Shown here in pieces: positions 1-64,000 of a stretch of DNA of 64,000 bases. Numbering within the stretch: position 1 is the first letter of the stretch; every line of letters starts with the position of its first letter. The stretch is from Klebsiella africana (lineage in GTDB: Bacteria > Pseudomonadota > Gammaproteobacteria > Enterobacterales > Enterobacteriaceae). The translations under genes were made by a program, and so were the position numbers. The stretch is from positions 1,116,001 to 1,180,000 of the forward strand of contig NZ_CP084874.1 of assembly GCF_020526085.1 (NCBI RefSeq). The letters are read 5' to 3'. The notes beneath the pieces were generated by a model. The model searched no databases and had not been told where the DNA came from. It saw only the letters and a list, made by a program, of their open reading frames with translations.

Positions 1-227
1 GGGGAGAGGGGGAAGGACAGATCGAGTGCGAATTCACTGACCGCGCAAAACTGTCCCTTCTCCCCACAGGGGAGAGGGGGAAGGACAGATCGAGTGCGAA
101 TTCACTGACCGCGCAGAACTGTCCCCTCTCCTCACAGGGGAGAGGAGGAAGGACAGATCGAGTGTGAATTCACTGACCGTGCAGAACTGTCCCCTCTCCC
201 TCTCAGGGAGAGGGCTAGGGTGAGGGG
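1..227. repeat. 68-bp tandem repeat, three copies, upstream of hycF
   Basis: Three head-to-tail copies begin at 1, 69 and 137, each about 68 bp and nearly identical. They end in a purine-rich palindrome (206-227) of the kind dispersed in enterobacterial gaps. Each copy has a G-rich start and a C-rich end, so adjacent copies can form strong hairpins in RNA. The block lies just before hycF, where hycE would be expected upstream, so it sits inside the hyc transcription unit. The window cuts the left side, so the copy number may be higher. Confidence 0.85.
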
Positions 228-256
228 AAAAGGCCGCACGTAACCCAGGAGCAACA

Positions 257-799
257 ATGTTTACCTTTATTAAAAAAGTCATTAAGACCGGCACCGCGAC
301 GCACGCCTACCCGCTGGAGCCGATGCCGGTGGATAAAAACTTCCGCGGCAAGCCGGAGCATAACCCGCAGCAGTGTATCGGCTGCGCGGCCTGCGTGAAC
401 GCCTGCCCGTCAAACGCCCTGACGGTAGAGACCGATCTGGCCACTAACCAGCTGGCGTGGCAGTTCAACCTCGGGCGCTGCATCTTCTGCGGCCGCTGTG
501 AAGAGGTCTGCCCGACGGCGGCGATTAAGCTGTCGCCGGAGTATGAGCTGGCGGTGTGGAAGAAAGAGGATTTCCTCCAGCAGTCGCGCTTCGCTATCTG
601 CCACTGCCGGGAATGCCAGCGTCCGTTCGCGGTGCAGAAGGAGATCGACTACGCCATTGCGCTGCTCAAGCATAACGGCGATACCCGCGCCGAGCTGCAC
701 CGCGAAAGCTTCGAAACCTGCCCGGAATGCAAGCGCCAGAAATGCCTGGTGCCGTCCGATCGTATTGAACTGACCCGCCATATGAGGGAGGCCAGCTGA
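257..799 (+). CDS. hycF: Formate hydrogenlyase iron-sulfur subunit HycF
   Basis: Ferredoxin-like electron-transfer subunit of the membrane-bound formate hydrogenlyase complex, which passes electrons from formate dehydrogenase H to hydrogenase 3. The 180-residue protein has two [4Fe-4S] motifs, Cys40/43/46/50 and Cys75/78/81/85. A Cys-rich C-terminal part (Cys115, 117, 120, 155, 158, 163) may bind further metal. An AGGA motif precedes the ATG. The stop overlaps the start of hycG by one base (TGATG), which indicates translational coupling. Length and neighbours match the E. coli family. Confidence 0.95.
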
Positions 800-1566
800 T
801 GAGCACTTTACTTGGCCCGCGCGATGAAAACGGCATTCCCGTGCCGATGACGGTGGATGAATCCATCGCCAGTATGAAGGCCTCGCTGTTGAAGAAAATC
901 AAACGTTCCGCCTACGTCTACCGCGTCGACTGCGGCGGCTGTAACGGCTGCGAAATCGAAATTTTTGCCACTCTTTCACCGCTGTTCGATGCTGAACGCT
1001 TCGGGATTAAAGTGGTACCGTCGCCGCGTCATGCCGATATTCTGTTGTTTACCGGGGCAGTGACTCGCGCGATGCGCTCCCCGGCGCTGCGCGCCTGGCA
1101 GTCGGCGCCGGATCCGAAGATCTGTATCTCCTATGGCGCCTGCGGCAACAGCGGCGGTATCTTCCACGACCTGTACTGTGTCTGGGGCGGCACCGATAAA
1201 ATCGTACCGGTCGATGTCTATATTCCGGGCTGCCCGCCGACGCCAGCCGCCACGCTGTACGGCTTCGCCATGGCGCTCGGCCTGCTGGAACAGAAAATTC
1301 ACGCCCGCCTGCCGGGCGAGCTTGACGAACAGCCAACCGAGCTGCTGCATGCCGATATGGTGCAACCTCTGCGGGTACGCATCGATCGCGAAGCGCGCCG
1401 TCTGGCAGGCTATCGTTATGGCCGGCAGATTGCCGATGACTATATGCGCCTGCTCGGTCAGGGCGACAGCCAGGTGCTGCGCTGGCTGGAGGCGGAGAAA
1501 GATCCGCGTCTGACCGAGATCGTCACCCATCTCAACCAGGTGGTCGAGGGGGCGCGTATCCGATGA
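799..1566 (+). CDS. hycG: Hydrogenase 3 small subunit HycG
   Basis: Small subunit of the [NiFe] hydrogenase in formate hydrogenlyase, homologous to the NuoB subunit of complex I. It carries the proximal [4Fe-4S] cluster. The expected cysteines are visible: a CGGCNGC segment around residues 45-51, Cys115 in a GACGNSGG context, and Cys145 in PGCPPTP. At 255 residues it has the usual length. It overlaps hycF at the start and hycH at the end (ATGA), so hycFGHI is translated as one coupled unit. Confidence 0.95.
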
Positions 1567-1973
1567 GCGAGACGGTGGTGTTCAGTCAACTGAGCCGTAA
1601 ATTTATTGATGAGAACGATGCCACGCCGGATCAGGCGCAGCAGGTGGTCTATTACAGCCTGGCGATTGGTCACCACCTCGGCGTCATCGACTGTCTGGAG
1701 GCGGCGCTAAGCTGCCCATGGGACGCGTATCTGGCATGGATCGCCACCCTTGAGGCCGGAAGCGCCGCACGGCGCAAAATGGAGGGCGTGCCGAAGTATG
1801 GCGAAATCGTCATCGACAGCAGTCATGTGGCGATGTTGGCCAACGCCTTTGATAAAGCGCAGTCTGCGCAGACCCCGCAGCAGCAGGCGTGGAGCAAAAC
1901 AATGCTCAGCATGCTGCATGATATTCACCAGGAGAGCGCCATCTACCTGATGGTGAGGAGATTACGTGACTGA
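1563..1973 (+). CDS. hycH: Formate hydrogenlyase maturation protein HycH
   Basis: Accessory protein needed to mature the hydrogenase 3 large subunit HycE. It is cytoplasmic and is not part of the final complex. The 136-residue product matches the E. coli length, and its position between hycG and hycI is characteristic. No catalytic motif is evident; the family is defined by sequence and context. Start and stop overlap both neighbours, consistent with coupled translation. Confidence 0.92.
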
Positions 1974-2436
1974 CGTTTTACTCTGTGTCGGCAACAGCAT
2001 GATGGGCGACGACGGCGCCGGCCCGCTGCTGGCGGAGATGTGCGCGGCGAACCCGGCCGGCGAGTGGGTGGTCATCGACGGCGGCAGCGCGCCGGAAAAC
2101 GACATTGTGGCGATCCGCGAATTACGCCCCGAACGGCTGCTGATTGTCGATGCCACCGATATGGGGCTTAACCCCGGCGAAATTCGCGTCATCGATCCAG
2201 ACGATATCGCCGAGATGTTTATGATGACCACCCATAACATGCCGCTCAACTATCTGGTCGATCAGCTGAAAGAAGACGTCGGGGAAGTTATCTTCCTCGG
2301 CATCCAACCGGACATTGTCGGTTTTTATTATCCGATGACCCAGCCGGTGAAAGAGGCCGTTGCCCGGGTGTATCAGCAGCTGGCAGGCTGGCAGGGCAAC
2401 GGCGGCTTTGCTCTGCTGGAGACTGAGGACGACTAA
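1966..2436 (+). CDS. hycI: Hydrogenase 3 maturation endopeptidase HycI
   Basis: Nickel-dependent protease that removes the C-terminal tail of the large subunit HycE after nickel insertion. The start is GTG at 1966, inside the end of hycH. The 156-residue protein opens with GNSMMGDDGAG (residues 9-19). The three residues known to matter in the E. coli enzyme fall at the same numbers: Asp16, Asp62 and His90. It is the last hyc gene here; its stop overlaps by four bases the stop of the convergent SymE-like gene. Confidence 0.95.
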   Translation: MTDVLLCVGNSMMGDDGAGPLLAEMCAANPAGEWVVIDGGSAPENDIVAIRELRPERLLIVDATDMGLNPGEIRVIDPDDIAEMFMMTTHNMPLNYLVDQLKEDVGEVIFLGIQPDIVGFYYPMTQPVKEAVARVYQQLAGWQGNGGFALLETEDD

Positions 2437-2741
2437 CCCAGCGGCGAACCAGGCTCCCCGGCGGTGCTCGTCTGGCCGGCCGGGAGCCCGGTTCCCGGCG
2501 TGACCAGCGCAAGATTCTCTATCACTAATTTACCGGGCGACACCGAAACTCTGACCTGCGTGCCGACCGGAAATCCCGCCTGCTCCAGCCAGTTGCCGTT
2601 TAAGCTTAATGCCGCGTGGCGGGTGTAGCGCCGCGTCTCCCGCGTTTTGCGGTCCTCATGGCGTTTTCTGATATAGCCCACGGTTAACTGACGACTTGCC
2701 CTGGCAATGCCTCTGGTAGCGGTGGTGTGCTGTGCGGTCAT
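2433..2741 (-). CDS. symE: SymE-like toxin (SOS-associated, AbrB-like fold family)
   Basis: The 102-residue product resembles E. coli SymE, an SOS-induced toxin derived from the AbrB fold and described as an RNA-cleaving or nucleoid-binding protein. The family core is visible: RQLTVGY near residue 17, then SLNGNWLEQAGFPVG and a following V-rich strand (about 47-76). The basic linker between them is longer than in E. coli SymE, and the C-terminal tail is short and Gly/Pro/Thr-rich. AAGGAG precedes the ATG. A LexA-like box lies about 36 bp upstream. An antisense RNA equivalent to SymR was not identified. The family assignment is good; toxicity is inferred. Confidence 0.8.
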   Translation of the reverse strand: MTAQHTTATRGIARASRQLTVGYIRKRHEDRKTRETRRYTRHAALSLNGNWLEQAGFPVGTQVRVSVSPGKLVIENLALVTPGTGLPAGQTSTAGEPGSPLG

Positions 2742-2776
2742 GATGTGCTCCTTGCTAAAGATACCCCCGGTAAAAG

Positions 2777-2796
2777 TACTGGATAAAATACCAGTT
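2777..2796 (-). promoter_or_regulatory. Candidate LexA box for the symE-like gene
   Basis: The 20-bp site has the form taCTGG-N8-CCAGtt and is a near-perfect inverted repeat with an AT-rich centre. It differs from the canonical CTGT-N8-ACAG by one base in each half; the CCAG half also occurs in some known SOS boxes as I remember them. It ends about 36 bp before the symE-like ATG, where LexA would block transcription. For comparison, the recA box at 25475-25494 in this window is canonical. Confidence 0.65.
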
Positions 2797-2873
2797 ATTG
2801 TGAGCAGGCGGCAAATCAGAAACTGGAATCAGGCTCGAGAAAAAAGCATGTAATGGATGCAACAGAAAGCAGA

Positions 2874-2906
2874 CGCCCGCCCCGCTCATCGCGGGGAACG
2901 GGCGCG
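2874..2906 (-). terminator. Hairpin downstream of ascB
   Basis: A strong GC-rich inverted repeat (cgcccg..ccccgc, TCAT loop, gcgggg..cgggcg) lies just beyond the ascB stop. Read on the minus strand it is followed by a pyrimidine-rich stretch with few clean T runs, so it is a plausible but not ideal intrinsic terminator for ascFB. Confidence 0.55.
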
Positions 2907-2921
2907 CATGGGCGAGGGCGC

Positions 2922-4349
<1,428 letters not shown>

Positions 4350-4372
4350 TTACCTCATTATCAATAGTGTTT

Positions 4373-5815
4373 TCAGGCGTGGGATGCCTGGGCCCGGGCC
4401 TGGCGCGCTCTGGCGTCGGCAGCGGCCTGTTCAACGGGAATGTCCTCAAAGCCGAGGATCAGCGTCAGGGCAAACGACAGCACCACCGACAGCGCCATCA
4501 CGCCAAATACCCAGACGATGGTCATTGGATTGGCCGGATCGAAAAACTGCACGCTGGTAAACAGCCCCGGCGCCGCCATCGAATGGCTGGCCAGTCCGGC
4601 AATGCCTGCCACCGCGCCGCAGATAAAGCCGCTGATTAAGCTGGCGATCAGCGGGCGCTTCAGGCGCACCGCCACGCCGTACAGCGCCGGTTCGGAAATC
4701 CCGGCCAGAATCGCCGATGCCGCGGCGGCCAGCGCCGTCTGGCGCAGCTCCGGGTTTTTGGTTTTCCACGCTACCGCCAGCGAAGACCCGCCTAGCGACA
4801 GGTTGGCGCCGATCTCCGATGGCATCACCATCCCCTCTTTGCCGGTTTCGGCGATGGTCTGAATGATGGTGGGCGTAAAGACGCGATGCATGCCGGTCAT
4901 CACCAACAGCGGCCACAGCCCGCCCATGATCGCCACCGACAGCCAGCCGAGATAGCTGTGGATCGTATACACCAGCGCGGAAATAGCGCTGCCGATCCAG
5001 ATGCCCAGCGGGCCAATCAGCAGGATCGCCAGCGGGGCGGCGATCAGCACGATCAGCATCGGCTTAAGGAAGTTTTTCGTCACCGCCGGGGTAATGCGAT
5101 CCACCCAGCGCTCGATATACGACAGGCACCAGGTCATCACCAGCGCCGGGATCACTGTATAGGTGTATTTCACCGCGGTAACCGGAATAAAGGCGAATTC
5201 AACGTGCTCACCCTGGGCGGCTTTGGCCATCAATTCGATAAACCCGGGATGCACCAGCACCCCGGCGATGGCGATGGCCAGCGACATATTGGTTTTGAAT
5301 TTCACCGCTGCGGAGGCGGCCACCATCAGCGGCAGGAAGAAAAATGCGCCATCGCCGATAAGCGCCAGCAGGGTCAGCGTCGGTGAACCTTTCGGCAATG
5401 CGCCGCTCATCTCGAGGATCATCGCCAGCAGTTTGACCATCGATCCGCCGATAATCGCCGGGATCAGCGGGGACATGGTGCCGATCAGCGCGTCGAGGAT
5501 CCCGGCGCCGATGCGTTTCAGGGTCAGCGGCGCTTTACCCTGCGGCTCAGCCGGGCGCAAGTCGCCAGGCAGCAGATTCACCACCTCGCGGTAGGCCTGG
5601 GAGACAGTATTGCCGATGATCACCTGGCACTGGTTATCGCTGCGCACAACGCCGAGCACCCCGGTCAGGCCTTTCAGGGTAGCGCTATCGACCTGTTCGT
5701 CGTCTTTGACCACGAAGCGCAGACGGGTCATGCAGTGGGTAACGGCGGCGACGTTGTCGACGCCGCCGATTGCCGCGACTATCTGTTGCGCCAGGGCTGC
5801 ATAATTTTTCGACAT
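4373..5815 (-). CDS. ascF: PTS aryl-beta-glucoside-specific EIIBC AscF
   Basis: Membrane permease of the phosphotransferase system that imports and phosphorylates aryl-beta-glucosides. The N-terminal EIIB domain carries the phospho-acceptor Cys28 in THCMTRLRF. From about residue 105 the protein is a hydrophobic EIIC domain with around ten membrane segments. There is no EIIA domain, so it must borrow one, probably Crr. At 480 residues it matches the E. coli protein. It is the first gene of ascFB, divergent from ascG. Confidence 0.93.
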   Translation of the reverse strand: MSKNYAALAQQIVAAIGGVDNVAAVTHCMTRLRFVVKDDEQVDSATLKGLTGVLGVVRSDNQCQVIIGNTVSQAYREVVNLLPGDLRPAEPQGKAPLTLKRIGAGILDALIGTMSPLIPAIIGGSMVKLLAMILEMSGALPKGSPTLTLLALIGDGAFFFLPLMVAASAAVKFKTNMSLAIAIAGVLVHPGFIELMAKAAQGEHVEFAFIPVTAVKYTYTVIPALVMTWCLSYIERWVDRITPAVTKNFLKPMLIVLIAAPLAILLIGPLGIWIGSAISALVYTIHSYLGWLSVAIMGGLWPLLVMTGMHRVFTPTIIQTIAETGKEGMVMPSEIGANLSLGGSSLAVAWKTKNPELRQTALAAAASAILAGISEPALYGVAVRLKRPLIASLISGFICGAVAGIAGLASHSMAAPGLFTSVQFFDPANPMTIVWVFGVMALSVVLSFALTLILGFEDIPVEQAAADARARQARAQASHA

Positions 5816-5879
5816 CGGATTTTATCCTGTTTATCAATAGGGTACTGATCTGCTACCGCCCGGATCGCCGGGCGATACC

Positions 5880-5905
5880 ATGTTTATATAGGAAACCGGT
5901 TCCAC
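5880..5905 (-). promoter_or_regulatory. ascFB promoter region with candidate AscG operator
   Basis: A GAAACCGGTTCC motif (5892-5903) matches the core ACCGGT symmetry of the AscG/GalR operator (TGAAACCGGTTTCA in E. coli, from memory). On the minus strand it is followed at once by TATATAAA, a plausible -10, so repressor bound here would occlude the ascFB promoter. Confidence 0.6.
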
Positions 5906-5963
5906 AAAATCATGGTGAGTTTCATTTAATTGCACAAGAAATAAAAAAACAGGATCTAAATTT

Positions 5964-5979
5964 TGTGATTTTGATCGCG
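5964..5979. promoter_or_regulatory. Candidate CRP site in ascF-ascG gap
   Basis: The 16-bp sequence TGTGATTTTGATCGCG keeps the strong TGTGA half and a partial second half of the CRP consensus. Catabolite control of beta-glucoside genes is expected. The distance to the presumed ascFB start (about 95-100 bp) is long, so it may serve either divergent gene. Confidence 0.4.
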
Positions 5980-6080
5980 AAGCGTCGCCGTACGCCGGAT
6001 CGCGGTGATAACAGGGGAGGGCTGTAAAAGCGAGAAACGTGCAGTACACTGCCTGCAACGTTTGCAACAGGAAGAATCAC

Positions 6081-7094
6081 ATGGCAACGATGCTGGAGGT
6101 CGCAAAGCGCGCGGGCGTATCGAAGGCGACCGTTTCGCGGGTGCTGTCGGGCAACGGCTATGTTAGCCAGGAGACCAAAGACCGGGTGTTTAAGGCGGTG
6201 GCGGAGAGCGGCTACCGGCCCAATCTGCTGGCGCGCAATCTGGCGACCAAAACCACGCAAACCCTCGGTCTGGTGGTGACCAATACCCTGTACCACGGCG
6301 TCTATTTTAGCGAGCTGCTGTATCACGTGGCGCGGATGACGGAGGACAAAGGACGACAGCTGATCCTGGCCGACGGCAAGCACAGCGCGCAAGAGGAGCG
6401 GGAGGCGATCCAGTATCTGCTGGATCTGCGCTGCGATGCGATCATCATCTACCCGCGCTTTCTTACCGTCGATGAGATGGACGAGATCGTTGAGAACCAC
6501 TCGCAGCCGATTATGGTGCTCAATCGCCGCCTGCGCCGCCACGCCAGCCACTGCGTCTGGTCCGATCAAAAAGCCTCGGCGATGCGGGTGGTGGAGCGGC
6601 TGATTGCGCTTGGCCATCACGATATCGCCTTTATTACCGGCTCTCTTGATTCGCCCACCGGCGTCGAACGCCTTGCCGGCTACAAAGACGCGCTGGCTGG
6701 CCACGGCATCGCCCTGAACGAGGCGCTTATCGCCGAGGGGCGCTGGACGCCGGAAACCGGCGCTGCGGCGGTGGAGAGTCTGCGTCAGCGCGGGGTGACC
6801 TACAGCGCACTGGTGGCGAGCAATGACGATATGGCCATCGGGGCGATGAAGCAGCTTCACCAGCTGGGCGTTAAGGTGCCGGAGCAGGTTTCGGTGGTGG
6901 GGTTTGACGATATTGCTCTCGCGCCGTATATGGTGCCGTCGCTCGCCAGCGTCCGGGTGCCAGTGACGGAGATGATTAAAGAGAGCATCAATCGCCTGAT
7001 ATTTATGCTGGATGGCGGGGAGTTCAACTTTCAGCAGAGCTTCCCCGGGGCGTTGATTGAACGCGAGTCGCTGGTGGCGGGTCCCTGCGCCTGA
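6081..7094 (+). CDS. ascG: LacI-family repressor AscG
   Basis: Transcriptional repressor of ascFB. The N-terminal helix-turn-helix (MLEVAKRAGVSKATVSRVL, from residue 4) is the LacI/GalR signature, followed by a periplasmic-binding-protein-like sugar domain. I chose the ATG at 6081 (AGGA upstream, 337 aa) rather than the in-frame ATG at 6039, because the family begins M-x-T-M-L-E-V-A-K. It is divergent from ascF, with the candidate operator between them. Confidence 0.92.
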   Translation: MATMLEVAKRAGVSKATVSRVLSGNGYVSQETKDRVFKAVAESGYRPNLLARNLATKTTQTLGLVVTNTLYHGVYFSELLYHVARMTEDKGRQLILADGKHSAQEEREAIQYLLDLRCDAIIIYPRFLTVDEMDEIVENHSQPIMVLNRRLRRHASHCVWSDQKASAMRVVERLIALGHHDIAFITGSLDSPTGVERLAGYKDALAGHGIALNEALIAEGRWTPETGAAAVESLRQRGVTYSALVASNDDMAIGAMKQLHQLGVKVPEQVSVVGFDDIALAPYMVPSLASVRVPVTEMIKESINRLIFMLDGGEFNFQQSFPGALIERESLVAGPCA

Positions 7095-7102
7095 CGTCGT
7101 CA

Positions 7103-7132
7103 GCTGTCATCGTCATTCCTGACGATGACAGC
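7103..7132 (+). terminator. Perfect 13-bp hairpin between ascG and hydN
   Basis: The arms gctgtcatcgtca and tgacgatgacagc pair perfectly around a 4-base loop. No T tract follows, so it may be a transcript-end stabilising hairpin of ascG or a protein-binding palindrome upstream of the hydN promoter rather than a classical terminator. Confidence 0.55.
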
Positions 7133-7175
7133 AAAGCGCGACTATAATAGTCATTTAAATCAACATATTAAAAAC

Positions 7176-7192
7176 TTGGAACGTATTATGCA
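7176..7192 (+). promoter_or_regulatory. Sigma-54 promoter for hydN-hypF
   Basis: The GG at 7178-7179 and the GC at 7190-7191 are exactly ten bases apart in the context TTGG-N10-GC, which fits a -24/-12 RpoN promoter. hydN-hypF of E. coli is a formate-regulon operon driven by RpoN and FhlA, so the fit with context is strong. No clear FhlA activating site was recognised. Confidence 0.75.
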
Positions 7193-7230
7193 TACTCCGG
7201 CGCGTAACCTTCTTACTGCTGGAGAAATGG

Positions 7231-7758
7231 ATGAACCGTTTCATTATCGCCGATGCGAGCAAATGTATCGGCTGTCGCACTTGCGAAGTGGCCTGCGTGG
7301 TATCCCATCAGGAACATCAGGACTGCGCCTCCCTGACGCCTAACACCTTTCAGCCGCGTATTCACGTGATCAAAGGGGTCAATGTCTCGACGGCAACCGC
7401 CTGCCGTCAGTGTGAAGACGCCCCCTGCGCCAACGTCTGCCCGAACGGCGCCATCAGCCGCGATAAAGGCTTTGTTCATGTGATGCAGGAGCGCTGCATC
7501 GGCTGCAAAACCTGCGTCGTCGCCTGCCCGTACGGGGCGATGGAGGTGGTGGTGCGGCCGGTGATCCGCCATAGCGGCGCCGGACTGAACGTCGTCGCGG
7601 AAAAAGCCGAAGCCAACAAGTGCGATCTCTGCTTCCACCGCGAGAGCGGCCCGGCCTGCATGGAAGTCTGCCCAACGCACGCCCTGGTGTGCGTTGACCG
7701 CAACAAGCTGGAGCAGATGAATATCGAGAAACGTCGCCGTACAGCGCTGGCCTGGTAA
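7231..7758 (+). CDS. hydN: Electron transport protein HydN (4x [4Fe-4S])
   Basis: Polyferredoxin linked to formate dehydrogenase H activity and hydrogenase maturation. The 175-residue protein has four cysteine clusters of the CxxCxxC type, the first at Cys12/15/18/22 and others near residues 54-70, 80-100 and 130-150. It is cytoplasmic and has no signal peptide. It is followed 8 bp later by hypF, and a sigma-54 promoter lies about 40 bp upstream of its start. Context and length agree with E. coli HydN. Confidence 0.93.
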
Positions 7759-7766
7759 GTCGTGGC

Positions 7767-10001
7767 ATGAACGGGGTGCAAATCCGCATTCGCGGTAAAG
7801 TGCAGGGGGTCGGTTTCCGCCCCTTTGTCTGGCAGCTGGCCCAGGCGCAGAGCCGCTGCGGCGATGTCTGTAATGACGGTGACGGCGTACTGGTGCGGTT
7901 GGCCGGGGGCGACGATGGGTTTATCACCGCCCTGGCTGACCACTGCCCGCCGCTGGCGCGGATCGACAGTACCGCCTGCACCCCCTATCGCTGGGCGGCC
8001 ACGCCGCAGGATTTCACCATTCGCGCGAGCGGGACGGGACGGATGCGGACTCAGATCGTGCCCGATGCCGCGACCTGTCCGGCGTGCCTTGCGGAGATGA
8101 ATGATCCCCGGGCGCGCCGTTATCGCTACCCCTTTATCAACTGCACCCACTGCGGGCCGCGGTTGACTATTATTCGCGCCATGCCTTACGACCGGCCTTT
8201 CACCGCAATGGCGCCGTTCCCGCTCTGTTCCCCTTGTGAGGCGGAATTCCGCGATCCTGCCGATCGCCGTTTTCATGCCCAGCCGGTGGCCTGTCCAGAC
8301 TGCGGGCCGCGCCTGCAATGGCGGACAGAGGGGGAAACGCTGGACGGCGAGGCGGCGCTGCAGGCGGCTATCGCCCGGCTGGCGGCGGGGGACATCGTGG
8401 CGATAAAAGGCATCGGCGGCTTTCATTTGGCCTGCGATGCCGGTAACCCCGCTGCCGTTGCCGCGCTGCGGGCGCGAAAACACCGCCCGGCAAAACCGCT
8501 GGCGGTAATGCTGCCGACGGCAACGGGGTTACCCGCCGCCGCCGCCGCGCTGATGGGCTCCCCGGCGGCGCCCATCGTACTGATTGCAAAAGCGCAGGTC
8601 TCCGGCCTGTGTGACGAGATTGCGCCAGGACTTGCGGAAGTAGGGGTGATGCTGCCGTCTAATCCGCTGCAGCATTTGCTTCTGCAGGGTCTGGCGCGCC
8701 CCATCGTAATGACCTCCGGCAACCTTAGCGGCCGTCCGCCAGCGTTAAGTAACGCTCAGGCGCTCAACGACTTAGCCGACATTGCCGACGGCTTTCTCTT
8801 GCATAATCGCGATATCGTGCAGCGGATGGATGATTCGCTGGTGCGGTCGAGCGGTGAAATGCTGCGCCGCGCCCGGGGCTATGTCCCGGATGCGCTGCCG
8901 CTACCGCCGGGGCTACGAGACATCCCGCCGCTGCTGGCTCTCGGCGCGGATATGAAAAATACTTTCTGCCTGGCGCGCGGCAGCGAAGCGGTGCTGAGCC
9001 AGCACTTTGGCGATCTTGGCGAGGAAGGCGTTGAACAGCAGTGGCGCTGCGCCCTGCAGCTGATGCAAAGCATTTACGCGTTTGTGCCGCAGCGGGTGGT
9101 GGTTGATGCCCATCCCGGCTATCGCTCAACGCAGTGGGCGGCCTCCCTGCCGCTGCCGGTGGAGACGGTGCTGCATCACCATGCTCATGCCGCGGCGTGC
9201 CTGGCCGAGCACCGCTGGCCACTTGATGGCGACGACGTTATCGCCCTGACTCTCGATGGTATTGGCATGGGCGAAAACGGTGCGCTGTGGGGAGGGGAGT
9301 GCCTACGGGTCAACTATCGCGAATGCGAACATCTGGGCGGGCTGCCGGCCGTCGCGCTGCCGGGGGGCGACCTGGCGGCGCGCCAGCCGTGGCGAAATCT
9401 GCTGGCCCACTGTCTGGCCTTTGTCCATGACTGGCAGGATTATCCGCAGACCGCCCCCCTGCGCCAGCGCAACTGGCCGCTGCTGGCGCAGGCCATCGAA
9501 CGCGGGATTAATGCGCCGCGCGCCTCATCCTGCGGACGGCTGTTTGATGCCGTTGCCTGTGCGCTGGATTGTGCGCCGGAGAGCCTGAGCTATGAAGGCG
9601 AAGCGGCCTGTCGGCTGGAAGCGCTGGCCGCCAGCTGCCCCGGCGTCAGCCACCCGGTTACGCTGCCGTGGCGCGACGACGCGCTGGACATGGCGATCTT
9701 CTGGCGACAATGGCTGAACTGGCAGGCGACCCCGGCGCAGAAAGCCTGGGCATTCCATGACGCCCTGGCCTGTGGGCTGGCGGCAATGGCCCGCGACCGC
9801 GCTACCGCCCGCGGCATCGACACGGTGGTTTGCAGCGGTGGGGTGCTGCATAACCGCCTGCTGGCGGCGCGATTGACCTTTTATCTGGCGGATTTTACTC
9901 TGCTGTTTGCGCAGCAGTTGCCGGCCGGCGACGGCGCAATCGCCTATGGTCAGGCGGTGATCGCCGCCGCCCGCGGGCAGGCTCAAGGAACACAATCATG
10001 A
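7767..10001 (+). CDS. hypF: Carbamoyltransferase HypF, [NiFe] hydrogenase maturation
   Basis: Builds the cyanide ligands of the [NiFe] centre by transferring carbamoyl from carbamoyl phosphate to HypE. Domains in order: acylphosphatase ([11 protein letters not shown] near residue 10), two zinc fingers (CxxC pairs from about Cys104 to 180), a YrdC-like nucleotide-binding domain, and a Kae1-like domain with the HHHAH motif at 470-474. The 744-residue length is normal. Its stop overlaps the next gene, a nickel transporter, by four bases. Confidence 0.95.
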
Positions 10002-11011
10002 TAATGACAGTTTTACGCCAGCAGCCGCGCGCCGCGGGTCTGGTGTTGGGGTTGATCGCGGCGAACTTACTGGCCTGGTGCTGGGCGCTGCAGGCCTTTG
10101 GCGACAGCGGCGCGCTGATGGCCGCCAGCCTGCTGGCCTGGGGCTACGGCCTGCGCCACGCGGTGGACGCCGACCATATCGCGGCGATTGATAACGTGAC
10201 CCGCAAGATGATGCAGCAGGGACGGCGGCCTTTCGCCGTTGGGGCGTGGTTTTCGCTGGGCCACTCATCGATTGTGGTGCTGGCCTCGGCGGCGATTGCC
10301 GCTACCGCCACGGCCTTCAGCGCGCAGATGAGCTGGCTGCACGACACCGGCAGCGTCATCGGCACCGCCGTGTCGGCCCTGTTTTTACTGGCGATGGCCT
10401 TTATCAACCTGGTGATTTTACGCAGCGTGTGGCGCAGCTTTCGGGCGTGGAAGCGCGGGGAGCCGGTGAGCGATGAAATTGTTAGCGGTGGCGGGGTGAT
10501 GAGCTGGCTGTTTGGTAAAACCTTTCGTCTGGTCAGCCGCAGCTGGCAGATGTACCTGGTCGGCTTCCTGTTCGGCCTCGGTTTTGATACTGCCACTGAA
10601 ATCGGCGTATTGGGTATCTCCGCCGCCGGCGCGTCGAGCGGCATTTCTGTTTGGTCGATTATGGTCTTTCCGGCGCTGTTCGCCAGCGGTATGGCGCTGG
10701 TGGATACCCTCGATAACGTGCTGATGGTCGGGGCCTACGGCTGGGCGTTCAGCAAGCCGCAGCGCAAGCTCTATTACAACATGACCATTACCGGTACCTC
10801 GGTAGTGGTGGCGCTGTTTATCGGCGGTCTGGAGGCGCTGGGCCTGCTGATGGATAAGTTTGCGCTCAGCGGTGGAATATGGCGCTGGGTGGGGGCGTTA
10901 AACGACAACCTCGGCGACGCCGGGTTTGTGGTGGTCGGGCTGTTTGTCGCCTGCTGGGCGCTGTCGGTGCTCAACTATCGCTGGCGTGGCTACGATAATC
11001 TGGCGCGTTAG
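9998..11011 (+). CDS. HoxN/NixA-type nickel/cobalt transporter (NiCoT)
   Basis: Inner-membrane permease for Ni2+ (or Co2+) uptake. The NiCoT signature [13 protein letters not shown] lies near residues 54-66, and further family motifs are [18 protein letters not shown] and the [10 protein letters not shown] segment. About eight membrane spans are predicted from the hydrophobic blocks across 337 residues. The start overlaps the end of hypF, so nickel supply is translationally coupled to hydrogenase maturation. This gene is absent from the E. coli order as I remember it. Ni versus Co preference cannot be read from the sequence. Confidence 0.88.
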
Positions 11012-11019
11012 GCTGGATA

Positions 11020-11104
11020 TTTTCCCGGCTTGCGCTGCGCTTAGCCGGGCTACCAGGACAATACCGTAGCCCGGCTAAGGCGTTTACGCCGCAAGCCGGG
11101 AAAA
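11020..11104. repeat. REP/BIME inverted pair between convergent genes
   Basis: Two REP-like units face each other: a TTTTCCCGGCTTGCG arm at the left and its complement at the right end, plus inner cccggct/agccggg pairs. The resulting cruciform sits between the convergent nickel-transporter and norW stops and could end or stabilise both transcripts. Confidence 0.75.
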
Positions 11105-11107
11105 CCA

Positions 11108-12241
11108 TCAACTCACCAGTTGCTTGAGCAGCGCAAAGGCTTCCTTCATTTTATCTTCGCTCACCACGAAGGCGCGCAGCTGATTTTCGGCATCCAGCCC
11201 TTTCGCCACCAGCCCCTCTTTGGCGGCCACGATATTCCACGTCAGATCGTCGCGGCGGGTGTCGCCGGCCAGATGCAGCGGCAGCTCCGGCGTTTTCACT
11301 TTTACCAGCATTGGCGGCAGTTTGAGTTCCCCCGCCTGCGCCAGCAGGTTTTTACTCAGGCACATGGCACTGAGTAAAATCGGCTGCAGGAACGGCAGTA
11401 CCACGCCGTTGATTTCCGCGCAGTCGCCGAGGGCATAAATCGCCGGGTCGCTGGTTTGCAGCTGGTTATTGACCACAATACCGCGGTTAATTTGCAATCC
11501 GGCGTGGCGCGCCAGCGAGGTTTCCGGGCGCAGGCCAGCGGCGGCCACCACCGCATCCACGGTTATCGTGCGCTGGCGATCGAGATTGACGCGAATGCCG
11601 TCGGCGGTTTGCTCCAGCCCCTCCAGCTGCGTTTTCAGCATCAGATGTACGCCCATCTCGGTGAGCCGATGCTGCAGGCGGCTGCTGGCTTCCGGCGGCA
11701 TCAGCGCCGCCAGCACGCTGGCGGAGTTATCAACCACGGTTACCGCTTTGCCGGCCCGGCAGAAATCCATCGCCAGCTCGCAGCCAATCAGGCCGCCGCC
11801 GACGATCAGCACCCGCCTGGCATCGCGGAGCTGGCTCTGCGCTGCGCCATATTCGCGCTGGCTATTGAGCGTTAGCATCAGTTCGCGCCCCGGTACCGGC
11901 GGGATAAACGGCGCCGCGCCGGTGGCCAGCACCAGTTTGTCGTAGCGCCACTGGTTATCCTGGCTCTTCACTAACCGGTTTTCGGCGTCGATATCGCTTA
12001 CCCAGGTATGGGGAAACAGACGCAGATTGTACTGCTCGGCGAACTCGCCGGCGCTTTGCAGGGTCAGATCGTCGGCCTTCTGCCCGCGGCTGATGACATG
12101 GCTGAGGTCCGGTTTGTTGTACTCATCCATGCTATCGGCGGCGATTAACGTCAGCGGGATTTGCGTATCCTGCTTACGGATATTTTTCACCAGCTGGCGG
12201 GCCGCGAAGCCCGAGCCGATGATGACGATGCCATCACTCAT
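11108..12241 (-). CDS. norW: Flavorubredoxin reductase NorW
   Basis: NADH-dependent FAD enzyme that reduces the rubredoxin domain of NorV. The N-terminal FAD-binding GSGFAA motif (about 8-13) and the NADH-binding [10 protein letters not shown] motif (about 148) are visible in this 377-residue protein of the expected length. It starts four bases inside the end of norV, so the two are co-translated. Together they reduce nitric oxide to nitrous oxide under anaerobic conditions. Confidence 0.94.
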
Positions 12242-13686
12242 TTTGCCTCCGTCGCCAGTACGTCAAAGACATCTTTGCCAAGAGAACACTCAGGGCAGAG
12301 GAAATTGTCCGGCACTTCATTCCACGGCGTACCCGGCTGTACATCCTGGTTAGGTTCGCCTTTCGCCGGGTCATAGACCCACTGGCACACGCTGCACTGC
12401 ATCATGGGACCGAGGTCAGCGGCCGCGGCGGCGGCGCAGACGCAATCCTGTGGTTCCGGCGTTGTCGCTGCTTCAGCAACCGGCAGCGGAGAGAGGGCCC
12501 ACTGGCGGGCGATGTCGCGACCGTGTTGGCGGCACAGTTCCAGCGCGTCGATATCCGGGCGCCATTTGGCTTTCAGGCTCAGCGACATCTCAAAACCGGC
12601 ATCCTGCAGGCGGGTGGACAGGCGGTCTACCGCGCCGCCGCTCCAGCCGTGCGAGCCAAAGGCGCTGGCGCGTTTATTGCGAAAACGCAGCCCGGTCATC
12701 TCTTCCACCAGCCCGGCGATTTTCGGCATCATCACGTTGTTCATGGTGGAGGTGCCCACCAGTACGCCTTTCGAGCGGAAAACGTTGGTCAGAATGTCGT
12801 TTTTGTCGCTGCGGGCGACATTGAAGATTTTTACCGCCACCCGCGGGTCAACTTCGGTGATCCCCTGGGCAATGGCGTCCGCCATCATACGGGTGTTGTT
12901 GGACATGGTGTCGTAGAAAATCGTGATGCGATCTTCCTGGTAATCCGCCGCCCACTCGAGGTATTTTTCGACGATTTGCGTCGGGTTATCGCGCCAGACC
13001 ACGCCGTGGGAGGTGGCAATCATCTCCACCGGCAGGTTGAAGCCGAGGATTTCAGTAATTTTCGGCGTCACCAGGCGGCTGAACGGCGTCAGAATGTTGG
13101 CGTAGTAGCGCTGGCACTGTTCGTACAGTTCAATCTGGTCCACTTCATCGTTGAACAGGTGTTCGTCGCAGTAGTGCTGGCCGAAGGCGTCGTTGCTGAA
13201 CAGCACCGCGTCACCGGTCAGGTAGGTCATCATGCTGTCAGGCCAGTGCAGCATCGGCGTTTCCACGAAGATCAGCTGTTTACCATTACCGATATCGAGA
13301 GTATCGCCGGTTTTCACCACGTGGAAGTTCCACTCAGGATGATGATGATGGCCGTTGATCGAGTCGATGGCGTTGGCGGTGCAGTAGATCGGCGTATCCG
13401 GGATCTGCATCATCAGTTCGGTCAGCGCGCCGGCATGATCCTCTTCGGCGTGGTTAATGACGATGTAGTCGAGGTCAGCGAGATCGATTTCGCTGCGCAG
13501 GTTCTGCACGAACTCGCGGCTGAATTTATGATCGACGGTATCGATCAGCACGTTTTTTTCCTCGCGAATGAGATAGCTGTTGTAGCTGCTGCCGCGCAGC
13601 GTTTTATATTCGGTGCCGTGGAAATCACGCACTTCCCAATCGCGTTGGCCAACCCAAAGAATGTTATTTTTAACCACAATAGACAT
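12238..13686 (-). CDS. norV: Anaerobic nitric oxide reductase flavorubredoxin NorV
   Basis: Cytoplasmic NO reductase. Domains: metallo-beta-lactamase-like di-iron domain (HAEEDHAG near residue 79), flavodoxin domain with FMN loop YDTMSNNT (about 260), and a C-terminal rubredoxin with [10 protein letters not shown] and CPECSLG cysteine pairs. I place the start at 13686 (MSIVVKNN, as in E. coli) rather than the upstream in-frame codon at 13701; the product is 482 aa. The linker before the rubredoxin is slightly longer and Ala-rich, with two extra cysteines (DCVC). Confidence 0.93.
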
Positions 13687-13734
13687 AGCAACCTCAATCA
13701 ATACAGTGTGTTTAAATTCAGTTGATTGGCTTAT

Positions 13735-13751
13735 ATCAAGTTGCGTGCCAA
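13735..13751 (-). promoter_or_regulatory. Candidate sigma-54 promoter of norVW
   Basis: On the minus strand the sequence reads TTGGCAC-N5-CTTGAT. The -24 element TGGCAC is perfect, but the -12 element has GA where GC is usual, ten bases after the GG. Its place, about 50 bp upstream of norV and 55 bp from the NorR sites, fits the known RpoN/NorR control. Confidence 0.6.
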
Positions 13752-13804
13752 CTTTTTAATTAATTGATAATTATCTGTTTTTTATTTTTTCCGATTTTAG
13801 TTGT

Positions 13805-13862
13805 TGTCAAAATGACAATGGTTAAAATAGTCGATATGACAATGTGTATTGTCAAAATGACA
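13805..13862. promoter_or_regulatory. Three NorR enhancer sites
   Basis: Three copies of GT-N7-AC occur: TGTCAAAATGACA at 13805-13817, GTCGATATGAC at 13830-13840, and a second perfect TGTCAAAATGACA at 13850-13862. E. coli NorR binds three sites of this type upstream of norVW. The site nearest norR ends 11 bases before the norR ATG, so the sites may also mediate autoregulation. Confidence 0.88.
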
Positions 13863-13873
13863 ATGGAGCGGCA

Positions 13874-15424
13874 ATGAGTTTTTCCGTCGACGAGCTGGCG
13901 AGAATCGCCATTGATTTACAAAGCGATATTGGTCACACCGACCGTTTTTCGCGCCTGATTACCACCCTGCGGCAGATCCTCGGCTGCGATGCTTCAGCGC
14001 TGCTGCGCTATGAGGCGCATCAGTTTGTGCCGCTGGCGATCGATGGCCTGGCGCAGGATGTGCTAGGTCGGCGCTTTGCTCTGGAAGGACACCCGCGGCT
14101 GGAGGCGATTGCGCGCGCCGGGGATGTGGTACGCTTCCCGGCGGATAGCGACCTGCCCGACCCCTATGACGGCCTGATCCCCGGTCAGGAGAGCCTCAAA
14201 GTCCATGCCTGCGTGGGACTGCCGCTGTTTGCCGGGCAGACGCTGATTGGCGCGCTGACCCTTGATGGCATGGATGCCGACCGTTTCGATAGCTTTAGCG
14301 ATGAAGAGCTGCGGCTAATTGCCGCGCTGGTGGCCGGGGCATTGAATAACGCGCTGCTTATCGCCCGCCTCGAGGCGCAAAACGTCCTGCCGGCGCAGGC
14401 GGTGAATTACCCGCTGCCGGAACGTCAGGAGATCATCGGCCTGTCGGCGCCCATGCTGCAGCTGAAAAAAGAGATCGATATCGTCGCCGCCTCGGATTTA
14501 AACGTGCTGATCAGCGGCGAAACCGGCACCGGTAAAGAGCTGGTGGCGAAGGCGGTGCATCAGGGGTCGCCGCGAGCCGCCAATCCGCTGGTGTACCTCA
14601 ACTGCGCGGCGCTGCCGGAAAGCGTGGCGGAGAGCGAGCTGTTCGGCCATGTGAAAGGGGCATTTACCGGGGCTATCAGCAACCGCAGCGGTAAATTTGA
14701 GATGGCTGATAACGGCACCCTGTTCCTTGACGAAATCGGCGAACTGTCGCTGGCGCTGCAGGCGAAACTGCTGCGCGTGCTGCAGTATGGCGATATTCAG
14801 CGCGTCGGCGATGACCGCAGCCTGCGGGTCGATGTGCGGGTGCTGGCGGCGACTAACCGCGATCTGCGCCAGGAAGTGGTGGCAGGGCGCTTTCGCGCCG
14901 ATCTCTATCACCGCCTGAGCGTCTTCCCGCTGTCGGTTCCGCCGCTACGCGAGCGGGAAAACGATGTGGTGCTGCTGGCGGGCTATTTCTGCGAGCAGTG
15001 CCGTCTGCGGATGGGGCTGGCGCGGGTCATTTTGGCTGAGGCGGCGCGAAACCGGCTGCAGCAGTGGTCCTGGCCGGGCAACGTGCGCGAACTGGAGCAT
15101 GCTATTCACCGGGCGGTGGTGCTGGCGCGGGCCACCCAGGCCGGTGATGAAGTGGTCCTGGAGCCGCAGCATTTCCAGTTTGCGGTGGCGGCGCCGATGT
15201 TGCTGACTGACACAGCGGCAGCGGCGCCCGCGACGGGAAACGTCAATCTGAGCGAGGCGACCGACTCTTTTCAGCGAGAAGCCATTAGCCGTGCGCTGGA
15301 GGCGAACCAGGGCAACTGGGCGGCGACCGCCCGCGCGCTGGAACTGGACGTCGCCAACCTGCATCGGTTGGCGAAACGTCTGGGTCTTAAAGGATCCCCG
15401 CCTGGTAAAAGTTCTGCAGGTTGA
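13874..15424 (+). CDS. norR: NO-responsive sigma-54 activator NorR
   Basis: Enhancer-binding activator of norVW. An N-terminal GAF domain (about 1-180) senses NO through a non-haem iron. A central AAA+ domain follows (Walker [10 protein letters not shown] near 213, [15 protein letters not shown] loop for sigma-54 contact), then a C-terminal Fis-type helix-turn-helix. I start at ATG 13874 (MSFSVDELA, 516 aa); the earlier in-frame ATG at 13844 would translate through a NorR site. The C-terminus runs about 12 residues past the usual LGLK end into the 3' end of convergent gutQ. Confidence 0.93.
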
Positions 15425-16352
15425 TGGCACCGACCAGTTGGCCGTTTTCATCTACGACCGGCGCGGCGCTGATTTTGTGTTTCATCAGCCGCTCTTTGGC
15501 TTCCACCGCGCGGCTCTCCGCCTGCAGCGTCACGCCGTTGCGGGTCATCGCCTGCGTGACGCCATCGTCTAACGTGCCGCCGCCTACCAGCCAGCGGCGC
15601 AGGTCACCGTCGGTGAAAACGCCCTGCACGCGGTTGGCTTCATCGCAGACCGCCACCAGGCCGAGTCCGGTGCGGCTGAGTTCAAGCATGGCGTCCATGA
15701 CGTTGGCCTCGGTATTGACCCGCGGCACTTCTTCATCGCGACGCATCAGGTGATGCACTTTGTTCAGCAGCCGCGCGCCGAGGGCGCCCGCCGGGTGGGA
15801 ACGGGCGAAATCCTCTTCATTGAAACCGCGCGCCTGCATCACCGCCATCGCCAACGCGTCGCCCAGCATCAGCGTGTTGACGGTGCTGGAGGTTGGCGCC
15901 AGATGCATCGGACAGGCTTCGCGCTCCACGGCGATATCCAGCACCGCTTTCGCCGCCAGCGCCAGCGGCGAGGTGGATTTGCCGGTCATCGCCAGCAGCG
16001 GAATGGATTTTTCTTCCAGCCGCGGCACGATGAGATCCAGCTCTTTCGCGCTGCCGGAGTAGGAGATAAACAGCATCACGTCGCGGCTATCGAGCATGCC
16101 GAGATCGCCATGCAGGGCTTCCGCCGGATGGACGAAAAAGGCCGGGGTGCCGGTGCTGGCGAAGGTGGCCGCCAGCTTTTTACCGATGTGGCCGGATTTA
16201 CCGATACCGGAGACAATCAGTTTGCCCTCGCAGTGGATGATGGTTTCCGCCGCGCGGATGAAGTCGTCGCCCAGGCGTTCCGGCAGGCGGCTCGCCTCCT
16301 GCAGCTCAAGCATCAGGGTCTGGCGTCCGGCCTCTAACAGAAAGTTACTCAT
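15387..16352 (-). CDS. gutQ: Arabinose-5-phosphate isomerase GutQ
   Basis: Interconverts D-ribulose 5-phosphate and D-arabinose 5-phosphate, the precursor of KDO; it is the paralogue of KdsD tied to the glucitol operon. It has an N-terminal SIS sugar isomerase domain ([14 protein letters not shown] near residue 48) and two C-terminal CBS motifs (about 205-320). At 321 residues it equals the E. coli enzyme. It overlaps srlR by eight bases upstream, and its last 38 bp overlap convergent norR. Confidence 0.94.
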
Positions 16353-17118
16353 GATGTTCTCCAGTAATAATGACTTCTATGCCTTTGGCTTCCAGCGCCT
16401 GCTGGAATGCAGGGTCAATATCGGCATCGGTAATCAATTTATCCACGCGCTCCAGGCCGCAGACAATATTGGGGCTTTTACGACCAAACTTGGATGAGTC
16501 GGCCATCAGGATCACTTCGCGGGCGGCATTGCACATCGCTTTGCTGACGGTATACACCTCATTGAAGGTGGTCACGCCGGCGTTCAGATCGATGCCGTCG
16601 GTGCCCATAAACAGCTTGTCAAAACTGAACTGCTCAAAGGCGTTCTCCGCCAGTTGGCCATGGAACGAGGCCGATTTTTTGCGGAAGGTGCCGCCGGGCA
16701 TCAGGATAGTCTGTTCATTATCCAGTTCGGCAAGGGCGTTGACGATATGCAGACTGTTGGTCATCACCGTGATGTTATTGAAGTGGCTGAGCAGCGGGAC
16801 CATTTGCAGCACGGTGCTGCCAGCGTCGAGGATAAGGGAGTCGCCGTCGTGAATAAAACGGACGGCAGCTTCGGCGATGCGCGCTTTTTTATGAGTGTTG
16901 ATCAGCGTCTTGTGATCGATCGGCGGATCGGCTTCATCCTTGTTAAGCATCACGCCACCGTAGGTGCGAATGACGGTGCCGGCATTTTCCAGCGTGACCA
17001 GATCCTTACGGATGGTGGTGCCGGTGGTATCGAAGTGTTGCGCCAGCTCTTCGACCGAGCATTTTCCCTGCGACTGCAGGAACTCGAGAATGGCTGCCTG
17101 GCGCTGACGGGGTTTCAT
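16345..17118 (-). CDS. srlR: DeoR-family glucitol repressor SrlR (GutR)
   Basis: Repressor of the glucitol (sorbitol) operon. The 257-residue DeoR-type protein begins [19 protein letters not shown] with an N-terminal winged helix (about 1-55). It continues with the sugar-phosphate-sensing domain ([13 protein letters not shown], about 100). It sits between gutM and gutQ in the usual operon order. Candidate targets are the TGAAAG repeats upstream of srlA. Confidence 0.93.
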
Positions 17119-17184
17119 AGGCGTCTATCCTGCGTTTAAGTTTCGAAGTGATAATTTCGCAAGATATTTACTTTTACAACGAAA

Positions 17185-17544
17185 TTACCCATGTTTCGGA
17201 TTAAGCGCTAATGATAGTGCATTCTGACAGCGCGGATCATGGGGAAAGATCACATCAGGTTGCAATTCCGCGATATGTTTGCCGGTAAGCGTGGGAATTT
17301 TTTGCGGGCGGGCGAAAATAGTAAAACCTTTCATCAGCAGCGTATCGCTAATGCGGTCGTTATCATCGACGGCGATGGCGACGATGGCGCGCGGTTGAAA
17401 GCGCCCGGCGGAGCGGCCGACGCCGACCCGGCCCTGCTGGCAAAGGCTATCAAAGGCGCGATTGAAGCGGCGGATCTGCCAGCCGCCAAAGGCCAGCTGG
17501 GTAAGCCAGGCGATGGCGGCGACGGTAATGAGTGCGGTAACCAT
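17185..17544 (-). CDS. gutM: Glucitol operon activator GutM
   Basis: Small protein reported as an activator of the glucitol operon in E. coli. The 119-residue product starts with a hydrophobic segment (MVTALITVAAIAWLTQLAF) that looks like a membrane anchor, followed by a soluble part. No DNA-binding motif is evident. It lies between srlD and srlR, separated from srlD by a REP pair. How a membrane-anchored protein would activate transcription is unclear from the sequence. Confidence 0.9.
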   Translation of the reverse strand: MVTALITVAAIAWLTQLAFGGWQIRRFNRAFDSLCQQGRVGVGRSAGRFQPRAIVAIAVDDNDRISDTLLMKGFTIFARPQKIPTLTGKHIAELQPDVIFPHDPRCQNALSLALNPKHG

Positions 17545-17593
17545 AATGTCTCCTGAAAGTGTGATACCGGGAACAACCCGGGTACCGTTTGTT

Positions 17594-17662
17594 GTCGGGT
17601 GGCGGCTAGCGCCTGACCCGACCTACCGTTTTGTAGCCCGGATAAGCGCTGCGCCATCCGGG
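17594..17662. repeat. REP pair between srlD and gutM
   Basis: Two palindromes occur: gtcgggt/acccgac (17594-17622) and cccggat/atccggg (17637-17662), the latter with the typical Klebsiella REP form. Inside an operon such a BIME can lower expression of the downstream regulatory genes or protect the upstream mRNA. Confidence 0.75.
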
Positions 17663-17668
17663 AACCTG

Positions 17669-18448
17669 TTAAAACATCACCTGGCCGCCGGTGACGTTAA
17701 TTGACTGGCCCGTGCAGTACGACGCCTGCGGGCTGGCGTAAAACATCAATACGTTCAGCACATCCTGATATTCGCAGCCGCGCTTCAGCGGCACCTTATC
17801 GATGTAGTACTGCTCGACTTCGCTCTCATCGATACCGAGCTTGGTGGCGTACTGCGGCAGCAGCGACTGGAACATCGGCGATTTCAACAGATTGCCGAGC
17901 ATCAGCGAATGGACGGTAATACCGTACTCCGCCAGATCCAGCGCCAGCGACTGGGTCAGCCCGACGCCGCCGAACTTCGCCGCGCTGTAGCCGGAGTTGT
18001 GCTTACTGCCGACTTTGCCGGATTTCGAGTTGATCTGAATGATGCGTCCCTTAATGCCGTCGCGGATCATCAGCCGGGAGAACTCGCGGGCGCAGAGGAA
18101 ATAGCCCACCAGATTGACCTGTAGCGAGCGGTCGAAATCACCCAGCGCAAAGTCGCTAATAAACGCCGCTTTGGCGATCCCGGCACTGTATACCAGCAGA
18201 TCGACGCGCGAGAAAATCTCGTCCACCCCATGGGCCAGCGCGGTGACGCTGGCCTCGCTGGTGGCGTCGGCGCCGAAACCGTACGCCATACCTTCGCCAT
18301 ATTCAGCGTTGATCTCTTGGGCGACGCGGCTGGCTTTTTCACTTTGAATATCGACCACCGCCACGCGGTAGCCCTCGGCGGCCAGCCCGCGGCACAGAAA
18401 CTCTCCTAAGGTTTGTCCGCCACCAATGACAACAGCAACCTGATTCAT
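17669..18448 (-). CDS. srlD: Sorbitol-6-phosphate 2-dehydrogenase SrlD
   Basis: Oxidises D-glucitol 6-phosphate to fructose 6-phosphate with NAD+. It is a short-chain dehydrogenase of 259 residues with a glycine-rich GGGQTLG motif near residue 9 and the catalytic Tyr-x3-Lys in YSAAK near 155. It is fourth in srlAEBD and delivers the imported sugar to glycolysis. Confidence 0.95.
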   Translation of the reverse strand: MNQVAVVIGGGQTLGEFLCRGLAAEGYRVAVVDIQSEKASRVAQEINAEYGEGMAYGFGADATSEASVTALAHGVDEIFSRVDLLVYSAGIAKAAFISDFALGDFDRSLQVNLVGYFLCAREFSRLMIRDGIKGRIIQINSKSGKVGSKHNSGYSAAKFGGVGLTQSLALDLAEYGITVHSLMLGNLLKSPMFQSLLPQYATKLGIDESEVEQYYIDKVPLKRGCEYQDVLNVLMFYASPQASYCTGQSINVTGGQVMF

Positions 18449-18460
18449 CTCTCTCTCCTT

Positions 18461-18823
18461 TTAAGCAACAAATTTCAGTACGCAGCCGGGCGCGATGGCG
18501 TCCGGCACCGGGCCCGCCACATGGACGGTACCGGGGAACTCCGCTTCACGATGGCCGTCAAAGCGCAGGGTGATGTGGCCCAGCTCGCGCAGGTTTTGTT
18601 CGGCTACCTCGCCGACGGCGGTCACCGGGTAGCGCTGTTCGCCAAGCTGCAGCTCTGCCCCCGGCCGCAGCGCGCCGGCCAGCTCGCCGTGGTTGTGAAT
18701 AAAGCAGTACTCTTCAATATCCGCCGGGGCGCCCTCGCGGAAGGTGATCAGCATTTGCTCTTCCAGCGCCATCGTCGCGCAGGCGCCGATGTGCGTAATG
18801 GTGGTCTGGTAAATCACAGTCAT
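18461..18823 (-). CDS. srlB: PTS glucitol EIIA SrlB
   Basis: Cytoplasmic phosphotransfer protein of the glucitol PTS. The 120-residue sequence keeps the FIHNHGE segment, where the active histidine lies (about residue 43), and the family end AGPVPDAIAPG. It is slightly shorter than the 123-residue E. coli protein. It lies 13 bp after srlE and hands phosphate from HPr to the SrlE IIB domain. Confidence 0.94.
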   Translation of the reverse strand: MTVIYQTTITHIGACATMALEEQMLITFREGAPADIEEYCFIHNHGELAGALRPGAELQLGEQRYPVTAVGEVAEQNLRELGHITLRFDGHREAEFPGTVHVAGPVPDAIAPGCVLKFVA

Positions 18824-18836
18824 CTTCAGGAACCTC

Positions 18837-20425
<1,589 letters not shown>

Positions 20426-20435
20426 TTAATCACTT

Positions 20436-20516
20436 TGAAAGGTTTTAAAGTGTTAAATAGATCGCAAAATGAAAGATAAATATTTTATTTTGAAAGATTG
20501 AAAGGGGGGATGAAAC
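20436..20516 (-). promoter_or_regulatory. srl operator/promoter region with repeated TGAAAG
   Basis: Four TGAAAG hexamers begin at 20436, 20470, 20491 and 20499, with a TGAAAC at 20511, all in the same orientation within 80 bp upstream of srlA. DeoR-family repressors often bind direct repeats of this kind (CTTTCA when read on the srl strand). SrlR is the natural candidate; no footprint data are available here. Confidence 0.55.
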
Positions 20517-20652
20517 GTTGCAGGGCATGAAAGCACGCAAAGGAGGAGCCGTTGAAGGACTATTTTGTCTACAAACAGATTGTCGCTTTCTTGTTGGTCG
20601 TCGCATGCTTTACCATAATTATCCCTTGCTGAATTTGTTAAACGGAATTCCC

Positions 20653-21732
20653 ATGTTGAAGCGTCGCTATCTGGCTTTACTTCCCCTTTGTGTGCTCCTC
20701 GCTGCCTGCAGCAGCAAACCCAACACCCCCGCGGAAACGGAGATGGCGAGTGGAACCGGCGGCTTTTTGCTGGAACCGCAGCATAACGTGATGCAGATGG
20801 GCGGCGACTTCGCCAACAACCCGGCGGCGGCACAGTTCATCGATAAGATGGTGGCGAAGCACGGCTTTGACCGGCAGCAGCTGCAGGAGATCCTCTCGCA
20901 GGCGAAGCGCCTGGATTACGTCCTGCGGCTGATGGATCGTCAGGCACCGACCGGCCTGCCGCCAACCGGGCCGACCGGCGCCTGGCTGCGCTACAAGAAA
21001 CAGTTCATTACCCCGGATAATGTGCAAAACGGCGTGGTGTTCTGGAATCAGTATCAGGATGCGCTGAACCGCGCTTATCAGGTGTATGGTGTGCCGCCGG
21101 AAATCATCGTCGGTATTATTGGCGTGGAGACTCGCTGGGGCCGGGTGATGGGCAAAACCCGTATCCTTGATGCGCTGGCGACGCTGTCGTTTAGCTACCC
21201 GCGCCGCGCCGAATACTTCTCGTCGGAGCTGGAAACCTTCCTGTTAATGGCGCGCAGCGAAAGCGACGACCCGCTGGATCTGAAAGGCTCTTTCGCCGGG
21301 GCGATGGGCTACGGTCAGTTTATGCCGTCCTCCTATAAGCAGTATGCGGTCGATTTTAACGGTGACGGACATATCAACCTGTGGGATCCGGTGGATGCTA
21401 TCGGCAGCGTGGCCAACTACTTCAAACAGCATGGCTGGGTGAGCGGCGATCTGGTGGCGGTGCAGGCGCTGGGCCAGGCCCCGGGGCTGGAGAATGGTTT
21501 CAAAACCAAATACAGCGTTTCACAGCTGGCGGCGGCGGGGCTGACCCCCACCCAGCCGCTGGGCAACCATCAGCAGGCCAGCCTGCTGCGGCTGGACGTC
21601 GGCACCGGCTATGAGTACTGGTACGGGCTGCCGAACTTTTACACCATCACCCGCTACAACCACAGCACCCACTACGCGATGGCCGTCTGGCAGCTTGGCC
21701 TGGCGGTTGCGCAGGCCCGCGGCGGTTATTGA
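20653..21732 (+). CDS. mltB: Membrane-bound lytic murein transglycosylase B
   Basis: Outer-membrane lipoprotein that cleaves peptidoglycan to 1,6-anhydro-muropeptides. I start at ATG 20653 (MLKRRYLALL, 359 aa) because it gives a proper lipoprotein signal with the acylated Cys19 in LLAAC; the earlier in-frame codons would bury it. The catalytic glutamate is Glu159 in GVETRWG, followed by the family block GAMGYGQFMPSSYKQYA. It is divergent from srlA and followed by a repeat block. Confidence 0.94.
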   Translation: MLKRRYLALLPLCVLLAACSSKPNTPAETEMASGTGGFLLEPQHNVMQMGGDFANNPAAAQFIDKMVAKHGFDRQQLQEILSQAKRLDYVLRLMDRQAPTGLPPTGPTGAWLRYKKQFITPDNVQNGVVFWNQYQDALNRAYQVYGVPPEIIVGIIGVETRWGRVMGKTRILDALATLSFSYPRRAEYFSSELETFLLMARSESDDPLDLKGSFAGAMGYGQFMPSSYKQYAVDFNGDGHINLWDPVDAIGSVANYFKQHGWVSGDLVAVQALGQAPGLENGFKTKYSVSQLAAAGLTPTQPLGNHQQASLLRLDVGTGYEYWYGLPNFYTITRYNHSTHYAMAVWQLGLAVAQARGGY

Positions 21733-21745
21733 TCCTTTCATCCGG

Positions 21746-22161
21746 CTGACAGATTCCGAGCCTCCCCGGATAGCGGCGCGTAGCGCCTTATCCGGGCTAC
21801 GGTCTGTTATCCGGTTGGTAGCCCCGGTAAGCGCAGCGCGACCGGGGGAGAGTTCAATGACAGCTTGTCGCCTATTGGCAACACTGCGGCTACGTTACTG
21901 ACAGATTCCGAGCCTCCCCGGATAGCGGCGTAGCGCCTTATCCGGGCTACGGTCTGTTATCCGGTTGGTAGCCCCGGTAAGCGCAGCGCGACCGGGGGAG
22001 AGTTCAATGACAGCAATGACAGCTTGTCGCCTATTGGCAACACTGCGGCTACGTTACGCGTCGTCATCCGCACGTTGGCGGCGGAGTTCGCCAGCGCTTT
22101 ATCCGGCTACGGTCTGGTATCCGGTTGGTAGCCCCGGTAAGCGCAGCGCGACCGGGGGATG
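21746..22161. repeat. Tandem BIME block, two ~152-160 bp units plus a partial third
   Basis: Unit 1 starts at 21746 and unit 2 at 21898, and they are almost identical over their length. Unit 2 lacks two bases early and carries a six-base duplication near its end. A third, diverged copy covers about 22091-22161. Each unit contains two REP palindromes (ccggat..atccgg and gccccggtaagcgcagcgcgaccgggg-like arms). The block separates mltB from the metal ABC operon. Confidence 0.85.
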
Positions 22162-22250
22162 ACGCCGGGGAGGCCGCGCTTATCCTCCTGTTTTTTCCCG
22201 TCTCCAGGCCTCTTGTTGACCTTTGTTACATTACCGCTGACTGACGCTGA

Positions 22251-22292
22251 TTTACATTCTTTCTTCGCTTCGTTATTGTTATGTTATAACAT
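22251..22292 (+). promoter_or_regulatory. Promoter and candidate Zur box of the metal ABC operon
   Basis: TTTACA (22251-22256) and TATTGT (22274-22279), 17 bp apart, form a plausible sigma-70 promoter. ATGTTATAACAT at 22281-22292 is a perfect 12-bp palindrome at the expected transcription start and matches the core of the enterobacterial Zur box. It therefore supports zinc repression of the genes that follow. Confidence 0.65.
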
Positions 22293-22309
22293 TAAATTGA
22301 GGCGAAAAT

Positions 22310-22417
22310 ATGTTCACATCGGTTTTTATGGCATCCGGCGCGACGCGCGCGGCCATCGCAGGCGTGCTGCTGGTGGCGCTATGGCTGGCGACCTGGTGGG
22401 CGGTGACGCTGCCATGA
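22310..22417 (+). CDS. Small membrane peptide (35 aa) leading the metal ABC operon
   Basis: An open frame of 35 codons starts at ATG 22310 with GAGG seven bases upstream and ends in TGA overlapping the ATG of the ABC ATPase (ATGA). The peptide starts MFTSVFMASGATRAAIAG and continues with a hydrophobic stretch rich in Leu, Ala and Trp ending WAVTLP, long enough for one membrane span. It could be a small accessory subunit of the importer or a leader whose translation controls the ATPase. I recognise no family. It lies between the candidate Zur box and the transporter genes, which argues for a real gene. Confidence 0.55.
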   Translation: MFTSVFMASGATRAAIAGVLLVALWLATWWAVTLP

Positions 22418-23091
22418 TTGAACTGGAGCAACTGGTATCCGGCTATGACGGGGTAGCGATTACCCCTCCACTGAGCGGGATGATATGCCCCGGCAGCCTG
22501 ACGGCAATCGTTGGCCTCAATGGCTGCGGAAAATCGACCCTGCTGAAAACCCTCGCCGGGTTTCTTCCGCCGGTCAGTGGCTGCCTGCGCTGGCAGGGGA
22601 AACGGCCGGTGATTGGCTGGCTGGCGCAGCGCCATGCCCTCGAGTCGCAGTTTCCTCTCAACGTGCAGGATGTGGTAAGCCAGGGCGCATGGCCCGGCGT
22701 GTCGCTGCTGCGCGGTCTGGGGGGCGACACCCGGCGACGCCTCGGCGCGGTGCTGGAGCGGGTCGGGCTGGCGGGCCTGGCGAAAACGCCGATCGAAGCG
22801 CTCTCCGGCGGCCAGTTTCAGCGCATGCTATTTGCCCGGGTGATGGTGCAGCAGGCGCCGCTGGTGATGCTCGACGAGCCTTTCACCGGTATTGACGAAG
22901 CGACAAGCCGCGAACTAATGGATTTGATCCTCGAGATGCACCGGCAGGGACAGACCATCCTGGCGGTGCTGCATGATAATCAGCGGGTAGCCGACTTTTT
23001 CCCCGAGACGCTGCTGCTGACTCCCCAGCGCGCCTGCTGGGGCGCTACCCGGGCGGTGCTTCCGGCTTTCACTCATGCGAGGTCGGCATGA
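22414..23091 (+). CDS. Metal (zinc/manganese) ABC transporter ATP-binding protein
   Basis: ATPase of a cluster A-I metal importer, 225 aa from ATG 22414. Visible motifs are Walker A GLNGCGKST (about 33-41), signature LSGGQ (about 130) and Walker B MLDEPF (about 152). A much earlier in-frame start exists at 22159, but it would add 85 unrelated residues. The gene order ATPase-permease-binding protein agrees with ZniCBA, a second zinc importer reported for K. pneumoniae as I recall, in which case this is zniC; this was not verified. Confidence 0.88.
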   Translation: MIELEQLVSGYDGVAITPPLSGMICPGSLTAIVGLNGCGKSTLLKTLAGFLPPVSGCLRWQGKRPVIGWLAQRHALESQFPLNVQDVVSQGAWPGVSLLRGLGGDTRRRLGAVLERVGLAGLAKTPIEALSGGQFQRMLFARVMVQQAPLVMLDEPFTGIDEATSRELMDLILEMHRQGQTILAVLHDNQRVADFFPETLLLTPQRACWGATRAVLPAFTHARSA

Positions 23092-23951
23092 TCTGGCACA
23101 CCTTCTTTCAGCCTTTCATTGAATTCGGCTTTATGCGCCGGGCCCTCGTGGTGTGTCTGGCGCTGTCGCTGAGCACCACCATGCTGGGCGTCTTACTGCT
23201 GCTGCGGCGCATGAGTCTGATGGGCGATGCGCTGTCGCACGCCATTCTCCCCGGGGTGGCGGTGGGGTATTTGCTGAACGGCATGTCGCTGCTGGCCATG
23301 ACCCTGGGCGGCTTCATCGCCGGCATCATGGTGGCGCTGGTGGCCGGGTGGGTGAGCCGGCGGACACCGTTAAAAGAGGACGCCAGCTTTGCTGGATTTT
23401 ATCTGGGCTCGCTGGCCCTGGGTGTCACCCTGGTGTCGCTGCGCGGCTCCAGCGTTGACCTCCTGCATCTGCTGTTTGGCTCCATTCTGGCGGTCGATCG
23501 CGACGCGGCGCTGTTTGTCAGCGGCGTCGCCAGCCTGACGCTGCTGTGCCTCGCGCTGTGCTACCGCGGTCTGGTCAGCGAGGCGTTCGACAGTGCCTGG
23601 CTGCAGGTGAACCACCCCCGCCTTCCCGCGCTGCTGCATGGGCTTTTTCTGGCGCTGCTGGTGCTTAATCTGGTGGCCGGGTTTCAGGTGCTCGGCACGC
23701 TGATGGCGGTGGGGGTGATGATGCTTCCGGCGGTCGCCGCGCGCTGCTGGGCGCGCACGCTGCCGGGCATTCTGCTGCTGGCGGCGGGAATGGGTGCGCT
23801 CTGCGCCTGGCTGGGATTAAGCCTCTCCTGGGCGATCAGTCTTCCCGCCGGGCCCGCTATTGTCCTGACTGCCAGCGCACTGTTTTTTGTTTCACTTTTT
23901 TTTGGCACGCGCAGCCGGCTGCTGGTCGGCTGGCGCACATTGATGGGGTAA
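23088..23951 (+). CDS. Metal ABC transporter permease (ZnuB/MntB family)
   Basis: Integral inner-membrane subunit of 287 residues with about eight hydrophobic segments. The ABC-3 permease features LMGDALSHAILPGVA (about 44-58) and the late VLGTLMAVGVMMLPAV stretch (about 203-218) are typical of zinc/manganese importers. It overlaps the ATPase gene by four bases. It would be zniB if the operon is the second zinc importer of K. pneumoniae. Confidence 0.9.
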   Translation: MIWHTFFQPFIEFGFMRRALVVCLALSLSTTMLGVLLLLRRMSLMGDALSHAILPGVAVGYLLNGMSLLAMTLGGFIAGIMVALVAGWVSRRTPLKEDASFAGFYLGSLALGVTLVSLRGSSVDLLHLLFGSILAVDRDAALFVSGVASLTLLCLALCYRGLVSEAFDSAWLQVNHPRLPALLHGLFLALLVLNLVAGFQVLGTLMAVGVMMLPAVAARCWARTLPGILLLAAGMGALCAWLGLSLSWAISLPAGPAIVLTASALFFVSLFFGTRSRLLVGWRTLMG

Positions 23952-23955
23952 GGAA

Positions 23956-24837
23956 ATGATGAAACGTAGTGCAATAGTAGTCGCGCTGGCCCTCGGCCTG
24001 ATGGCGCAGGGGGCCATGGCGAAAACGCTGAACGTGGTCAGCAGCTTTTCGGTGCTGGGCGATATGGTGCAGCAGGTCGGCGGGGAGCATGTCCATGTGG
24101 ATACCCTGGTCGGCCCGGACGGCGATCCGCACACCTTCGAGCCCTCACCGAAGGATAGCGCGCTGCTCAGCAAGGCCGACGTGGTGGTAGTCAACGGCCT
24201 GGGACTGGAAGGGTGGCTGGATCGCCTGATTAAGGCCTCCGGTTTTAAGGGCGAGCTGGTGGTGGCATCGACAGGCGTCATGACCCATACCCTTGATGAG
24301 GATGGTAAAACGGTGACCGATCCCCACGCCTGGAACAGCGCGGCGAACGGCGCGTTGTATGCGCAGAATATCCTCGATGGTCTGGTGAAAGCCGACCCGC
24401 AAGATAAAGCGGCGTTGACCAACAGCGGCAAGCGCTACATCGACCAACTGACGAACATCGATGGCTGGGCAAAAACGCAGTTCAGCGCCATTCCGCTGGC
24501 AAAGCGCAAGGTCCTGACCAGCCATGACGCCTTCGGCTATTTTGGCCGGGCTTATCACGTGACCTTCCTCGCGCCACAGGGGCTCTCTTCAGAGAGCGAG
24601 GCCAGCGCGGCGCAGGTGGCGGCGCTGATTAAGCAAATCAAAGCGGATGGCGTCCATACCTGGTTTATGGAGAACCAGCTTGATCCGCGGTTGGTGAAGC
24701 AGATTGCCAGCGCCACCGGCGCGCAGCCCGGCGGCGAACTCTATCCGGAAGCGCTATCTAAGCCGGGCGGCGTGGCCGATAGCTACGTCAAAATGATGCG
24801 TCATAACGTTGAGCTTATCGCTAACAGCATGAAGTAA
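23956..24837 (+). CDS. Metal ABC transporter substrate-binding protein
   Basis: Periplasmic cluster A-I metal-binding protein of 293 residues with a signal peptide (MMKRSAIVVALALGL, cleavage after AMA). Candidate ligands lie in GDPHTFEPSP (about His57), DPHAWNS (about His118), SHDAFGYF (about His185) and the late acidic residue region. Unlike E. coli ZnuA it has no long histidine-rich loop, and its charged loop (about 100-116) is short, resembling AztC-type proteins. Zinc is the likely metal given the Zur-like box upstream; manganese cannot be excluded. It may be ZniA. Confidence 0.88.
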   Translation: MMKRSAIVVALALGLMAQGAMAKTLNVVSSFSVLGDMVQQVGGEHVHVDTLVGPDGDPHTFEPSPKDSALLSKADVVVVNGLGLEGWLDRLIKASGFKGELVVASTGVMTHTLDEDGKTVTDPHAWNSAANGALYAQNILDGLVKADPQDKAALTNSGKRYIDQLTNIDGWAKTQFSAIPLAKRKVLTSHDAFGYFGRAYHVTFLAPQGLSSESEASAAQVAALIKQIKADGVHTWFMENQLDPRLVKQIASATGAQPGGELYPEALSKPGGVADSYVKMMRHNVELIANSMK

Positions 24838-24847
24838 CCGGTAGTCT

Positions 24848-24874
24848 GGTCGTCCTGGTTATCACAGGACGACC
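24848..24874 (+). terminator. Hairpin after the metal ABC operon
   Basis: The 10-bp arms ggtcgtcctg and caggacgacc pair around a 7-base loop eleven bases past the stop of the binding-protein gene. The following tract is short in T, so it is a probable but weak intrinsic terminator. Confidence 0.55.
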
Positions 24875-24976
24875 CATTTCTGGATCCCCCCTCGTAAAAT
24901 CGCCACTTCATCCCCATATCTCTGTCGAAAGTGCTATCTTTGATGGCCTCTTTATCCGGAGCAAAGCGGAGCGATA

Positions 24977-25474
24977 ATGACCGATTCAGAATTAATGCAG
25001 CTAAGCGAAAAGGTGGGCCGGGCGTTGAAGACGCGTGGTGCAACGGTGACCACGGCGGAATCCTGTACCGGCGGCTGGATAGCGAAAGCGATCACCGATA
25101 TTGCCGGCAGCTCGGCGTGGTTTGAACGCGGCTTTGTGACCTACAGCAACGAAGCCAAATCGCAAATGATTGGCGTCAGCGAAGCGACGCTGCGCGACAA
25201 CGGCGCGGTAAGCGAACCGGTGGTGGTTGAGATGGCGATCGGCGCGCTGCGCGCGGCGCGCGCGGATTATGCCATCTCCGTTAGCGGCGTCGCCGGGCCG
25301 GACGGTGGTAGCGAGGAAAAGCCGGTCGGGACGGTGTGGTTCGGCGTCGCCAGCGTCAGTGGGCAAGGGGTAACGCGGCGGGAATGCTTTGCCGGAGACC
25401 GCGAAGCGGTGCGTCGTCAGGCGACGGCCTATGCGCTCAATCTGCTCTGGCAACAATTTCTACAAAACACTTGA
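24977..25474 (+). CDS. pncC: Nicotinamide-nucleotide amidase PncC
   Basis: Deamidates NMN to nicotinate mononucleotide in pyridine nucleotide recycling. The 165-residue CinA C-terminal domain protein has the conserved TTAESCTGG motif (active serine about 31) and GVAGPDGGSEEKPVGTVW (about 100-117). Its place immediately before recA matches E. coli ygaD/pncC. NMN is released by DNA ligase, so proximity to recA may be meaningful but is unproven. Confidence 0.93.
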   Translation: MTDSELMQLSEKVGRALKTRGATVTTAESCTGGWIAKAITDIAGSSAWFERGFVTYSNEAKSQMIGVSEATLRDNGAVSEPVVVEMAIGALRAARADYAISVSGVAGPDGGSEEKPVGTVWFGVASVSGQGVTRRECFAGDREAVRRQATAYALNLLWQQFLQNT

Positions 25475-25498
25475 TACTGTATGACCATACAGTATAAT
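25471..25498 (+). promoter_or_regulatory. recA promoter with LexA box
   Basis: TTGATA (25471) and TATAAT (25493) are separated by 16 bp. The LexA box TACTGTATGACCATACAGTA at 25475-25494 lies between and over them, with perfect CTGT/ACAG halves. This is the classical SOS promoter arrangement of recA. Confidence 0.95.
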
Positions 25499-25552
25499 TG
25501 CCTCAACTGAACAAATATTAACGGCAAAGCGAACACGCTTTACCCTGCATGA

Positions 25553-26623
<1,071 letters not shown>

Positions 26624-26643
26624 TATCGTCTGCAAGACTGACA

Positions 26644-26666
26644 GGGCTGCTTAGGCAGCCCTTTTG
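26644..26666 (+). terminator. Intrinsic terminator between recA and recX
   Basis: The stem gggctgc/gcagccc with a TTAG loop is followed by CTTTTGCTTT. It is the known leaky recA terminator position; read-through supplies low recX expression. Confidence 0.9.
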
Positions 26667-26690
26667 CTTTGTGAGATTATCGAGGTGCCT

Positions 26691-27191
26691 GTGACTGAAC
26701 CTTCATCACGCCGCTCCGGCTACGCCCGCCTGCTGGACCGTGCTATCCGCATTCTGGCGATGCGCGACCATAGCGAGCAGGAGCTGCGACGCAAGCTGGT
26801 CGCTCCGGTGATGAGCAAAAACGGTCCTGAGGCGCTGGACGTTACCCCCGACGAGCTGGAGCAGGTTGTCGCCTGGTGTATCGAAAACCGCTACCTCGAC
26901 GACAACCGCTTCGTCGGTCAGTTCATCGCCAGCCGGAGCCGCAAAGGCTATGGTCCGGCACGCATTCGCCAGGAACTCAGTCAGAAAGGGATTGCGCGTC
27001 AGGCCGTAGAACAGGCGATGCGCGAATGCGATATCGACTGGGTGAGTCTTGCCAGAGCGCAGGCACAGCGGAAATACGGCGAGCCGCTCCCCAACGCGTT
27101 TACCGAAAAAGTCAAAATCCAGCGATTCCTGCTCTACCGCGGCTACCTGATGGAAGATATCCAGGAAATCTGGCGAAATTTTGCAGATTGA
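26691..27191 (+). CDS. recX: Recombination regulator RecX
   Basis: Inhibitor of RecA filament extension. I start at GTG 26691 ([18 protein letters not shown], 166 aa), which matches the E. coli length, rather than the upstream in-frame ATG at 26664, which lies in the recA terminator. The conserved [12 protein letters not shown] segment (about 25-36) and three-helix repeats are seen, ending with [13 protein letters not shown]. Confidence 0.94.
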
Positions 27192-27300
27192 CCCATCGGG
27201 GATTTTACTTCGCCGTAAAGAAAACTTATCTTATTCCCACTTTATTCCGTCGGGCCGCTGGTTGTAACCGTGCAGGCAGCGTCCAGGGCGATTATTCCTT

Positions 27301-27422
27301 TACACCAAATCATTCAAGCTGCATCAGGGCGGCAAGAGAGTGGATCTTCTGGCGCGGACCTCAGTTCGTGAGCGGGGGAGCAAGCAGTGCCAGGACAGAG
27401 GCGGCTTGAAGGATGACGTGTA
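27301..27422. repeat. Degenerate ERIC-like element upstream of alaS
   Basis: The start (ATTCAAGCTGCATCAGGGCGG) and end (GGCTTGAAGGATGACGTGTA) resemble the two ends of ERIC repeats, while the central palindrome is scrambled. It occupies most of the recX-alaS gap, so it would be transcribed in the alaS leader or contain its promoter. The assignment is by eye. Confidence 0.5.
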
Positions 27423-27441
27423 GCTTGATTTCAGGATAATT

Positions 27442-30069
27442 ATGAGCAAGAGCACCGCTGAGATCCGTCAGGCGTTTCTCGACTTTTTCCATAGCAAGGG
27501 ACATCAGGTAGTTGCCAGCAGCTCCCTGGTGCCGCACAACGACCCGACCCTGCTGTTTACCAACGCCGGGATGAACCAGTTCAAGGATGTTTTCCTTGGC
27601 CTCGACAAACGTAATTATTCGCGCGCGACCACCGCGCAGCGTTGCGTGCGTGCGGGTGGTAAGCACAACGATCTGGAAAACGTCGGCTACACCGCGCGCC
27701 ACCACACCTTCTTCGAAATGCTGGGCAACTTCAGCTTCGGCGATTACTTCAAGCAGGATGCCATCAAATACGCATGGGAACTGCTGACCGGCGAAAACTG
27801 GTTTGCCCTGCCGAAAGAAAAACTGTGGGTTACTGTTTACGAGTCTGATGACGAAGCATTTGACATCTGGGCCAATGAAGTGGGCGTCCCGCGTGAGCGC
27901 ATTATTCGCATCGGTGACAACAAAGGCGCGCCGTTTGCTTCCGATAACTTCTGGCAGATGGGCGACACCGGTCCGTGCGGCCCGTGCACCGAAATCTTTT
28001 TCGACCATGGCGACCATATCTGGGGCGGCCCTCCGGGAAGCCCGGAAGAAGACGGCGACCGTTACATTGAGATTTGGAATATCGTCTTCATGCAGTTCAA
28101 CCGTCAGGCTGACGGTACCATGGAGCCGCTGCCTAAGCCGTCCGTCGATACCGGTATGGGTCTGGAACGTATTGCCGCGGTGCTGCAGCATGTTAACTCC
28201 AACTATGAAATCGATCTGTTCCGCGATCTGATTGCCAGCGTGGCGAAAGTGACTGGCGCGACCGACCTGAGCAACAAGTCGCTGCGCGTTATCGCCGACC
28301 ATATTCGCTCCTGTGCGTTCCTGATTGCCGATGGCGTCATCCCGTCCAATGAAAACCGTGGCTATGTGCTGCGCCGCATTATTCGTCGCGCGATCCGTCA
28401 CGGCAACATGCTGGGCGCGAAGGACACCTTCTTCTGGAAACTGGTTGCCCCGCTGATCGCTGTGATGGGCTCAGCGGGTGAAGATCTGAAGCAGCAGCAG
28501 GCTCAGGTTGAGCAGGTGCTGAAAACTGAAGAAGAGCAGTTTGCCCGCACGCTGGAGCGCGGTCTGGCGCTGCTGGATGAAGAGCTGGCCAAGCTGAAAG
28601 GCGACACTCTGGATGGCGAAACCGCTTTCCGTCTGTACGACACCTATGGCTTCCCGGTGGACCTGACCGCGGACGTGTGCCGCGAGCGCAATATCAAGGT
28701 TGACGAAGCGGGTTTTGAGGCCGCTATGGAAGAGCAGCGCCGCCGCGCACGCGAGTCCAGCGGTTTCGGCGCTGACTATAACGCGATGATCCGCGTTGAC
28801 GGCGCCTCTGAATTTAAAGGCTACGATCATCTGGAACTGAATGGCAACGTCACTGCGCTGTTTGTCGACGGCAAAGCGGTGGATAGCGTTAGCGCGGGAC
28901 AGGAAGCGGTGGTGATCCTCGACCAGACCCCGTTCTATGCGGAGTCCGGCGGTCAGGTAGGCGATAAAGGCGAACTGAAAGGCGCGGGCTTCTCCTTCAC
29001 GGTCAGCGACACGCAGAAGTACGGCCAGGCCATTGGTCATATCGGTAAAGTCGCCAGCGGCTCCCTGAAAGTGGGTGACGCGGTGCAGGCCGATGTGGAC
29101 GAGGCGCGCCGTCAGCGCATTCGTCTGAACCACTCCGCGACGCACCTGATGCACGCGGCGCTGCGCCAGGTGCTCGGCACCCATGTGGCGCAGAAAGGCT
29201 CGCTGGTCAACGATAAAGCGCTGCGTTTTGACTTCTCGCATTTCGAAGCGATGAAGCCGGAAGAAATTCGTGCAGTGGAAGATCTGGTCAACGCGCAGAT
29301 CCGTCGTAACCTGGCTATCGAAACCAATATTATGGATATCGATGCTGCGCGGGCCTCCGGCGCCATGGCGCTGTTCGGTGAGAAATACGACGACCGCGTC
29401 CGCGTGCTGCAGATGGGAGACTTCTCCACCGAGCTGTGTGGCGGTACTCACGCGTCGCGTACGGGTGATATCGGCCTGTTCCGCATTACCTCTGAATCCG
29501 GTACCGCCGCTGGCGTGCGCCGTATTGAAGCGGTGACCGGGGAAGGGGCCATCGCCAGCCTGCATGCGGAAAGCGATCTGCTGGGCGATATTGCCCAACT
29601 ACTGAAGGGCGATAGCCACAATCTCGGCGAGAAAGTTCGCGCCGCGCTGGAGCGTACCCGTCAGCTGGAAAAAGAGCTGCAGCAGCTGAAAGAGCAGGCT
29701 GCGGCGCAGGAGAGTGCAAACCTCTCCAGCAAAGCGGAAGAGATTAACGGCGTTAAGCTGCTGGTCAGCGAGCTGGCTGGCGTTGAGCCGAAGATGCTGC
29801 GTACTATGGTCGACGATCTGAAGAACCAGTTGGGTTCGACGGTTGTGGTGTTGGCTACGGTCGCAGACGGTAAGGTTTCTCTGATTGCCGGTGTGTCTAA
29901 GGATGTGACAGACCGCGTGAAAGCAGGGGAGCTGGTTGGTATGGTCGCTCAGCAGGTGGGCGGTAAAGGGGGCGGTCGTCCGGATATGGCGCAGGCCGGT
30001 GGTACCGATGCGTCTGCTCTCCCTGCAGCGTTAGCCAGTGTGAAAGGCTGGGTCAGCGCAAAACTGTAA
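27442..30069 (+). CDS. alaS: Alanyl-tRNA synthetase
   Basis: Charges tRNA-Ala and edits mischarged Ser/Gly. The 875-residue enzyme has the class II catalytic core (motif 1 to 3 within about 1-240, including [17 protein letters not shown]), the tRNA-recognition region, the editing domain with NHSATHLMH (about 564) and [11 protein letters not shown] (about 666), and a C-terminal oligomerisation/C-Ala domain with a coiled coil (about 720-765). Length and position before csrA match E. coli. Confidence 0.97.
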
Positions 30070-30084
30070 TAACTATAAACGCAT

Positions 30085-30211
30085 GTACCCTAAATAATTC
30101 GGGTTGCAGGAAGGCGGCGACGCAGCGAATCCCCAGGCGCTTACTCAAGCAAGTGGCTGGGGAGAGCGGGGAAAGCCAACACATATGCAACTTGAAGTAT
30201 GAGGGGGATAG
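30085..30211. repeat. ERIC element between alaS and csrA
   Basis: A 127-bp imperfect palindrome whose core gaatccccaggcgcttact and aagcaagtggctggggagag corresponds to the ERIC primer-site region. The ends are gggttgcagg and caacttgaagtatgagg. The length is that of a complete ERIC. It fills much of the 363-bp gap; the rest (30212-30432) holds the csrA promoter region and leader. Confidence 0.9.
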
Positions 30212-30432
30212 GTGCCTAAGCCTCTGGTTACGGCACCTTGCGCAAGAGACACCGATAACGATAAAGTCGGGTTGAAATTGTGTATATCGGCTAAACTTAG
30301 GTTTAACAGAATGTGATGCCATGACTGCCTTATACCGCAAGGTATTTGTCATCGCTTACTTTTTGGCGTTATATGATGGATAATGCCGGGATACGAGAGA
30401 CCCGACTCTTTTAATCTTTCAAGGAGCAAAGA

Positions 30433-30618
30433 ATGCTGATTCTGACTCGTCGAGTTGGTGAGACCCTCATGATTGGAGATGAGGTCACTGTGACAGTTTT
30501 AGGGGTGAAGGGTAACCAGGTTCGTATTGGCGTAAACGCCCCTAAAGAAGTATCGGTTCACCGTGAAGAGATCTACCAGCGTATTCAGGCTGAAAAATCC
30601 CAGCAGTCCAGTTACTAA
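30433..30618 (+). CDS. csrA: Carbon storage regulator CsrA
   Basis: Dimeric RNA-binding protein that controls translation and stability of many mRNAs by binding GGA motifs in hairpin loops. The 61-residue product ([18 protein letters not shown]...) keeps the RNA-contact residues at the first strand (Leu4, Arg6, Arg7) and at Arg44 in the [10 protein letters not shown] segment. AAGGAG is present before the ATG, and a second GGA lies in the leader, compatible with autoregulation. Confidence 0.97.
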
Positions 30619-30625
30619 GGTTTCC

Positions 30626-30649
30626 GCGCCTCGCTGCTCAGTGAGGCGC
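30626..30649 (+). terminator. Hairpin after csrA
   Basis: The arms gcgcctc and gaggcgc enclose an 10-base loop eight bases beyond the csrA stop; the T-rich tract ccctttttctc follows about 12 bases later. Confidence 0.55.
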
Positions 30650-30849
30650 ATCCCTGTCTGCCCTTTTTCTCGCTTTTTCTGTTTTTACTCCCTGCGCAAT
30701 ATCGATTTTCATCAGCCGCGTCTGTGTTGTCCCTCTGGTGTTATGCCAGCGCCAGGGCTTATTTCCTGTTGATAAATTGCCCTTTTTGCCGTTTTTGCAT
30801 GCGAATTGCGTGCGAAGTGTGCAAACGAAAAAAGGTCTCGAAAAAGTGT

Positions 30850-30877
30850 TTGACTTATAAGTACCAGAAAGTAATAT
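30850..30877 (+). promoter_or_regulatory. Promoter of the serV-argV tRNA operon
   Basis: TTGACT and TAATAT are spaced by 16 bp and followed by a GC-rich discriminator (gtgcgcc), the signature of a stringently controlled stable-RNA promoter. The first tRNA begins about 67 bp downstream. The 326-bp csrA-tRNA gap otherwise holds no gene. Confidence 0.8.
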
Positions 30878-30944
30878 GTGCGCCATCGCAGCGACGAAGA
30901 GCAGAAACAAGTTCTTCGAAGCACTCGAAAGAGGCGTGTTGTGT

Positions 30945-31037
30945 GGTGAGGTGGCCGAGAGGCTGAAGGCGCTCCCCTGCTAAGGGAGTATGCGGTCAAA
31001 AGCTGCATCCGGGGTTCGAATCCCCGCCTCACCGCCA
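30945..31037 (+). tRNA. serV: tRNA-Ser (anticodon GCT)
   Basis: A 93-base class II tRNA with long variable arm, encoded CCA end, and anticodon GCT in the loop ccctGCTaagg. It reads AGC/AGU serine codons. It is first of five tRNAs in the operon, as in the E. coli serV-argVYZQ locus. Confidence 0.97.
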
Positions 31038-31041
31038 TTTT

Positions 31042-31118
31042 GCATCCGTAGCTCAGCTGGATAGAGTACTCGGCTACGAACCGAGCGGTCGGAGGTTCGA
31101 ATCCTCCCGGATGCACCA
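31042..31118 (+). tRNA. argV: tRNA-Arg (anticodon ACG), copy 1
   Basis: A 77-base tRNA with encoded CCA, anticodon ACG (ggctACGaacc) that becomes ICG and reads CGU/CGC/CGA. It follows tRNA-Ser by four bases. All four copies in the cluster are identical. Confidence 0.97.
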
Positions 31119-31145
31119 TCTTCTCTCTGTAAACAGAAAGAAGAA

Positions 31146-31191
31146 CGCTGTGAAAACAGCGGCCCGCAGTGCGAGGCATAATCGAGTCACT
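31146..31191 (+). ncRNA. Partial RtT-like spacer element
   Basis: The spacer after the first tRNA-Arg contains CGCTGT-GAAA-ACAGCG, then ggcccgcagtgcgaggcataatcgagtca. This parallels the core of the two longer RtT-like spacers downstream but with changed bases. Both members keep a 6-bp stem and a GNRA tetraloop. The tRNA 3'-tail copy found in the other two is missing here. Confidence 0.45.
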
Positions 31192-31268
31192 CTACCGATT
31201 AGGCCATCATACTCAGTGTGGCATGTGTTAGTTGTGACACTGACGCGTAGTAAAGCAAGTTTTCCGAT

Positions 31269-31345
31269 GCATCCGTAGCTCAGCTGGATAGAGTACTCGG
31301 CTACGAACCGAGCGGTCGGAGGTTCGAATCCTCCCGGATGCACCA
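31269..31345 (+). tRNA. argY: tRNA-Arg (anticodon ACG), copy 2
   Basis: Identical in all 77 bases to the other three tRNA-Arg copies; the encoded CCA is present. It is preceded by the conserved TTTCCGAT that also precedes copies 3 and 4 (CCCGAT), probably part of the processing region. Confidence 0.97.
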
Positions 31346-31406
31346 TTCTTTAATAAGAATGGCAAATCGCGAAATTTGATATCAGAATTACAGCAGTAAT
31401 CCCGAT

Positions 31407-31483
31407 GCATCCGTAGCTCAGCTGGATAGAGTACTCGGCTACGAACCGAGCGGTCGGAGGTTCGAATCCTCCCGGATGCACCA
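31407..31483 (+). tRNA. argZ: tRNA-Arg (anticodon ACG), copy 3
   Basis: Identical 77-base tRNA-Arg. With its 3' spacer it forms a 305-bp unit that recurs at copy 4 (31407 to 31712), which indicates duplication of tRNA plus spacer. Confidence 0.97.
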
Positions 31484-31615
31484 TATTCTCCTTAGCAACA
31501 GCGACAAAGTTGTTTTATGGTCTGCGAAATCATCGCCAGCACCAGGGAGGATAACGTTGCGTAAGCAACGGCCCGTAGGGCGAGGCGCAGCCGAGTAATC
31601 CTCCCGGATGCACCA
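31484..31615 (+). ncRNA. RtT-like RNA, copy A, ending in tRNA-Arg 3' tail
   Basis: A 132-base spacer that ends with a 19-base exact copy of the tRNA-Arg 3' end, including CCA (31597-31615). It contains the stem-loop CGTTGC-GTAA-GCAACG (31555-31570) and the hairpin gccc-gta-gggc. This architecture agrees with the RtT repeats known from E. coli tyrT and other tRNA operons. The RNA would be released when tRNA processing enzymes recognise the tail. Confidence 0.7.
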
Positions 31616-31711
31616 TATTCTCCTTAGTAACAGCAACATTGTTGTTATCTGGTTTACGAAACCATCGTAAGTGCCAGGAGAGTAACCCCGCAGTAAAATA
31701 GCTTTCCCGAT

Positions 31712-31788
31712 GCATCCGTAGCTCAGCTGGATAGAGTACTCGGCTACGAACCGAGCGGTCGGAGGTTCGAATCCTCCCGGATGCACCA
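31712..31788 (+). tRNA. argQ: tRNA-Arg (anticodon ACG), copy 4
   Basis: Identical 77-base tRNA-Arg and the last complete tRNA of the operon; it is followed by the second RtT-like copy. Confidence 0.97.
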
Positions 31789-31920
31789 TATTCTCCTTAA
31801 TAACAGCGACAATGTTGTTTTATGGTCTGCGAAATCATCGCCAGCACCAGGGAGGATAACGTTGCGTAAGCAACGGCCCGAAGGGCGAGGCGTAGCCGAG
31901 TCATCCTCCCGGATGCACCA
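31789..31920 (+). ncRNA. RtT-like RNA, copy A', ending in tRNA-Arg 3' tail
   Basis: A 132-base near-duplicate of copy A, 305 bp downstream of it, with only a handful of substitutions. The GNRA-capped stem (31860-31875) and the 19-base tRNA tail (31902-31920) are preserved. After it, 31921-31985 starts like another copy but decays. Confidence 0.7.
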
Positions 31921-32143
31921 CATTCTCCTCAGTAACAATGACGATGTTGTTGCATAGGCTGCGAAATTATCGCAGCACCCGTTCTTAATGCATAATCTTC
32001 ACTCTTCTCTCACTATCCCGATTACCTCGTTTTCCATTACTGGTTTCATCCTGACTTTTTTATTGGCAAGCCGCGCTTTCCACTATAATTTATCCTTGTA
32101 TATCAGCGTTATCAGGCTGAGATAAATGCAAGGAGAGAAATCC

Positions 32144-32458
32144 ATGAAATGGTTCAAAGCAATACCTGCTTTTTGCGCGACGCTGCTGGTGACGACTGCC
32201 CTCGCTGGCTGTGCGGGATCGGCGACAAAGGAGAGTACGGGCGGCTATATTGACGATACCGTGGTGACCACCAAGGTGAAAACGGCGCTCTTTAACGATA
32301 AAGACATCAAGTCTTCAGAAATTAGCGTCCAGACCTTTAAAGGTCGCGTGCAGCTGAGCGGGTTTGTTTCCTCCGCGGAAAGCGCTAAACGAGCCGTAGA
32401 AGTCACCCGCCGGGTGCAGGGCGTGAGAATGGTCGAGAACGATCTGCGTATTAAATAA
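32144..32458 (+). CDS. BON-domain lipoprotein
   Basis: The 104-residue protein has a lipoprotein signal (MKWFKAIPAF..., lipobox LAGC with Cys23) and one BON domain (about 38-104), the phospholipid-binding fold of OsmY and related envelope stress proteins. I start at ATG 32144, preceded by AAGGAGAG, rather than the in-frame ATG at 32126 upstream of that ribosome site. The residue after Cys is Ala, so outer-membrane sorting is expected. It lies between the tRNA cluster and yqaB; its exact role is unknown. Confidence 0.85.
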   Translation: MKWFKAIPAFCATLLVTTALAGCAGSATKESTGGYIDDTVVTTKVKTALFNDKDIKSSEISVQTFKGRVQLSGFVSSAESAKRAVEVTRRVQGVRMVENDLRIK

Positions 32459-32483
32459 GGTTGGTTATCCGGCCTTATGTTTG

Positions 32484-32503
32484 AAGGCGCCTGAGGGCGC
32501 CTT
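32484..32503 (+). terminator. Intrinsic terminator after the BON lipoprotein gene
   Basis: The stem aaggcgcc/ggcgcctt with a short loop is followed by TTTGTCGTC, 26 bases after the stop. Confidence 0.8.
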
Positions 32504-32583
32504 TGTCGTCTGCGCCGCTGGCCGCGACAACGGCGGGCTTTTGCGTTACAGTAATCATTCCCAAACCGGTTGGTGAGAAGACA

Positions 32584-33150
32584 ATGTACGAAGGTTACGC
32601 AGGACTGATCTTTGATATGGATGGCACCATTCTCGATACCGAGCCGACCCATCGGCAGGCATGGAACGAGGTGTTGGGCCGCTACGGTATGCGTTTCGAC
32701 GAACAGGCGATGGTCGCGCTCAATGGCTCACCAACCTGGCGAATTGCCCAGGCGATTATCGAACTCAACCAGGCCGATCTCGATCCACATCGTCTGGCGC
32801 AGGAAAAAACTCAGGCGGTCAAAGCGATGCTGCTGGACAGCGTACGCCCGTTGCCGCTGATTGAGGTAGTCAAGGCCTGGCATGGACGTCGCCCGATGTC
32901 GGTGGGAACCGGCAGCGAGAGCGCCGTCGCCGAAGCGCTGCTGGCGCACCTGGGGCTGCGTCATTACTTCTCCGCGGTGGTGGCGGCCGATCATGTGGTC
33001 AACCATAAACCCGCACCCGATACCTTCCTGCTGTGTGCCGAGCGCATGGGCGTCGCGCCGGAAAAATGCGTGGTCTTCGAAGATGCCGACTTTGGTCTGC
33101 AGGCGGCGAAGCGCGCGGGAATGGATGCTGTTGACGTGCGTTTGCTGTGA
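32584..33150 (+). CDS. yqaB: Fructose-1-phosphate phosphatase YqaB (HAD family)
   Basis: HAD-superfamily phosphatase of 188 residues. Motif I is FDMDGTILDTE (about 10-20), motif II the GTGS threonine/serine (about 108), motif III Lys in NHKPAPDTF (about 141), and motif IV VFEDADFG (about 163). I start at ATG 32584 (MYEGYAGLIFDMDG), matching E. coli; an upstream in-frame start adds 27 residues that run into the terminator. It overlaps yqaA by four bases. Confidence 0.94.
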   Translation: MYEGYAGLIFDMDGTILDTEPTHRQAWNEVLGRYGMRFDEQAMVALNGSPTWRIAQAIIELNQADLDPHRLAQEKTQAVKAMLLDSVRPLPLIEVVKAWHGRRPMSVGTGSESAVAEALLAHLGLRHYFSAVVAADHVVNHKPAPDTFLLCAERMGVAPEKCVVFEDADFGLQAAKRAGMDAVDVRLL

Positions 33151-33575
33151 GCGACGCGCTGTCACTTACCTCTCTGTTTGCCAGTAGCTTTTTAAGTGCC
33201 ACGCTGCTTCCCGGCAATTCGGAGGTTGTGCTGGTGGCTATGCTACTGACAGGGGTTAGTCATCCATGGTGGTTAGTATTAATAGCAACAATCGGCAATA
33301 GCCTTGGAGGGGTAACTAACGTTATTCTGGGGCGCTTGTTTCCGCTGCGCAAAACCTCGCGCTGGCAGGAGCGGGCGGCCGGCTGGCTTAAGCGCTACGG
33401 CGCGGTCACGCTCTTATTGAGCTGGGCGCCGGTTGTCGGCGATTTACTGTGTTTGCTGGCGGGATGGATGCGCATTTCCTGGGGACCGGTACTCTTTTTC
33501 TTATGCCTTGGTAAGGCGCTGCGCTATATCGCTATTGCGGCAGCAACGCTTCAGGGCATGACGTGGTGGCACTAA
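33147..33575 (+). CDS. yqaA: DedA-like inner-membrane protein YqaA
   Basis: Membrane protein of 142 residues starting with GTG at 33147, inside the end of yqaB. It resembles SNARE-associated/DedA-type proteins: the LLPGNSEVVLVAML segment near the start and GNSLGGVTNVILG are the recognisable family parts, with three to four membrane spans. Function is unknown; the pairing with yqaB is conserved in enterics. Confidence 0.9.
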   Translation: MSDALSLTSLFASSFLSATLLPGNSEVVLVAMLLTGVSHPWWLVLIATIGNSLGGVTNVILGRLFPLRKTSRWQERAAGWLKRYGAVTLLLSWAPVVGDLLCLLAGWMRISWGPVLFFLCLGKALRYIAIAAATLQGMTWWH

Positions 33576-33641
33576 TTGGACTGACAGTTCATCCATTACA
33601 ATTATGCTTATTCAAACGATTTCGACAGGCGGGAGGTCAAA

Positions 33642-35198
33642 TTGATCCCGGACGTATCACAGGCGCTGGCCTGGCTGGAAAAACATCCGCAGGCTCTGCA
33701 GGGTATTCAACGTGGTCTGGAGCGGGAGACGCTGCGTGTGAACGCAGACGGCACCCTTGCCACGACCGGTCACCCTCTGGCGTTAGGCTCAGCGCTGACG
33801 CATAAATGGATTACCACCGATTTTGCCGAAGCTTTACTCGAGTTCATTACGCCGGTAGATGGCGATATTGAGCATATGCTGACCTTTTTGCGCGATATCC
33901 ACCGCTATACGGCGCGTCAGCTGGGCGACGAGCGGATGTGGCCGCTAAGTATGCCATGCTATATCGCTCCCGGTCAGGATATTGAACTGGCGCAGTACGG
34001 CACCTCTAACGTGGGGCGCCTGAAAACGCTATATCGCGAGGGGCTGAAGAACCGCTATGGCGCGCTGATGCAGACTATCTCCGGCGTGCACTATAACTTC
34101 TCCCTGCCGATGGCCTTCTGGCAGGCAAAATGTGGTGTGGAAGATGCCGAGAGTGGTAAAGAGGCCATTTCGGCGGGCTATTTCCGCTCAATTCGTAACT
34201 ACTATCGCTTTGGCTGGGTGATCCCCTATCTGTTTGGCGCTTCGCCGGCGATTTGCTCCTCGTTCCTGCAAGGCAAACCGACGACGCTGCCTTTTGAGGA
34301 GACGGGCAACGGCATGTACTACCTGCCGTATGCCACCTCGCTGCGTCTCAGCGACCTCGGTTATACCAATAAGTCGCAAAGCAATCTCGGAATTACGTTT
34401 AACGATCTGCACGAGTATGTGGCAGGATTGAAGCGGGCGATTAAAACACCGTCGGAAGAGTACGCCAAAATCGGGCTGGAGAAAGACGGCAAGTATCTGC
34501 AGATCAACAGCAACATTCTGCAGATTGAAAATGAACTCTATGCGCCGATCCGTCCGAAACGCGTTACCCGTCGGGGCGAAACCCCGTCCGATGCGCTGCT
34601 GCGCGGCGGTATTGAGTATATCGAAGTGCGTTCGCTGGATATCAACCCGTTCTCGCCGATCGGTGTTGACGCCCAGCAGGTACGTTTCCTCGATCTGTTT
34701 ATGGTCTGGTGCGCGTTGGCCGACGCGCCGGAGATGAGCAGCGATGAGCTGCTGTGTACACGCACCAACTGGAATCGGGTGATTCTGGAAGGGCGTAAGC
34801 CGGGCTTAACGCTGGGCATCGGTTGCGAAAGCGCGCAGTTCCCGCTGGCTCAGGTGGGGAAAGATCTGTTCCGCGATTTACGCCGCGTGGCGCAGACCCT
34901 TGACAGTATCCACGGTGGCCAGGCATATCAGCAGGTCTGCGACGAGCTGCTGGCCTGCTTTGACGATCCGGAATTAACCTTCTCAGCCCGCATTCTGCGT
35001 TCTATGATTGAAGAAGGGATTGGCGGTACCGGCCGTGCGTTGGCCGATCGCTACCGGACGCAGCTGCGCGAAGAGCCGCTGGAGATCCTGAGCGAAGAAG
35101 ATTTCATCGCCGAGCGCGACGCGTCGGTGGCGCGGCAGAAGAAAGTGGAAGCCGAAGACAGCGAGCCGTTTGAGGCGCTGCTGGCGCGACACGCGTAG
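33642..35198 (+). CDS. gshA: Glutamate-cysteine ligase GshA
   Basis: First step of glutathione synthesis: ATP-dependent joining of glutamate and cysteine. The 518-residue protein starts with TTG at 33642, as in E. coli, behind GGGAGG. The sequence [19 protein letters not shown] and the [13 protein letters not shown] and [19 protein letters not shown] blocks match family 1 ligases from gamma-proteobacteria. The rare TTG start probably limits expression. Confidence 0.96.
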
Positions 35199-35216
35199 CG
35201 TATTGACGATACAAAA

Positions 35217-35292
35217 GAAAAAGGCCACATCACTGTGGCCAAACTTTCATCTCTGATTCAGGGATGATGATGATAATAAATGCGCGTCTTTC
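35217..35292 (-). ncRNA. micA: Small RNA MicA
   Basis: Hfq-dependent antisense RNA that represses ompA and other porin mRNAs under envelope stress. Read on the minus strand it begins GAAAGACGCGCATTTATTAT and ends in the terminator ggccac..gtggcc plus a T tract. Position between gshA and luxS and divergence from luxS are as in E. coli. Compared with the E. coli RNA as I remember it, there is one extra ATC triplet in the targeting region. Confidence 0.92.
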
Positions 35293-35298
35293 ATATAC

Positions 35299-35325
35299 TG
35301 AGACTCGCGGTTGAACAAAGAGTTC
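35299..35325 (-). promoter_or_regulatory. Sigma-E promoter of micA
   Basis: On the minus strand GAACT (35321-35325) and TCTCA (35299-35303) are 17 bp apart and end seven bases before the MicA 5' end. They resemble the sigma-E consensus GAACTT-N16-TCTGA. MicA is a known sigma-E regulon member. Confidence 0.75.
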
Positions 35326-35362
35326 ATTTTATTTTAAAAAAATTCACTCGCGGAGGTGAAGA

Positions 35363-35878
35363 ATGCCGTTGTTAGATAGTTTCACAGTCGACCATACCCG
35401 AATGGAAGCCCCGGCGGTGCGTGTCGCGAAGAAAATGAACACGCCGCATGGCGATGAAATCACTGTTTTCGATCTGCGCTTCTGCGTGCCGAACCAGGAA
35501 GTGATGCCGGAGCGCGGTATCCACACCCTGGAGCATCTGTTCGCGGGCTTTATGCGCGATCATCTGAACGGGAATGGCGTGGAAATTATCGACATTTCGC
35601 CAATGGGCTGCCGTACCGGCTTCTATATGAGCCTGATTGGTACGCCGGACGAGCAGCGCGTCGCTGACGCCTGGAAAGCGGCGATGGCCGATGTGCTGAA
35701 GGTGAAAGATCAAAATCAGATCCCGGAGCTGAACGTCTACCAGTGCGGAACCTACACCATGCACTCGCTGGAAGAGGCCCAGGACATCGCGCGTCATATC
35801 ATTGAGCGCGATGTGCGTATCAACAGCAACGACGAACTGGCGTTGCCGAAAGAAAAACTGCAGGAACTGCACATCTAG
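35363..35878 (+). CDS. luxS: S-ribosylhomocysteine lyase LuxS
   Basis: Splits S-ribosylhomocysteine to homocysteine and DPD, the precursor of autoinducer 2, in the activated methyl cycle. The metal ligands His54 and His58 (HTLEH), the catalytic Glu57 and Cys83 (MGCRTGF) and the third ligand region YQCGTYTMH (about 126) are intact in 171 residues. GGAGGTG precedes the ATG. Confidence 0.97.
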
Positions 35879-35930
35879 TGCTTCTGCCATGGCCCGACGC
35901 CTGTCGCCGGGCTGCTCTCCTGACGCCGCG

Positions 35931-36698
35931 ATGACGACGACGCTTTCCTTTTCCTTTCAGCACCGCCCGCTGGTGCCCTTTGCTCATGATTACGCGCACG
36001 GTGACCAGGAAGACTGGCATCAGCATGACTGCGCCCAGCTGCTGCATATTTTAAGCGGCGTGGTGCGGGTCGCGACACCGGCAGGTTACTGGGTGGTGCC
36101 ACCCGGGCGCGGCGTCTGGCTGCCGGCGGAAACCCCGCACGCGTTGCGCATGACCGGCAACGTGGCGGCGCGCACCCTGTTTATCGATCCGCTGGCGCGT
36201 GCCGATCTTCCGGCAGGCTGCCAGATCGTACAGATCACGCCGCTGCTGCGGGAACTGATCGTCTCATCCCTGGGACTGGCGGAGCGCTATGCTCCCGCCA
36301 GCCGTGACGAACGGATTTATGAGCTGATCCTCGATGAGATCCGCGGGATGCCGATCCTGCCGTTTGGCCTGCCGGAGCCGCAAAGTGACACGCTGCGTCG
36401 GCTGTGCCAGCAGGTACGCGAGGCGCCGGGCGAAGCCTGGAGCAGCGGCCAGGCGGCAAAGTTATGCAGCATGAGCGAGCGAACGCTTAACCGCCATTTT
36501 CAACAGCAGACTAGCCTGACGTGGCGCGAGTGGGTGCGCCGGGCGAAGCTAATGGAAGCGCTGGTGCGCCTGGCGCAGGGCCATTCCGTGCTGCGAGTGG
36601 CCCTGGAGCTGGGCTACGGCAGCCACAGCGCCTTCAGCGCCATGTTTCGTCGGGTGATGGGCGTTGCTCCCAGCGACTATTTTCGTCCACCGGCCTGA
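35931..36698 (+). CDS. AraC-family transcriptional regulator with cupin domain
   Basis: The 255-residue product has an N-terminal cupin-like sensor (WHQHDCAQLLHILSG about 24-38; GVWLPAETPH about 60) and a C-terminal double helix-turn-helix (about 165-250), ending in the AraC signature GYGSHSAFSAMFRRVMGVAP. The start is uncertain: no good ribosome site precedes 35931, and an in-frame ATG at 35889 is an alternative. It follows luxS with no terminator between, and its 3' end overlaps the convergent leuA-like gene by 22 bp. It may control that gene; the ligand is unknown. Confidence 0.82.
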   Translation: MTTTLSFSFQHRPLVPFAHDYAHGDQEDWHQHDCAQLLHILSGVVRVATPAGYWVVPPGRGVWLPAETPHALRMTGNVAARTLFIDPLARADLPAGCQIVQITPLLRELIVSSLGLAERYAPASRDERIYELILDEIRGMPILPFGLPEPQSDTLRRLCQQVREAPGEAWSSGQAAKLCSMSERTLNRHFQQQTSLTWREWVRRAKLMEALVRLAQGHSVLRVALELGYGSHSAFSAMFRRVMGVAPSDYFRPPA

Positions 36699-38353
36699 TC
36701 GGCGACGCTGAGCGCATTGCACAATGCCTGCAGCGAAGCGCGCGCCACGTCATTATCAATACCTACCCCCCAGTAGCTTTCACCTTGCGGAAAAACGCAG
36801 CGGATATAGGCGACCGACCGGCTGTCGCTGCGTGCGCCAAGGGTATGCTCATGGTAGTCCTTGATCATAAACGGCTGTCTGAGCAGCGCGCTGAGCCCGC
36901 TGGCGGCAGCGGACAGCAGGCCGTTGCCCTGGCCCTGCAGGCGTCGGGTTTCGCCGTGGTGTCGCAGCGTCGCCTGCAGGGAAAGCTGACCATCCTGCTG
37001 GCTGGCGCTCTGATAATCGAGCAGCGTCAGCGCAGGCTGCGCCAGCAGGCCGTAGCGTGTGCGAAACAGCTGCCACAGCGCGTGGTGGGTCATCTCTTTG
37101 CCGTCGCTATCGGTAGCCTGCTGAACATGCTGGCTGAAGTCCTGCTGCAGCCCGCGGGGCAGTTTCAGGCCATGATTTTGTTCGATAAGCCAGGCGCTGC
37201 CGCTTTTTCCCGACTGGCTGTTGACGCGGATCACCGCCTCATAGCTACAGCCAATATCCTGTGGGTCAATCGGCAGGTAGGGCATCTGCCACGGATCGCC
37301 TGGCTGACGGGCATCAAACCCTTTTTTGATTGCATCCTGATGGGAGCCGGAGAAGGCGGTATAAGCCAGACTTCCCGCCCACGGGTGGCGCGGGTGAACG
37401 GGGATCTGGTTGCAGTTTTCCACCACCTCCACCACCCGGTTCATCTGCTCGAAGCGAAGCTCAGGGTCGATGCCCTGGCTGTAGAGGTTCATGGCCAGCG
37501 TGACCAGGCAGACGTTGCCGGTGCGTTCGCCATTGCCAAACAGGCAGCCTTCCACCCGATCGGCGCCAGCCATGACTGCCAGCTCGGCGCTGGCGACGCC
37601 GGTCCCGCGGTCGTTATGCGGGTGCACGCTGATGCAGACCTCGCCGCGGCGGGAGAAGTGGCGGCAAAAATACTCGATCTGATCGGCATAGACGTTGGGG
37701 GTGCTCACTTCCACCGTCGCCGGCAGATTGACGATCATCGGCCGTTCGGCGCAGGGCTGCCAGACATCCGCCACCGCCTCGCAAATTTCAAGCGCAAACT
37801 CGGGCTCGGTGAAGCAGAAGGTCTCTGGTGAATATTCGTATTGCCAGCGGGTCTCCGGCTGCTGTTCGCACTGCTGGCGGATAAGCCGGGTGGCGCGGGT
37901 CGCGAGGGCGATCACTTCGGCTTTATCCATGCCGAAGACCAGCTCGCGAAATAGCGGCGCGGTGGCATTGTAGAGGTGGACGGTGGCCTGACGGGCGCCG
38001 CGCAGCGCCTCAAAGGTGCGTAGGATCAGCGGATCCCGCGCCTGGGTCAGCACCTGGATGGTGACATCTTCCGGAATGCGCTGCTCGTCGATCAGCTGGC
38101 GGACAAAGTTGAAATCAGTTTGCGAAGCGGAAGGGAAGGCGACCTCAATTTCTTTAAAGCCGCACTCCAGCAGCAGATCCCAGAACTGCAGTTTGCGGGC
38201 GCTGTCCATGGGCTCGGCCAACGCCTGGTTGCCGTCGCGCAGGTCGGTCGACAGCCAGCGCGGGGCACGACTGATCTGCCGGTCGGGCCAGCGGCGGTCG
38301 GGCAGGGCAATCGGCGGATAGGGGCGGTATTTTTCAGCAGGATGGCTCAGCAT
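36677..38353 (-). CDS. 2-isopropylmalate synthase, LeuA type 2
   Basis: Joins acetyl-CoA and 2-oxoisovalerate in leucine synthesis. The 558-residue protein is the form typical of actinobacteria and yeast: it starts MLSHPAEKYRPYPPI and has the DmpG/HMGL TIM barrel with STDLRDGNQAL (about 35-45), the metal-binding HPHNDRGTG (about 245) and GNGERTGN (about 275). The C-terminal LeuA regulatory domain follows (about 430-550). The usual enteric LeuA of leuABCD is about 520 residues and of the other type, so this should be a second enzyme. Its physiological role here is not evident. GGAG lies before the ATG. Confidence 0.88.
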   Translation of the reverse strand: MLSHPAEKYRPYPPIALPDRRWPDRQISRAPRWLSTDLRDGNQALAEPMDSARKLQFWDLLLECGFKEIEVAFPSASQTDFNFVRQLIDEQRIPEDVTIQVLTQARDPLILRTFEALRGARQATVHLYNATAPLFRELVFGMDKAEVIALATRATRLIRQQCEQQPETRWQYEYSPETFCFTEPEFALEICEAVADVWQPCAERPMIVNLPATVEVSTPNVYADQIEYFCRHFSRRGEVCISVHPHNDRGTGVASAELAVMAGADRVEGCLFGNGERTGNVCLVTLAMNLYSQGIDPELRFEQMNRVVEVVENCNQIPVHPRHPWAGSLAYTAFSGSHQDAIKKGFDARQPGDPWQMPYLPIDPQDIGCSYEAVIRVNSQSGKSGSAWLIEQNHGLKLPRGLQQDFSQHVQQATDSDGKEMTHHALWQLFRTRYGLLAQPALTLLDYQSASQQDGQLSLQATLRHHGETRRLQGQGNGLLSAAASGLSALLRQPFMIKDYHEHTLGARSDSRSVAYIRCVFPQGESYWGVGIDNDVARASLQALCNALSVADQAGGRK

Positions 38354-38454
38354 AGTCTTCTCCTTATTGGTCAGCCTTTATCCTGCCCGAGCGCAGGGTG
38401 ACGGGCTTTCGCAAACGAGACAGAAACTAGCGAGAACTGGACAACCTGACGCCG

Positions 38455-38481
38455 TAAAAAAGGGACCCGCAGGTCCCTTTA
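38455..38481 (-). terminator. Intrinsic terminator of emrRAB
   Basis: On the minus strand AAAGGGACC-TGCG-GGTCCC is followed by a run of six T. It begins about nine bases past the emrB stop. Confidence 0.92.
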
Positions 38482-38489
38482 TGTGAGGC

Positions 38490-40037
38490 TTAGTGCGCGC
38501 CGCCACCGCCGCCGCCGGCGCTGAACGGTGGTCTGGCGAACCACACCAGTCCCAACAGCAGGATGAAAATGGCCGCAGAAATCCAGAAGATTTCGTTGGC
38601 GGAGATAATCAGCCCCTGGTTGGTTATCTGCTGTGCTATCCAGCCGGACGCCTGCTGCTGCGTCATTCCCATGCCCTGCAGCTGATCGTAAATCTGCTGC
38701 GCGTTGGGGTTAAAGGGGGTCACCGATTCGGTAAGCTGCGCATGGTGCAGCGCCTCGCGGTTGGTCCACAGGGTGGTGGTGATGGAGGTCCCGATGGAGC
38801 CGGCAAGGGTACGGGTGAAGTTCGACAAGCTCGACGCCGCCGCCAGCCGCTCCGGCGGCAGGCCGGAGAGGGTGATGGTGGTCAACGGCATGAAGAAGCA
38901 GGCCACCGCGAAGCCCTGGATAAACTGCGGCCACGCCGAGGCGCCAAAGTCCATCCCCGGTTCGAAGGTCCAGGCGCGCCAGTAGAAGCAGACCGCGTAC
39001 ATGATAAAGCTGAAGGTGACCAGCCGCCGCATATCGAGCTTATGCGCGAAGCGGCCAATAATGGGCGACAGAATGACCGGGATCACCCCCACCGGCGCCG
39101 AAGCCAGACCGGCCCAGGTTGCGGTGTAGCCGTAAACCTCCTGCAACAGCTGCGGCAACAGCACGATGGCGCCGAAGTAGAGCATATAGGCCAGACTGAT
39201 ACAGAGGCAGCCGATGGTGAAGTTGCGCGACTTAAATAGCGACAGATCGACAATCGGGTTATCGTCGGTCAACTCCCAGACAATCAGGAAGCTTATCGCC
39301 ACCACCGCCACGATGGTCAGAATGATAATCTCATTGGAGGAGAACCAGTCGAGCTCTTTGCCGCGGTCGAGCATCACCTGCAGGCTACCGATACCGATGA
39401 TCAGCAGCGCCAGACCGACGCCGTCGATTCGCCGCTGTTCGGTTTTGGTTTCCCGGTTGCGCAGGGTTTGCAGGGTCATCAGCACCACCGCCACGCCAAT
39501 GGGCACGTTGATAAAGAAGATCCATCCCCAGTGGTAGTTATCACTGATATAGCCGCCGAGGATCGGGCCGCAGATGGGGGCGACGATCACCGTCATCGAC
39601 CACAACGCCAGGGCGATAGAGCGCTTCGCCGGCGGGTAGTTGCTGAGGAGCAAACTTTGCGACAGCGGGATCAGCGGCCCGGCGACAATCCCCTGAATGA
39701 CGCGGAAGAAGATCAGCATCGTCAGACTGTTGGAGACGCCGCATGCCCAGGAGGCAATGGCGAACGCAGTGGTTGACCACAGGAACAGCTTCACCTCGCC
39801 GACGCGCTTGGCCAGCCAGCCGGTGATCGGGATGGAGATGGCGTTAGCAACCCCGAACGAGGTGATGACCCAGGTCCCCTGGCTCAGCGAAGAGCCAAGG
39901 TTGCCAGCAATGGTTGGGATCGCCACGTTGGCGATAGTGGAATCCAGCACCTGCATGAACGTCGCGAGCGACAGCGCAATGGTCATAATGACCAGCTGCG
40001 CGCCTTCCAGCGGTTTTTGCTGTTGCATTACACTCAC
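38490..40037 (-). CDS. emrB: Multidrug efflux MFS permease EmrB
   Basis: Proton-driven 14-span permease of the DHA2 family that, with EmrA and TolC, exports uncouplers and hydrophobic antibiotics. Membrane segments start at about residue 15. Motif C appears as GPILGGYIS (about 152-160), and motif A as GWLAKRVGE (about 72-80). It is 515 residues long, slightly longer than E. coli, with an unusual Gly6 tail (GGGGGGAH). It follows emrA by six bases. Confidence 0.95.
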   Translation of the reverse strand: MSVMQQQKPLEGAQLVIMTIALSLATFMQVLDSTIANVAIPTIAGNLGSSLSQGTWVITSFGVANAISIPITGWLAKRVGEVKLFLWSTTAFAIASWACGVSNSLTMLIFFRVIQGIVAGPLIPLSQSLLLSNYPPAKRSIALALWSMTVIVAPICGPILGGYISDNYHWGWIFFINVPIGVAVVLMTLQTLRNRETKTEQRRIDGVGLALLIIGIGSLQVMLDRGKELDWFSSNEIIILTIVAVVAISFLIVWELTDDNPIVDLSLFKSRNFTIGCLCISLAYMLYFGAIVLLPQLLQEVYGYTATWAGLASAPVGVIPVILSPIIGRFAHKLDMRRLVTFSFIMYAVCFYWRAWTFEPGMDFGASAWPQFIQGFAVACFFMPLTTITLSGLPPERLAAASSLSNFTRTLAGSIGTSITTTLWTNREALHHAQLTESVTPFNPNAQQIYDQLQGMGMTQQQASGWIAQQITNQGLIISANEIFWISAAIFILLLGLVWFARPPFSAGGGGGGAH

Positions 40038-40043
40038 CCCGAA

Positions 40044-41216
40044 TTATCCGGCGTTGGCCTGAATGATCTCGTCTATCAGTTTATTAACCGGATCGAGAGC
40101 GATTTCGCGGGCATTGCTCTCGTAAACCGGGGAGCTCCGCACCTGGCTGGCCAGCATTTCACCATCGCGATCGGTGGTGTTGACTTCCACCAGCGTCGAG
40201 AGGCCGATGCGCAGCGGGTGCTCCGCCAGTTGTTTTTCATCCAGCTCGATACGAACCGGCAGACGCTGTACCACTTTGATCCAGTTGCCGGTGGCATTCT
40301 GCGCCGGCAGCAGGGAGAAGGCGCTGCCGGTGCCCATATCCAGACCAACCACTTTGCCGGTGTATTTCACGTCATCGCCATAGATGTCGCTGATCACGGT
40401 GGCCGGCTGGCCGATACGCATATGCGCCAGCTGCGTCTCTTTAAAGTTAGCGTCGATCCACAAGTTGGTCGCCGGGACCACCGCCATCAGCGGCGTGGTG
40501 GTGCCGATCTGCGCGCCAGGCTGTACCGAGCGACGGGAAACGTAGCCGCTAATCGGGCTGACGATCTGCGTACGCTGCAGGGCCAGCCAGGCGTTACGCA
40601 CTTCAGTGGCCGCCTGGAGCACCGCCGGTTGCTGTTCCAGCCTGGTGCCCAGCACGATCGCCTGGTTGGCGTTGTACTGCTGGATTGCCACGTCGAGTTC
40701 GGCCTGCGCGCTGGCGACGGTATCGCGGGCGTGCTGCAGCTCTTCGCGGCCGATGAGGTTCGCCGCGCCCAGCGGGATACGACGGTTCAGGTCAGCCTGC
40801 GCCTGGGCGAGGGCGGTTTTTTTGACGTCAATATTCGCCTGCAGCTGCTTGCTGTTGATCATCTGCTGGCGGGTCTGACGGACGCTGGCGGCCAGCTGTG
40901 TTTTGGCTTTCTCGAACGCCTGCTGAGCATCGGTCCGATCGAGGGTCACCAGCGGATCGCCTTTCTGCACGAAGTCCGTATTGTCTGCCCAGACTTTGGT
41001 CACGCTGCCCGAGACCTGGGCCATAATTTGTACCTGGTTCCCTGCCACATAGGCATCGTCGGTCTCTTCGTAGTGACGCAGTACCAGAAACCAGTAAATC
41101 CCATATGCCACGGCAATAATAATAAAGAGCAATGTCAGCAACAGAAGGGCGCCTTTACGCTTCCCTTTTTTGCTGCCTGGTTGCTGCGGGGTTTGGCTCT
41201 CCGCATTTGCGCTCAT
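40044..41216 (-). CDS. emrA: Multidrug efflux membrane-fusion protein EmrA
   Basis: Periplasmic adaptor linking EmrB to TolC. The 390-residue protein has a short basic cytoplasmic N-terminus, one membrane span (about 27-48), a lipoyl/barrel-sandwich domain and a long alpha-hairpin coiled coil (about 95-200). I start at ATG 41216 (MSANAESQTPQQP), as in E. coli, instead of the in-frame GTG/ATG at 41231. A 125-bp gap separates it from emrR. Confidence 0.94.
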   Translation of the reverse strand: MSANAESQTPQQPGSKKGKRKGALLLLTLLFIIIAVAYGIYWFLVLRHYEETDDAYVAGNQVQIMAQVSGSVTKVWADNTDFVQKGDPLVTLDRTDAQQAFEKAKTQLAASVRQTRQQMINSKQLQANIDVKKTALAQAQADLNRRIPLGAANLIGREELQHARDTVASAQAELDVAIQQYNANQAIVLGTRLEQQPAVLQAATEVRNAWLALQRTQIVSPISGYVSRRSVQPGAQIGTTTPLMAVVPATNLWIDANFKETQLAHMRIGQPATVISDIYGDDVKYTGKVVGLDMGTGSAFSLLPAQNATGNWIKVVQRLPVRIELDEKQLAEHPLRIGLSTLVEVNTTDRDGEMLASQVRSSPVYESNAREIALDPVNKLIDEIIQANAG

Positions 41217-41272
41217 GTTATTCTCCACCATCTTATTATTTCACATCGGCTGAGCCGACCTGTTTATCAGAA

Positions 41273-41296
41273 AGGCCAGCAGAGATCTGCTGGCCT
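41273..41296. terminator. Perfect hairpin between emrR and emrA
   Basis: The arms aggccagcag and ctgctggcct pair perfectly around AGAT. In the direction of the operon it is followed by TTCTGATAAAC, with no real T tract. It may attenuate or process the emrRAB transcript rather than end it. Confidence 0.55.
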
Positions 41297-41341
41297 GGCT
41301 GTTTTCCTTGCAACGTAAAAATGGGCTGAGCGATGCCGCCC

Positions 41342-41872
41342 TTAGCGTAGAGAGTCCGCCAGCACGCCTTCTTCTTCCATCTGGTCAAGGCGGCTCAGGA
41401 GTTTGCGGGTGATATGTTCGAGCTGATCTTTTTCGCTGGTGCTGAGTGAAGACCACAGCTGATGCAGACAGTTATGCTGCGGTGGCAGGACTTCACGCAA
41501 AAACTGATGGCCCTTTTCGGTCAGCTGCAGATGCAGACAGCGGCGATCGTTATCGCTCTCGCGGCGTTCAATCCAGCCGCGTTTTTCCAGTTCATCAGCG
41601 ATACGAGTGGCGTTGGTACGTGATGAGCCCAGCGCGCAGCTCAGCTCGGACGGCTGGATGCTGTGGTTTTCCTGCGACTCCAGCGTAATCAGCGCCATAA
41701 ATAATGTCTCGTTAATTCCCTGCGCTTTGAGCATTTTATTGCGATTTTCCAGCAGCTTACCTTGCATGTGCATGCAAAGACGAGTTAACAGGATCTCCTG
41801 AAACGGGAAATCTTCATGGCGGCTGGCGCGGAATTTGAGCATTTGCTCAATGGGAGTAAACGAACTATCCAT
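41342..41872 (-). CDS. emrR: MarR-family repressor EmrR (MprA)
   Basis: Repressor of emrRAB released by uncouplers and salicylate-like compounds. The 176-residue protein has a MarR winged-helix core, with the recognition region [29 protein letters not shown] at about 83-111 and flanking dimerisation helices. It leads the emr operon, and its own promoter lies just upstream. Confidence 0.95.
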
Positions 41873-41902
41873 TTGGGTATGACCTCATTAATTACAGCCG
41901 AT

Positions 41903-41930
41903 ATAATAACTATTGTGACAAATAAATCAA
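41903..41930 (-). promoter_or_regulatory. Candidate emrR promoter
   Basis: On the minus strand TTGATT (41925-41930) and TATTAT (41903-41908) are 16 bp apart, about 30 bp upstream of the emrR start. EmrR autoregulation at this region is known in E. coli; no clean operator palindrome was assigned. Confidence 0.6.
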
Positions 41931-41962
41931 ATGAATTATTGACTAAAACTGATACGTAAAGC

Positions 41963-42298
41963 TTAGAGCCCGCTGGCGATTTTCCAGGCCAGACCATAGG
42001 CAAACGCCGACAGCAGAGTCGGAACAATAATGCTGCGGGTTTTCCAGAAGGCGCCCCCCAGCACCAAAAAGCCGATCAGCGTCGGCACCAGGCGGTGGGC
42101 GTCGGCGAGGATCTCCGGTACGCTGGAGACAACCAGCAGCGCGCAAATCGAGGCGATGCCGATAGTGTCGAGTAACACGCTGACCGGGCCGCGGCGGGCA
42201 GGACGGGCATGGCCCGCGCGCAGACGCAGGGGAAGATAGCGAAACAGATAGTTGACGCCGCCGACAATCATTCCAAGCAGTAGGACCTCACTGTTCAT
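41963..42298 (-). CDS. ygaH: L-valine exporter subunit YgaH
   Basis: Small AzlD-type membrane partner of YgaZ, together exporting branched-chain amino acids and reported for methionine. It has 111 residues, about four membrane spans, and an Arg-rich loop (YLPLRLRAG, about 21-29). It overlaps ygaZ by 11 bases, the normal coupled arrangement. Confidence 0.93.
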
Positions 42299-43034
42299 CC
42301 GGCATCCCCTTGAGCATGGCCTGGACCAGCGCCGTCAGACACCCGCAGACAATTCCGGCGAGGATCGCCGCCGGAATGGAAAATAAGAGAATACCGCCCA
42401 GCGCGCCTGCCAGCGCCGCCGTGACGCAGAGCGACTGCTGACGCTGGAAAGAGGCCAGCAGGAAGCTCATAAACAGCGCCGGCAGCATAAAACCGAGGGC
42501 GGCTTCTATCGCGGGATAATCCACCAGCAGGCCATTGCCGGACCAGGCGCCAGCCAGCGTGCCGCATACCCACGACGCCCACGAGGTAAACGCGAGACCG
42601 AGCATCCAGTTTTCGCTCCAGCGACGGTTGTCGCGAACCAGCCTGGCGGTGGCGGCGGCGAAAACCTCATCGGTCAGGCCGAAGGCCCAGAGGGCGGTTT
42701 TCTTTTTGTTCAGCGCGGTATGGATGCGGCTGCGCAGCGAGGGGCCATACAGCACGTGGCGGACATCCATCGCCATCACCGTCAGGGCCGCGACCCACAG
42801 TGAACTGCCGGCGGCCAGCATGGCGGTGATCACAAACTGGCTGGCGCCGGCGTAAATAATGCAGGAGAAAAACAGGCTTTCCAGCGGGGTAAATCCCAAC
42901 CGGGTAGCGTTCAATCCGAAGGCGAATGCCACCGGCAGGTAGCTGATGACGATGGGGAGGCTGTCTTTGATGCCTTCGCCGATCGTGGCGACACGTTCAG
43001 GTAAGGCACAGGTTAAGGGCGCGGGGTTTTCCAT
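42288..43034 (-). CDS. ygaZ: L-valine exporter subunit YgaZ
   Basis: AzlC-type inner-membrane exporter for branched-chain amino acids. The 248-residue sequence has about seven spans; family marks are [15 protein letters not shown] (about 26), YAGASQFV (about 61) and the [13 protein letters not shown] loop (about 88). It is the first gene of ygaZH. Confidence 0.94.
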
Positions 43035-43180
43035 ATGAATAACTTATCGCTGGATCCATGTGAAGGTGGCAATTTGATCGATGTATCCACCTTAACAGAG
43101 GGCGACGCGCCTTTACACTATGGAAATTCCTGGAATCCGCTTTTCCATGACCCTGGCGATGAGAAAGGGGGCAAGGGGGC

Positions 43181-43203
43181 GGATAAGGCGCAGAGCCTTA
43201 TCC
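43181..43203 (-). terminator. Hairpin downstream of proX
   Basis: The arms ggataaggc and gccttatcc pair perfectly around a five-base loop, ten bases beyond the proX stop. It resembles a REP half-unit and has no T tract. The remaining gap up to ygaZ (43035-43180) has no gene I can support; the E. coli pseudogene ygaY is not seen. Confidence 0.65.
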
Positions 43204-43213
43204 GTGAGCGGGT

Positions 43214-44212
43214 TTACTGCTGTGCGGCGAGCGCGGTTTTCACCCAGCTGTCGAACAGCGGCTGGTGGGCTTTGATCCAGCCGTCAACATGACCATTGAT
43301 GTCGGCTTCGGAAGCATGGCCTTCGTGCATCATCGCATTCTCGGCGTTGATGTCGGCGATCGGCAGCTTCATGACGCTAAACAAGGTGGCGGCGGCCGGA
43401 TTTTTCTCCGCCCATGCCTTGTTGGCGACAATATGCATGGTGTTCACCGGGAAGCCATAGTTGGCGCCGTTGGCCAGTTTGGTGTCGATATTTTTCTGCT
43501 CGCCTGGCAGGGAGGAGAACGGTACCTGCAGCCAGACGACGTCTTTGCCAGGCTTCAGCACGTCGCTGACCCAGTACGGCGTCCAGGTATAGTAGAGCAC
43601 CGGTTTACCTTCTTTATAGCGGGCGATGGTGTCGGCCATCATCGCCGCGTAGTTGCCCTGGTTATGGGTGACGGTGTTGCTCAGGCCATAGGCGTCAATC
43701 TGATGGTTAATTACCGCTTCGCAGCCCCAGCCTGGGGTGCAGCCGGTGAGATCCGCTTTACCGTCGTTGTTGGTATCAAACAGTTTGGCGATCTGCGGAT
43801 CTTTGAGCTGATCGATGGAGGTGATGTGGTACTGCTCAGCGGTTTTTTTGTCGATCAAATAGCCCTGGGCGGCGCCTGAGACGTACACTCCTTTGCGATA
43901 GAATTTGTTATCACCGCCCGCCGCTGCGTACATGTCATCGTGCAGGGGCTGCCAGTTAGTGGCGATAAAGGTGGTATCCCCGGCGGCAATCGACGTATAG
44001 GCGACGTTATAGTCTACTTCGCTGGGCTTCTCGACGGTGTAGCCCAGCTTCTCCAGCGCGCGACTGACCAGCAAGGTCTGGAATGTTTCTTCCGAAATGG
44101 TGCTCTGGGCGGGCTTCACGGTAATCCCTTTGCCCGGCAGGTCGGCGGCGAAGGCGCTGGTGGCGAGCAGGGTGGCAAAGGCGGCGGTGGCCATCATCGT
44201 GCTATGTCGCAT
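43214..44212 (-). CDS. proX: Glycine betaine-binding periplasmic protein ProX
   Basis: Binds glycine betaine and proline betaine for the ProU importer. It is 332 residues long with a signal peptide ([16 protein letters not shown], cleavage after AFA). Aromatic residues for the ligand cage lie in NWQPLHDDM (about 88) and TWTPYWVSD (about 210). It is third in proVWX. Confidence 0.95.
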
Positions 44213-44289
44213 GGTGGTTCCTTTTTTTGTTTAACGGGAAGGGCCGCTCCCGGGCATCGGCTGCTGTCGGGGAGCGGCGCTGTATCGGC

Positions 44290-45357
44290 TTATCGACAGA
44301 AAGGACGAGTGATAAGCCCCAGCGGGCCGGTGGTGTACCAGCGGCGGTTGCCGCGACTGCGGGCGTCGCGGCCGACGGCCTGAGTGAGGCGGTCAAGGAT
44401 AATCGCCAGGATCACAATCCCCACCCCGCCGACGGTGGCCAGACCCATATCGAGGCGGCCAATGCCGCGCAGTACCATCTGGCCGAGACCGCCGACGGCG
44501 ATCATCGAGGCGATCACTACCATCGACAGGGCCAGCATCAGGGTCTGGTTAACCCCGGCCATAATGGTGGGCATCGCCAGCGGCAGCTGAACTTTAAACA
44601 GCAGCTGGCGCGGGCTGGCGCCAAACGAGCGCGACGCTTCGATCAGATCCGCCGGTACCTGGTTTATCCCGAGGATGGTCAGACGGACGATCGGCGGCAG
44701 GGCGAAGATAATCGTCACCACTACGCCGGGCACGTTGCCGATGCCGAACAGCATCACGATCGGCACCAGGTAGACGAAGGCCGGTGTGGTCTGCATGGCA
44801 TCCAGCAGCGGGCGGATAATTTTCGCCGCCCGCGGACTGCGCGCCAGCCAGATCCCCAGCGGCAGGCCGATGATCATGCAGAACAGCAGGGCAGTGAGGA
44901 CCAGCGCCAGGGTGACCATCGCCTGCGACCACGCGCCGATGGCGCCGATGGCAATCAGCGATACCAGGGTGGCGACCCCCATGCCGAGGCTGGAGATCTG
45001 CCAGGCGATCAGCGCGAAGACGATAATCGCCACTGGCGCCGGCATCCCCAACAGCAGCTGCTGGAAGGCGCTGAGGATGTAGTCGATCGGCACGCGGATC
45101 CCCTGGAACAGCGGACGGAAGTGCAGCACGATCCAGTCAATGGCGTGGGTGACCCAGCTGTCGAGTGGGATCAGGGTTTTGTGGAACGGGTCCATGATAT
45201 TGAATTGTTCCGGCTGCGGCGCCGGGGCGCTGTGCAGCCAGTCGGCGCCGCCGCCATTGGCCGGTGCGGCATTCGAGGCGCCACCCCAGGCGTCGGCAGC
45301 CTGCGCGGCGCTGTCGGTTGCCGGGGCGCTGTCCCACGGATTAGTTTGATCAGCCAT
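44290..45357 (-). CDS. proW: Glycine betaine ABC transporter permease ProW
   Basis: Inner-membrane subunit of ProU. The 355-residue protein has a long acidic and Ala-rich hydrophilic N-terminus (about 1-65) followed by seven or more spans and the EAA loop [20 protein letters not shown] (about 240-259) that contacts ProV. It overlaps proV by eight bases. Confidence 0.95.
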
Positions 45358-46552
45358 GATTCACCCCCTCGCGATCTAAAGCCTGGAGCAACATTCGTTT
45401 GGAAATGATGCCAATGTATTGTTGTTCTTCATCCACTACCGGGACGGCGCACGGGGCCTGACCGACGTGGGAGAGCAGATCGCTGAGCGGCGTTTGCGCC
45501 TCTACCGCCAGCGGGGCGTCAATCAACGCCGCCTCGATCCCCTGGCCGGCGCTGAGGGCTGTTTTCAGAGAATCAATTGAGACAATCCCGACAAAGCGAT
45601 TCCCGCGCTCGATGACATAGCCATATTCCCGGTCTTCATCCTGTAATAATTTCAGCGCGGAGCGGGGGCCAAAACCAGGCGTTTTACGAATCAGGCCGAC
45701 CGGGCTACGGCGGGCAATATCTTTCGCGCTGAAGACCTGGCTAATATCCACACCGCGGAAGAAGGTGCGGACATAATCATTGGCCGGATTATTTAATATT
45801 TCATCCGGAGTGCCGACCTGAACCACTTCGCCATTTTGCATAATAGCGATGCGATCGCCAATGCGCATGGCTTCATCAAGGTCATGGGAAATAAAAACGA
45901 TAGTCCGTTGATGCTTAGCCTGTAATTTGATGAGCTCATCCTGCATTTCGGTGCGAATGAGCGGATCGAGCGCGGAGAAGGCTTCATCCATCAGCAGAAT
46001 ATCGGGATTAATTGCCAGGGCACGGGCTAAACCGACGCGCTGACGCATCCCGCCGGAGAGCTCATCCGGCCAGGCGTGAGCATAATTCTCCAGCCCCACC
46101 TGACGCAGCGCCTCCCGCGCTTTTTGCTCTCGTTCGGCGGCCGGAACGCCGGCCAGCGCCATGCCAAACGCCGTGTTGTCCAGCACGCTCATGTGCGGCA
46201 TCAGTGCAAAGGACTGAAAAACCATCGCAATTTTCTTGCGGCGCACCTCGCGTAGCTCGGCATCCGACATTTTGGCGATATCGACCCCGTCAATCAGCAC
46301 CTGGCCGCGGGTGGGTTCAATCAGGCGATTGAGAAGGCGAACCATGGTGGATTTCCCCGAGCCGGAGAGCCCCATGATGACGAATATCTCGCCTTCTTCA
46401 ATGGCCAGACTGGCGTCTTTGACGCCAAGCGACAGCCCCGTTTTTTCCAGTATTTGCGCTTTGTTGAGTCCTTTCTCAATATATTTGAAAGCCCGGTGGG
46501 GGTGCTCGCCAAATATCTTATAAAGATTTTTAATTTCTAATTTAATTGCCAT
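45350..46552 (-). CDS. proV: Glycine betaine ABC transporter ATPase ProV
   Basis: ATPase of the osmotically controlled ProU importer. Walker [10 protein letters not shown] (about 61-69), signature LSGGMRQRV (about 168), Walker [13 protein letters not shown] (about 183) and two C-terminal CBS motifs (about 285-395) that sense ionic strength in this class. The 400-residue length is normal. In E. coli a downstream H-NS-binding region inside proV represses the operon. Confidence 0.95.
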
Positions 46553-46620
46553 GCAATAGAGAAGTTCCTGTTATTTGTTTATTGCGATATGATACCCGAT
46601 GGTGATTATGATCTTTTTAC

Positions 46621-46648
46621 ACCCTAACATACTCAGATTCTGTGACAA
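46621..46648 (-). promoter_or_regulatory. Candidate proU promoter
   Basis: On the minus strand TTGTCA (46643-46648) and TAGGGT (46621-46626) are separated by 16 bp. The G-rich -10 hexamer is unusual and resembles the osmoregulated proU promoter of E. coli as I remember it. It lies about 65 bp upstream of proV. The remaining 356-bp gap is AT-rich and holds no gene. Confidence 0.6.
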
Positions 46649-46865
46649 CCCTCAATGGCAAACTCTCGGCAAAATGGGAAGACGGGATTTACGGTTCAGC
46701 CCCCGTGATATAAGGGCTGAGAGGCAATTTATTGCGGGTGATATTTTTTGATTATCTTTGGATAATTCGTCTGGAATGGCATGGTTTTCTGCTAAATATG
46801 ACGCAGTGATGACAGTTAAGCTATGGAGGGAATATTTGGCAGAGAAAGCGTTATTCTGAGAAATA

Positions 46866-46898
46866 GAAAACCAGGAATTCGTCCGTGATATTCCTGGT
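46866..46898 (-). terminator. Intrinsic terminator of nrdHIEF
   Basis: The arms accaggaat and attcctggt form a 9-bp stem; on the minus strand it is followed by TTTTC. It lies ten bases beyond the nrdF stop. Confidence 0.85.
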
Positions 46899-46908
46899 GA
46901 AAGTAGGG

Positions 46909-49995
<3,087 letters not shown>

Positions 49996-50023
<28 letters not shown>

Positions 50024-50406
50024 AATTCGCTGACTCCTTTACGCACAGTGTTGATATCGTCAGGGGTTCCCATCAGCTCGAAGCGGTAGAGATAGGGCAC
50101 GGCGCATTTTTGCGCGATGACCTCCCCGGCGCGCCCCCAGGCGTCGCCAAAGTTGCGGTTGCCAGCGGCAATCACTCCGCGGATCAGCTGGCGGTTATGC
50201 ACGTCGTTTAAAAAGCGGATCGCCTGACGCGGCACCGCGCCAGCCGTACCGCCGCCGCCATAGCTGGGAACGATGAGAATATAGGGGGCGTCTACCTGCA
50301 GATGTTCGCGCTCGTTCAGCGGGATGCGCACCGCCGGCAGCCCCAGGCGCTGCACAAAGCGATGGGTATTCTCTGAACGGCTGGAGAAGTAGACGATGAG
50401 GCTCAT
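49996..50406 (-). CDS. nrdI: Flavodoxin-like NrdI
   Basis: FMN protein that supplies the oxidant to load the manganese-tyrosyl cofactor of NrdF. It has 136 residues with a flavodoxin start ([15 protein letters not shown], about 3-17) and the [12 protein letters not shown] loop (about 51). It overlaps both nrdH and nrdE. Confidence 0.95.
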
Positions 50407-50648
50407 GCGCTGGCCGCCGTGGCGGAGGGGCGCAGGCGATTGATCATATCCGGGCGGAAGCCGCTCCAGCGCAGATCGCCGGCGATCACCACCGGCAGCT
50501 GGCGAAATCCCTGCTCGCGCAGGGTGTCGATAGCGTCCGGCTGCTGGTCGATGTTTATCATTTCAAAAGGCAGTCCCCGGCTCTCCATGGCTCGCCGGGT
50601 GGCATGACATTGCACGCAGTCATTTCGAGTGTAAATAATAATGCGCAT
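50403..50648 (-). CDS. nrdH: Glutaredoxin-like electron donor NrdH
   Basis: Thioredoxin-reductase-dependent reductant for NrdEF. The 81-residue protein has the redox motif CVQC (about 11-14) and the FRQLPVV cis-proline turn (about 48-54). I start at ATG 50648 ([11 protein letters not shown]), matching E. coli; an upstream ATG at 50663 is in frame. It opens the nrdHIEF operon. Confidence 0.94.
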
Positions 50649-50723
50649 GATTCGTATTTCCATTTAAGATAACAACACGGCGCTAAACGCAGCGTCGAAC
50701 GTTGTGGGTCATTCGATAAGGAA

Positions 50724-50770
50724 ATACTAGATGTAGTTATTTAAAACTTCAACCACTCAATATATAGCGT
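50724..50770 (-). promoter_or_regulatory. Pair of NrdR boxes upstream of nrdH
   Basis: Two NrdR-like palindromes, ATACTAGATGTAGTTA (50724-50739) and ACTCAATATATAGCGT (50755-50770), begin 31 bp apart, three helical turns, as is typical for NrdR. They lie 76-122 bp upstream of nrdH and would overlap its promoter. Confidence 0.8.
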
Positions 50771-50831
50771 TTTTGGCAAAGAATTCCCCCGCCGGGATCG
50801 TTCGGCGGAGGAGGAGGGAGGCTGTGCGGAA

Positions 50832-51263
50832 CTACAGGCGCATAGCGACGGCGAGGCGGTTAAAGGCGTTCATCAGGCTGATGGCTAAGGTCAGATCGCT
50901 TATCTGACGCGGGGTAAAATGCTCCTGCAGCGGCAGGTAGACGTCATCTTCCGCATGGCTGGCAGCAATATCAGTGACCGACTCGGCCCACGCCAGCGCT
51001 GCGCGTTCGGCAGGTGTGAAGTGAGCGCTTACCCGCCAGCCGGCCAGAGCATCCAGCTTGCTTTGCGCCATGCCGCCTTTGCGCAGCGCCTGGCTGTGCT
51101 TCTCAAGGCAGAAGGCGCAGCCGTTGATCTGCGACACGCGTAAATAAACCAGCTCCACCAGGGCGCTGCCCAGCTCGCTTTTCTCCAGCGCGATGCTGGC
51201 CTGTACCAGTCCTTTATAAACTTCCGCGCTCAGTTCACTGAATGGCTGACGTAATTGGCTCAT
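50832..51263 (-). CDS. AhpD-like carboxymuconolactone decarboxylase family protein
   Basis: The 143-residue protein has the AhpD/CMD core with the CxxC pair in NGCAFCLEKHSQALR (about 48-62) and a conserved His three residues after the second Cys region, as in alkylhydroperoxidase-like proteins. It probably acts as a small cytoplasmic peroxidatic or redox enzyme; the substrate is unknown. GGAGA precedes the ATG. It is divergent from a MocR-type regulator that likely controls it. Confidence 0.87.
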   Translation of the reverse strand: MSQLRQPFSELSAEVYKGLVQASIALEKSELGSALVELVYLRVSQINGCAFCLEKHSQALRKGGMAQSKLDALAGWRVSAHFTPAERAALAWAESVTDIAASHAEDDVYLPLQEHFTPRQISDLTLAISLMNAFNRLAVAMRL

Positions 51264-51351
51264 GGTGTTCTCCTCTCTAAGTCGGCAGCCAAAATAGCAC
51301 TATAATGGACTGCAAAAGATAGCCATATTGTGATGAAAAAAGCAGACCATA

Positions 51352-52713
51352 ATGGAAGTGACTTACCTCCCGCTTTATCAGCGTATCGCCCGCCAGCTGA
51401 AATCGGCGATTGAACGTGGCGAACTGGCTCCGGGCAGCCGTCTGCCCGCCAGCCGGGTGTTTGCTCAGGAGCAGGGCGTCTCCCGGGCGACTATCGAAAG
51501 CGCCTGGGGCGAACTGGTCGCTCAGGGCTGGCTTGAGCGGCGTGGGCAGGCGGGGACTTTTGTCAGCGAGCGGCTCAGCCCGCGCCAGCTGGCACCGGTA
51601 CCGCCAGCGCAACCAGCCGCATCGGCGGAGCCGTTGCCCTTTCAGATGGGGCTGCCGGCGCTGGATCTCTTTCCGCGTGGGCTGTGGGCGCGAGTGATGG
51701 GCCGTCGGCTGCGGACGCAGTCGCGGTTCGACCTTGCTCCCGGCGATCCCGGCGGCGACCCGCTTCTGCGCCAGGCGATCGTCGATTATCTGCGCCTGTC
51801 GCGCAGTATTGACTGCCAGCCGGAGCAAGTGCTGATCACCAGCAACTATGCTACCTCCATGGATCTTATCCTGCGTACCCTGGCTCAGCCCGGCCAGCAT
51901 ATGTGGATGGAAGATCCCGGTTACCCCTTTATCCGCCCGGTCGTTGAGGCCCGGCAGCTGGTGGTGGATGCGATCCCGGTGGATGAGCAAGGGATGGATA
52001 TCGGCTGGGGCCAACGCTACCACGCGCAGGCGCGGTTTGCTCTGCTCACCCCGGCGCACCAGAGCCCGCTGGGAGTTGCGCTGTCGCTGCCCCGGCGTCG
52101 CCAGCTGCTGGCGTGGGCCGCAGAGCGCGACGCGTGGATTATTGAAGACGATTACGATAGTGAGTTTCGCTATCATGGCAAACCGCTACCGCCATTGAAA
52201 AGTCTCGATGCGCCGCAGCGGGTTATCTACGCGGGTACCTTCAGTAAGTCGATGTTCCCGGCGCTACGCACCGCCTGGCTGGTGGTGCCGACTTCTCTGG
52301 TGGCGCGTTTTCGTCGGGCGGTGGAGCCCCAGCCCTGCACCGTTCCCACCTTGTGGCAGCAGACGCTGGCGGATTTTATCCAGCAGGGCCATTTCTGGCG
52401 TCATCTGAAGAAAATGCGCACCAGCTACAGCCAACGTAGGCAATGGCTGGAGTCGGCTCTGCAGGCGCAGGGCTTTCAGGTCACGCCGCAGCAGGGAGGT
52501 ATTCAACTGGTCATGCCGGTCAGCGGCGACGATTGCCTGCTGGCGCGACGGGCGACAGCGGCCGGGCTGGCGGTGCAGGCGCTGAGTGACTGGCGGATAC
52601 GCCATGTTGGAGAAGGGGGATTACTGATGAGTTTTACCAATATTCGCTCGGCGGCAATGGCTGATACGCTGGCCCAGCGGCTCAGAGAGGCGATCGCGAA
52701 AAAGGGTGCATAA
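51352..52713 (+). CDS. MocR/PdxR-family regulator (GntR HTH fused to aminotransferase)
   Basis: The 453-residue protein joins a GntR winged helix (about 1-75, with SRVFAQEQGVSRATIESAW) to a fold-type I aminotransferase domain. The PLP lysine is expected in YAGTFSKSMFPALR (about 290), after DDYDSEFRYHGKPLP (about 263-277). PLP or an amino compound bound there would tune DNA binding. It is divergent from the AhpD-like gene with only 88 bp between, so that gene and itself are the likely targets. Confidence 0.9.
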   Translation: MEVTYLPLYQRIARQLKSAIERGELAPGSRLPASRVFAQEQGVSRATIESAWGELVAQGWLERRGQAGTFVSERLSPRQLAPVPPAQPAASAEPLPFQMGLPALDLFPRGLWARVMGRRLRTQSRFDLAPGDPGGDPLLRQAIVDYLRLSRSIDCQPEQVLITSNYATSMDLILRTLAQPGQHMWMEDPGYPFIRPVVEARQLVVDAIPVDEQGMDIGWGQRYHAQARFALLTPAHQSPLGVALSLPRRRQLLAWAAERDAWIIEDDYDSEFRYHGKPLPPLKSLDAPQRVIYAGTFSKSMFPALRTAWLVVPTSLVARFRRAVEPQPCTVPTLWQQTLADFIQQGHFWRHLKKMRTSYSQRRQWLESALQAQGFQVTPQQGGIQLVMPVSGDDCLLARRATAAGLAVQALSDWRIRHVGEGGLLMSFTNIRSAAMADTLAQRLREAIAKKGA

Positions 52714-52743
52714 AAAACCCCTGCGGCCAGAGGCGCGCAGGGG
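52712..52743 (-). terminator. Terminator of ygaM (possibly bidirectional)
   Basis: The arms cccctgcg and cgcagggg are followed on the minus strand by six T. It lies about 90 bp beyond the ygaM stop and directly after the stop of the MocR gene. Confidence 0.75.
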
Positions 52744-52832
52744 CTGACGCGTATTTGTTATCTTCATTTCTATCCGTGAAACTGGCGGGCTCCCGCTCGC
52801 TCGTAGAACAGCGGAAGCTGACGCTTTAGGTA

Positions 52833-53180
52833 TTATCGACGTAAATTGAGCAATACGCCAATAAATACCCCGACGGCGGCGGCAGCACCCACGCTGTGCC
52901 ATGGTTTATTGCGTACATAGGTGTCGGCGCAACCCAGCGCATCGCATGCTGCCTGGCGTGCATCTAACGCCGCCTGCTGCACCCGGTTGTGGCCGTTAAG
53001 GCGGGCACGGGTCTCTTTTAACAGCGACTGTGCTTTAACACGCGCCGCTTCCGCTTCCTCTTTTGCGTCACTGCCCCATGATTTCAGCACCTCTTCCAGC
53101 GTATCCGCTAATTGGCTGACATCGTTATGAATATCTTCGGCATTCTCGTCAAAATTGTTGCGGTTCACATGGTTAGCCAT
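52833..53180 (-). CDS. ygaM: DUF883 inner-membrane-anchored protein YgaM
   Basis: The 115-residue protein of the ElaB/YqjD/YgaM family has an acidic helical N-terminal part (about 10-70), a C-terminal membrane span (WHSVGAAAAVGVFIGVLLNL, about 94-113) and a basic end (RR). Family members are reported to tether ribosomes to the membrane in stationary phase. I start at ATG 53180 (MANHVNRNNF) with GGGAGA before it; the longer in-frame reading to 53300 has no family match. Confidence 0.9.
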   Translation of the reverse strand: MANHVNRNNFDENAEDIHNDVSQLADTLEEVLKSWGSDAKEEAEAARVKAQSLLKETRARLNGHNRVQQAALDARQAACDALGCADTYVRNKPWHSVGAAAAVGVFIGVLLNLRR

Positions 53181-53329
53181 CGTTATCTCCCTTAATTCCA
53201 TCGAGTGAGTAAGTGTAGGACAAGATTTTGAATTATGCTTACTGCTGTGGTTTCTGGAATTTTCCGAAAGCACTGCGCTTAATGAATAAGGTAAGGTCAA
53301 TGTGCGGTAAAAGATAACGAGGAATCAGT

Positions 53330-53692
53330 ATGTATTTAAGACCCGATGAGGTGGCGCGTGTTCTTGAAAAAGCCGGCTTCACCATGGATGTTGTGACGCA
53401 AAAAGCGTACGGCTATCGCCGCGGCGATAATTATGTTTATGTGAACCGCGAAGCGCGCATGGGGCGAACAGCGTTAGTTATTCATCCGGCGTTAAAAGAG
53501 CGCAGCAATATGCTGGCCGAACCGGCTTCAGATATCAAAACTTGCGACCATTATGAACAATTTCCGCTGTATTTAGCCGGGGATGCGCAGCAGCATTATG
53601 GTATTCCGCATGGGTTTAGCTCACGTATGGCGCTTGAGCGTTTTCTGAATGGATTATTTGGCGAAGCCCAGCCGGCCATGTCGACGAATTAA
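53330..53692 (+). CDS. ygaC: DUF2002 protein YgaC
   Basis: Uncharacterised cytoplasmic protein of 120 residues ([17 protein letters not shown]...), slightly longer than the E. coli 114-residue YgaC. The conserved core [21 protein letters not shown] lies at about 24-44. The E. coli gene is reported as Fur-regulated; I see no convincing Fur box in the 149-bp gap. It is divergent from ygaM. Confidence 0.9.
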
Positions 53693-53730
53693 TTAGGCAA
53701 TGGATTAGTCAGGCGGAGCGGACGGAGATG

Positions 53731-53757
53731 AAAAAGCGACTGGCAGCGCCAGTCGCT
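53731..53757 (-). terminator. Intrinsic terminator of alaE
   Basis: The 10-bp arms agcgactggc and gccagtcgct around AGC are followed on the minus strand by a T tract (ttttt). It begins 14 bases past the alaE stop. Confidence 0.88.
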
Positions 53758-53770
53758 GATAACGCGTCGG

Positions 53771-54220
53771 TCAGGCTTTCGCCTGCTGGTAGGGTGCAAC
53801 ACGGAACAGGCGGCGGCAATAGTCGAGGAAGTAGCCGTAAGCGGCGCCCATCATCATCGACACCGCCAGGTTTGAGCTCACCGCAGCGACAATCTGGTGC
53901 CCGTCTGCACCCACGCCCCACAATATTGCCACATACACCGGCGACTGAAAGGTAACGTAGGCCAGCACGTCGGCCATATTTTTCATCCAGCCAGCCGGGC
54001 TAATGCGCCGGGCCTGGCGCATCGCAAAGTCGCGATAAAAACCATAAGGCACTGCAATAATAATGTTGACCGGGATCGCCACCAGGCGCGACGATAACGA
54101 CTGCTCAAACGTCATACCAGAGAGAAAAATTTCGATCATCATGTTGACGACAGTGCAGTAAACCACCATCGCAAAGGTGTCTGCAACCGCGTGCCGCAAG
54201 CGGGAGTGCGCAGAGAACAT
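53771..54220 (-). CDS. alaE: L-alanine exporter AlaE
   Basis: Inner-membrane exporter of L-alanine, 149 residues with four membrane spans (about 12-34, 42-62, 85-105, 112-132). I start at ATG 54220 ([16 protein letters not shown]) with GAGGAGC before it; in E. coli the family begins there too. Upstream in-frame codons to 54334 are rejected. It is divergent from stpA across a long AT-rich gap. Confidence 0.93.
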
Positions 54221-54948
54221 CGGAGTGCTCCTCGAAAATGAAGTCAATAACGCCGAAAAATGCGCGTTGGTATAGCGTTTTTGGGCTGCCTGTTTTGATG
54301 TGCGTAGAGTATATCTCTGCATTAAAAGTGGCAACTAGCTATAAATTTTTATTTATCGCCTTTTTGTCGATAAAATACTCTGTGGTGGTTCGTTTTTTGT
54401 TCGTTACGCTACTTTTATTCCCGATGTCGTTAAAATTATTGTTTTTCAATGGCTTATGTTTTTCTTTTCTCTTGTGGTTTGCCGACAGTTCGGCGCCTGG
54501 CTGGCCACTGTGGCGCAAAATCACGTTAGCGTGTGACTGATGTCATATTTAGAATTTTTTATGCCATTGGTCGCATTTTTATGGTGAAAAACTCTGAGTT
54601 GGTGCGTGTTGTTTTATTCCAAATGACTGATTAACTATTCAGTGTGTCGTGAGGGAGGGATCGGCGAGACCACCGACGATGAGCTGGTAACCTGCTGACC
54701 GAAAAGGTAATATTCTCGGCGGGATATATTTTATTGCGCGCCTGAATACCGGTTTTATCTATTCATTATCTCTTTTGGTCTGATTTATGAAAAAGGCAAA
54801 GAGATGTACCAATATAGTCCCGGTGGATAAAGGACATTATCCGGATAATATATTTTTCTGGATAACCGAAGGCTGGAAATAAATAAGCGTTTCTATTACA
54901 CTTGCCGCGTCGTATCTTTTAATTTGTTATCTGGGATTTTTTAATTTT
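54221..54948. other. AT-rich 728-bp gap between alaE and stpA
   Basis: This stretch is strikingly AT-rich against its surroundings, with many A/T tracts, and is a probable target for H-NS/StpA. It must hold the alaE and stpA promoters. It contains two weak open frames: 54238-54540, a hydrophobic 100-codon frame without a ribosome site, and 54787-54882, a 31-codon frame. A GC-rich patch (54655-54715) interrupts it. No known RNA was recognised. Confidence 0.6.
54787..54882 (+). CDS. Possible 31-codon small ORF upstream of stpA
   Basis: The frame starts MKKAKRCTNIVPVDKGH and ends ITEGWK before TAA. It is basic at the start, then neutral, and has no membrane span. No clear Shine-Dalgarno is present, and codons are A-rich like the surrounding gap. 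It ends 66 bp before stpA, so it might be a leader peptide, but it may be chance. Confidence 0.2.
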   Translation: MKKAKRCTNIVPVDKGHYPDNIFFWITEGWK

Positions 54949-55350
54949 ATGTCTTTAATGTTACACAAACTGAATAATATCCGTTCACTGCGATCCCTGT
55001 CCCGTGAATTCTCCATTGACGTGCTTGAAGAGATGCTGGAAAAGCTCAGGATCGTCACTGAAGAAAAACGGACGCAACAGCAGCTGGAAGCGCAGCAGCA
55101 GGCTGAATATCAGGAAAAAGTAAACACCTGGCTTGAGCTAATGCGCGCCGATGGTATTTCTCCTGACGAGCTGGTGGCGGATATTCAGCCACCGAAGACG
55201 GGCGGTAAAAAGCGTCAACCGCGTCCGGCGAAATATCGTTATATCGATCATACTGGTGCAGAGAAAACCTGGACCGGCCAGGGAAGAATGCCGAAGCCGA
55301 TTGCCCAGGCGGTCGCTCAGGGTAAATCGCTCGACAGCTTTTTAATTTAA
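54949..55350 (+). CDS. stpA: H-NS paralogue StpA
   Basis: Nucleoid protein and RNA chaperone, 133 residues. The N-terminal oligomerisation helices (NNIRSLRSLSREFSIDVLEEMLEKL, about 7-31) and a coiled coil up to about 62 are followed by a basic linker (KKRQPRPAKYRY). The C-terminal AT-hook-like DNA-binding motif KTWTGQGRMPKPI lies at about 109-121. Position next to alaE matches E. coli stpA. Confidence 0.93.
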   Translation: MSLMLHKLNNIRSLRSLSREFSIDVLEEMLEKLRIVTEEKRTQQQLEAQQQAEYQEKVNTWLELMRADGISPDELVADIQPPKTGGKKRQPRPAKYRYIDHTGAEKTWTGQGRMPKPIAQAVAQGKSLDSFLI

Positions 55351-55426
55351 CGCTTACGGGCCAGCGCCAGCCCGGTGGGTGAGTCCCACCGCCTGGCCTG
55401 GCCTGGTGATCTTAAATGAGTGGGCT

Positions 55427-55606
55427 TCAGCAGACACCGAAGTCTCCCTCTTCCTGATAGGGTGTCACCTCGTCTGACTTCAGCGTATAGCGTTCCCCTT
55501 GCTCCTGTGCGGCCTGGACCACGACCAGCTGCTCCCCATTCACTTCCACCACTTTCAGTTTTGGCCCACCCGCGCGCGGTTGTACCAGATCGCCGATAGC
55601 AAACAT
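55427..55606 (-). CDS. YodC-like DUF2158 protein
   Basis: A 59-residue protein (MFAIGDLVQPRAGGPKLKVVE...) with the short SH3-like DUF2158 fold of YodC: an initial GDLV-x-x-x-x-GGPK-x-x-V pattern and a C-terminal acidic tail. GAGGAGT lies eight bases before the ATG at 55606; a GTG directly before it is in frame. Function is unknown. It sits alone between stpA and lpxO, pointing towards stpA. Confidence 0.8.
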   Translation of the reverse strand: MFAIGDLVQPRAGGPKLKVVEVNGEQLVVVQAAQEQGERYTLKSDEVTPYQEEGDFGVC

Positions 55607-55810
55607 CACTTACTCCTCACGGTTAACATCCTGGATGAACCTAAACCATAGCTCAACGCCCGGGCACTGAACACCGGTGTGTTGTTTTTTGTTAAAACAA
55701 TTTGGAGTTATATGTATTAATGTTGTTAATGCTTCGCTGACGCCATACCGCTGCTGACAAGGGGGGGACGGCGAGGGTAGGGTTACCATTAACAGGTCAG
55801 GAAAGACACC

Positions 55811-56713
55811 ATGAAGTATATCATTCTGTTGATCATTGTTATTGCTGTGCTGTATGTCCATTACCGCGGACGCGTGCGCTATCGTTTCTGGCGCCAACTC
55901 TCCGACCATTCCACATTTACCGCACCGCTGAATGGATTTATGTATTTATTTTCCCGTGTGCCGAATACGCCATATCTGCGTCCGGAGATATTTCCCGAGC
56001 TGGCGATATTGCAGCAGAACTGGCAGGTTATTCGCGACGAAGGGATCCACCTCCAGCAACTGGAGCAGATCAAAGCGGCCGATAAATACAACGATGCCGG
56101 ATTTAACTCATTTTTTAAAACCGGCTGGAAACGCTTTTATCTGAAATGGTATGAAGATGCCCATCCTTCCGCCAGCCAGCTTTGCCCACACACCACCGCG
56201 CTGCTGCGGGACATTCCGTCGATAAAAGCAGCCATGTTCGCCACCCTGCCGGACGGCAGCCGTCTGCCGCGCCACCGCGATCCCTACGCCGGATCGCTGC
56301 GCTACCATCTTGGCCTGGCGACGCCGAACGATGACCGCTGTTTTATCGAAGTGGACGGTCAGCGCTACAGCTGGCGCGATGGGGAAGGGGTACTGTTTGA
56401 TGAGACCTATATCCATTACGCGGAAAATACCAGCGGTGAGAATCGCCTGATTTTGTTCTGCGATATTGAACGGCCGATGCGCTACCGCTGGGCGCAGAAA
56501 GTGAACTACTGGCTGGGACGTCATCTGATGAGCGCCGCCTCGGCACCCAATGATACCGGCGATCGTACCGGCGGAATTAACCGGGCGTTTCGCTATATCT
56601 ATCAGATCCGCATAGTTGGCAAGCGGCTGAAAAAATGGAATAAGACGGTCTATTACATCGTCAAATGGTTGTTGTTCGGCGGTATTGCCTGGCTTATCTG
56701 GAGTGCGTTTTAA
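55811..56713 (+). CDS. lpxO: Lipid A 2-hydroxylase LpxO
   Basis: Fe(II)/2-oxoglutarate-dependent membrane enzyme that hydroxylates a myristate of lipid A. The 300-residue protein has membrane spans at both ends (about 2-19 and 278-298) around an aspartyl/asparaginyl-hydroxylase domain. The iron ligands fit [17 protein letters not shown] (HxD near 155) and the distal His in [13 protein letters not shown] (about 200), with Arg for 2-oxoglutarate. K. pneumoniae is known to make 2-hydroxymyristate by LpxO. Its end overlaps convergent ygaP by 20 bp. Confidence 0.9.
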
Positions 56714-57239
56714 CCTCCTGGCGCCGGTTCCAGGGCATGATTGCCAGCAAGCGCGCCATACCGCAAAAGCCGGTCACCCCGGCGAAGGTGAGCCCGGCGC
56801 CGACCGCGCCGCTGAGCAGGAAGAAGCCGCTACTCACGGTATAGCCCAGCAGCACACCGAGTAAAATCAGGGCGCCAGCGGCAATTTGTACCTGGCGCAT
56901 CAGCGGCAGCGGCTGGGATTTATCTTCTGCTACCGGCAGCCCTGCGGCTTTCCACGCCTGAATTCCTCCCGCCAGCAGGCAGGCCTGCGCTGGCGCGGCG
57001 GCCGCGGCCAGGCGAATCGCATTATTCTGCGTCCGGGAACCCGCCTGGCAGTGAAAGATGATCGTCTCTCCGGCCCGGGCATTGAGAGTCGCACCGCTGG
57101 TCAGGGTGGCGAGCGGCACCAGCTCGGCATCGGGAATATGTTCGCGCGCGTATTCATCTGCATCACGAATATCAATCAGTCTGGCGCCCTGGGCAATCAG
57201 CGCCCGGGCTTCGGCAGGGGGTAAGGTGGCGATGGTCAT
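56694..57239 (-). CDS. ygaP: Membrane-anchored rhodanese YgaP
   Basis: Sulfurtransferase of 181 residues. The N-terminal rhodanese domain has the active Cys in [11 protein letters not shown] (about 65). A C-terminal DUF2892 part forms a two-span membrane hairpin (about 120-165). It follows ygaV by seven bases in the ygaVP operon, which is reported to answer tributyltin and sulfide-type signals. Confidence 0.93.
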
Positions 57240-57246
57240 AGGATCC

Positions 57247-57546
57247 TCACGGGCAATAGAGCGTTTTCAGCGTATTGATCACCTGCTGTACCGCAGGGTG
57301 GGTGATGAAATAGTGGATACGCTGGGCGTCGCGCTCGCTGTCGATCAGCCCCTCGTCACGCATCCGCGCGAGGTGTTGCGAGGTGGCGGAGGGGCTCAGG
57401 CCGGTAGCCCGGGCGAGTTCACCGGCGCTGGCCCGAGGCGCATCGCACAGCATGCACAGGATCAGCAATCGGTGAGGATTGCTCATCGCTTTCATCAGCC
57501 TGGCGGCTTCTCCGGCGCGGGCCTGCAGGTCTTCAGGTGTGGTCAT
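57247..57546 (-). CDS. ygaV: ArsR-family regulator YgaV
   Basis: Repressor of 99 residues with an ArsR/SmtB winged helix; the recognition region [19 protein letters not shown] is at about 49-67. Cys residues in LLILCMLCD (about 31, 34) could sense sulfane sulfur or metals, as reported for the E. coli protein. It is the first gene of ygaVP. Confidence 0.92.
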
Positions 57547-57621
57547 GTATTTTAGCTTTTTCTAAATTTAGATAACTCTAAAATAAAAAGGCCGCCAGCG
57601 CCAGCACAATTTCTCCACGAC

Positions 57622-58227
57622 TCAGGCCGGAACGGCGAGCTGGGCAATCTGCGCCCGGGCGTTGGCGATCCCGGCGTCGCGACCATGCGGACGATGGTCC
57701 AGCCCTTCGGCATAGATAAATTCCACCTCATGGATCCCCATCAGCCCCAGTACCGCGCGTAGATAAGGCGTGATGGCGTCGGTGGTCTCACCCAGATGAA
57801 TACCGCCGCGGCTGCTGACGACCACCGCCCGAACGCCCTCGACCAGCCCCTGCGGCCAGCTGTCGGTATAGCGAAAGGTTTCCCGCGCCCGCGCCACGAG
57901 GTCGAACCATTTTTTCAGATCGGTCGGGACGTTGAGGTTATACATCGGCGCGCCAATCACCAGCAGGTCGCTGGCCTTTAACTCGGTGATAAGCTGGTCG
58001 GAGAGCGCGACCGCCTCGCGGATGGCCGGCTGCGGATCCGCCGCCCCGCGCAGGGCGGCGAACAGGGGGCGATCCAGCGTCGGCAGCGACATGGCGCTAA
58101 GATCGTGTTCGGTGAGCCGATCGTGGTGTCCCGCCGCCTGGCGCGCCGCGAGAAATTCGTTAATCAGCTGATTGGTCAGGGATGTTTCGCCGTTAATGCT
58201 GGATTTCAATACCAGTACGTTAGACAT
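57622..58227 (-). CDS. FMN-dependent NADH-azoreductase (AzoR family)
   Basis: The 201-residue flavodoxin-fold quinone/azo reductase begins MSNVLVLKSSINGETSLTN, has the GAPMYNLNVPTDLKKWFD substrate loop (about 92-109) and the SSRGG FMN loop (about 138). The start is ATG 58227; five further in-frame residues upstream are not conserved. It likely protects against quinone or electrophile stress. A divergent LysR gene 103 bp away is the probable regulator. This is a paralogue of, not the same as, chromosomal azoR by context. Confidence 0.87.
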   Translation of the reverse strand: MSNVLVLKSSINGETSLTNQLINEFLAARQAAGHHDRLTEHDLSAMSLPTLDRPLFAALRGAADPQPAIREAVALSDQLITELKASDLLVIGAPMYNLNVPTDLKKWFDLVARARETFRYTDSWPQGLVEGVRAVVVSSRGGIHLGETTDAITPYLRAVLGLMGIHEVEFIYAEGLDHRPHGRDAGIANARAQIAQLAVPA

Positions 58228-58330
58228 GATGAGTGCCTCCAATGAAAGATAGAAGCAAAGACTAACACTGTCTTTTTGGTCTCAGGAGTGACATTATTTT
58301 CCACTATTGTATCCCGTCAGGAACCAATCT

Positions 58331-59248
58331 GTGCGCGACGATCTGAATGCGATCCCGGTATTTGTCACCGTGGTCGAGAGCGGCAACTTTGCCAGCGCGG
58401 CGGCGATCCTCCATGTGACGCGTTCGGCGGTGGGAAAAACCATTGCCCGGCTGGAAGCGCGTCTCGGCGTGGCGTTATTCCAGCGGACTACCCGCAGGCA
58501 ACTGCTGACGGAAGAGGGAGAGCAATTCTACCACCAGTGCCGGGAAGCGCTGGGGCGGATCCGCGAGGCCGAAGAGGCGCTGCAGCGCGGCAAAGGTGAG
58601 GTGCAGGGGCGGCTGCGGGTGTCGTTGCCGGTGCTGTTTGGCCAGCGCTGCGTGGCACCGCTGCTGTTCCGCCTCAGCCAGCGCTATCCGTTACTGAAGC
58701 TCGAGCTCCACTATAGCGACCGGCAGGTTAATCTGCTGGAAGAGGGGTTTGATCTCGCGGTGCGTATCGGGAGCCTGGCCGATACCGGGTCGCTACGGGC
58801 GCGGGCGCTGGGGGAGCATGGCATGGTGCTGTGTGCGGCGGCGGAATACCTGCGCCAGCAGCCGGCGCCGCAGAACATCGCCGGGTTGAACGAGCACCGT
58901 ACCCTCGGCTATCTGCACAACGGCCAGCTGCAAAAATGTCAACTGTATGACCCGCAGCAGGGCGAAGTGCGCTTCAGTCCGCAGACGTGGCTGATACAGG
59001 ATGATTTTGCCGCCATCGCGGCGGCAGTGCAGCAGGGGATGGGCATCGCCTGGCTGCCGGACTGGCTGGTGGCGCAGGCGCTTGCCGATGGGACATTGCA
59101 GCAGGTGTTGGCGCCCAGCACTCAGGTGCGTTTCGCCATCCACGCGGTGTGGCCGGAAGGGCCGTGGCTGCCGCAGAAAACGCGGGCGGCGATCGACGCC
59201 CTGCGGGAAGGGCTGCCTCTTGCGGCCAACCTGCCCTCCCGCGGTTAA
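58331..59248 (+). CDS. LysR-family transcriptional regulator
   Basis: The 305-residue regulator has an N-terminal winged helix (FVTVVESGNFASAAAILHVTRSA region, about 10-32, with SAVGKTIARLEARLG) and a C-terminal effector domain. I start at GTG 58331, nine bases after AGGAA; a TTG-led frame opens at 58307. It is divergent from the azoreductase gene, the typical pairing for quinone-responsive LysR proteins. Confidence 0.87.
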   Translation: MRDDLNAIPVFVTVVESGNFASAAAILHVTRSAVGKTIARLEARLGVALFQRTTRRQLLTEEGEQFYHQCREALGRIREAEEALQRGKGEVQGRLRVSLPVLFGQRCVAPLLFRLSQRYPLLKLELHYSDRQVNLLEEGFDLAVRIGSLADTGSLRARALGEHGMVLCAAAEYLRQQPAPQNIAGLNEHRTLGYLHNGQLQKCQLYDPQQGEVRFSPQTWLIQDDFAAIAAAVQQGMGIAWLPDWLVAQALADGTLQQVLAPSTQVRFAIHAVWPEGPWLPQKTRAAIDALREGLPLAANLPSRG

Positions 59249-59307
59249 GGGTATCTTAAGGCGTCCGGGCGATAATGACAGAAAGATGACGACTGAGAGC
59301 TCTCGCC

Positions 59308-59904
59308 ATGAACGCCCTGGAAACCCTGAATCAAACTGTTTTTCTCGCGCTTAATGCGCAGCCTGGCGCCGCGGAAGGCCTGCTGTCGCTGGCCCGTTTT
59401 TGCGCCACGGGCATCGTGTTTATGATGCCGGCGATCGCGCTCGGCCTGTGGTTCCTCGGCGGCCGTGAGGGGCACCGCCAGGCGTTGTTTATGACCATTG
59501 CCGTGGTGATTTCCCTCGGGCTGGGGATGGTGTGCGGAACGCTCTGGTTCCATCCGCGGCCGTTTATGATCCCCCTCGGCCATACCTGGATAAGTCATCC
59601 GGCGGATAACAGTTTCCCCAGCGATCACGGGACGGTGATGTTCAGCGCCGCGTTTGCGCTGCTGTCGCTGCGCCTGCGGACGCTTGGTCTGCTGATGCTG
59701 CTGGCCGCGCTGCCGGTGGCCTGGTCGCGGATCTATCTTGGGGTGCATTTTCCGCTGGATATGGTGGGCGCGGCCCTGGTCGCCGTCGGTGGGCTCATCG
59801 TGGCAAAACGAGTCTGGCAGGCGGCCGGCTCACGTCTGGTGCTGCTGTGCGAGGCCATCAGCCAGCGAATGTTCTCCTGGTTGCCGGCGCGCTTTACACC
59901 GTAG
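59308..59904 (+). CDS. Undecaprenyl-pyrophosphate phosphatase, PAP2 family (YbjG/BcrC-like)
   Basis: Inner-membrane phosphatase of 198 residues that recycles the undecaprenyl carrier. The PAP2 motifs are present: WFHPRPFM (about 86), SFPSDHGT (about 105-112) and SRIYLGVHFPLD (about 139-150), within five or six spans. It resembles E. coli YbjG in length, but the locus differs, so it may be a second copy. It converges on the sigma-54 activator gene with two bases between the stops. Confidence 0.87.
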   Translation: MNALETLNQTVFLALNAQPGAAEGLLSLARFCATGIVFMMPAIALGLWFLGGREGHRQALFMTIAVVISLGLGMVCGTLWFHPRPFMIPLGHTWISHPADNSFPSDHGTVMFSAAFALLSLRLRTLGLLMLLAALPVAWSRIYLGVHFPLDMVGAALVAVGGLIVAKRVWQAAGSRLVLLCEAISQRMFSWLPARFTP

Positions 59905-59906
59905 CC

Positions 59907-61694
59907 TCAGCGACGAGGCCGTCCGGCACGTGCGGCGCGGCGGTACAGCGTGCTGCGGGCGATGCCCAGCATCTGCGCCGCCCGGCTGACGTTGCCGTTG
60001 ACCCTGGCCAGGGTATCGACAATCAACTGCTCGTCATGGGCCTGCAATCCCCCGCGCGGCAGCGGCGCAGGCGCGGTGCGATATGTCTCCGGCAGTGCAT
60101 CGGGCGTTAATGTATCGCCCTCATCAGCGAGGGCCAGCATCACCTTCAGGACGCTCTGCAGCTGGCGCACGTTTCCCGGCCACGGCAGCTGGCTGAGGTG
60201 AGTCAGCAGGGCGGTGGACAGCGTCACCCGGCGCGAAGCGCCGCCCAGGTCACGCCACAGCGTGGCGATAAAGGCTTCCAGCGCTGGCCACTCGCGCAGA
60301 GGAGGCAGCGCCAGGGCATACTCCCGCAGGCGCCACAGCAGATCTTCGCGGAATTCACCGGCGCTGACCCGCTGGGGCAAACTGCGGTGGGTGGCGCAGA
60401 TCACCGCGAAGTTCACCGGCACGCTGCGGCTGGCGCCCAGCGGAGCGACCTCTTTCTCCTGCAGTACCCGCAGAAGGCGGGTCTGCAGCGCCAGCGGCAT
60501 ATCGCCGATCTCATCAAGAAACAGCACCCCGCCCTCGGCCTCGCGAATTTTGCCGATGTAGCCATTTTTACTGGCGCCGGTAAACGCCCCCGGTTGGTAG
60601 CCGAAAAGCTCGGACTCGATCAGCGATTCCGGGATGGCGGCGCAGTTAATGGCGACAAATTTACCGCTGCGCCAGCGGCTGTGCTGGTGCAGCGTGCGGC
60701 TGACATACTCTTTGCCGCTGCCGGTTTCCCCCTCAATACAGAGCGAAATGCCAGCATTAAGCAGCCGCAGCAGCTTTTCGCCTTCGCGGGGGCTGGTGAA
60801 GGGGAGCTGCATGGCTGGCGGAGCGCTCACCGCGACCCGGCGGCGAGTGGGCTCGCGCAGGCGATAGTGATAGCGGCCCTGCGTCGTGGTTAGCGGCAGC
60901 GGGACGCTGACCGCCGTTTGCGTCAGCGTCGGGAAAAGCGACGCAAAGGTGAGCTGGCCAAACTGCGCCGCGCTCAGGCCGAACTCGCGCATCGCCAGCC
61001 GGTTGCCGGCGGTAAGGACGTTGTCAGAAAAGACCAACAGCAGCTCCTCAACGCTGTCGAGCTTATCCACCTGCCGGTGGAGGCTCATCAGCCACTGTTC
61101 CGGATGCAGGCTCTGTTTCACCCACAGATATTCAATTTGCTTTGCCGCCGCCTTCACCCAGCCAAAGGTGTGCTGATGGGGAAAATCTGCCGGGCCGGAG
61201 ATATCCAGCACCCCGGCAATACTTCCGTCCGGTCGCTGGAGCGGCATTGCCGCGCAGTACAGATTCTGATTGCGGGTGAGAAAGTGCTGACGACCATCGA
61301 TTTCGCAGCCGTCGTCAATGACCAGCGCGGTGCCAATGGCGTTGGTCCCGCGCCCGCTTTCGCTCCACAGATTGCCGGGGGCCAGCGCCACGCACTGGGC
61401 CTTCTGCAGCGCCTGGGTATCGCCGACGGTGTGCAGTACCAGGCCGCCAGGGTCGGAGAGGATCACTACCGACTGCTGGTCTGCGACCTGGCGCGACAGC
61501 GTCTCCACCACCGGCTGCGCCAGCTGCTGCAGGCTGCGGTGGCTGGCGAGCCTGTCCGCCAGCTCGCCGGCACCGAGGCGGGGAAAGTCCTCGGTAGCGG
61601 GATCCAGACCATAGCGCTGGCAGCGAGACCACGAGTCGCTAAGCAAGGGGTTAGTGCGCACCTCTGGGGCAAGAAGAAAGGGATTAGCTGGCAC
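59907..61694 (-). CDS. AcoR-type sigma-54-dependent activator
   Basis: The 595-residue enhancer-binding protein starts at GTG 61694. It has an N-terminal GAF sensor (about 60-190), a PAS-like middle (about 205-265), the AAA+ domain (Walker A EGETGSGKE near 320, ESELFGYQPGAFTGA for sigma-54) and a Fis-type helix-turn-helix at the end (NGNVSRAAQMLGIARSTLYRR). It is divergent from an aldehyde dehydrogenase gene that has a sigma-54 promoter, so it is very likely its activator. Confidence 0.9.
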   Translation of the reverse strand: MPANPFLLAPEVRTNPLLSDSWSRCQRYGLDPATEDFPRLGAGELADRLASHRSLQQLAQPVVETLSRQVADQQSVVILSDPGGLVLHTVGDTQALQKAQCVALAPGNLWSESGRGTNAIGTALVIDDGCEIDGRQHFLTRNQNLYCAAMPLQRPDGSIAGVLDISGPADFPHQHTFGWVKAAAKQIEYLWVKQSLHPEQWLMSLHRQVDKLDSVEELLLVFSDNVLTAGNRLAMREFGLSAAQFGQLTFASLFPTLTQTAVSVPLPLTTTQGRYHYRLREPTRRRVAVSAPPAMQLPFTSPREGEKLLRLLNAGISLCIEGETGSGKEYVSRTLHQHSRWRSGKFVAINCAAIPESLIESELFGYQPGAFTGASKNGYIGKIREAEGGVLFLDEIGDMPLALQTRLLRVLQEKEVAPLGASRSVPVNFAVICATHRSLPQRVSAGEFREDLLWRLREYALALPPLREWPALEAFIATLWRDLGGASRRVTLSTALLTHLSQLPWPGNVRQLQSVLKVMLALADEGDTLTPDALPETYRTAPAPLPRGGLQAHDEQLIVDTLARVNGNVSRAAQMLGIARSTLYRRAARAGRPRR

Positions 61695-61719
61695 AGGGCA
61701 CCTCAGGGTCGATGTTGCT

Positions 61720-61771
61720 GTGTTGCGATATTGTAGCTATTTGGTTTAATTGGTGTTGCGATTTGCAACAC
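61720..61771. promoter_or_regulatory. Candidate enhancer (UAS) sites of the AcoR-type activator
   Basis: GTGTTGC-N5-GCAACAC (61753-61771) is a perfect 7-bp-arm palindrome. A half-site TGTTGCGATAT recurs 33 bp upstream at 61721, three helical turns away. They lie about 95-150 bp upstream of the sigma-54 promoter, the usual enhancer distance, and just upstream of the activator gene. Confidence 0.7.
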
Positions 61772-61865
61772 ATAAGTGGAAAACTGCGCGACAGCGTTCG
61801 ATAGTTTGACAAAAGATTCTTTGTAACGCTTTGATAATGAAGGTTATTAGAAAGCGTCAAAAAAC

Positions 61866-61881
61866 TGGCATAACCCCTGCA
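61866..61881 (+). promoter_or_regulatory. Sigma-54 promoter of the aldehyde dehydrogenase gene
   Basis: TGGCATAACCCCTGCA contains GG (61867-61868) and GC (61879-61880) exactly ten bases apart, close to the RpoN consensus. It is 77 bp upstream of the start codon. Confidence 0.88.
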
Positions 61882-61957
61882 AAGTGAACAGCGTTCGGCG
61901 GCAAGTTTAAAAAATCAATATGCCGCTGCGTCTCAACCCTACAGAAGGAGATTTGCG

Positions 61958-63478
61958 ATGCGTTATGCACACCCTGGCCAGCCCGGCGCCCTGGTTTCAT
62001 TCAAATCCGCTTACGGCAATTTCATTGACGGTAAATTTATCGAGCCGCTGAGCGGTGAGTTCTTTATGAATACCTCCCCGGTCGACGGCAGCAACATTGC
62101 GCAGTTTCCCCGCTCGGATGCCAGAGACATCGACTTCGCCCTCGACGCCGCTCACCGTGCGGCGCCGGAGTGGGGTAAAACCTCAGTGCAGCAGCGCTCC
62201 AGGCTGCTGCTGCAGGTCGCCGATCGTATTGAACAACATCTGGAATATCTGGCGGTGGCGGAGAGTTGGGACAACGGGAAACCGATCCGCGAAACCCTGA
62301 ATGCCGATCTGCCGCTGGCGGTGGACCATTTTCGCTACTTCGCCGGCTGCCTGCGCGCCCAGGAGGGCAGCACCGCAGAAATAGATGAAACCACGGTGGC
62401 CTACCATTTCCATGAACCGCTGGGGGTGGTCGGACAGATTATCCCGTGGAACTTCCCGCTGCTGATGGCCGCGTGGAAGCTGGCCCCGGCCCTGGCGGCG
62501 GGTAACTGCGTGGTGCTCAAGCCGGCGGAACAGACGCCGCTGAGCATTACCCTGCTGCTGGAGCTGATCGGCGATCTGTTCCCGGCCGGGGTACTCAATG
62601 TAGTGCAGGGTTTCGGCAAAGAGGCGGGAGAGGCGCTGGCGACCAGCAAGCGTATCGCCAAGCTGGCGTTCACCGGCTCCACGCCGGTCGGGCGGCATAT
62701 TCTCGCCTGCGCGGCGGAAAATATTATCCCATGTACCGTCGAGCTGGGCGGCAAATCGCCCAACATCTACTTTGCCGATGTGATGGACGGAGAAGAGGAA
62801 TTTATTGAGAAGGCGGTGGAGGGACTGGTGCTCGGCTTCTTCAACCAGGGGGAAGTCTGTACCTGCCCGTCGCGGGCGTTGATCCATGAATCCATCTATG
62901 AGCCGTTTATGGCGCGGGTCATGGAGAAGGTGGCGCAGATCCGCCGCGGTGACCCGCTCGATACCGACACCATGATCGGCGCTCAGGCTTCCCGCCAGCA
63001 GTTCGATAAGATCCTCTCCTACATTCAGATTGCCCGGGAAGAGGGGGGGCAAATTCTGACCGGCGGCGAACGGGCCGTTATCGCGCCGGCGCTGGATAAC
63101 GGCTTTTATATTCAGCCCACGCTGATTAAAGGTCGCAACGATATGCGCTCCTTCCAGGAGGAGATCTTTGGGCCGGTGATCGGGGTGACCACCTTTAAGG
63201 ACGAGGCGGAAGCGCTGGCCATCGCCAATGAGACCCAGTTTGGCCTTGGCGCCGGGGTATGGACGCGGGATACCAACCTCGCCTATCGCATGGGGCGCGG
63301 CATCAAGGCCGGTCGCGTATGGACTAACTGCTATCACGTCTACCCGGCTCATGCGGCGTTTGGCGGCTATAAGCAGTCCGGCGTCGGCCGGGAAACCCAC
63401 AAGATGGCGCTGGATGCCTATCAGCAAACCAAAAACCTGCTGGTGAGCTACGGTACGGCGCCGTTGGGCCTGTTCTAA
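61958..63478 (+). CDS. NAD+-dependent acetaldehyde dehydrogenase (AcoD/ExaC-like)
   Basis: Oxidises acetaldehyde or related aldehydes to the acid. The 506-residue ALDH has the [21 protein letters not shown] block (about 163), NAD-binding FTGSTPVG (about 236), catalytic Glu in VELGGKSP (about 262) and catalytic Cys in [12 protein letters not shown] (about 303). AGGAG precedes the ATG. Alone behind a sigma-54 promoter with a divergent activator, it resembles acoD/exaC loci used for ethanol or acetoin by-products. The exact substrate is not decided. Confidence 0.9.
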
Positions 63479-63508
63479 GCCAGTCTCTGGCGCTGATCCG
63501 TTCTTCAG

Positions 63509-63539
63509 TCCGCAATCCTTCCGGGTTGCGGATTTTTTT
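63509..63539 (+). terminator. Intrinsic terminator of the aldehyde dehydrogenase gene
   Basis: A 10-bp stem (tccgcaatcc/gggttgcgga, one G-T pair) with a TTCC loop is followed by seven T. Confidence 0.93.
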
Positions 63540-64000
63540 AACCACAAAATAACCCTGCTTTGTTAACGGTTTTTTTCTGCTGACGGCGCCGATACATTTA
63601 CATCGCTGATGTAAATGCTTTCACATGAAATTAAAAAAGCTTCCACAACAAGAAATTATGTCCATGGTGAGGCTCGCATTGGCGCAATTTGTGTAGAAAT
63701 GATGAATATTAATACCAGGAAAATTCCTAATTTTTCTAGGGTGGCCAACGGAAGCACAATAAAGCAAGACGATTTTTTGAACACTTATCTTTAAAATTGT
63801 TAATTAAATTGATCCGTTGTTGTTGAAAGGTATTTAATTGACTTTTGTATAGATATGTAAATTAACATTGAAATGTCATTTCAAAACTATATGGCAGGGT
63901 GTGGATAAACCTTAACTTATACGCAACATTCCCTCGAGTTGCCTTTTTTTACGCCTGGTAATATATTTATTTTGCACACCAAAATAACTTTTCTAGCGTC
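63540..64000. other. AT-rich tail without supported genes
   Basis: These 461 bases have no open frame I trust on either strand and are much richer in A/T than the preceding genes. They contain a perfect palindrome at 63595-63617 and several A/T tracts. This looks like a regulatory or horizontally acquired upstream region of a gene lying beyond the window. Confidence 0.6.
63595..63617. promoter_or_regulatory. Perfect palindrome, candidate operator
   Basis: The arms catttacatc and gatgtaaatg match perfectly with a 3-base centre. The AT-rich symmetric shape is that of a dimeric regulator site. No T tract follows, so a terminator is unlikely. The binding protein is unknown. Confidence 0.5.

Follow-up and report, generated by a model that had tools for sequence, protein, structure and literature searches.

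A small gene heads the zinc-starvation operon of Klebsiella africana: it encodes a protein of 35 residues that has been overlooked or labelled hypothetical, and it is kept beside pumps of the same kind in many bacterial families. We found it in the window (the whole stretch of 64,000 nucleotides that was analysed) directly upstream of the genes for a zinc ABC importer. The 35-aa ORF is a genuine gene and its product is under purifying selection at the protein level. The protein is probably a missing part or a regulator of the zinc pump, and we put the probability that it serves Zni/Mnt-type importers as a small accessory subunit at roughly 0.6. The features of the locus are listed in Table 1.

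Table 1. Features of the zni operon and of the region before it (positions in the window)
Feature	Position	Strand	Basis
-35-like hexamer TTTACA (putative)	22251..22256	+	read from sequence
-10-like hexamer TATTGT (putative), 17 bp spacer, overlapped in part by the Zur box	22274..22279	+	read from sequence
Predicted Zur-type operator TGTTATGTTATAACA, 15-mer	22277..22291	+	published consensus and conservation across loci
Shine-Dalgarno-like GAGG, 7 nt 5' of the peptide ATG	22299..22302	+	read from sequence
Gene for a 35-aa single-span membrane protein (predicted), without accepted name	22310..22417	+	conservation, omega, AlphaFold2 helix
zniC, ABC ATPase	22414..23091	+	PF00005; start and length equal in the K. 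aerogenes record
zniB, ABC-3 permease	23088..23951	+	PF00950
zniA, periplasmic zinc-binding protein (ZnuA-type)	23956..24837	+	PF01297; ZniCBA in PMC10797113

The three large genes (22414-24837) are ZniCBA, the known zinc importer of Klebsiella (PMC10797113). The C-B-A order between mltB and pncC that marks a Zni-type operon is present in the window, where the gene order is mltB, zni, pncC and recA, as it also is in the K. aerogenes record. The accessible part of PMC10797113 describes the same operon (mltB, zniC, zniB, zniA, pncC) in K. pneumoniae AJ218, with three genes and with higher expression in zinc-limited medium. The nearest relative locus is that of K. pneumoniae ATCC 13883, with a zniC identity of 97% in an ATPase search of one-genome-per-species contigs; a megablast-level search of complete E. 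coli genomes gave no match to the zni region. By NCBIfam, the nearest named relatives of the three proteins belong to the AztABCD system (Paracoccus type), all below cutoff: ZniC matches AztA best (189 bits, cutoff 220), ZniB scores 243.4 bits against AztB (cutoff 280) and ZniA 268.1 bits against AztC (cutoff 350). By these equivalog cutoffs the operon is not an AztABCD system. A gene for the AztD metallochaperone does not adjoin the operon in the window, where the pncC and recA frames come directly after zniA.

Several other observations were made at these loci. The intergenic region between mltB and the zni genes (window 21778-22174) consists largely of repeats: three direct copies of 87 bp, two of them identical and one 74%, and further repeats of 44 bp and 33 bp. 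K. pneumoniae ATCC 13883 (L206) has a second importer of the aztABCD type (5705-8279 and 8303-9568) behind a Zur-like box; its ATPase frame is interrupted and there is no peptide match beside the ATPase. Enterobacterial-type zni loci also occur in L048 and L104, two contigs that bear the titles Chryseobacterium sp. 18061 and Martelella alba, which may reflect misnaming or mixed assemblies.

The first-pass annotation, made from the letters of this DNA, had described a small frame with its own ribosome site, with a stop that overlaps the ATPase start, hidden by longer frames, and all three points hold. The frame, which translates to MFTSVFMASGATRAAIAGVLLVALWLATWWAVTLP, is preceded by GAGG (Table 1), it shares ATGA with zniC (ATPase ATG at 22414-22416, peptide TGA at 22415-22417), and a longer ATPase frame starting at 22159 overlies it. 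The ATPase search found 163 relatives, of which the best 80 were kept; in all 81 loci (these 80 and the window) a small ORF ends in the same ATGA overlap. Stop codons or frameshifts in related genomes had been named as what would speak against the gene: none of the 81 rows has a stop within the last 32 codons of the peptide frame, against 63 and nine rows in the other two forward frames. The comparison of synonymous and nonsynonymous changes that had been proposed points the same way. Under a codon model fitted to 80 rows (all but L089) along the ATPase tree, omega for the peptide is 0.257, and fixing omega at 1 with kappa at 2 costs 168 log-likelihood units (lnL -4798.2 vs -4630.0 for the free model, in which kappa is 2.01); the ATPase has an omega of 0.089, so the peptide is under looser selection than its neighbor. 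Median pairwise dN/dS (209 pairs) is 0.24 in the peptide frame; the other two forward frames give 0.96 and 2.42. A spurious ORF is ruled out by the presence in 81 out of 81 loci together with this omega.

The start of the peptide is less conserved than its end. A simple scoring scheme applied to the 81 loci chose TTG as start codon in five of them and a downstream ATG (-86) in two, and found no Shine-Dalgarno-like match in three. Among 29 sequences picked from the loci, two residues never vary (Arg13 and Trp30) and three hardly do (Ala31, Leu34 and Pro35). In the locus omitted from the codon model (L089, Enterobacter sp. EA-1) the zniC frame is broken near its start, at about position 3000, and the peptide frame is whole.

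A Zur-like box formed by a perfect palindrome had also been proposed. The palindrome is indeed perfect (ATGTTATAACAT at 22281-22292, zero mismatches) and a Zur-type motif is conserved, but the register needs correction: judged by its sequence, the predicted operator is better read as the 15-mer at 22277-22291, the 12-mer being a shifted part of it. The 15-mer TGTTATGTTATAACA differs by one base from the gamma-proteobacterial core TGTTATANTATAACA, taken from the accessible part of PMC2706843, which gives GAAATGTTATANTATAACATTTC as the gamma-proteobacterial consensus and AATGTTATANTATAACATT as the Y. pestis form. Scoring 13 bases (TGTTATNNTATAACA) over the stretch from 260 to 60 nt upstream of the ATPase start in all 81 loci gave a best site with at most one mismatch in 77 of them and with two mismatches in the other four. 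Across five genomes of the genus we also inspected 22 loci where a site is exact or has one mismatch. Among the genes behind these sites (named from their translations) are zni, znuA/znuC, ZinT-like, ykgM-like ribosomal protein and QueD-like genes, and several of the sites adjoin genes without an evident link to zinc. The site in the window thus has both a match to the core and counterparts before known targets, as a gamma-proteobacterial Zur operator should, and it is best called a predicted site. Only exact and 1-mismatch sites were used, because a scan allowing two mismatches did not stand out clearly from its reversed control (e.g. 43 and 38 vs 37 and 36 in genome G001). As the putative box overlaps the -10-like hexamer, repression by occlusion would be a natural way for it to act. 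One genome of the genus (L123) has an exact 15-bp Zur-type site before a QueD/PTPS-like gene.

The tie between the peptide and the importer, which had been proposed from this one locus, extends far beyond the enterobacteria. More distant loci were collected by permease searches at the level of order (46 out of 295 genomes, E<=1e-45), class (41 out of 369, E<=1e-25) and phylum (98 out of 398, E<=1e-45), without four of the matches from the order and the weakest of those from the class. A blind profile, for which the 81 enterobacterial-type loci were the sole training set, was applied to 9877 stop-to-stop frames from 146 loci (L139-L286 minus L206 and L268, some of them closely related to the training loci). 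Its top 80 matches (E<0.1) all lie directly upstream of the ATPase gene on the same strand, and their ends fall within a span from 51 nt upstream to 7 nt downstream of the estimated ATPase start; the first match away from the ATPase has an E-value of 0.18. No fusion of the peptide to ATPase or permease is seen among the E<0.1 matches in the 146 loci. After iteration of the profile, which made no use of position, the peptide was found (E<1) in 105 out of 130 loci of the importer subfamily and in none of 16 distant metal-ABC loci (L176-L191), with two frames away from the ATPase also under E 1 in the final round (0.37 and 0.98). The members form a family of small proteins with a shared description: directly upstream of the ATPase gene, same strand, one helix, an Arg at its start and a Trp near the end. 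A copy was not detectable in 25 of the 130 loci (the Azt clade, a family-f186 clade, a reduced genome of 1 Mb and others), so the peptide is either dispensable or unrecognisable in some lineages. Three loci (L283-L285) have profile-negative hydrophobic frames of 31, 42 and 70 aa ending 8-12 nt before the estimated ATPase start, and these are perhaps diverged members.

We also read 17 hand-chosen regions of named records in a plasmid collection, a collection in which two records have the size of chromosomes (CP125156.1, Klebsiella, 5.4 Mb; NZ_CP119142.1, Neisseria, 2.2 Mb). The peptide is present in nine of the 17 regions: K. aerogenes, E. hormaechei, Azospirillum, Methylobacterium, Neorhizobium, Thioclava, Bartonella sp. 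HY761, Skermanella and N. gonorrhoeae. Seven have a permease labelled aztB and no peptide, and the remaining one (Roseomonas) had no ATPase match. The AztABCD system therefore differs from the Zni type in seven out of seven aztB-labelled records. This exclusion is limited to records so labelled, because in the Skermanella record the ATPase is labelled aztA, the permease is not labelled aztB and the peptide is present. We considered whether absence of the peptide is coupled to AztD: AztD occurs within the stretch in four of the aztB-labelled records, but it was not found in the fetched stretch of the other three (Phyllobacterium, Mesorhizobium and Devosia), nor among the matches listed for two peptide-less f186 loci (L288 and L289), so we do not take AztD as a general substitute. 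In the N. gonorrhoeae record the homologue is directly upstream of the ATPase gene of an unannotated locus that, by its sequence, appears to be znuCBA/mntABC. This system is given as three genes only in the accessible part of the review PMC9280163, where the terms 'small protein' and 'hypothetical' are absent.

On a FastTree tree of the ATPases (171 rows, including 10 of the 80 enterobacterial-type loci) the pattern of presence and absence of the peptide can be explained by six changes among 157 rows, of which 125 have it and 32 lack it; with presence shuffled the mean is 40.7 changes (none of 500 shuffles was as low as six). The azt rows form one supported clade within the peptide-bearing group, where the deeper branches are weak. 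Given the few changes and the position of the azt clade, presence of the peptide looks ancestral, followed by a few losses.

That the peptide spans the membrane once, as first proposed, agrees with an AlphaFold2 model of the window peptide, which has a single helix at residues 10-33 (mean pLDDT 91, pTM 0.54). In a set of 186 sequences, made up of 81 peptides and the final 60 residues of 105 frames, 288 Lys/Arg residues lie on the N side of the helix and 35 on the C side; the excess is on the N side in 159 sequences and on the C side in 12, with 15 ties. Because of this weighting the N-terminus is predicted to be cytosolic, and the peptide is thus predicted to be one transmembrane helix with an N-in orientation.

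An accessory subunit is the reading suggested by linkage in distant families, clade-wise loss, protein-level selection and a single N-in helix. What was computed is that the frame is coding, that selection acts on the protein, that linkage to the importer subfamily is tight, that a single helix is predicted and that positive charge lies on the N side; membrane insertion, binding to ZniB or ZniC, an effect on transport and control by Zur we infer. The 35-aa ORF would be the first gene of a Zur-controlled zni operon, its translation often coupled to that of the ATPase by the stop/start overlap, and its product a single-pass inner-membrane protein (N-in, C-out). The conserved Arg...Leu-Trp...Trp face could pack against the permease and so stabilise or tune the ZniB-ZniC complex, like KdpF or AcrZ on other transporters. 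KdpF and CydX are small membrane proteins of KdpFABC and cytochrome bd. With AcrZ (of AcrB) they are very small membrane proteins that modulate a membrane complex, and the analogy is to how the peptide may work: their partners are not ABC importers, and no sequence kinship is claimed. AcrZ and KdpF are so described in the accessible part of PMC7267776. The K. pneumoniae mutants in the accessible part of PMC10797113 removed binding proteins only, and they are therefore no test of the peptide.

We rank the accessory subunit first, then a regulator acting through its tail, then a membrane role outside the operon, and last a pure leader. The main rival, which we think unlikely, is that the peptide is not a structural subunit but a zinc-responsive regulator, which slows or gates the importer while its cytosolic N-terminus reports zinc status or recruits another factor. 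This would resemble the trans-inhibition of MetNI or ModBC. In 21 of the 105 homologues there is a His-rich stretch (five or more His among the 45 residues that precede the helix; a narrower cut gave 18 out of 105), and His totals over the 105 are 274 on the N side and eight on the C side, with no locus having three or more on the C side; these counts come from stop-to-stop frames, so some residues may precede the true start. Some other loci have dense His-rich ATPase C-termini, with at least 10 His in the last 50 residues (L197, L203, L210, L220, L237, L240-L242, L245, L247, L249, L252 and L261), but the two kinds of His stretch are not significantly exclusive (1 out of 21 vs 9 out of 90 peptide-bearing loci; Fisher p 0.68), so strict exclusivity is not supported. 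The stretch changes state eight times on the ATPase tree, and the named rows retrieved with one His-rich query were nearly all Bradyrhizobium (best 120 of 1284). As 84 of the 105 homologues and the window peptide are without such a stretch, zinc sensing is not the shared function. A wider proposal, which we regard as speculative and doubtful, is that cluster A-I importers of the Zni/Mnt type have an ancestral fourth subunit, a single-helix protein that gates the permease from inside the membrane and whose forms with a His-rich cytosolic tail let intracellular zinc shut the importer directly.

It is still less probable that the peptide is a zinc-starvation membrane protein acting elsewhere (in permease insertion, on ZnuB or in membrane stress) and merely sharing the operon. 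Small membrane proteins do often have partners outside their own operon, but no E<0.1 match of the profile lies away from an ATPase start in the 146 loci, and its only matches (E<=1) among the 22 Zur-box loci are the five zni loci. At the scale of whole genomes, the lone window peptide used as query reached E<=1 in 32 out of 60 genomes; 20 of these are of the same genus, the nearest genome among them, and gave 2.3e-7 or better. Outside the genus this query did poorly, with only two others reaching 0.003.

The first-pass annotation had offered a translational leader as an alternative, and of this the coupling is plausible and widespread (beyond the enterobacterial-type loci used for training, 70 of the 105 homologues allow a 4-nt overlap, 47 with ATG, 19 with GTG and four with TTG), but an ORF that only opens the zniC start, its product being irrelevant, is a very improbable account, because amino acids, and not merely an open frame, are conserved across families, the 4-nt overlap is missing in 35 of the 105 (eight of these share one base) and the mRNA is not unusually structured (fold z 0.60), and a leader or riboswitch was rejected as a sufficient explanation on this z and the lack of any Rfam match at gathering score.

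The accessory-subunit reading concerns a protein with little annotation. The window peptide matches no Pfam or NCBIfam model at cutoff, and the matches of six divergent homologues to these databases are all sub-cutoff. A profile search scored 7994 candidates and retained 1568 protein clusters at E<=0.01; among the best 120 of these the named clusters are almost all called hypothetical protein, an exception being a K. quasipneumoniae entry named as ATP-binding protein. For example, the peptide is the uncharacterised protein VDZ62730.1 in K. aerogenes NCTC10006 and the hypothetical protein WP_202684557.1 in Skermanella. We know of no described counterpart in the cluster A-I metal importers. A description of the peptide was not found in the literature searched (subscription papers and preprints lay outside its scope), and the accessible part of PMC10797113 does not describe it; the words 'small protein', 'hypothetical' and 'open reading frame' are absent from the main text of that paper.

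The accessible parts of PMC10797113, PMC12183173 and PMC9280163 present the zinc/manganese ABC importers of this group as systems of three genes. If the peptide belongs to one large subfamily of them, experiments limited to the three known genes may have left a part out. If our reading is true, a single start codon would offer a simple genetic handle on importer assembly or shut-off, and a widely distributed set of hypothetical proteins would be explained.
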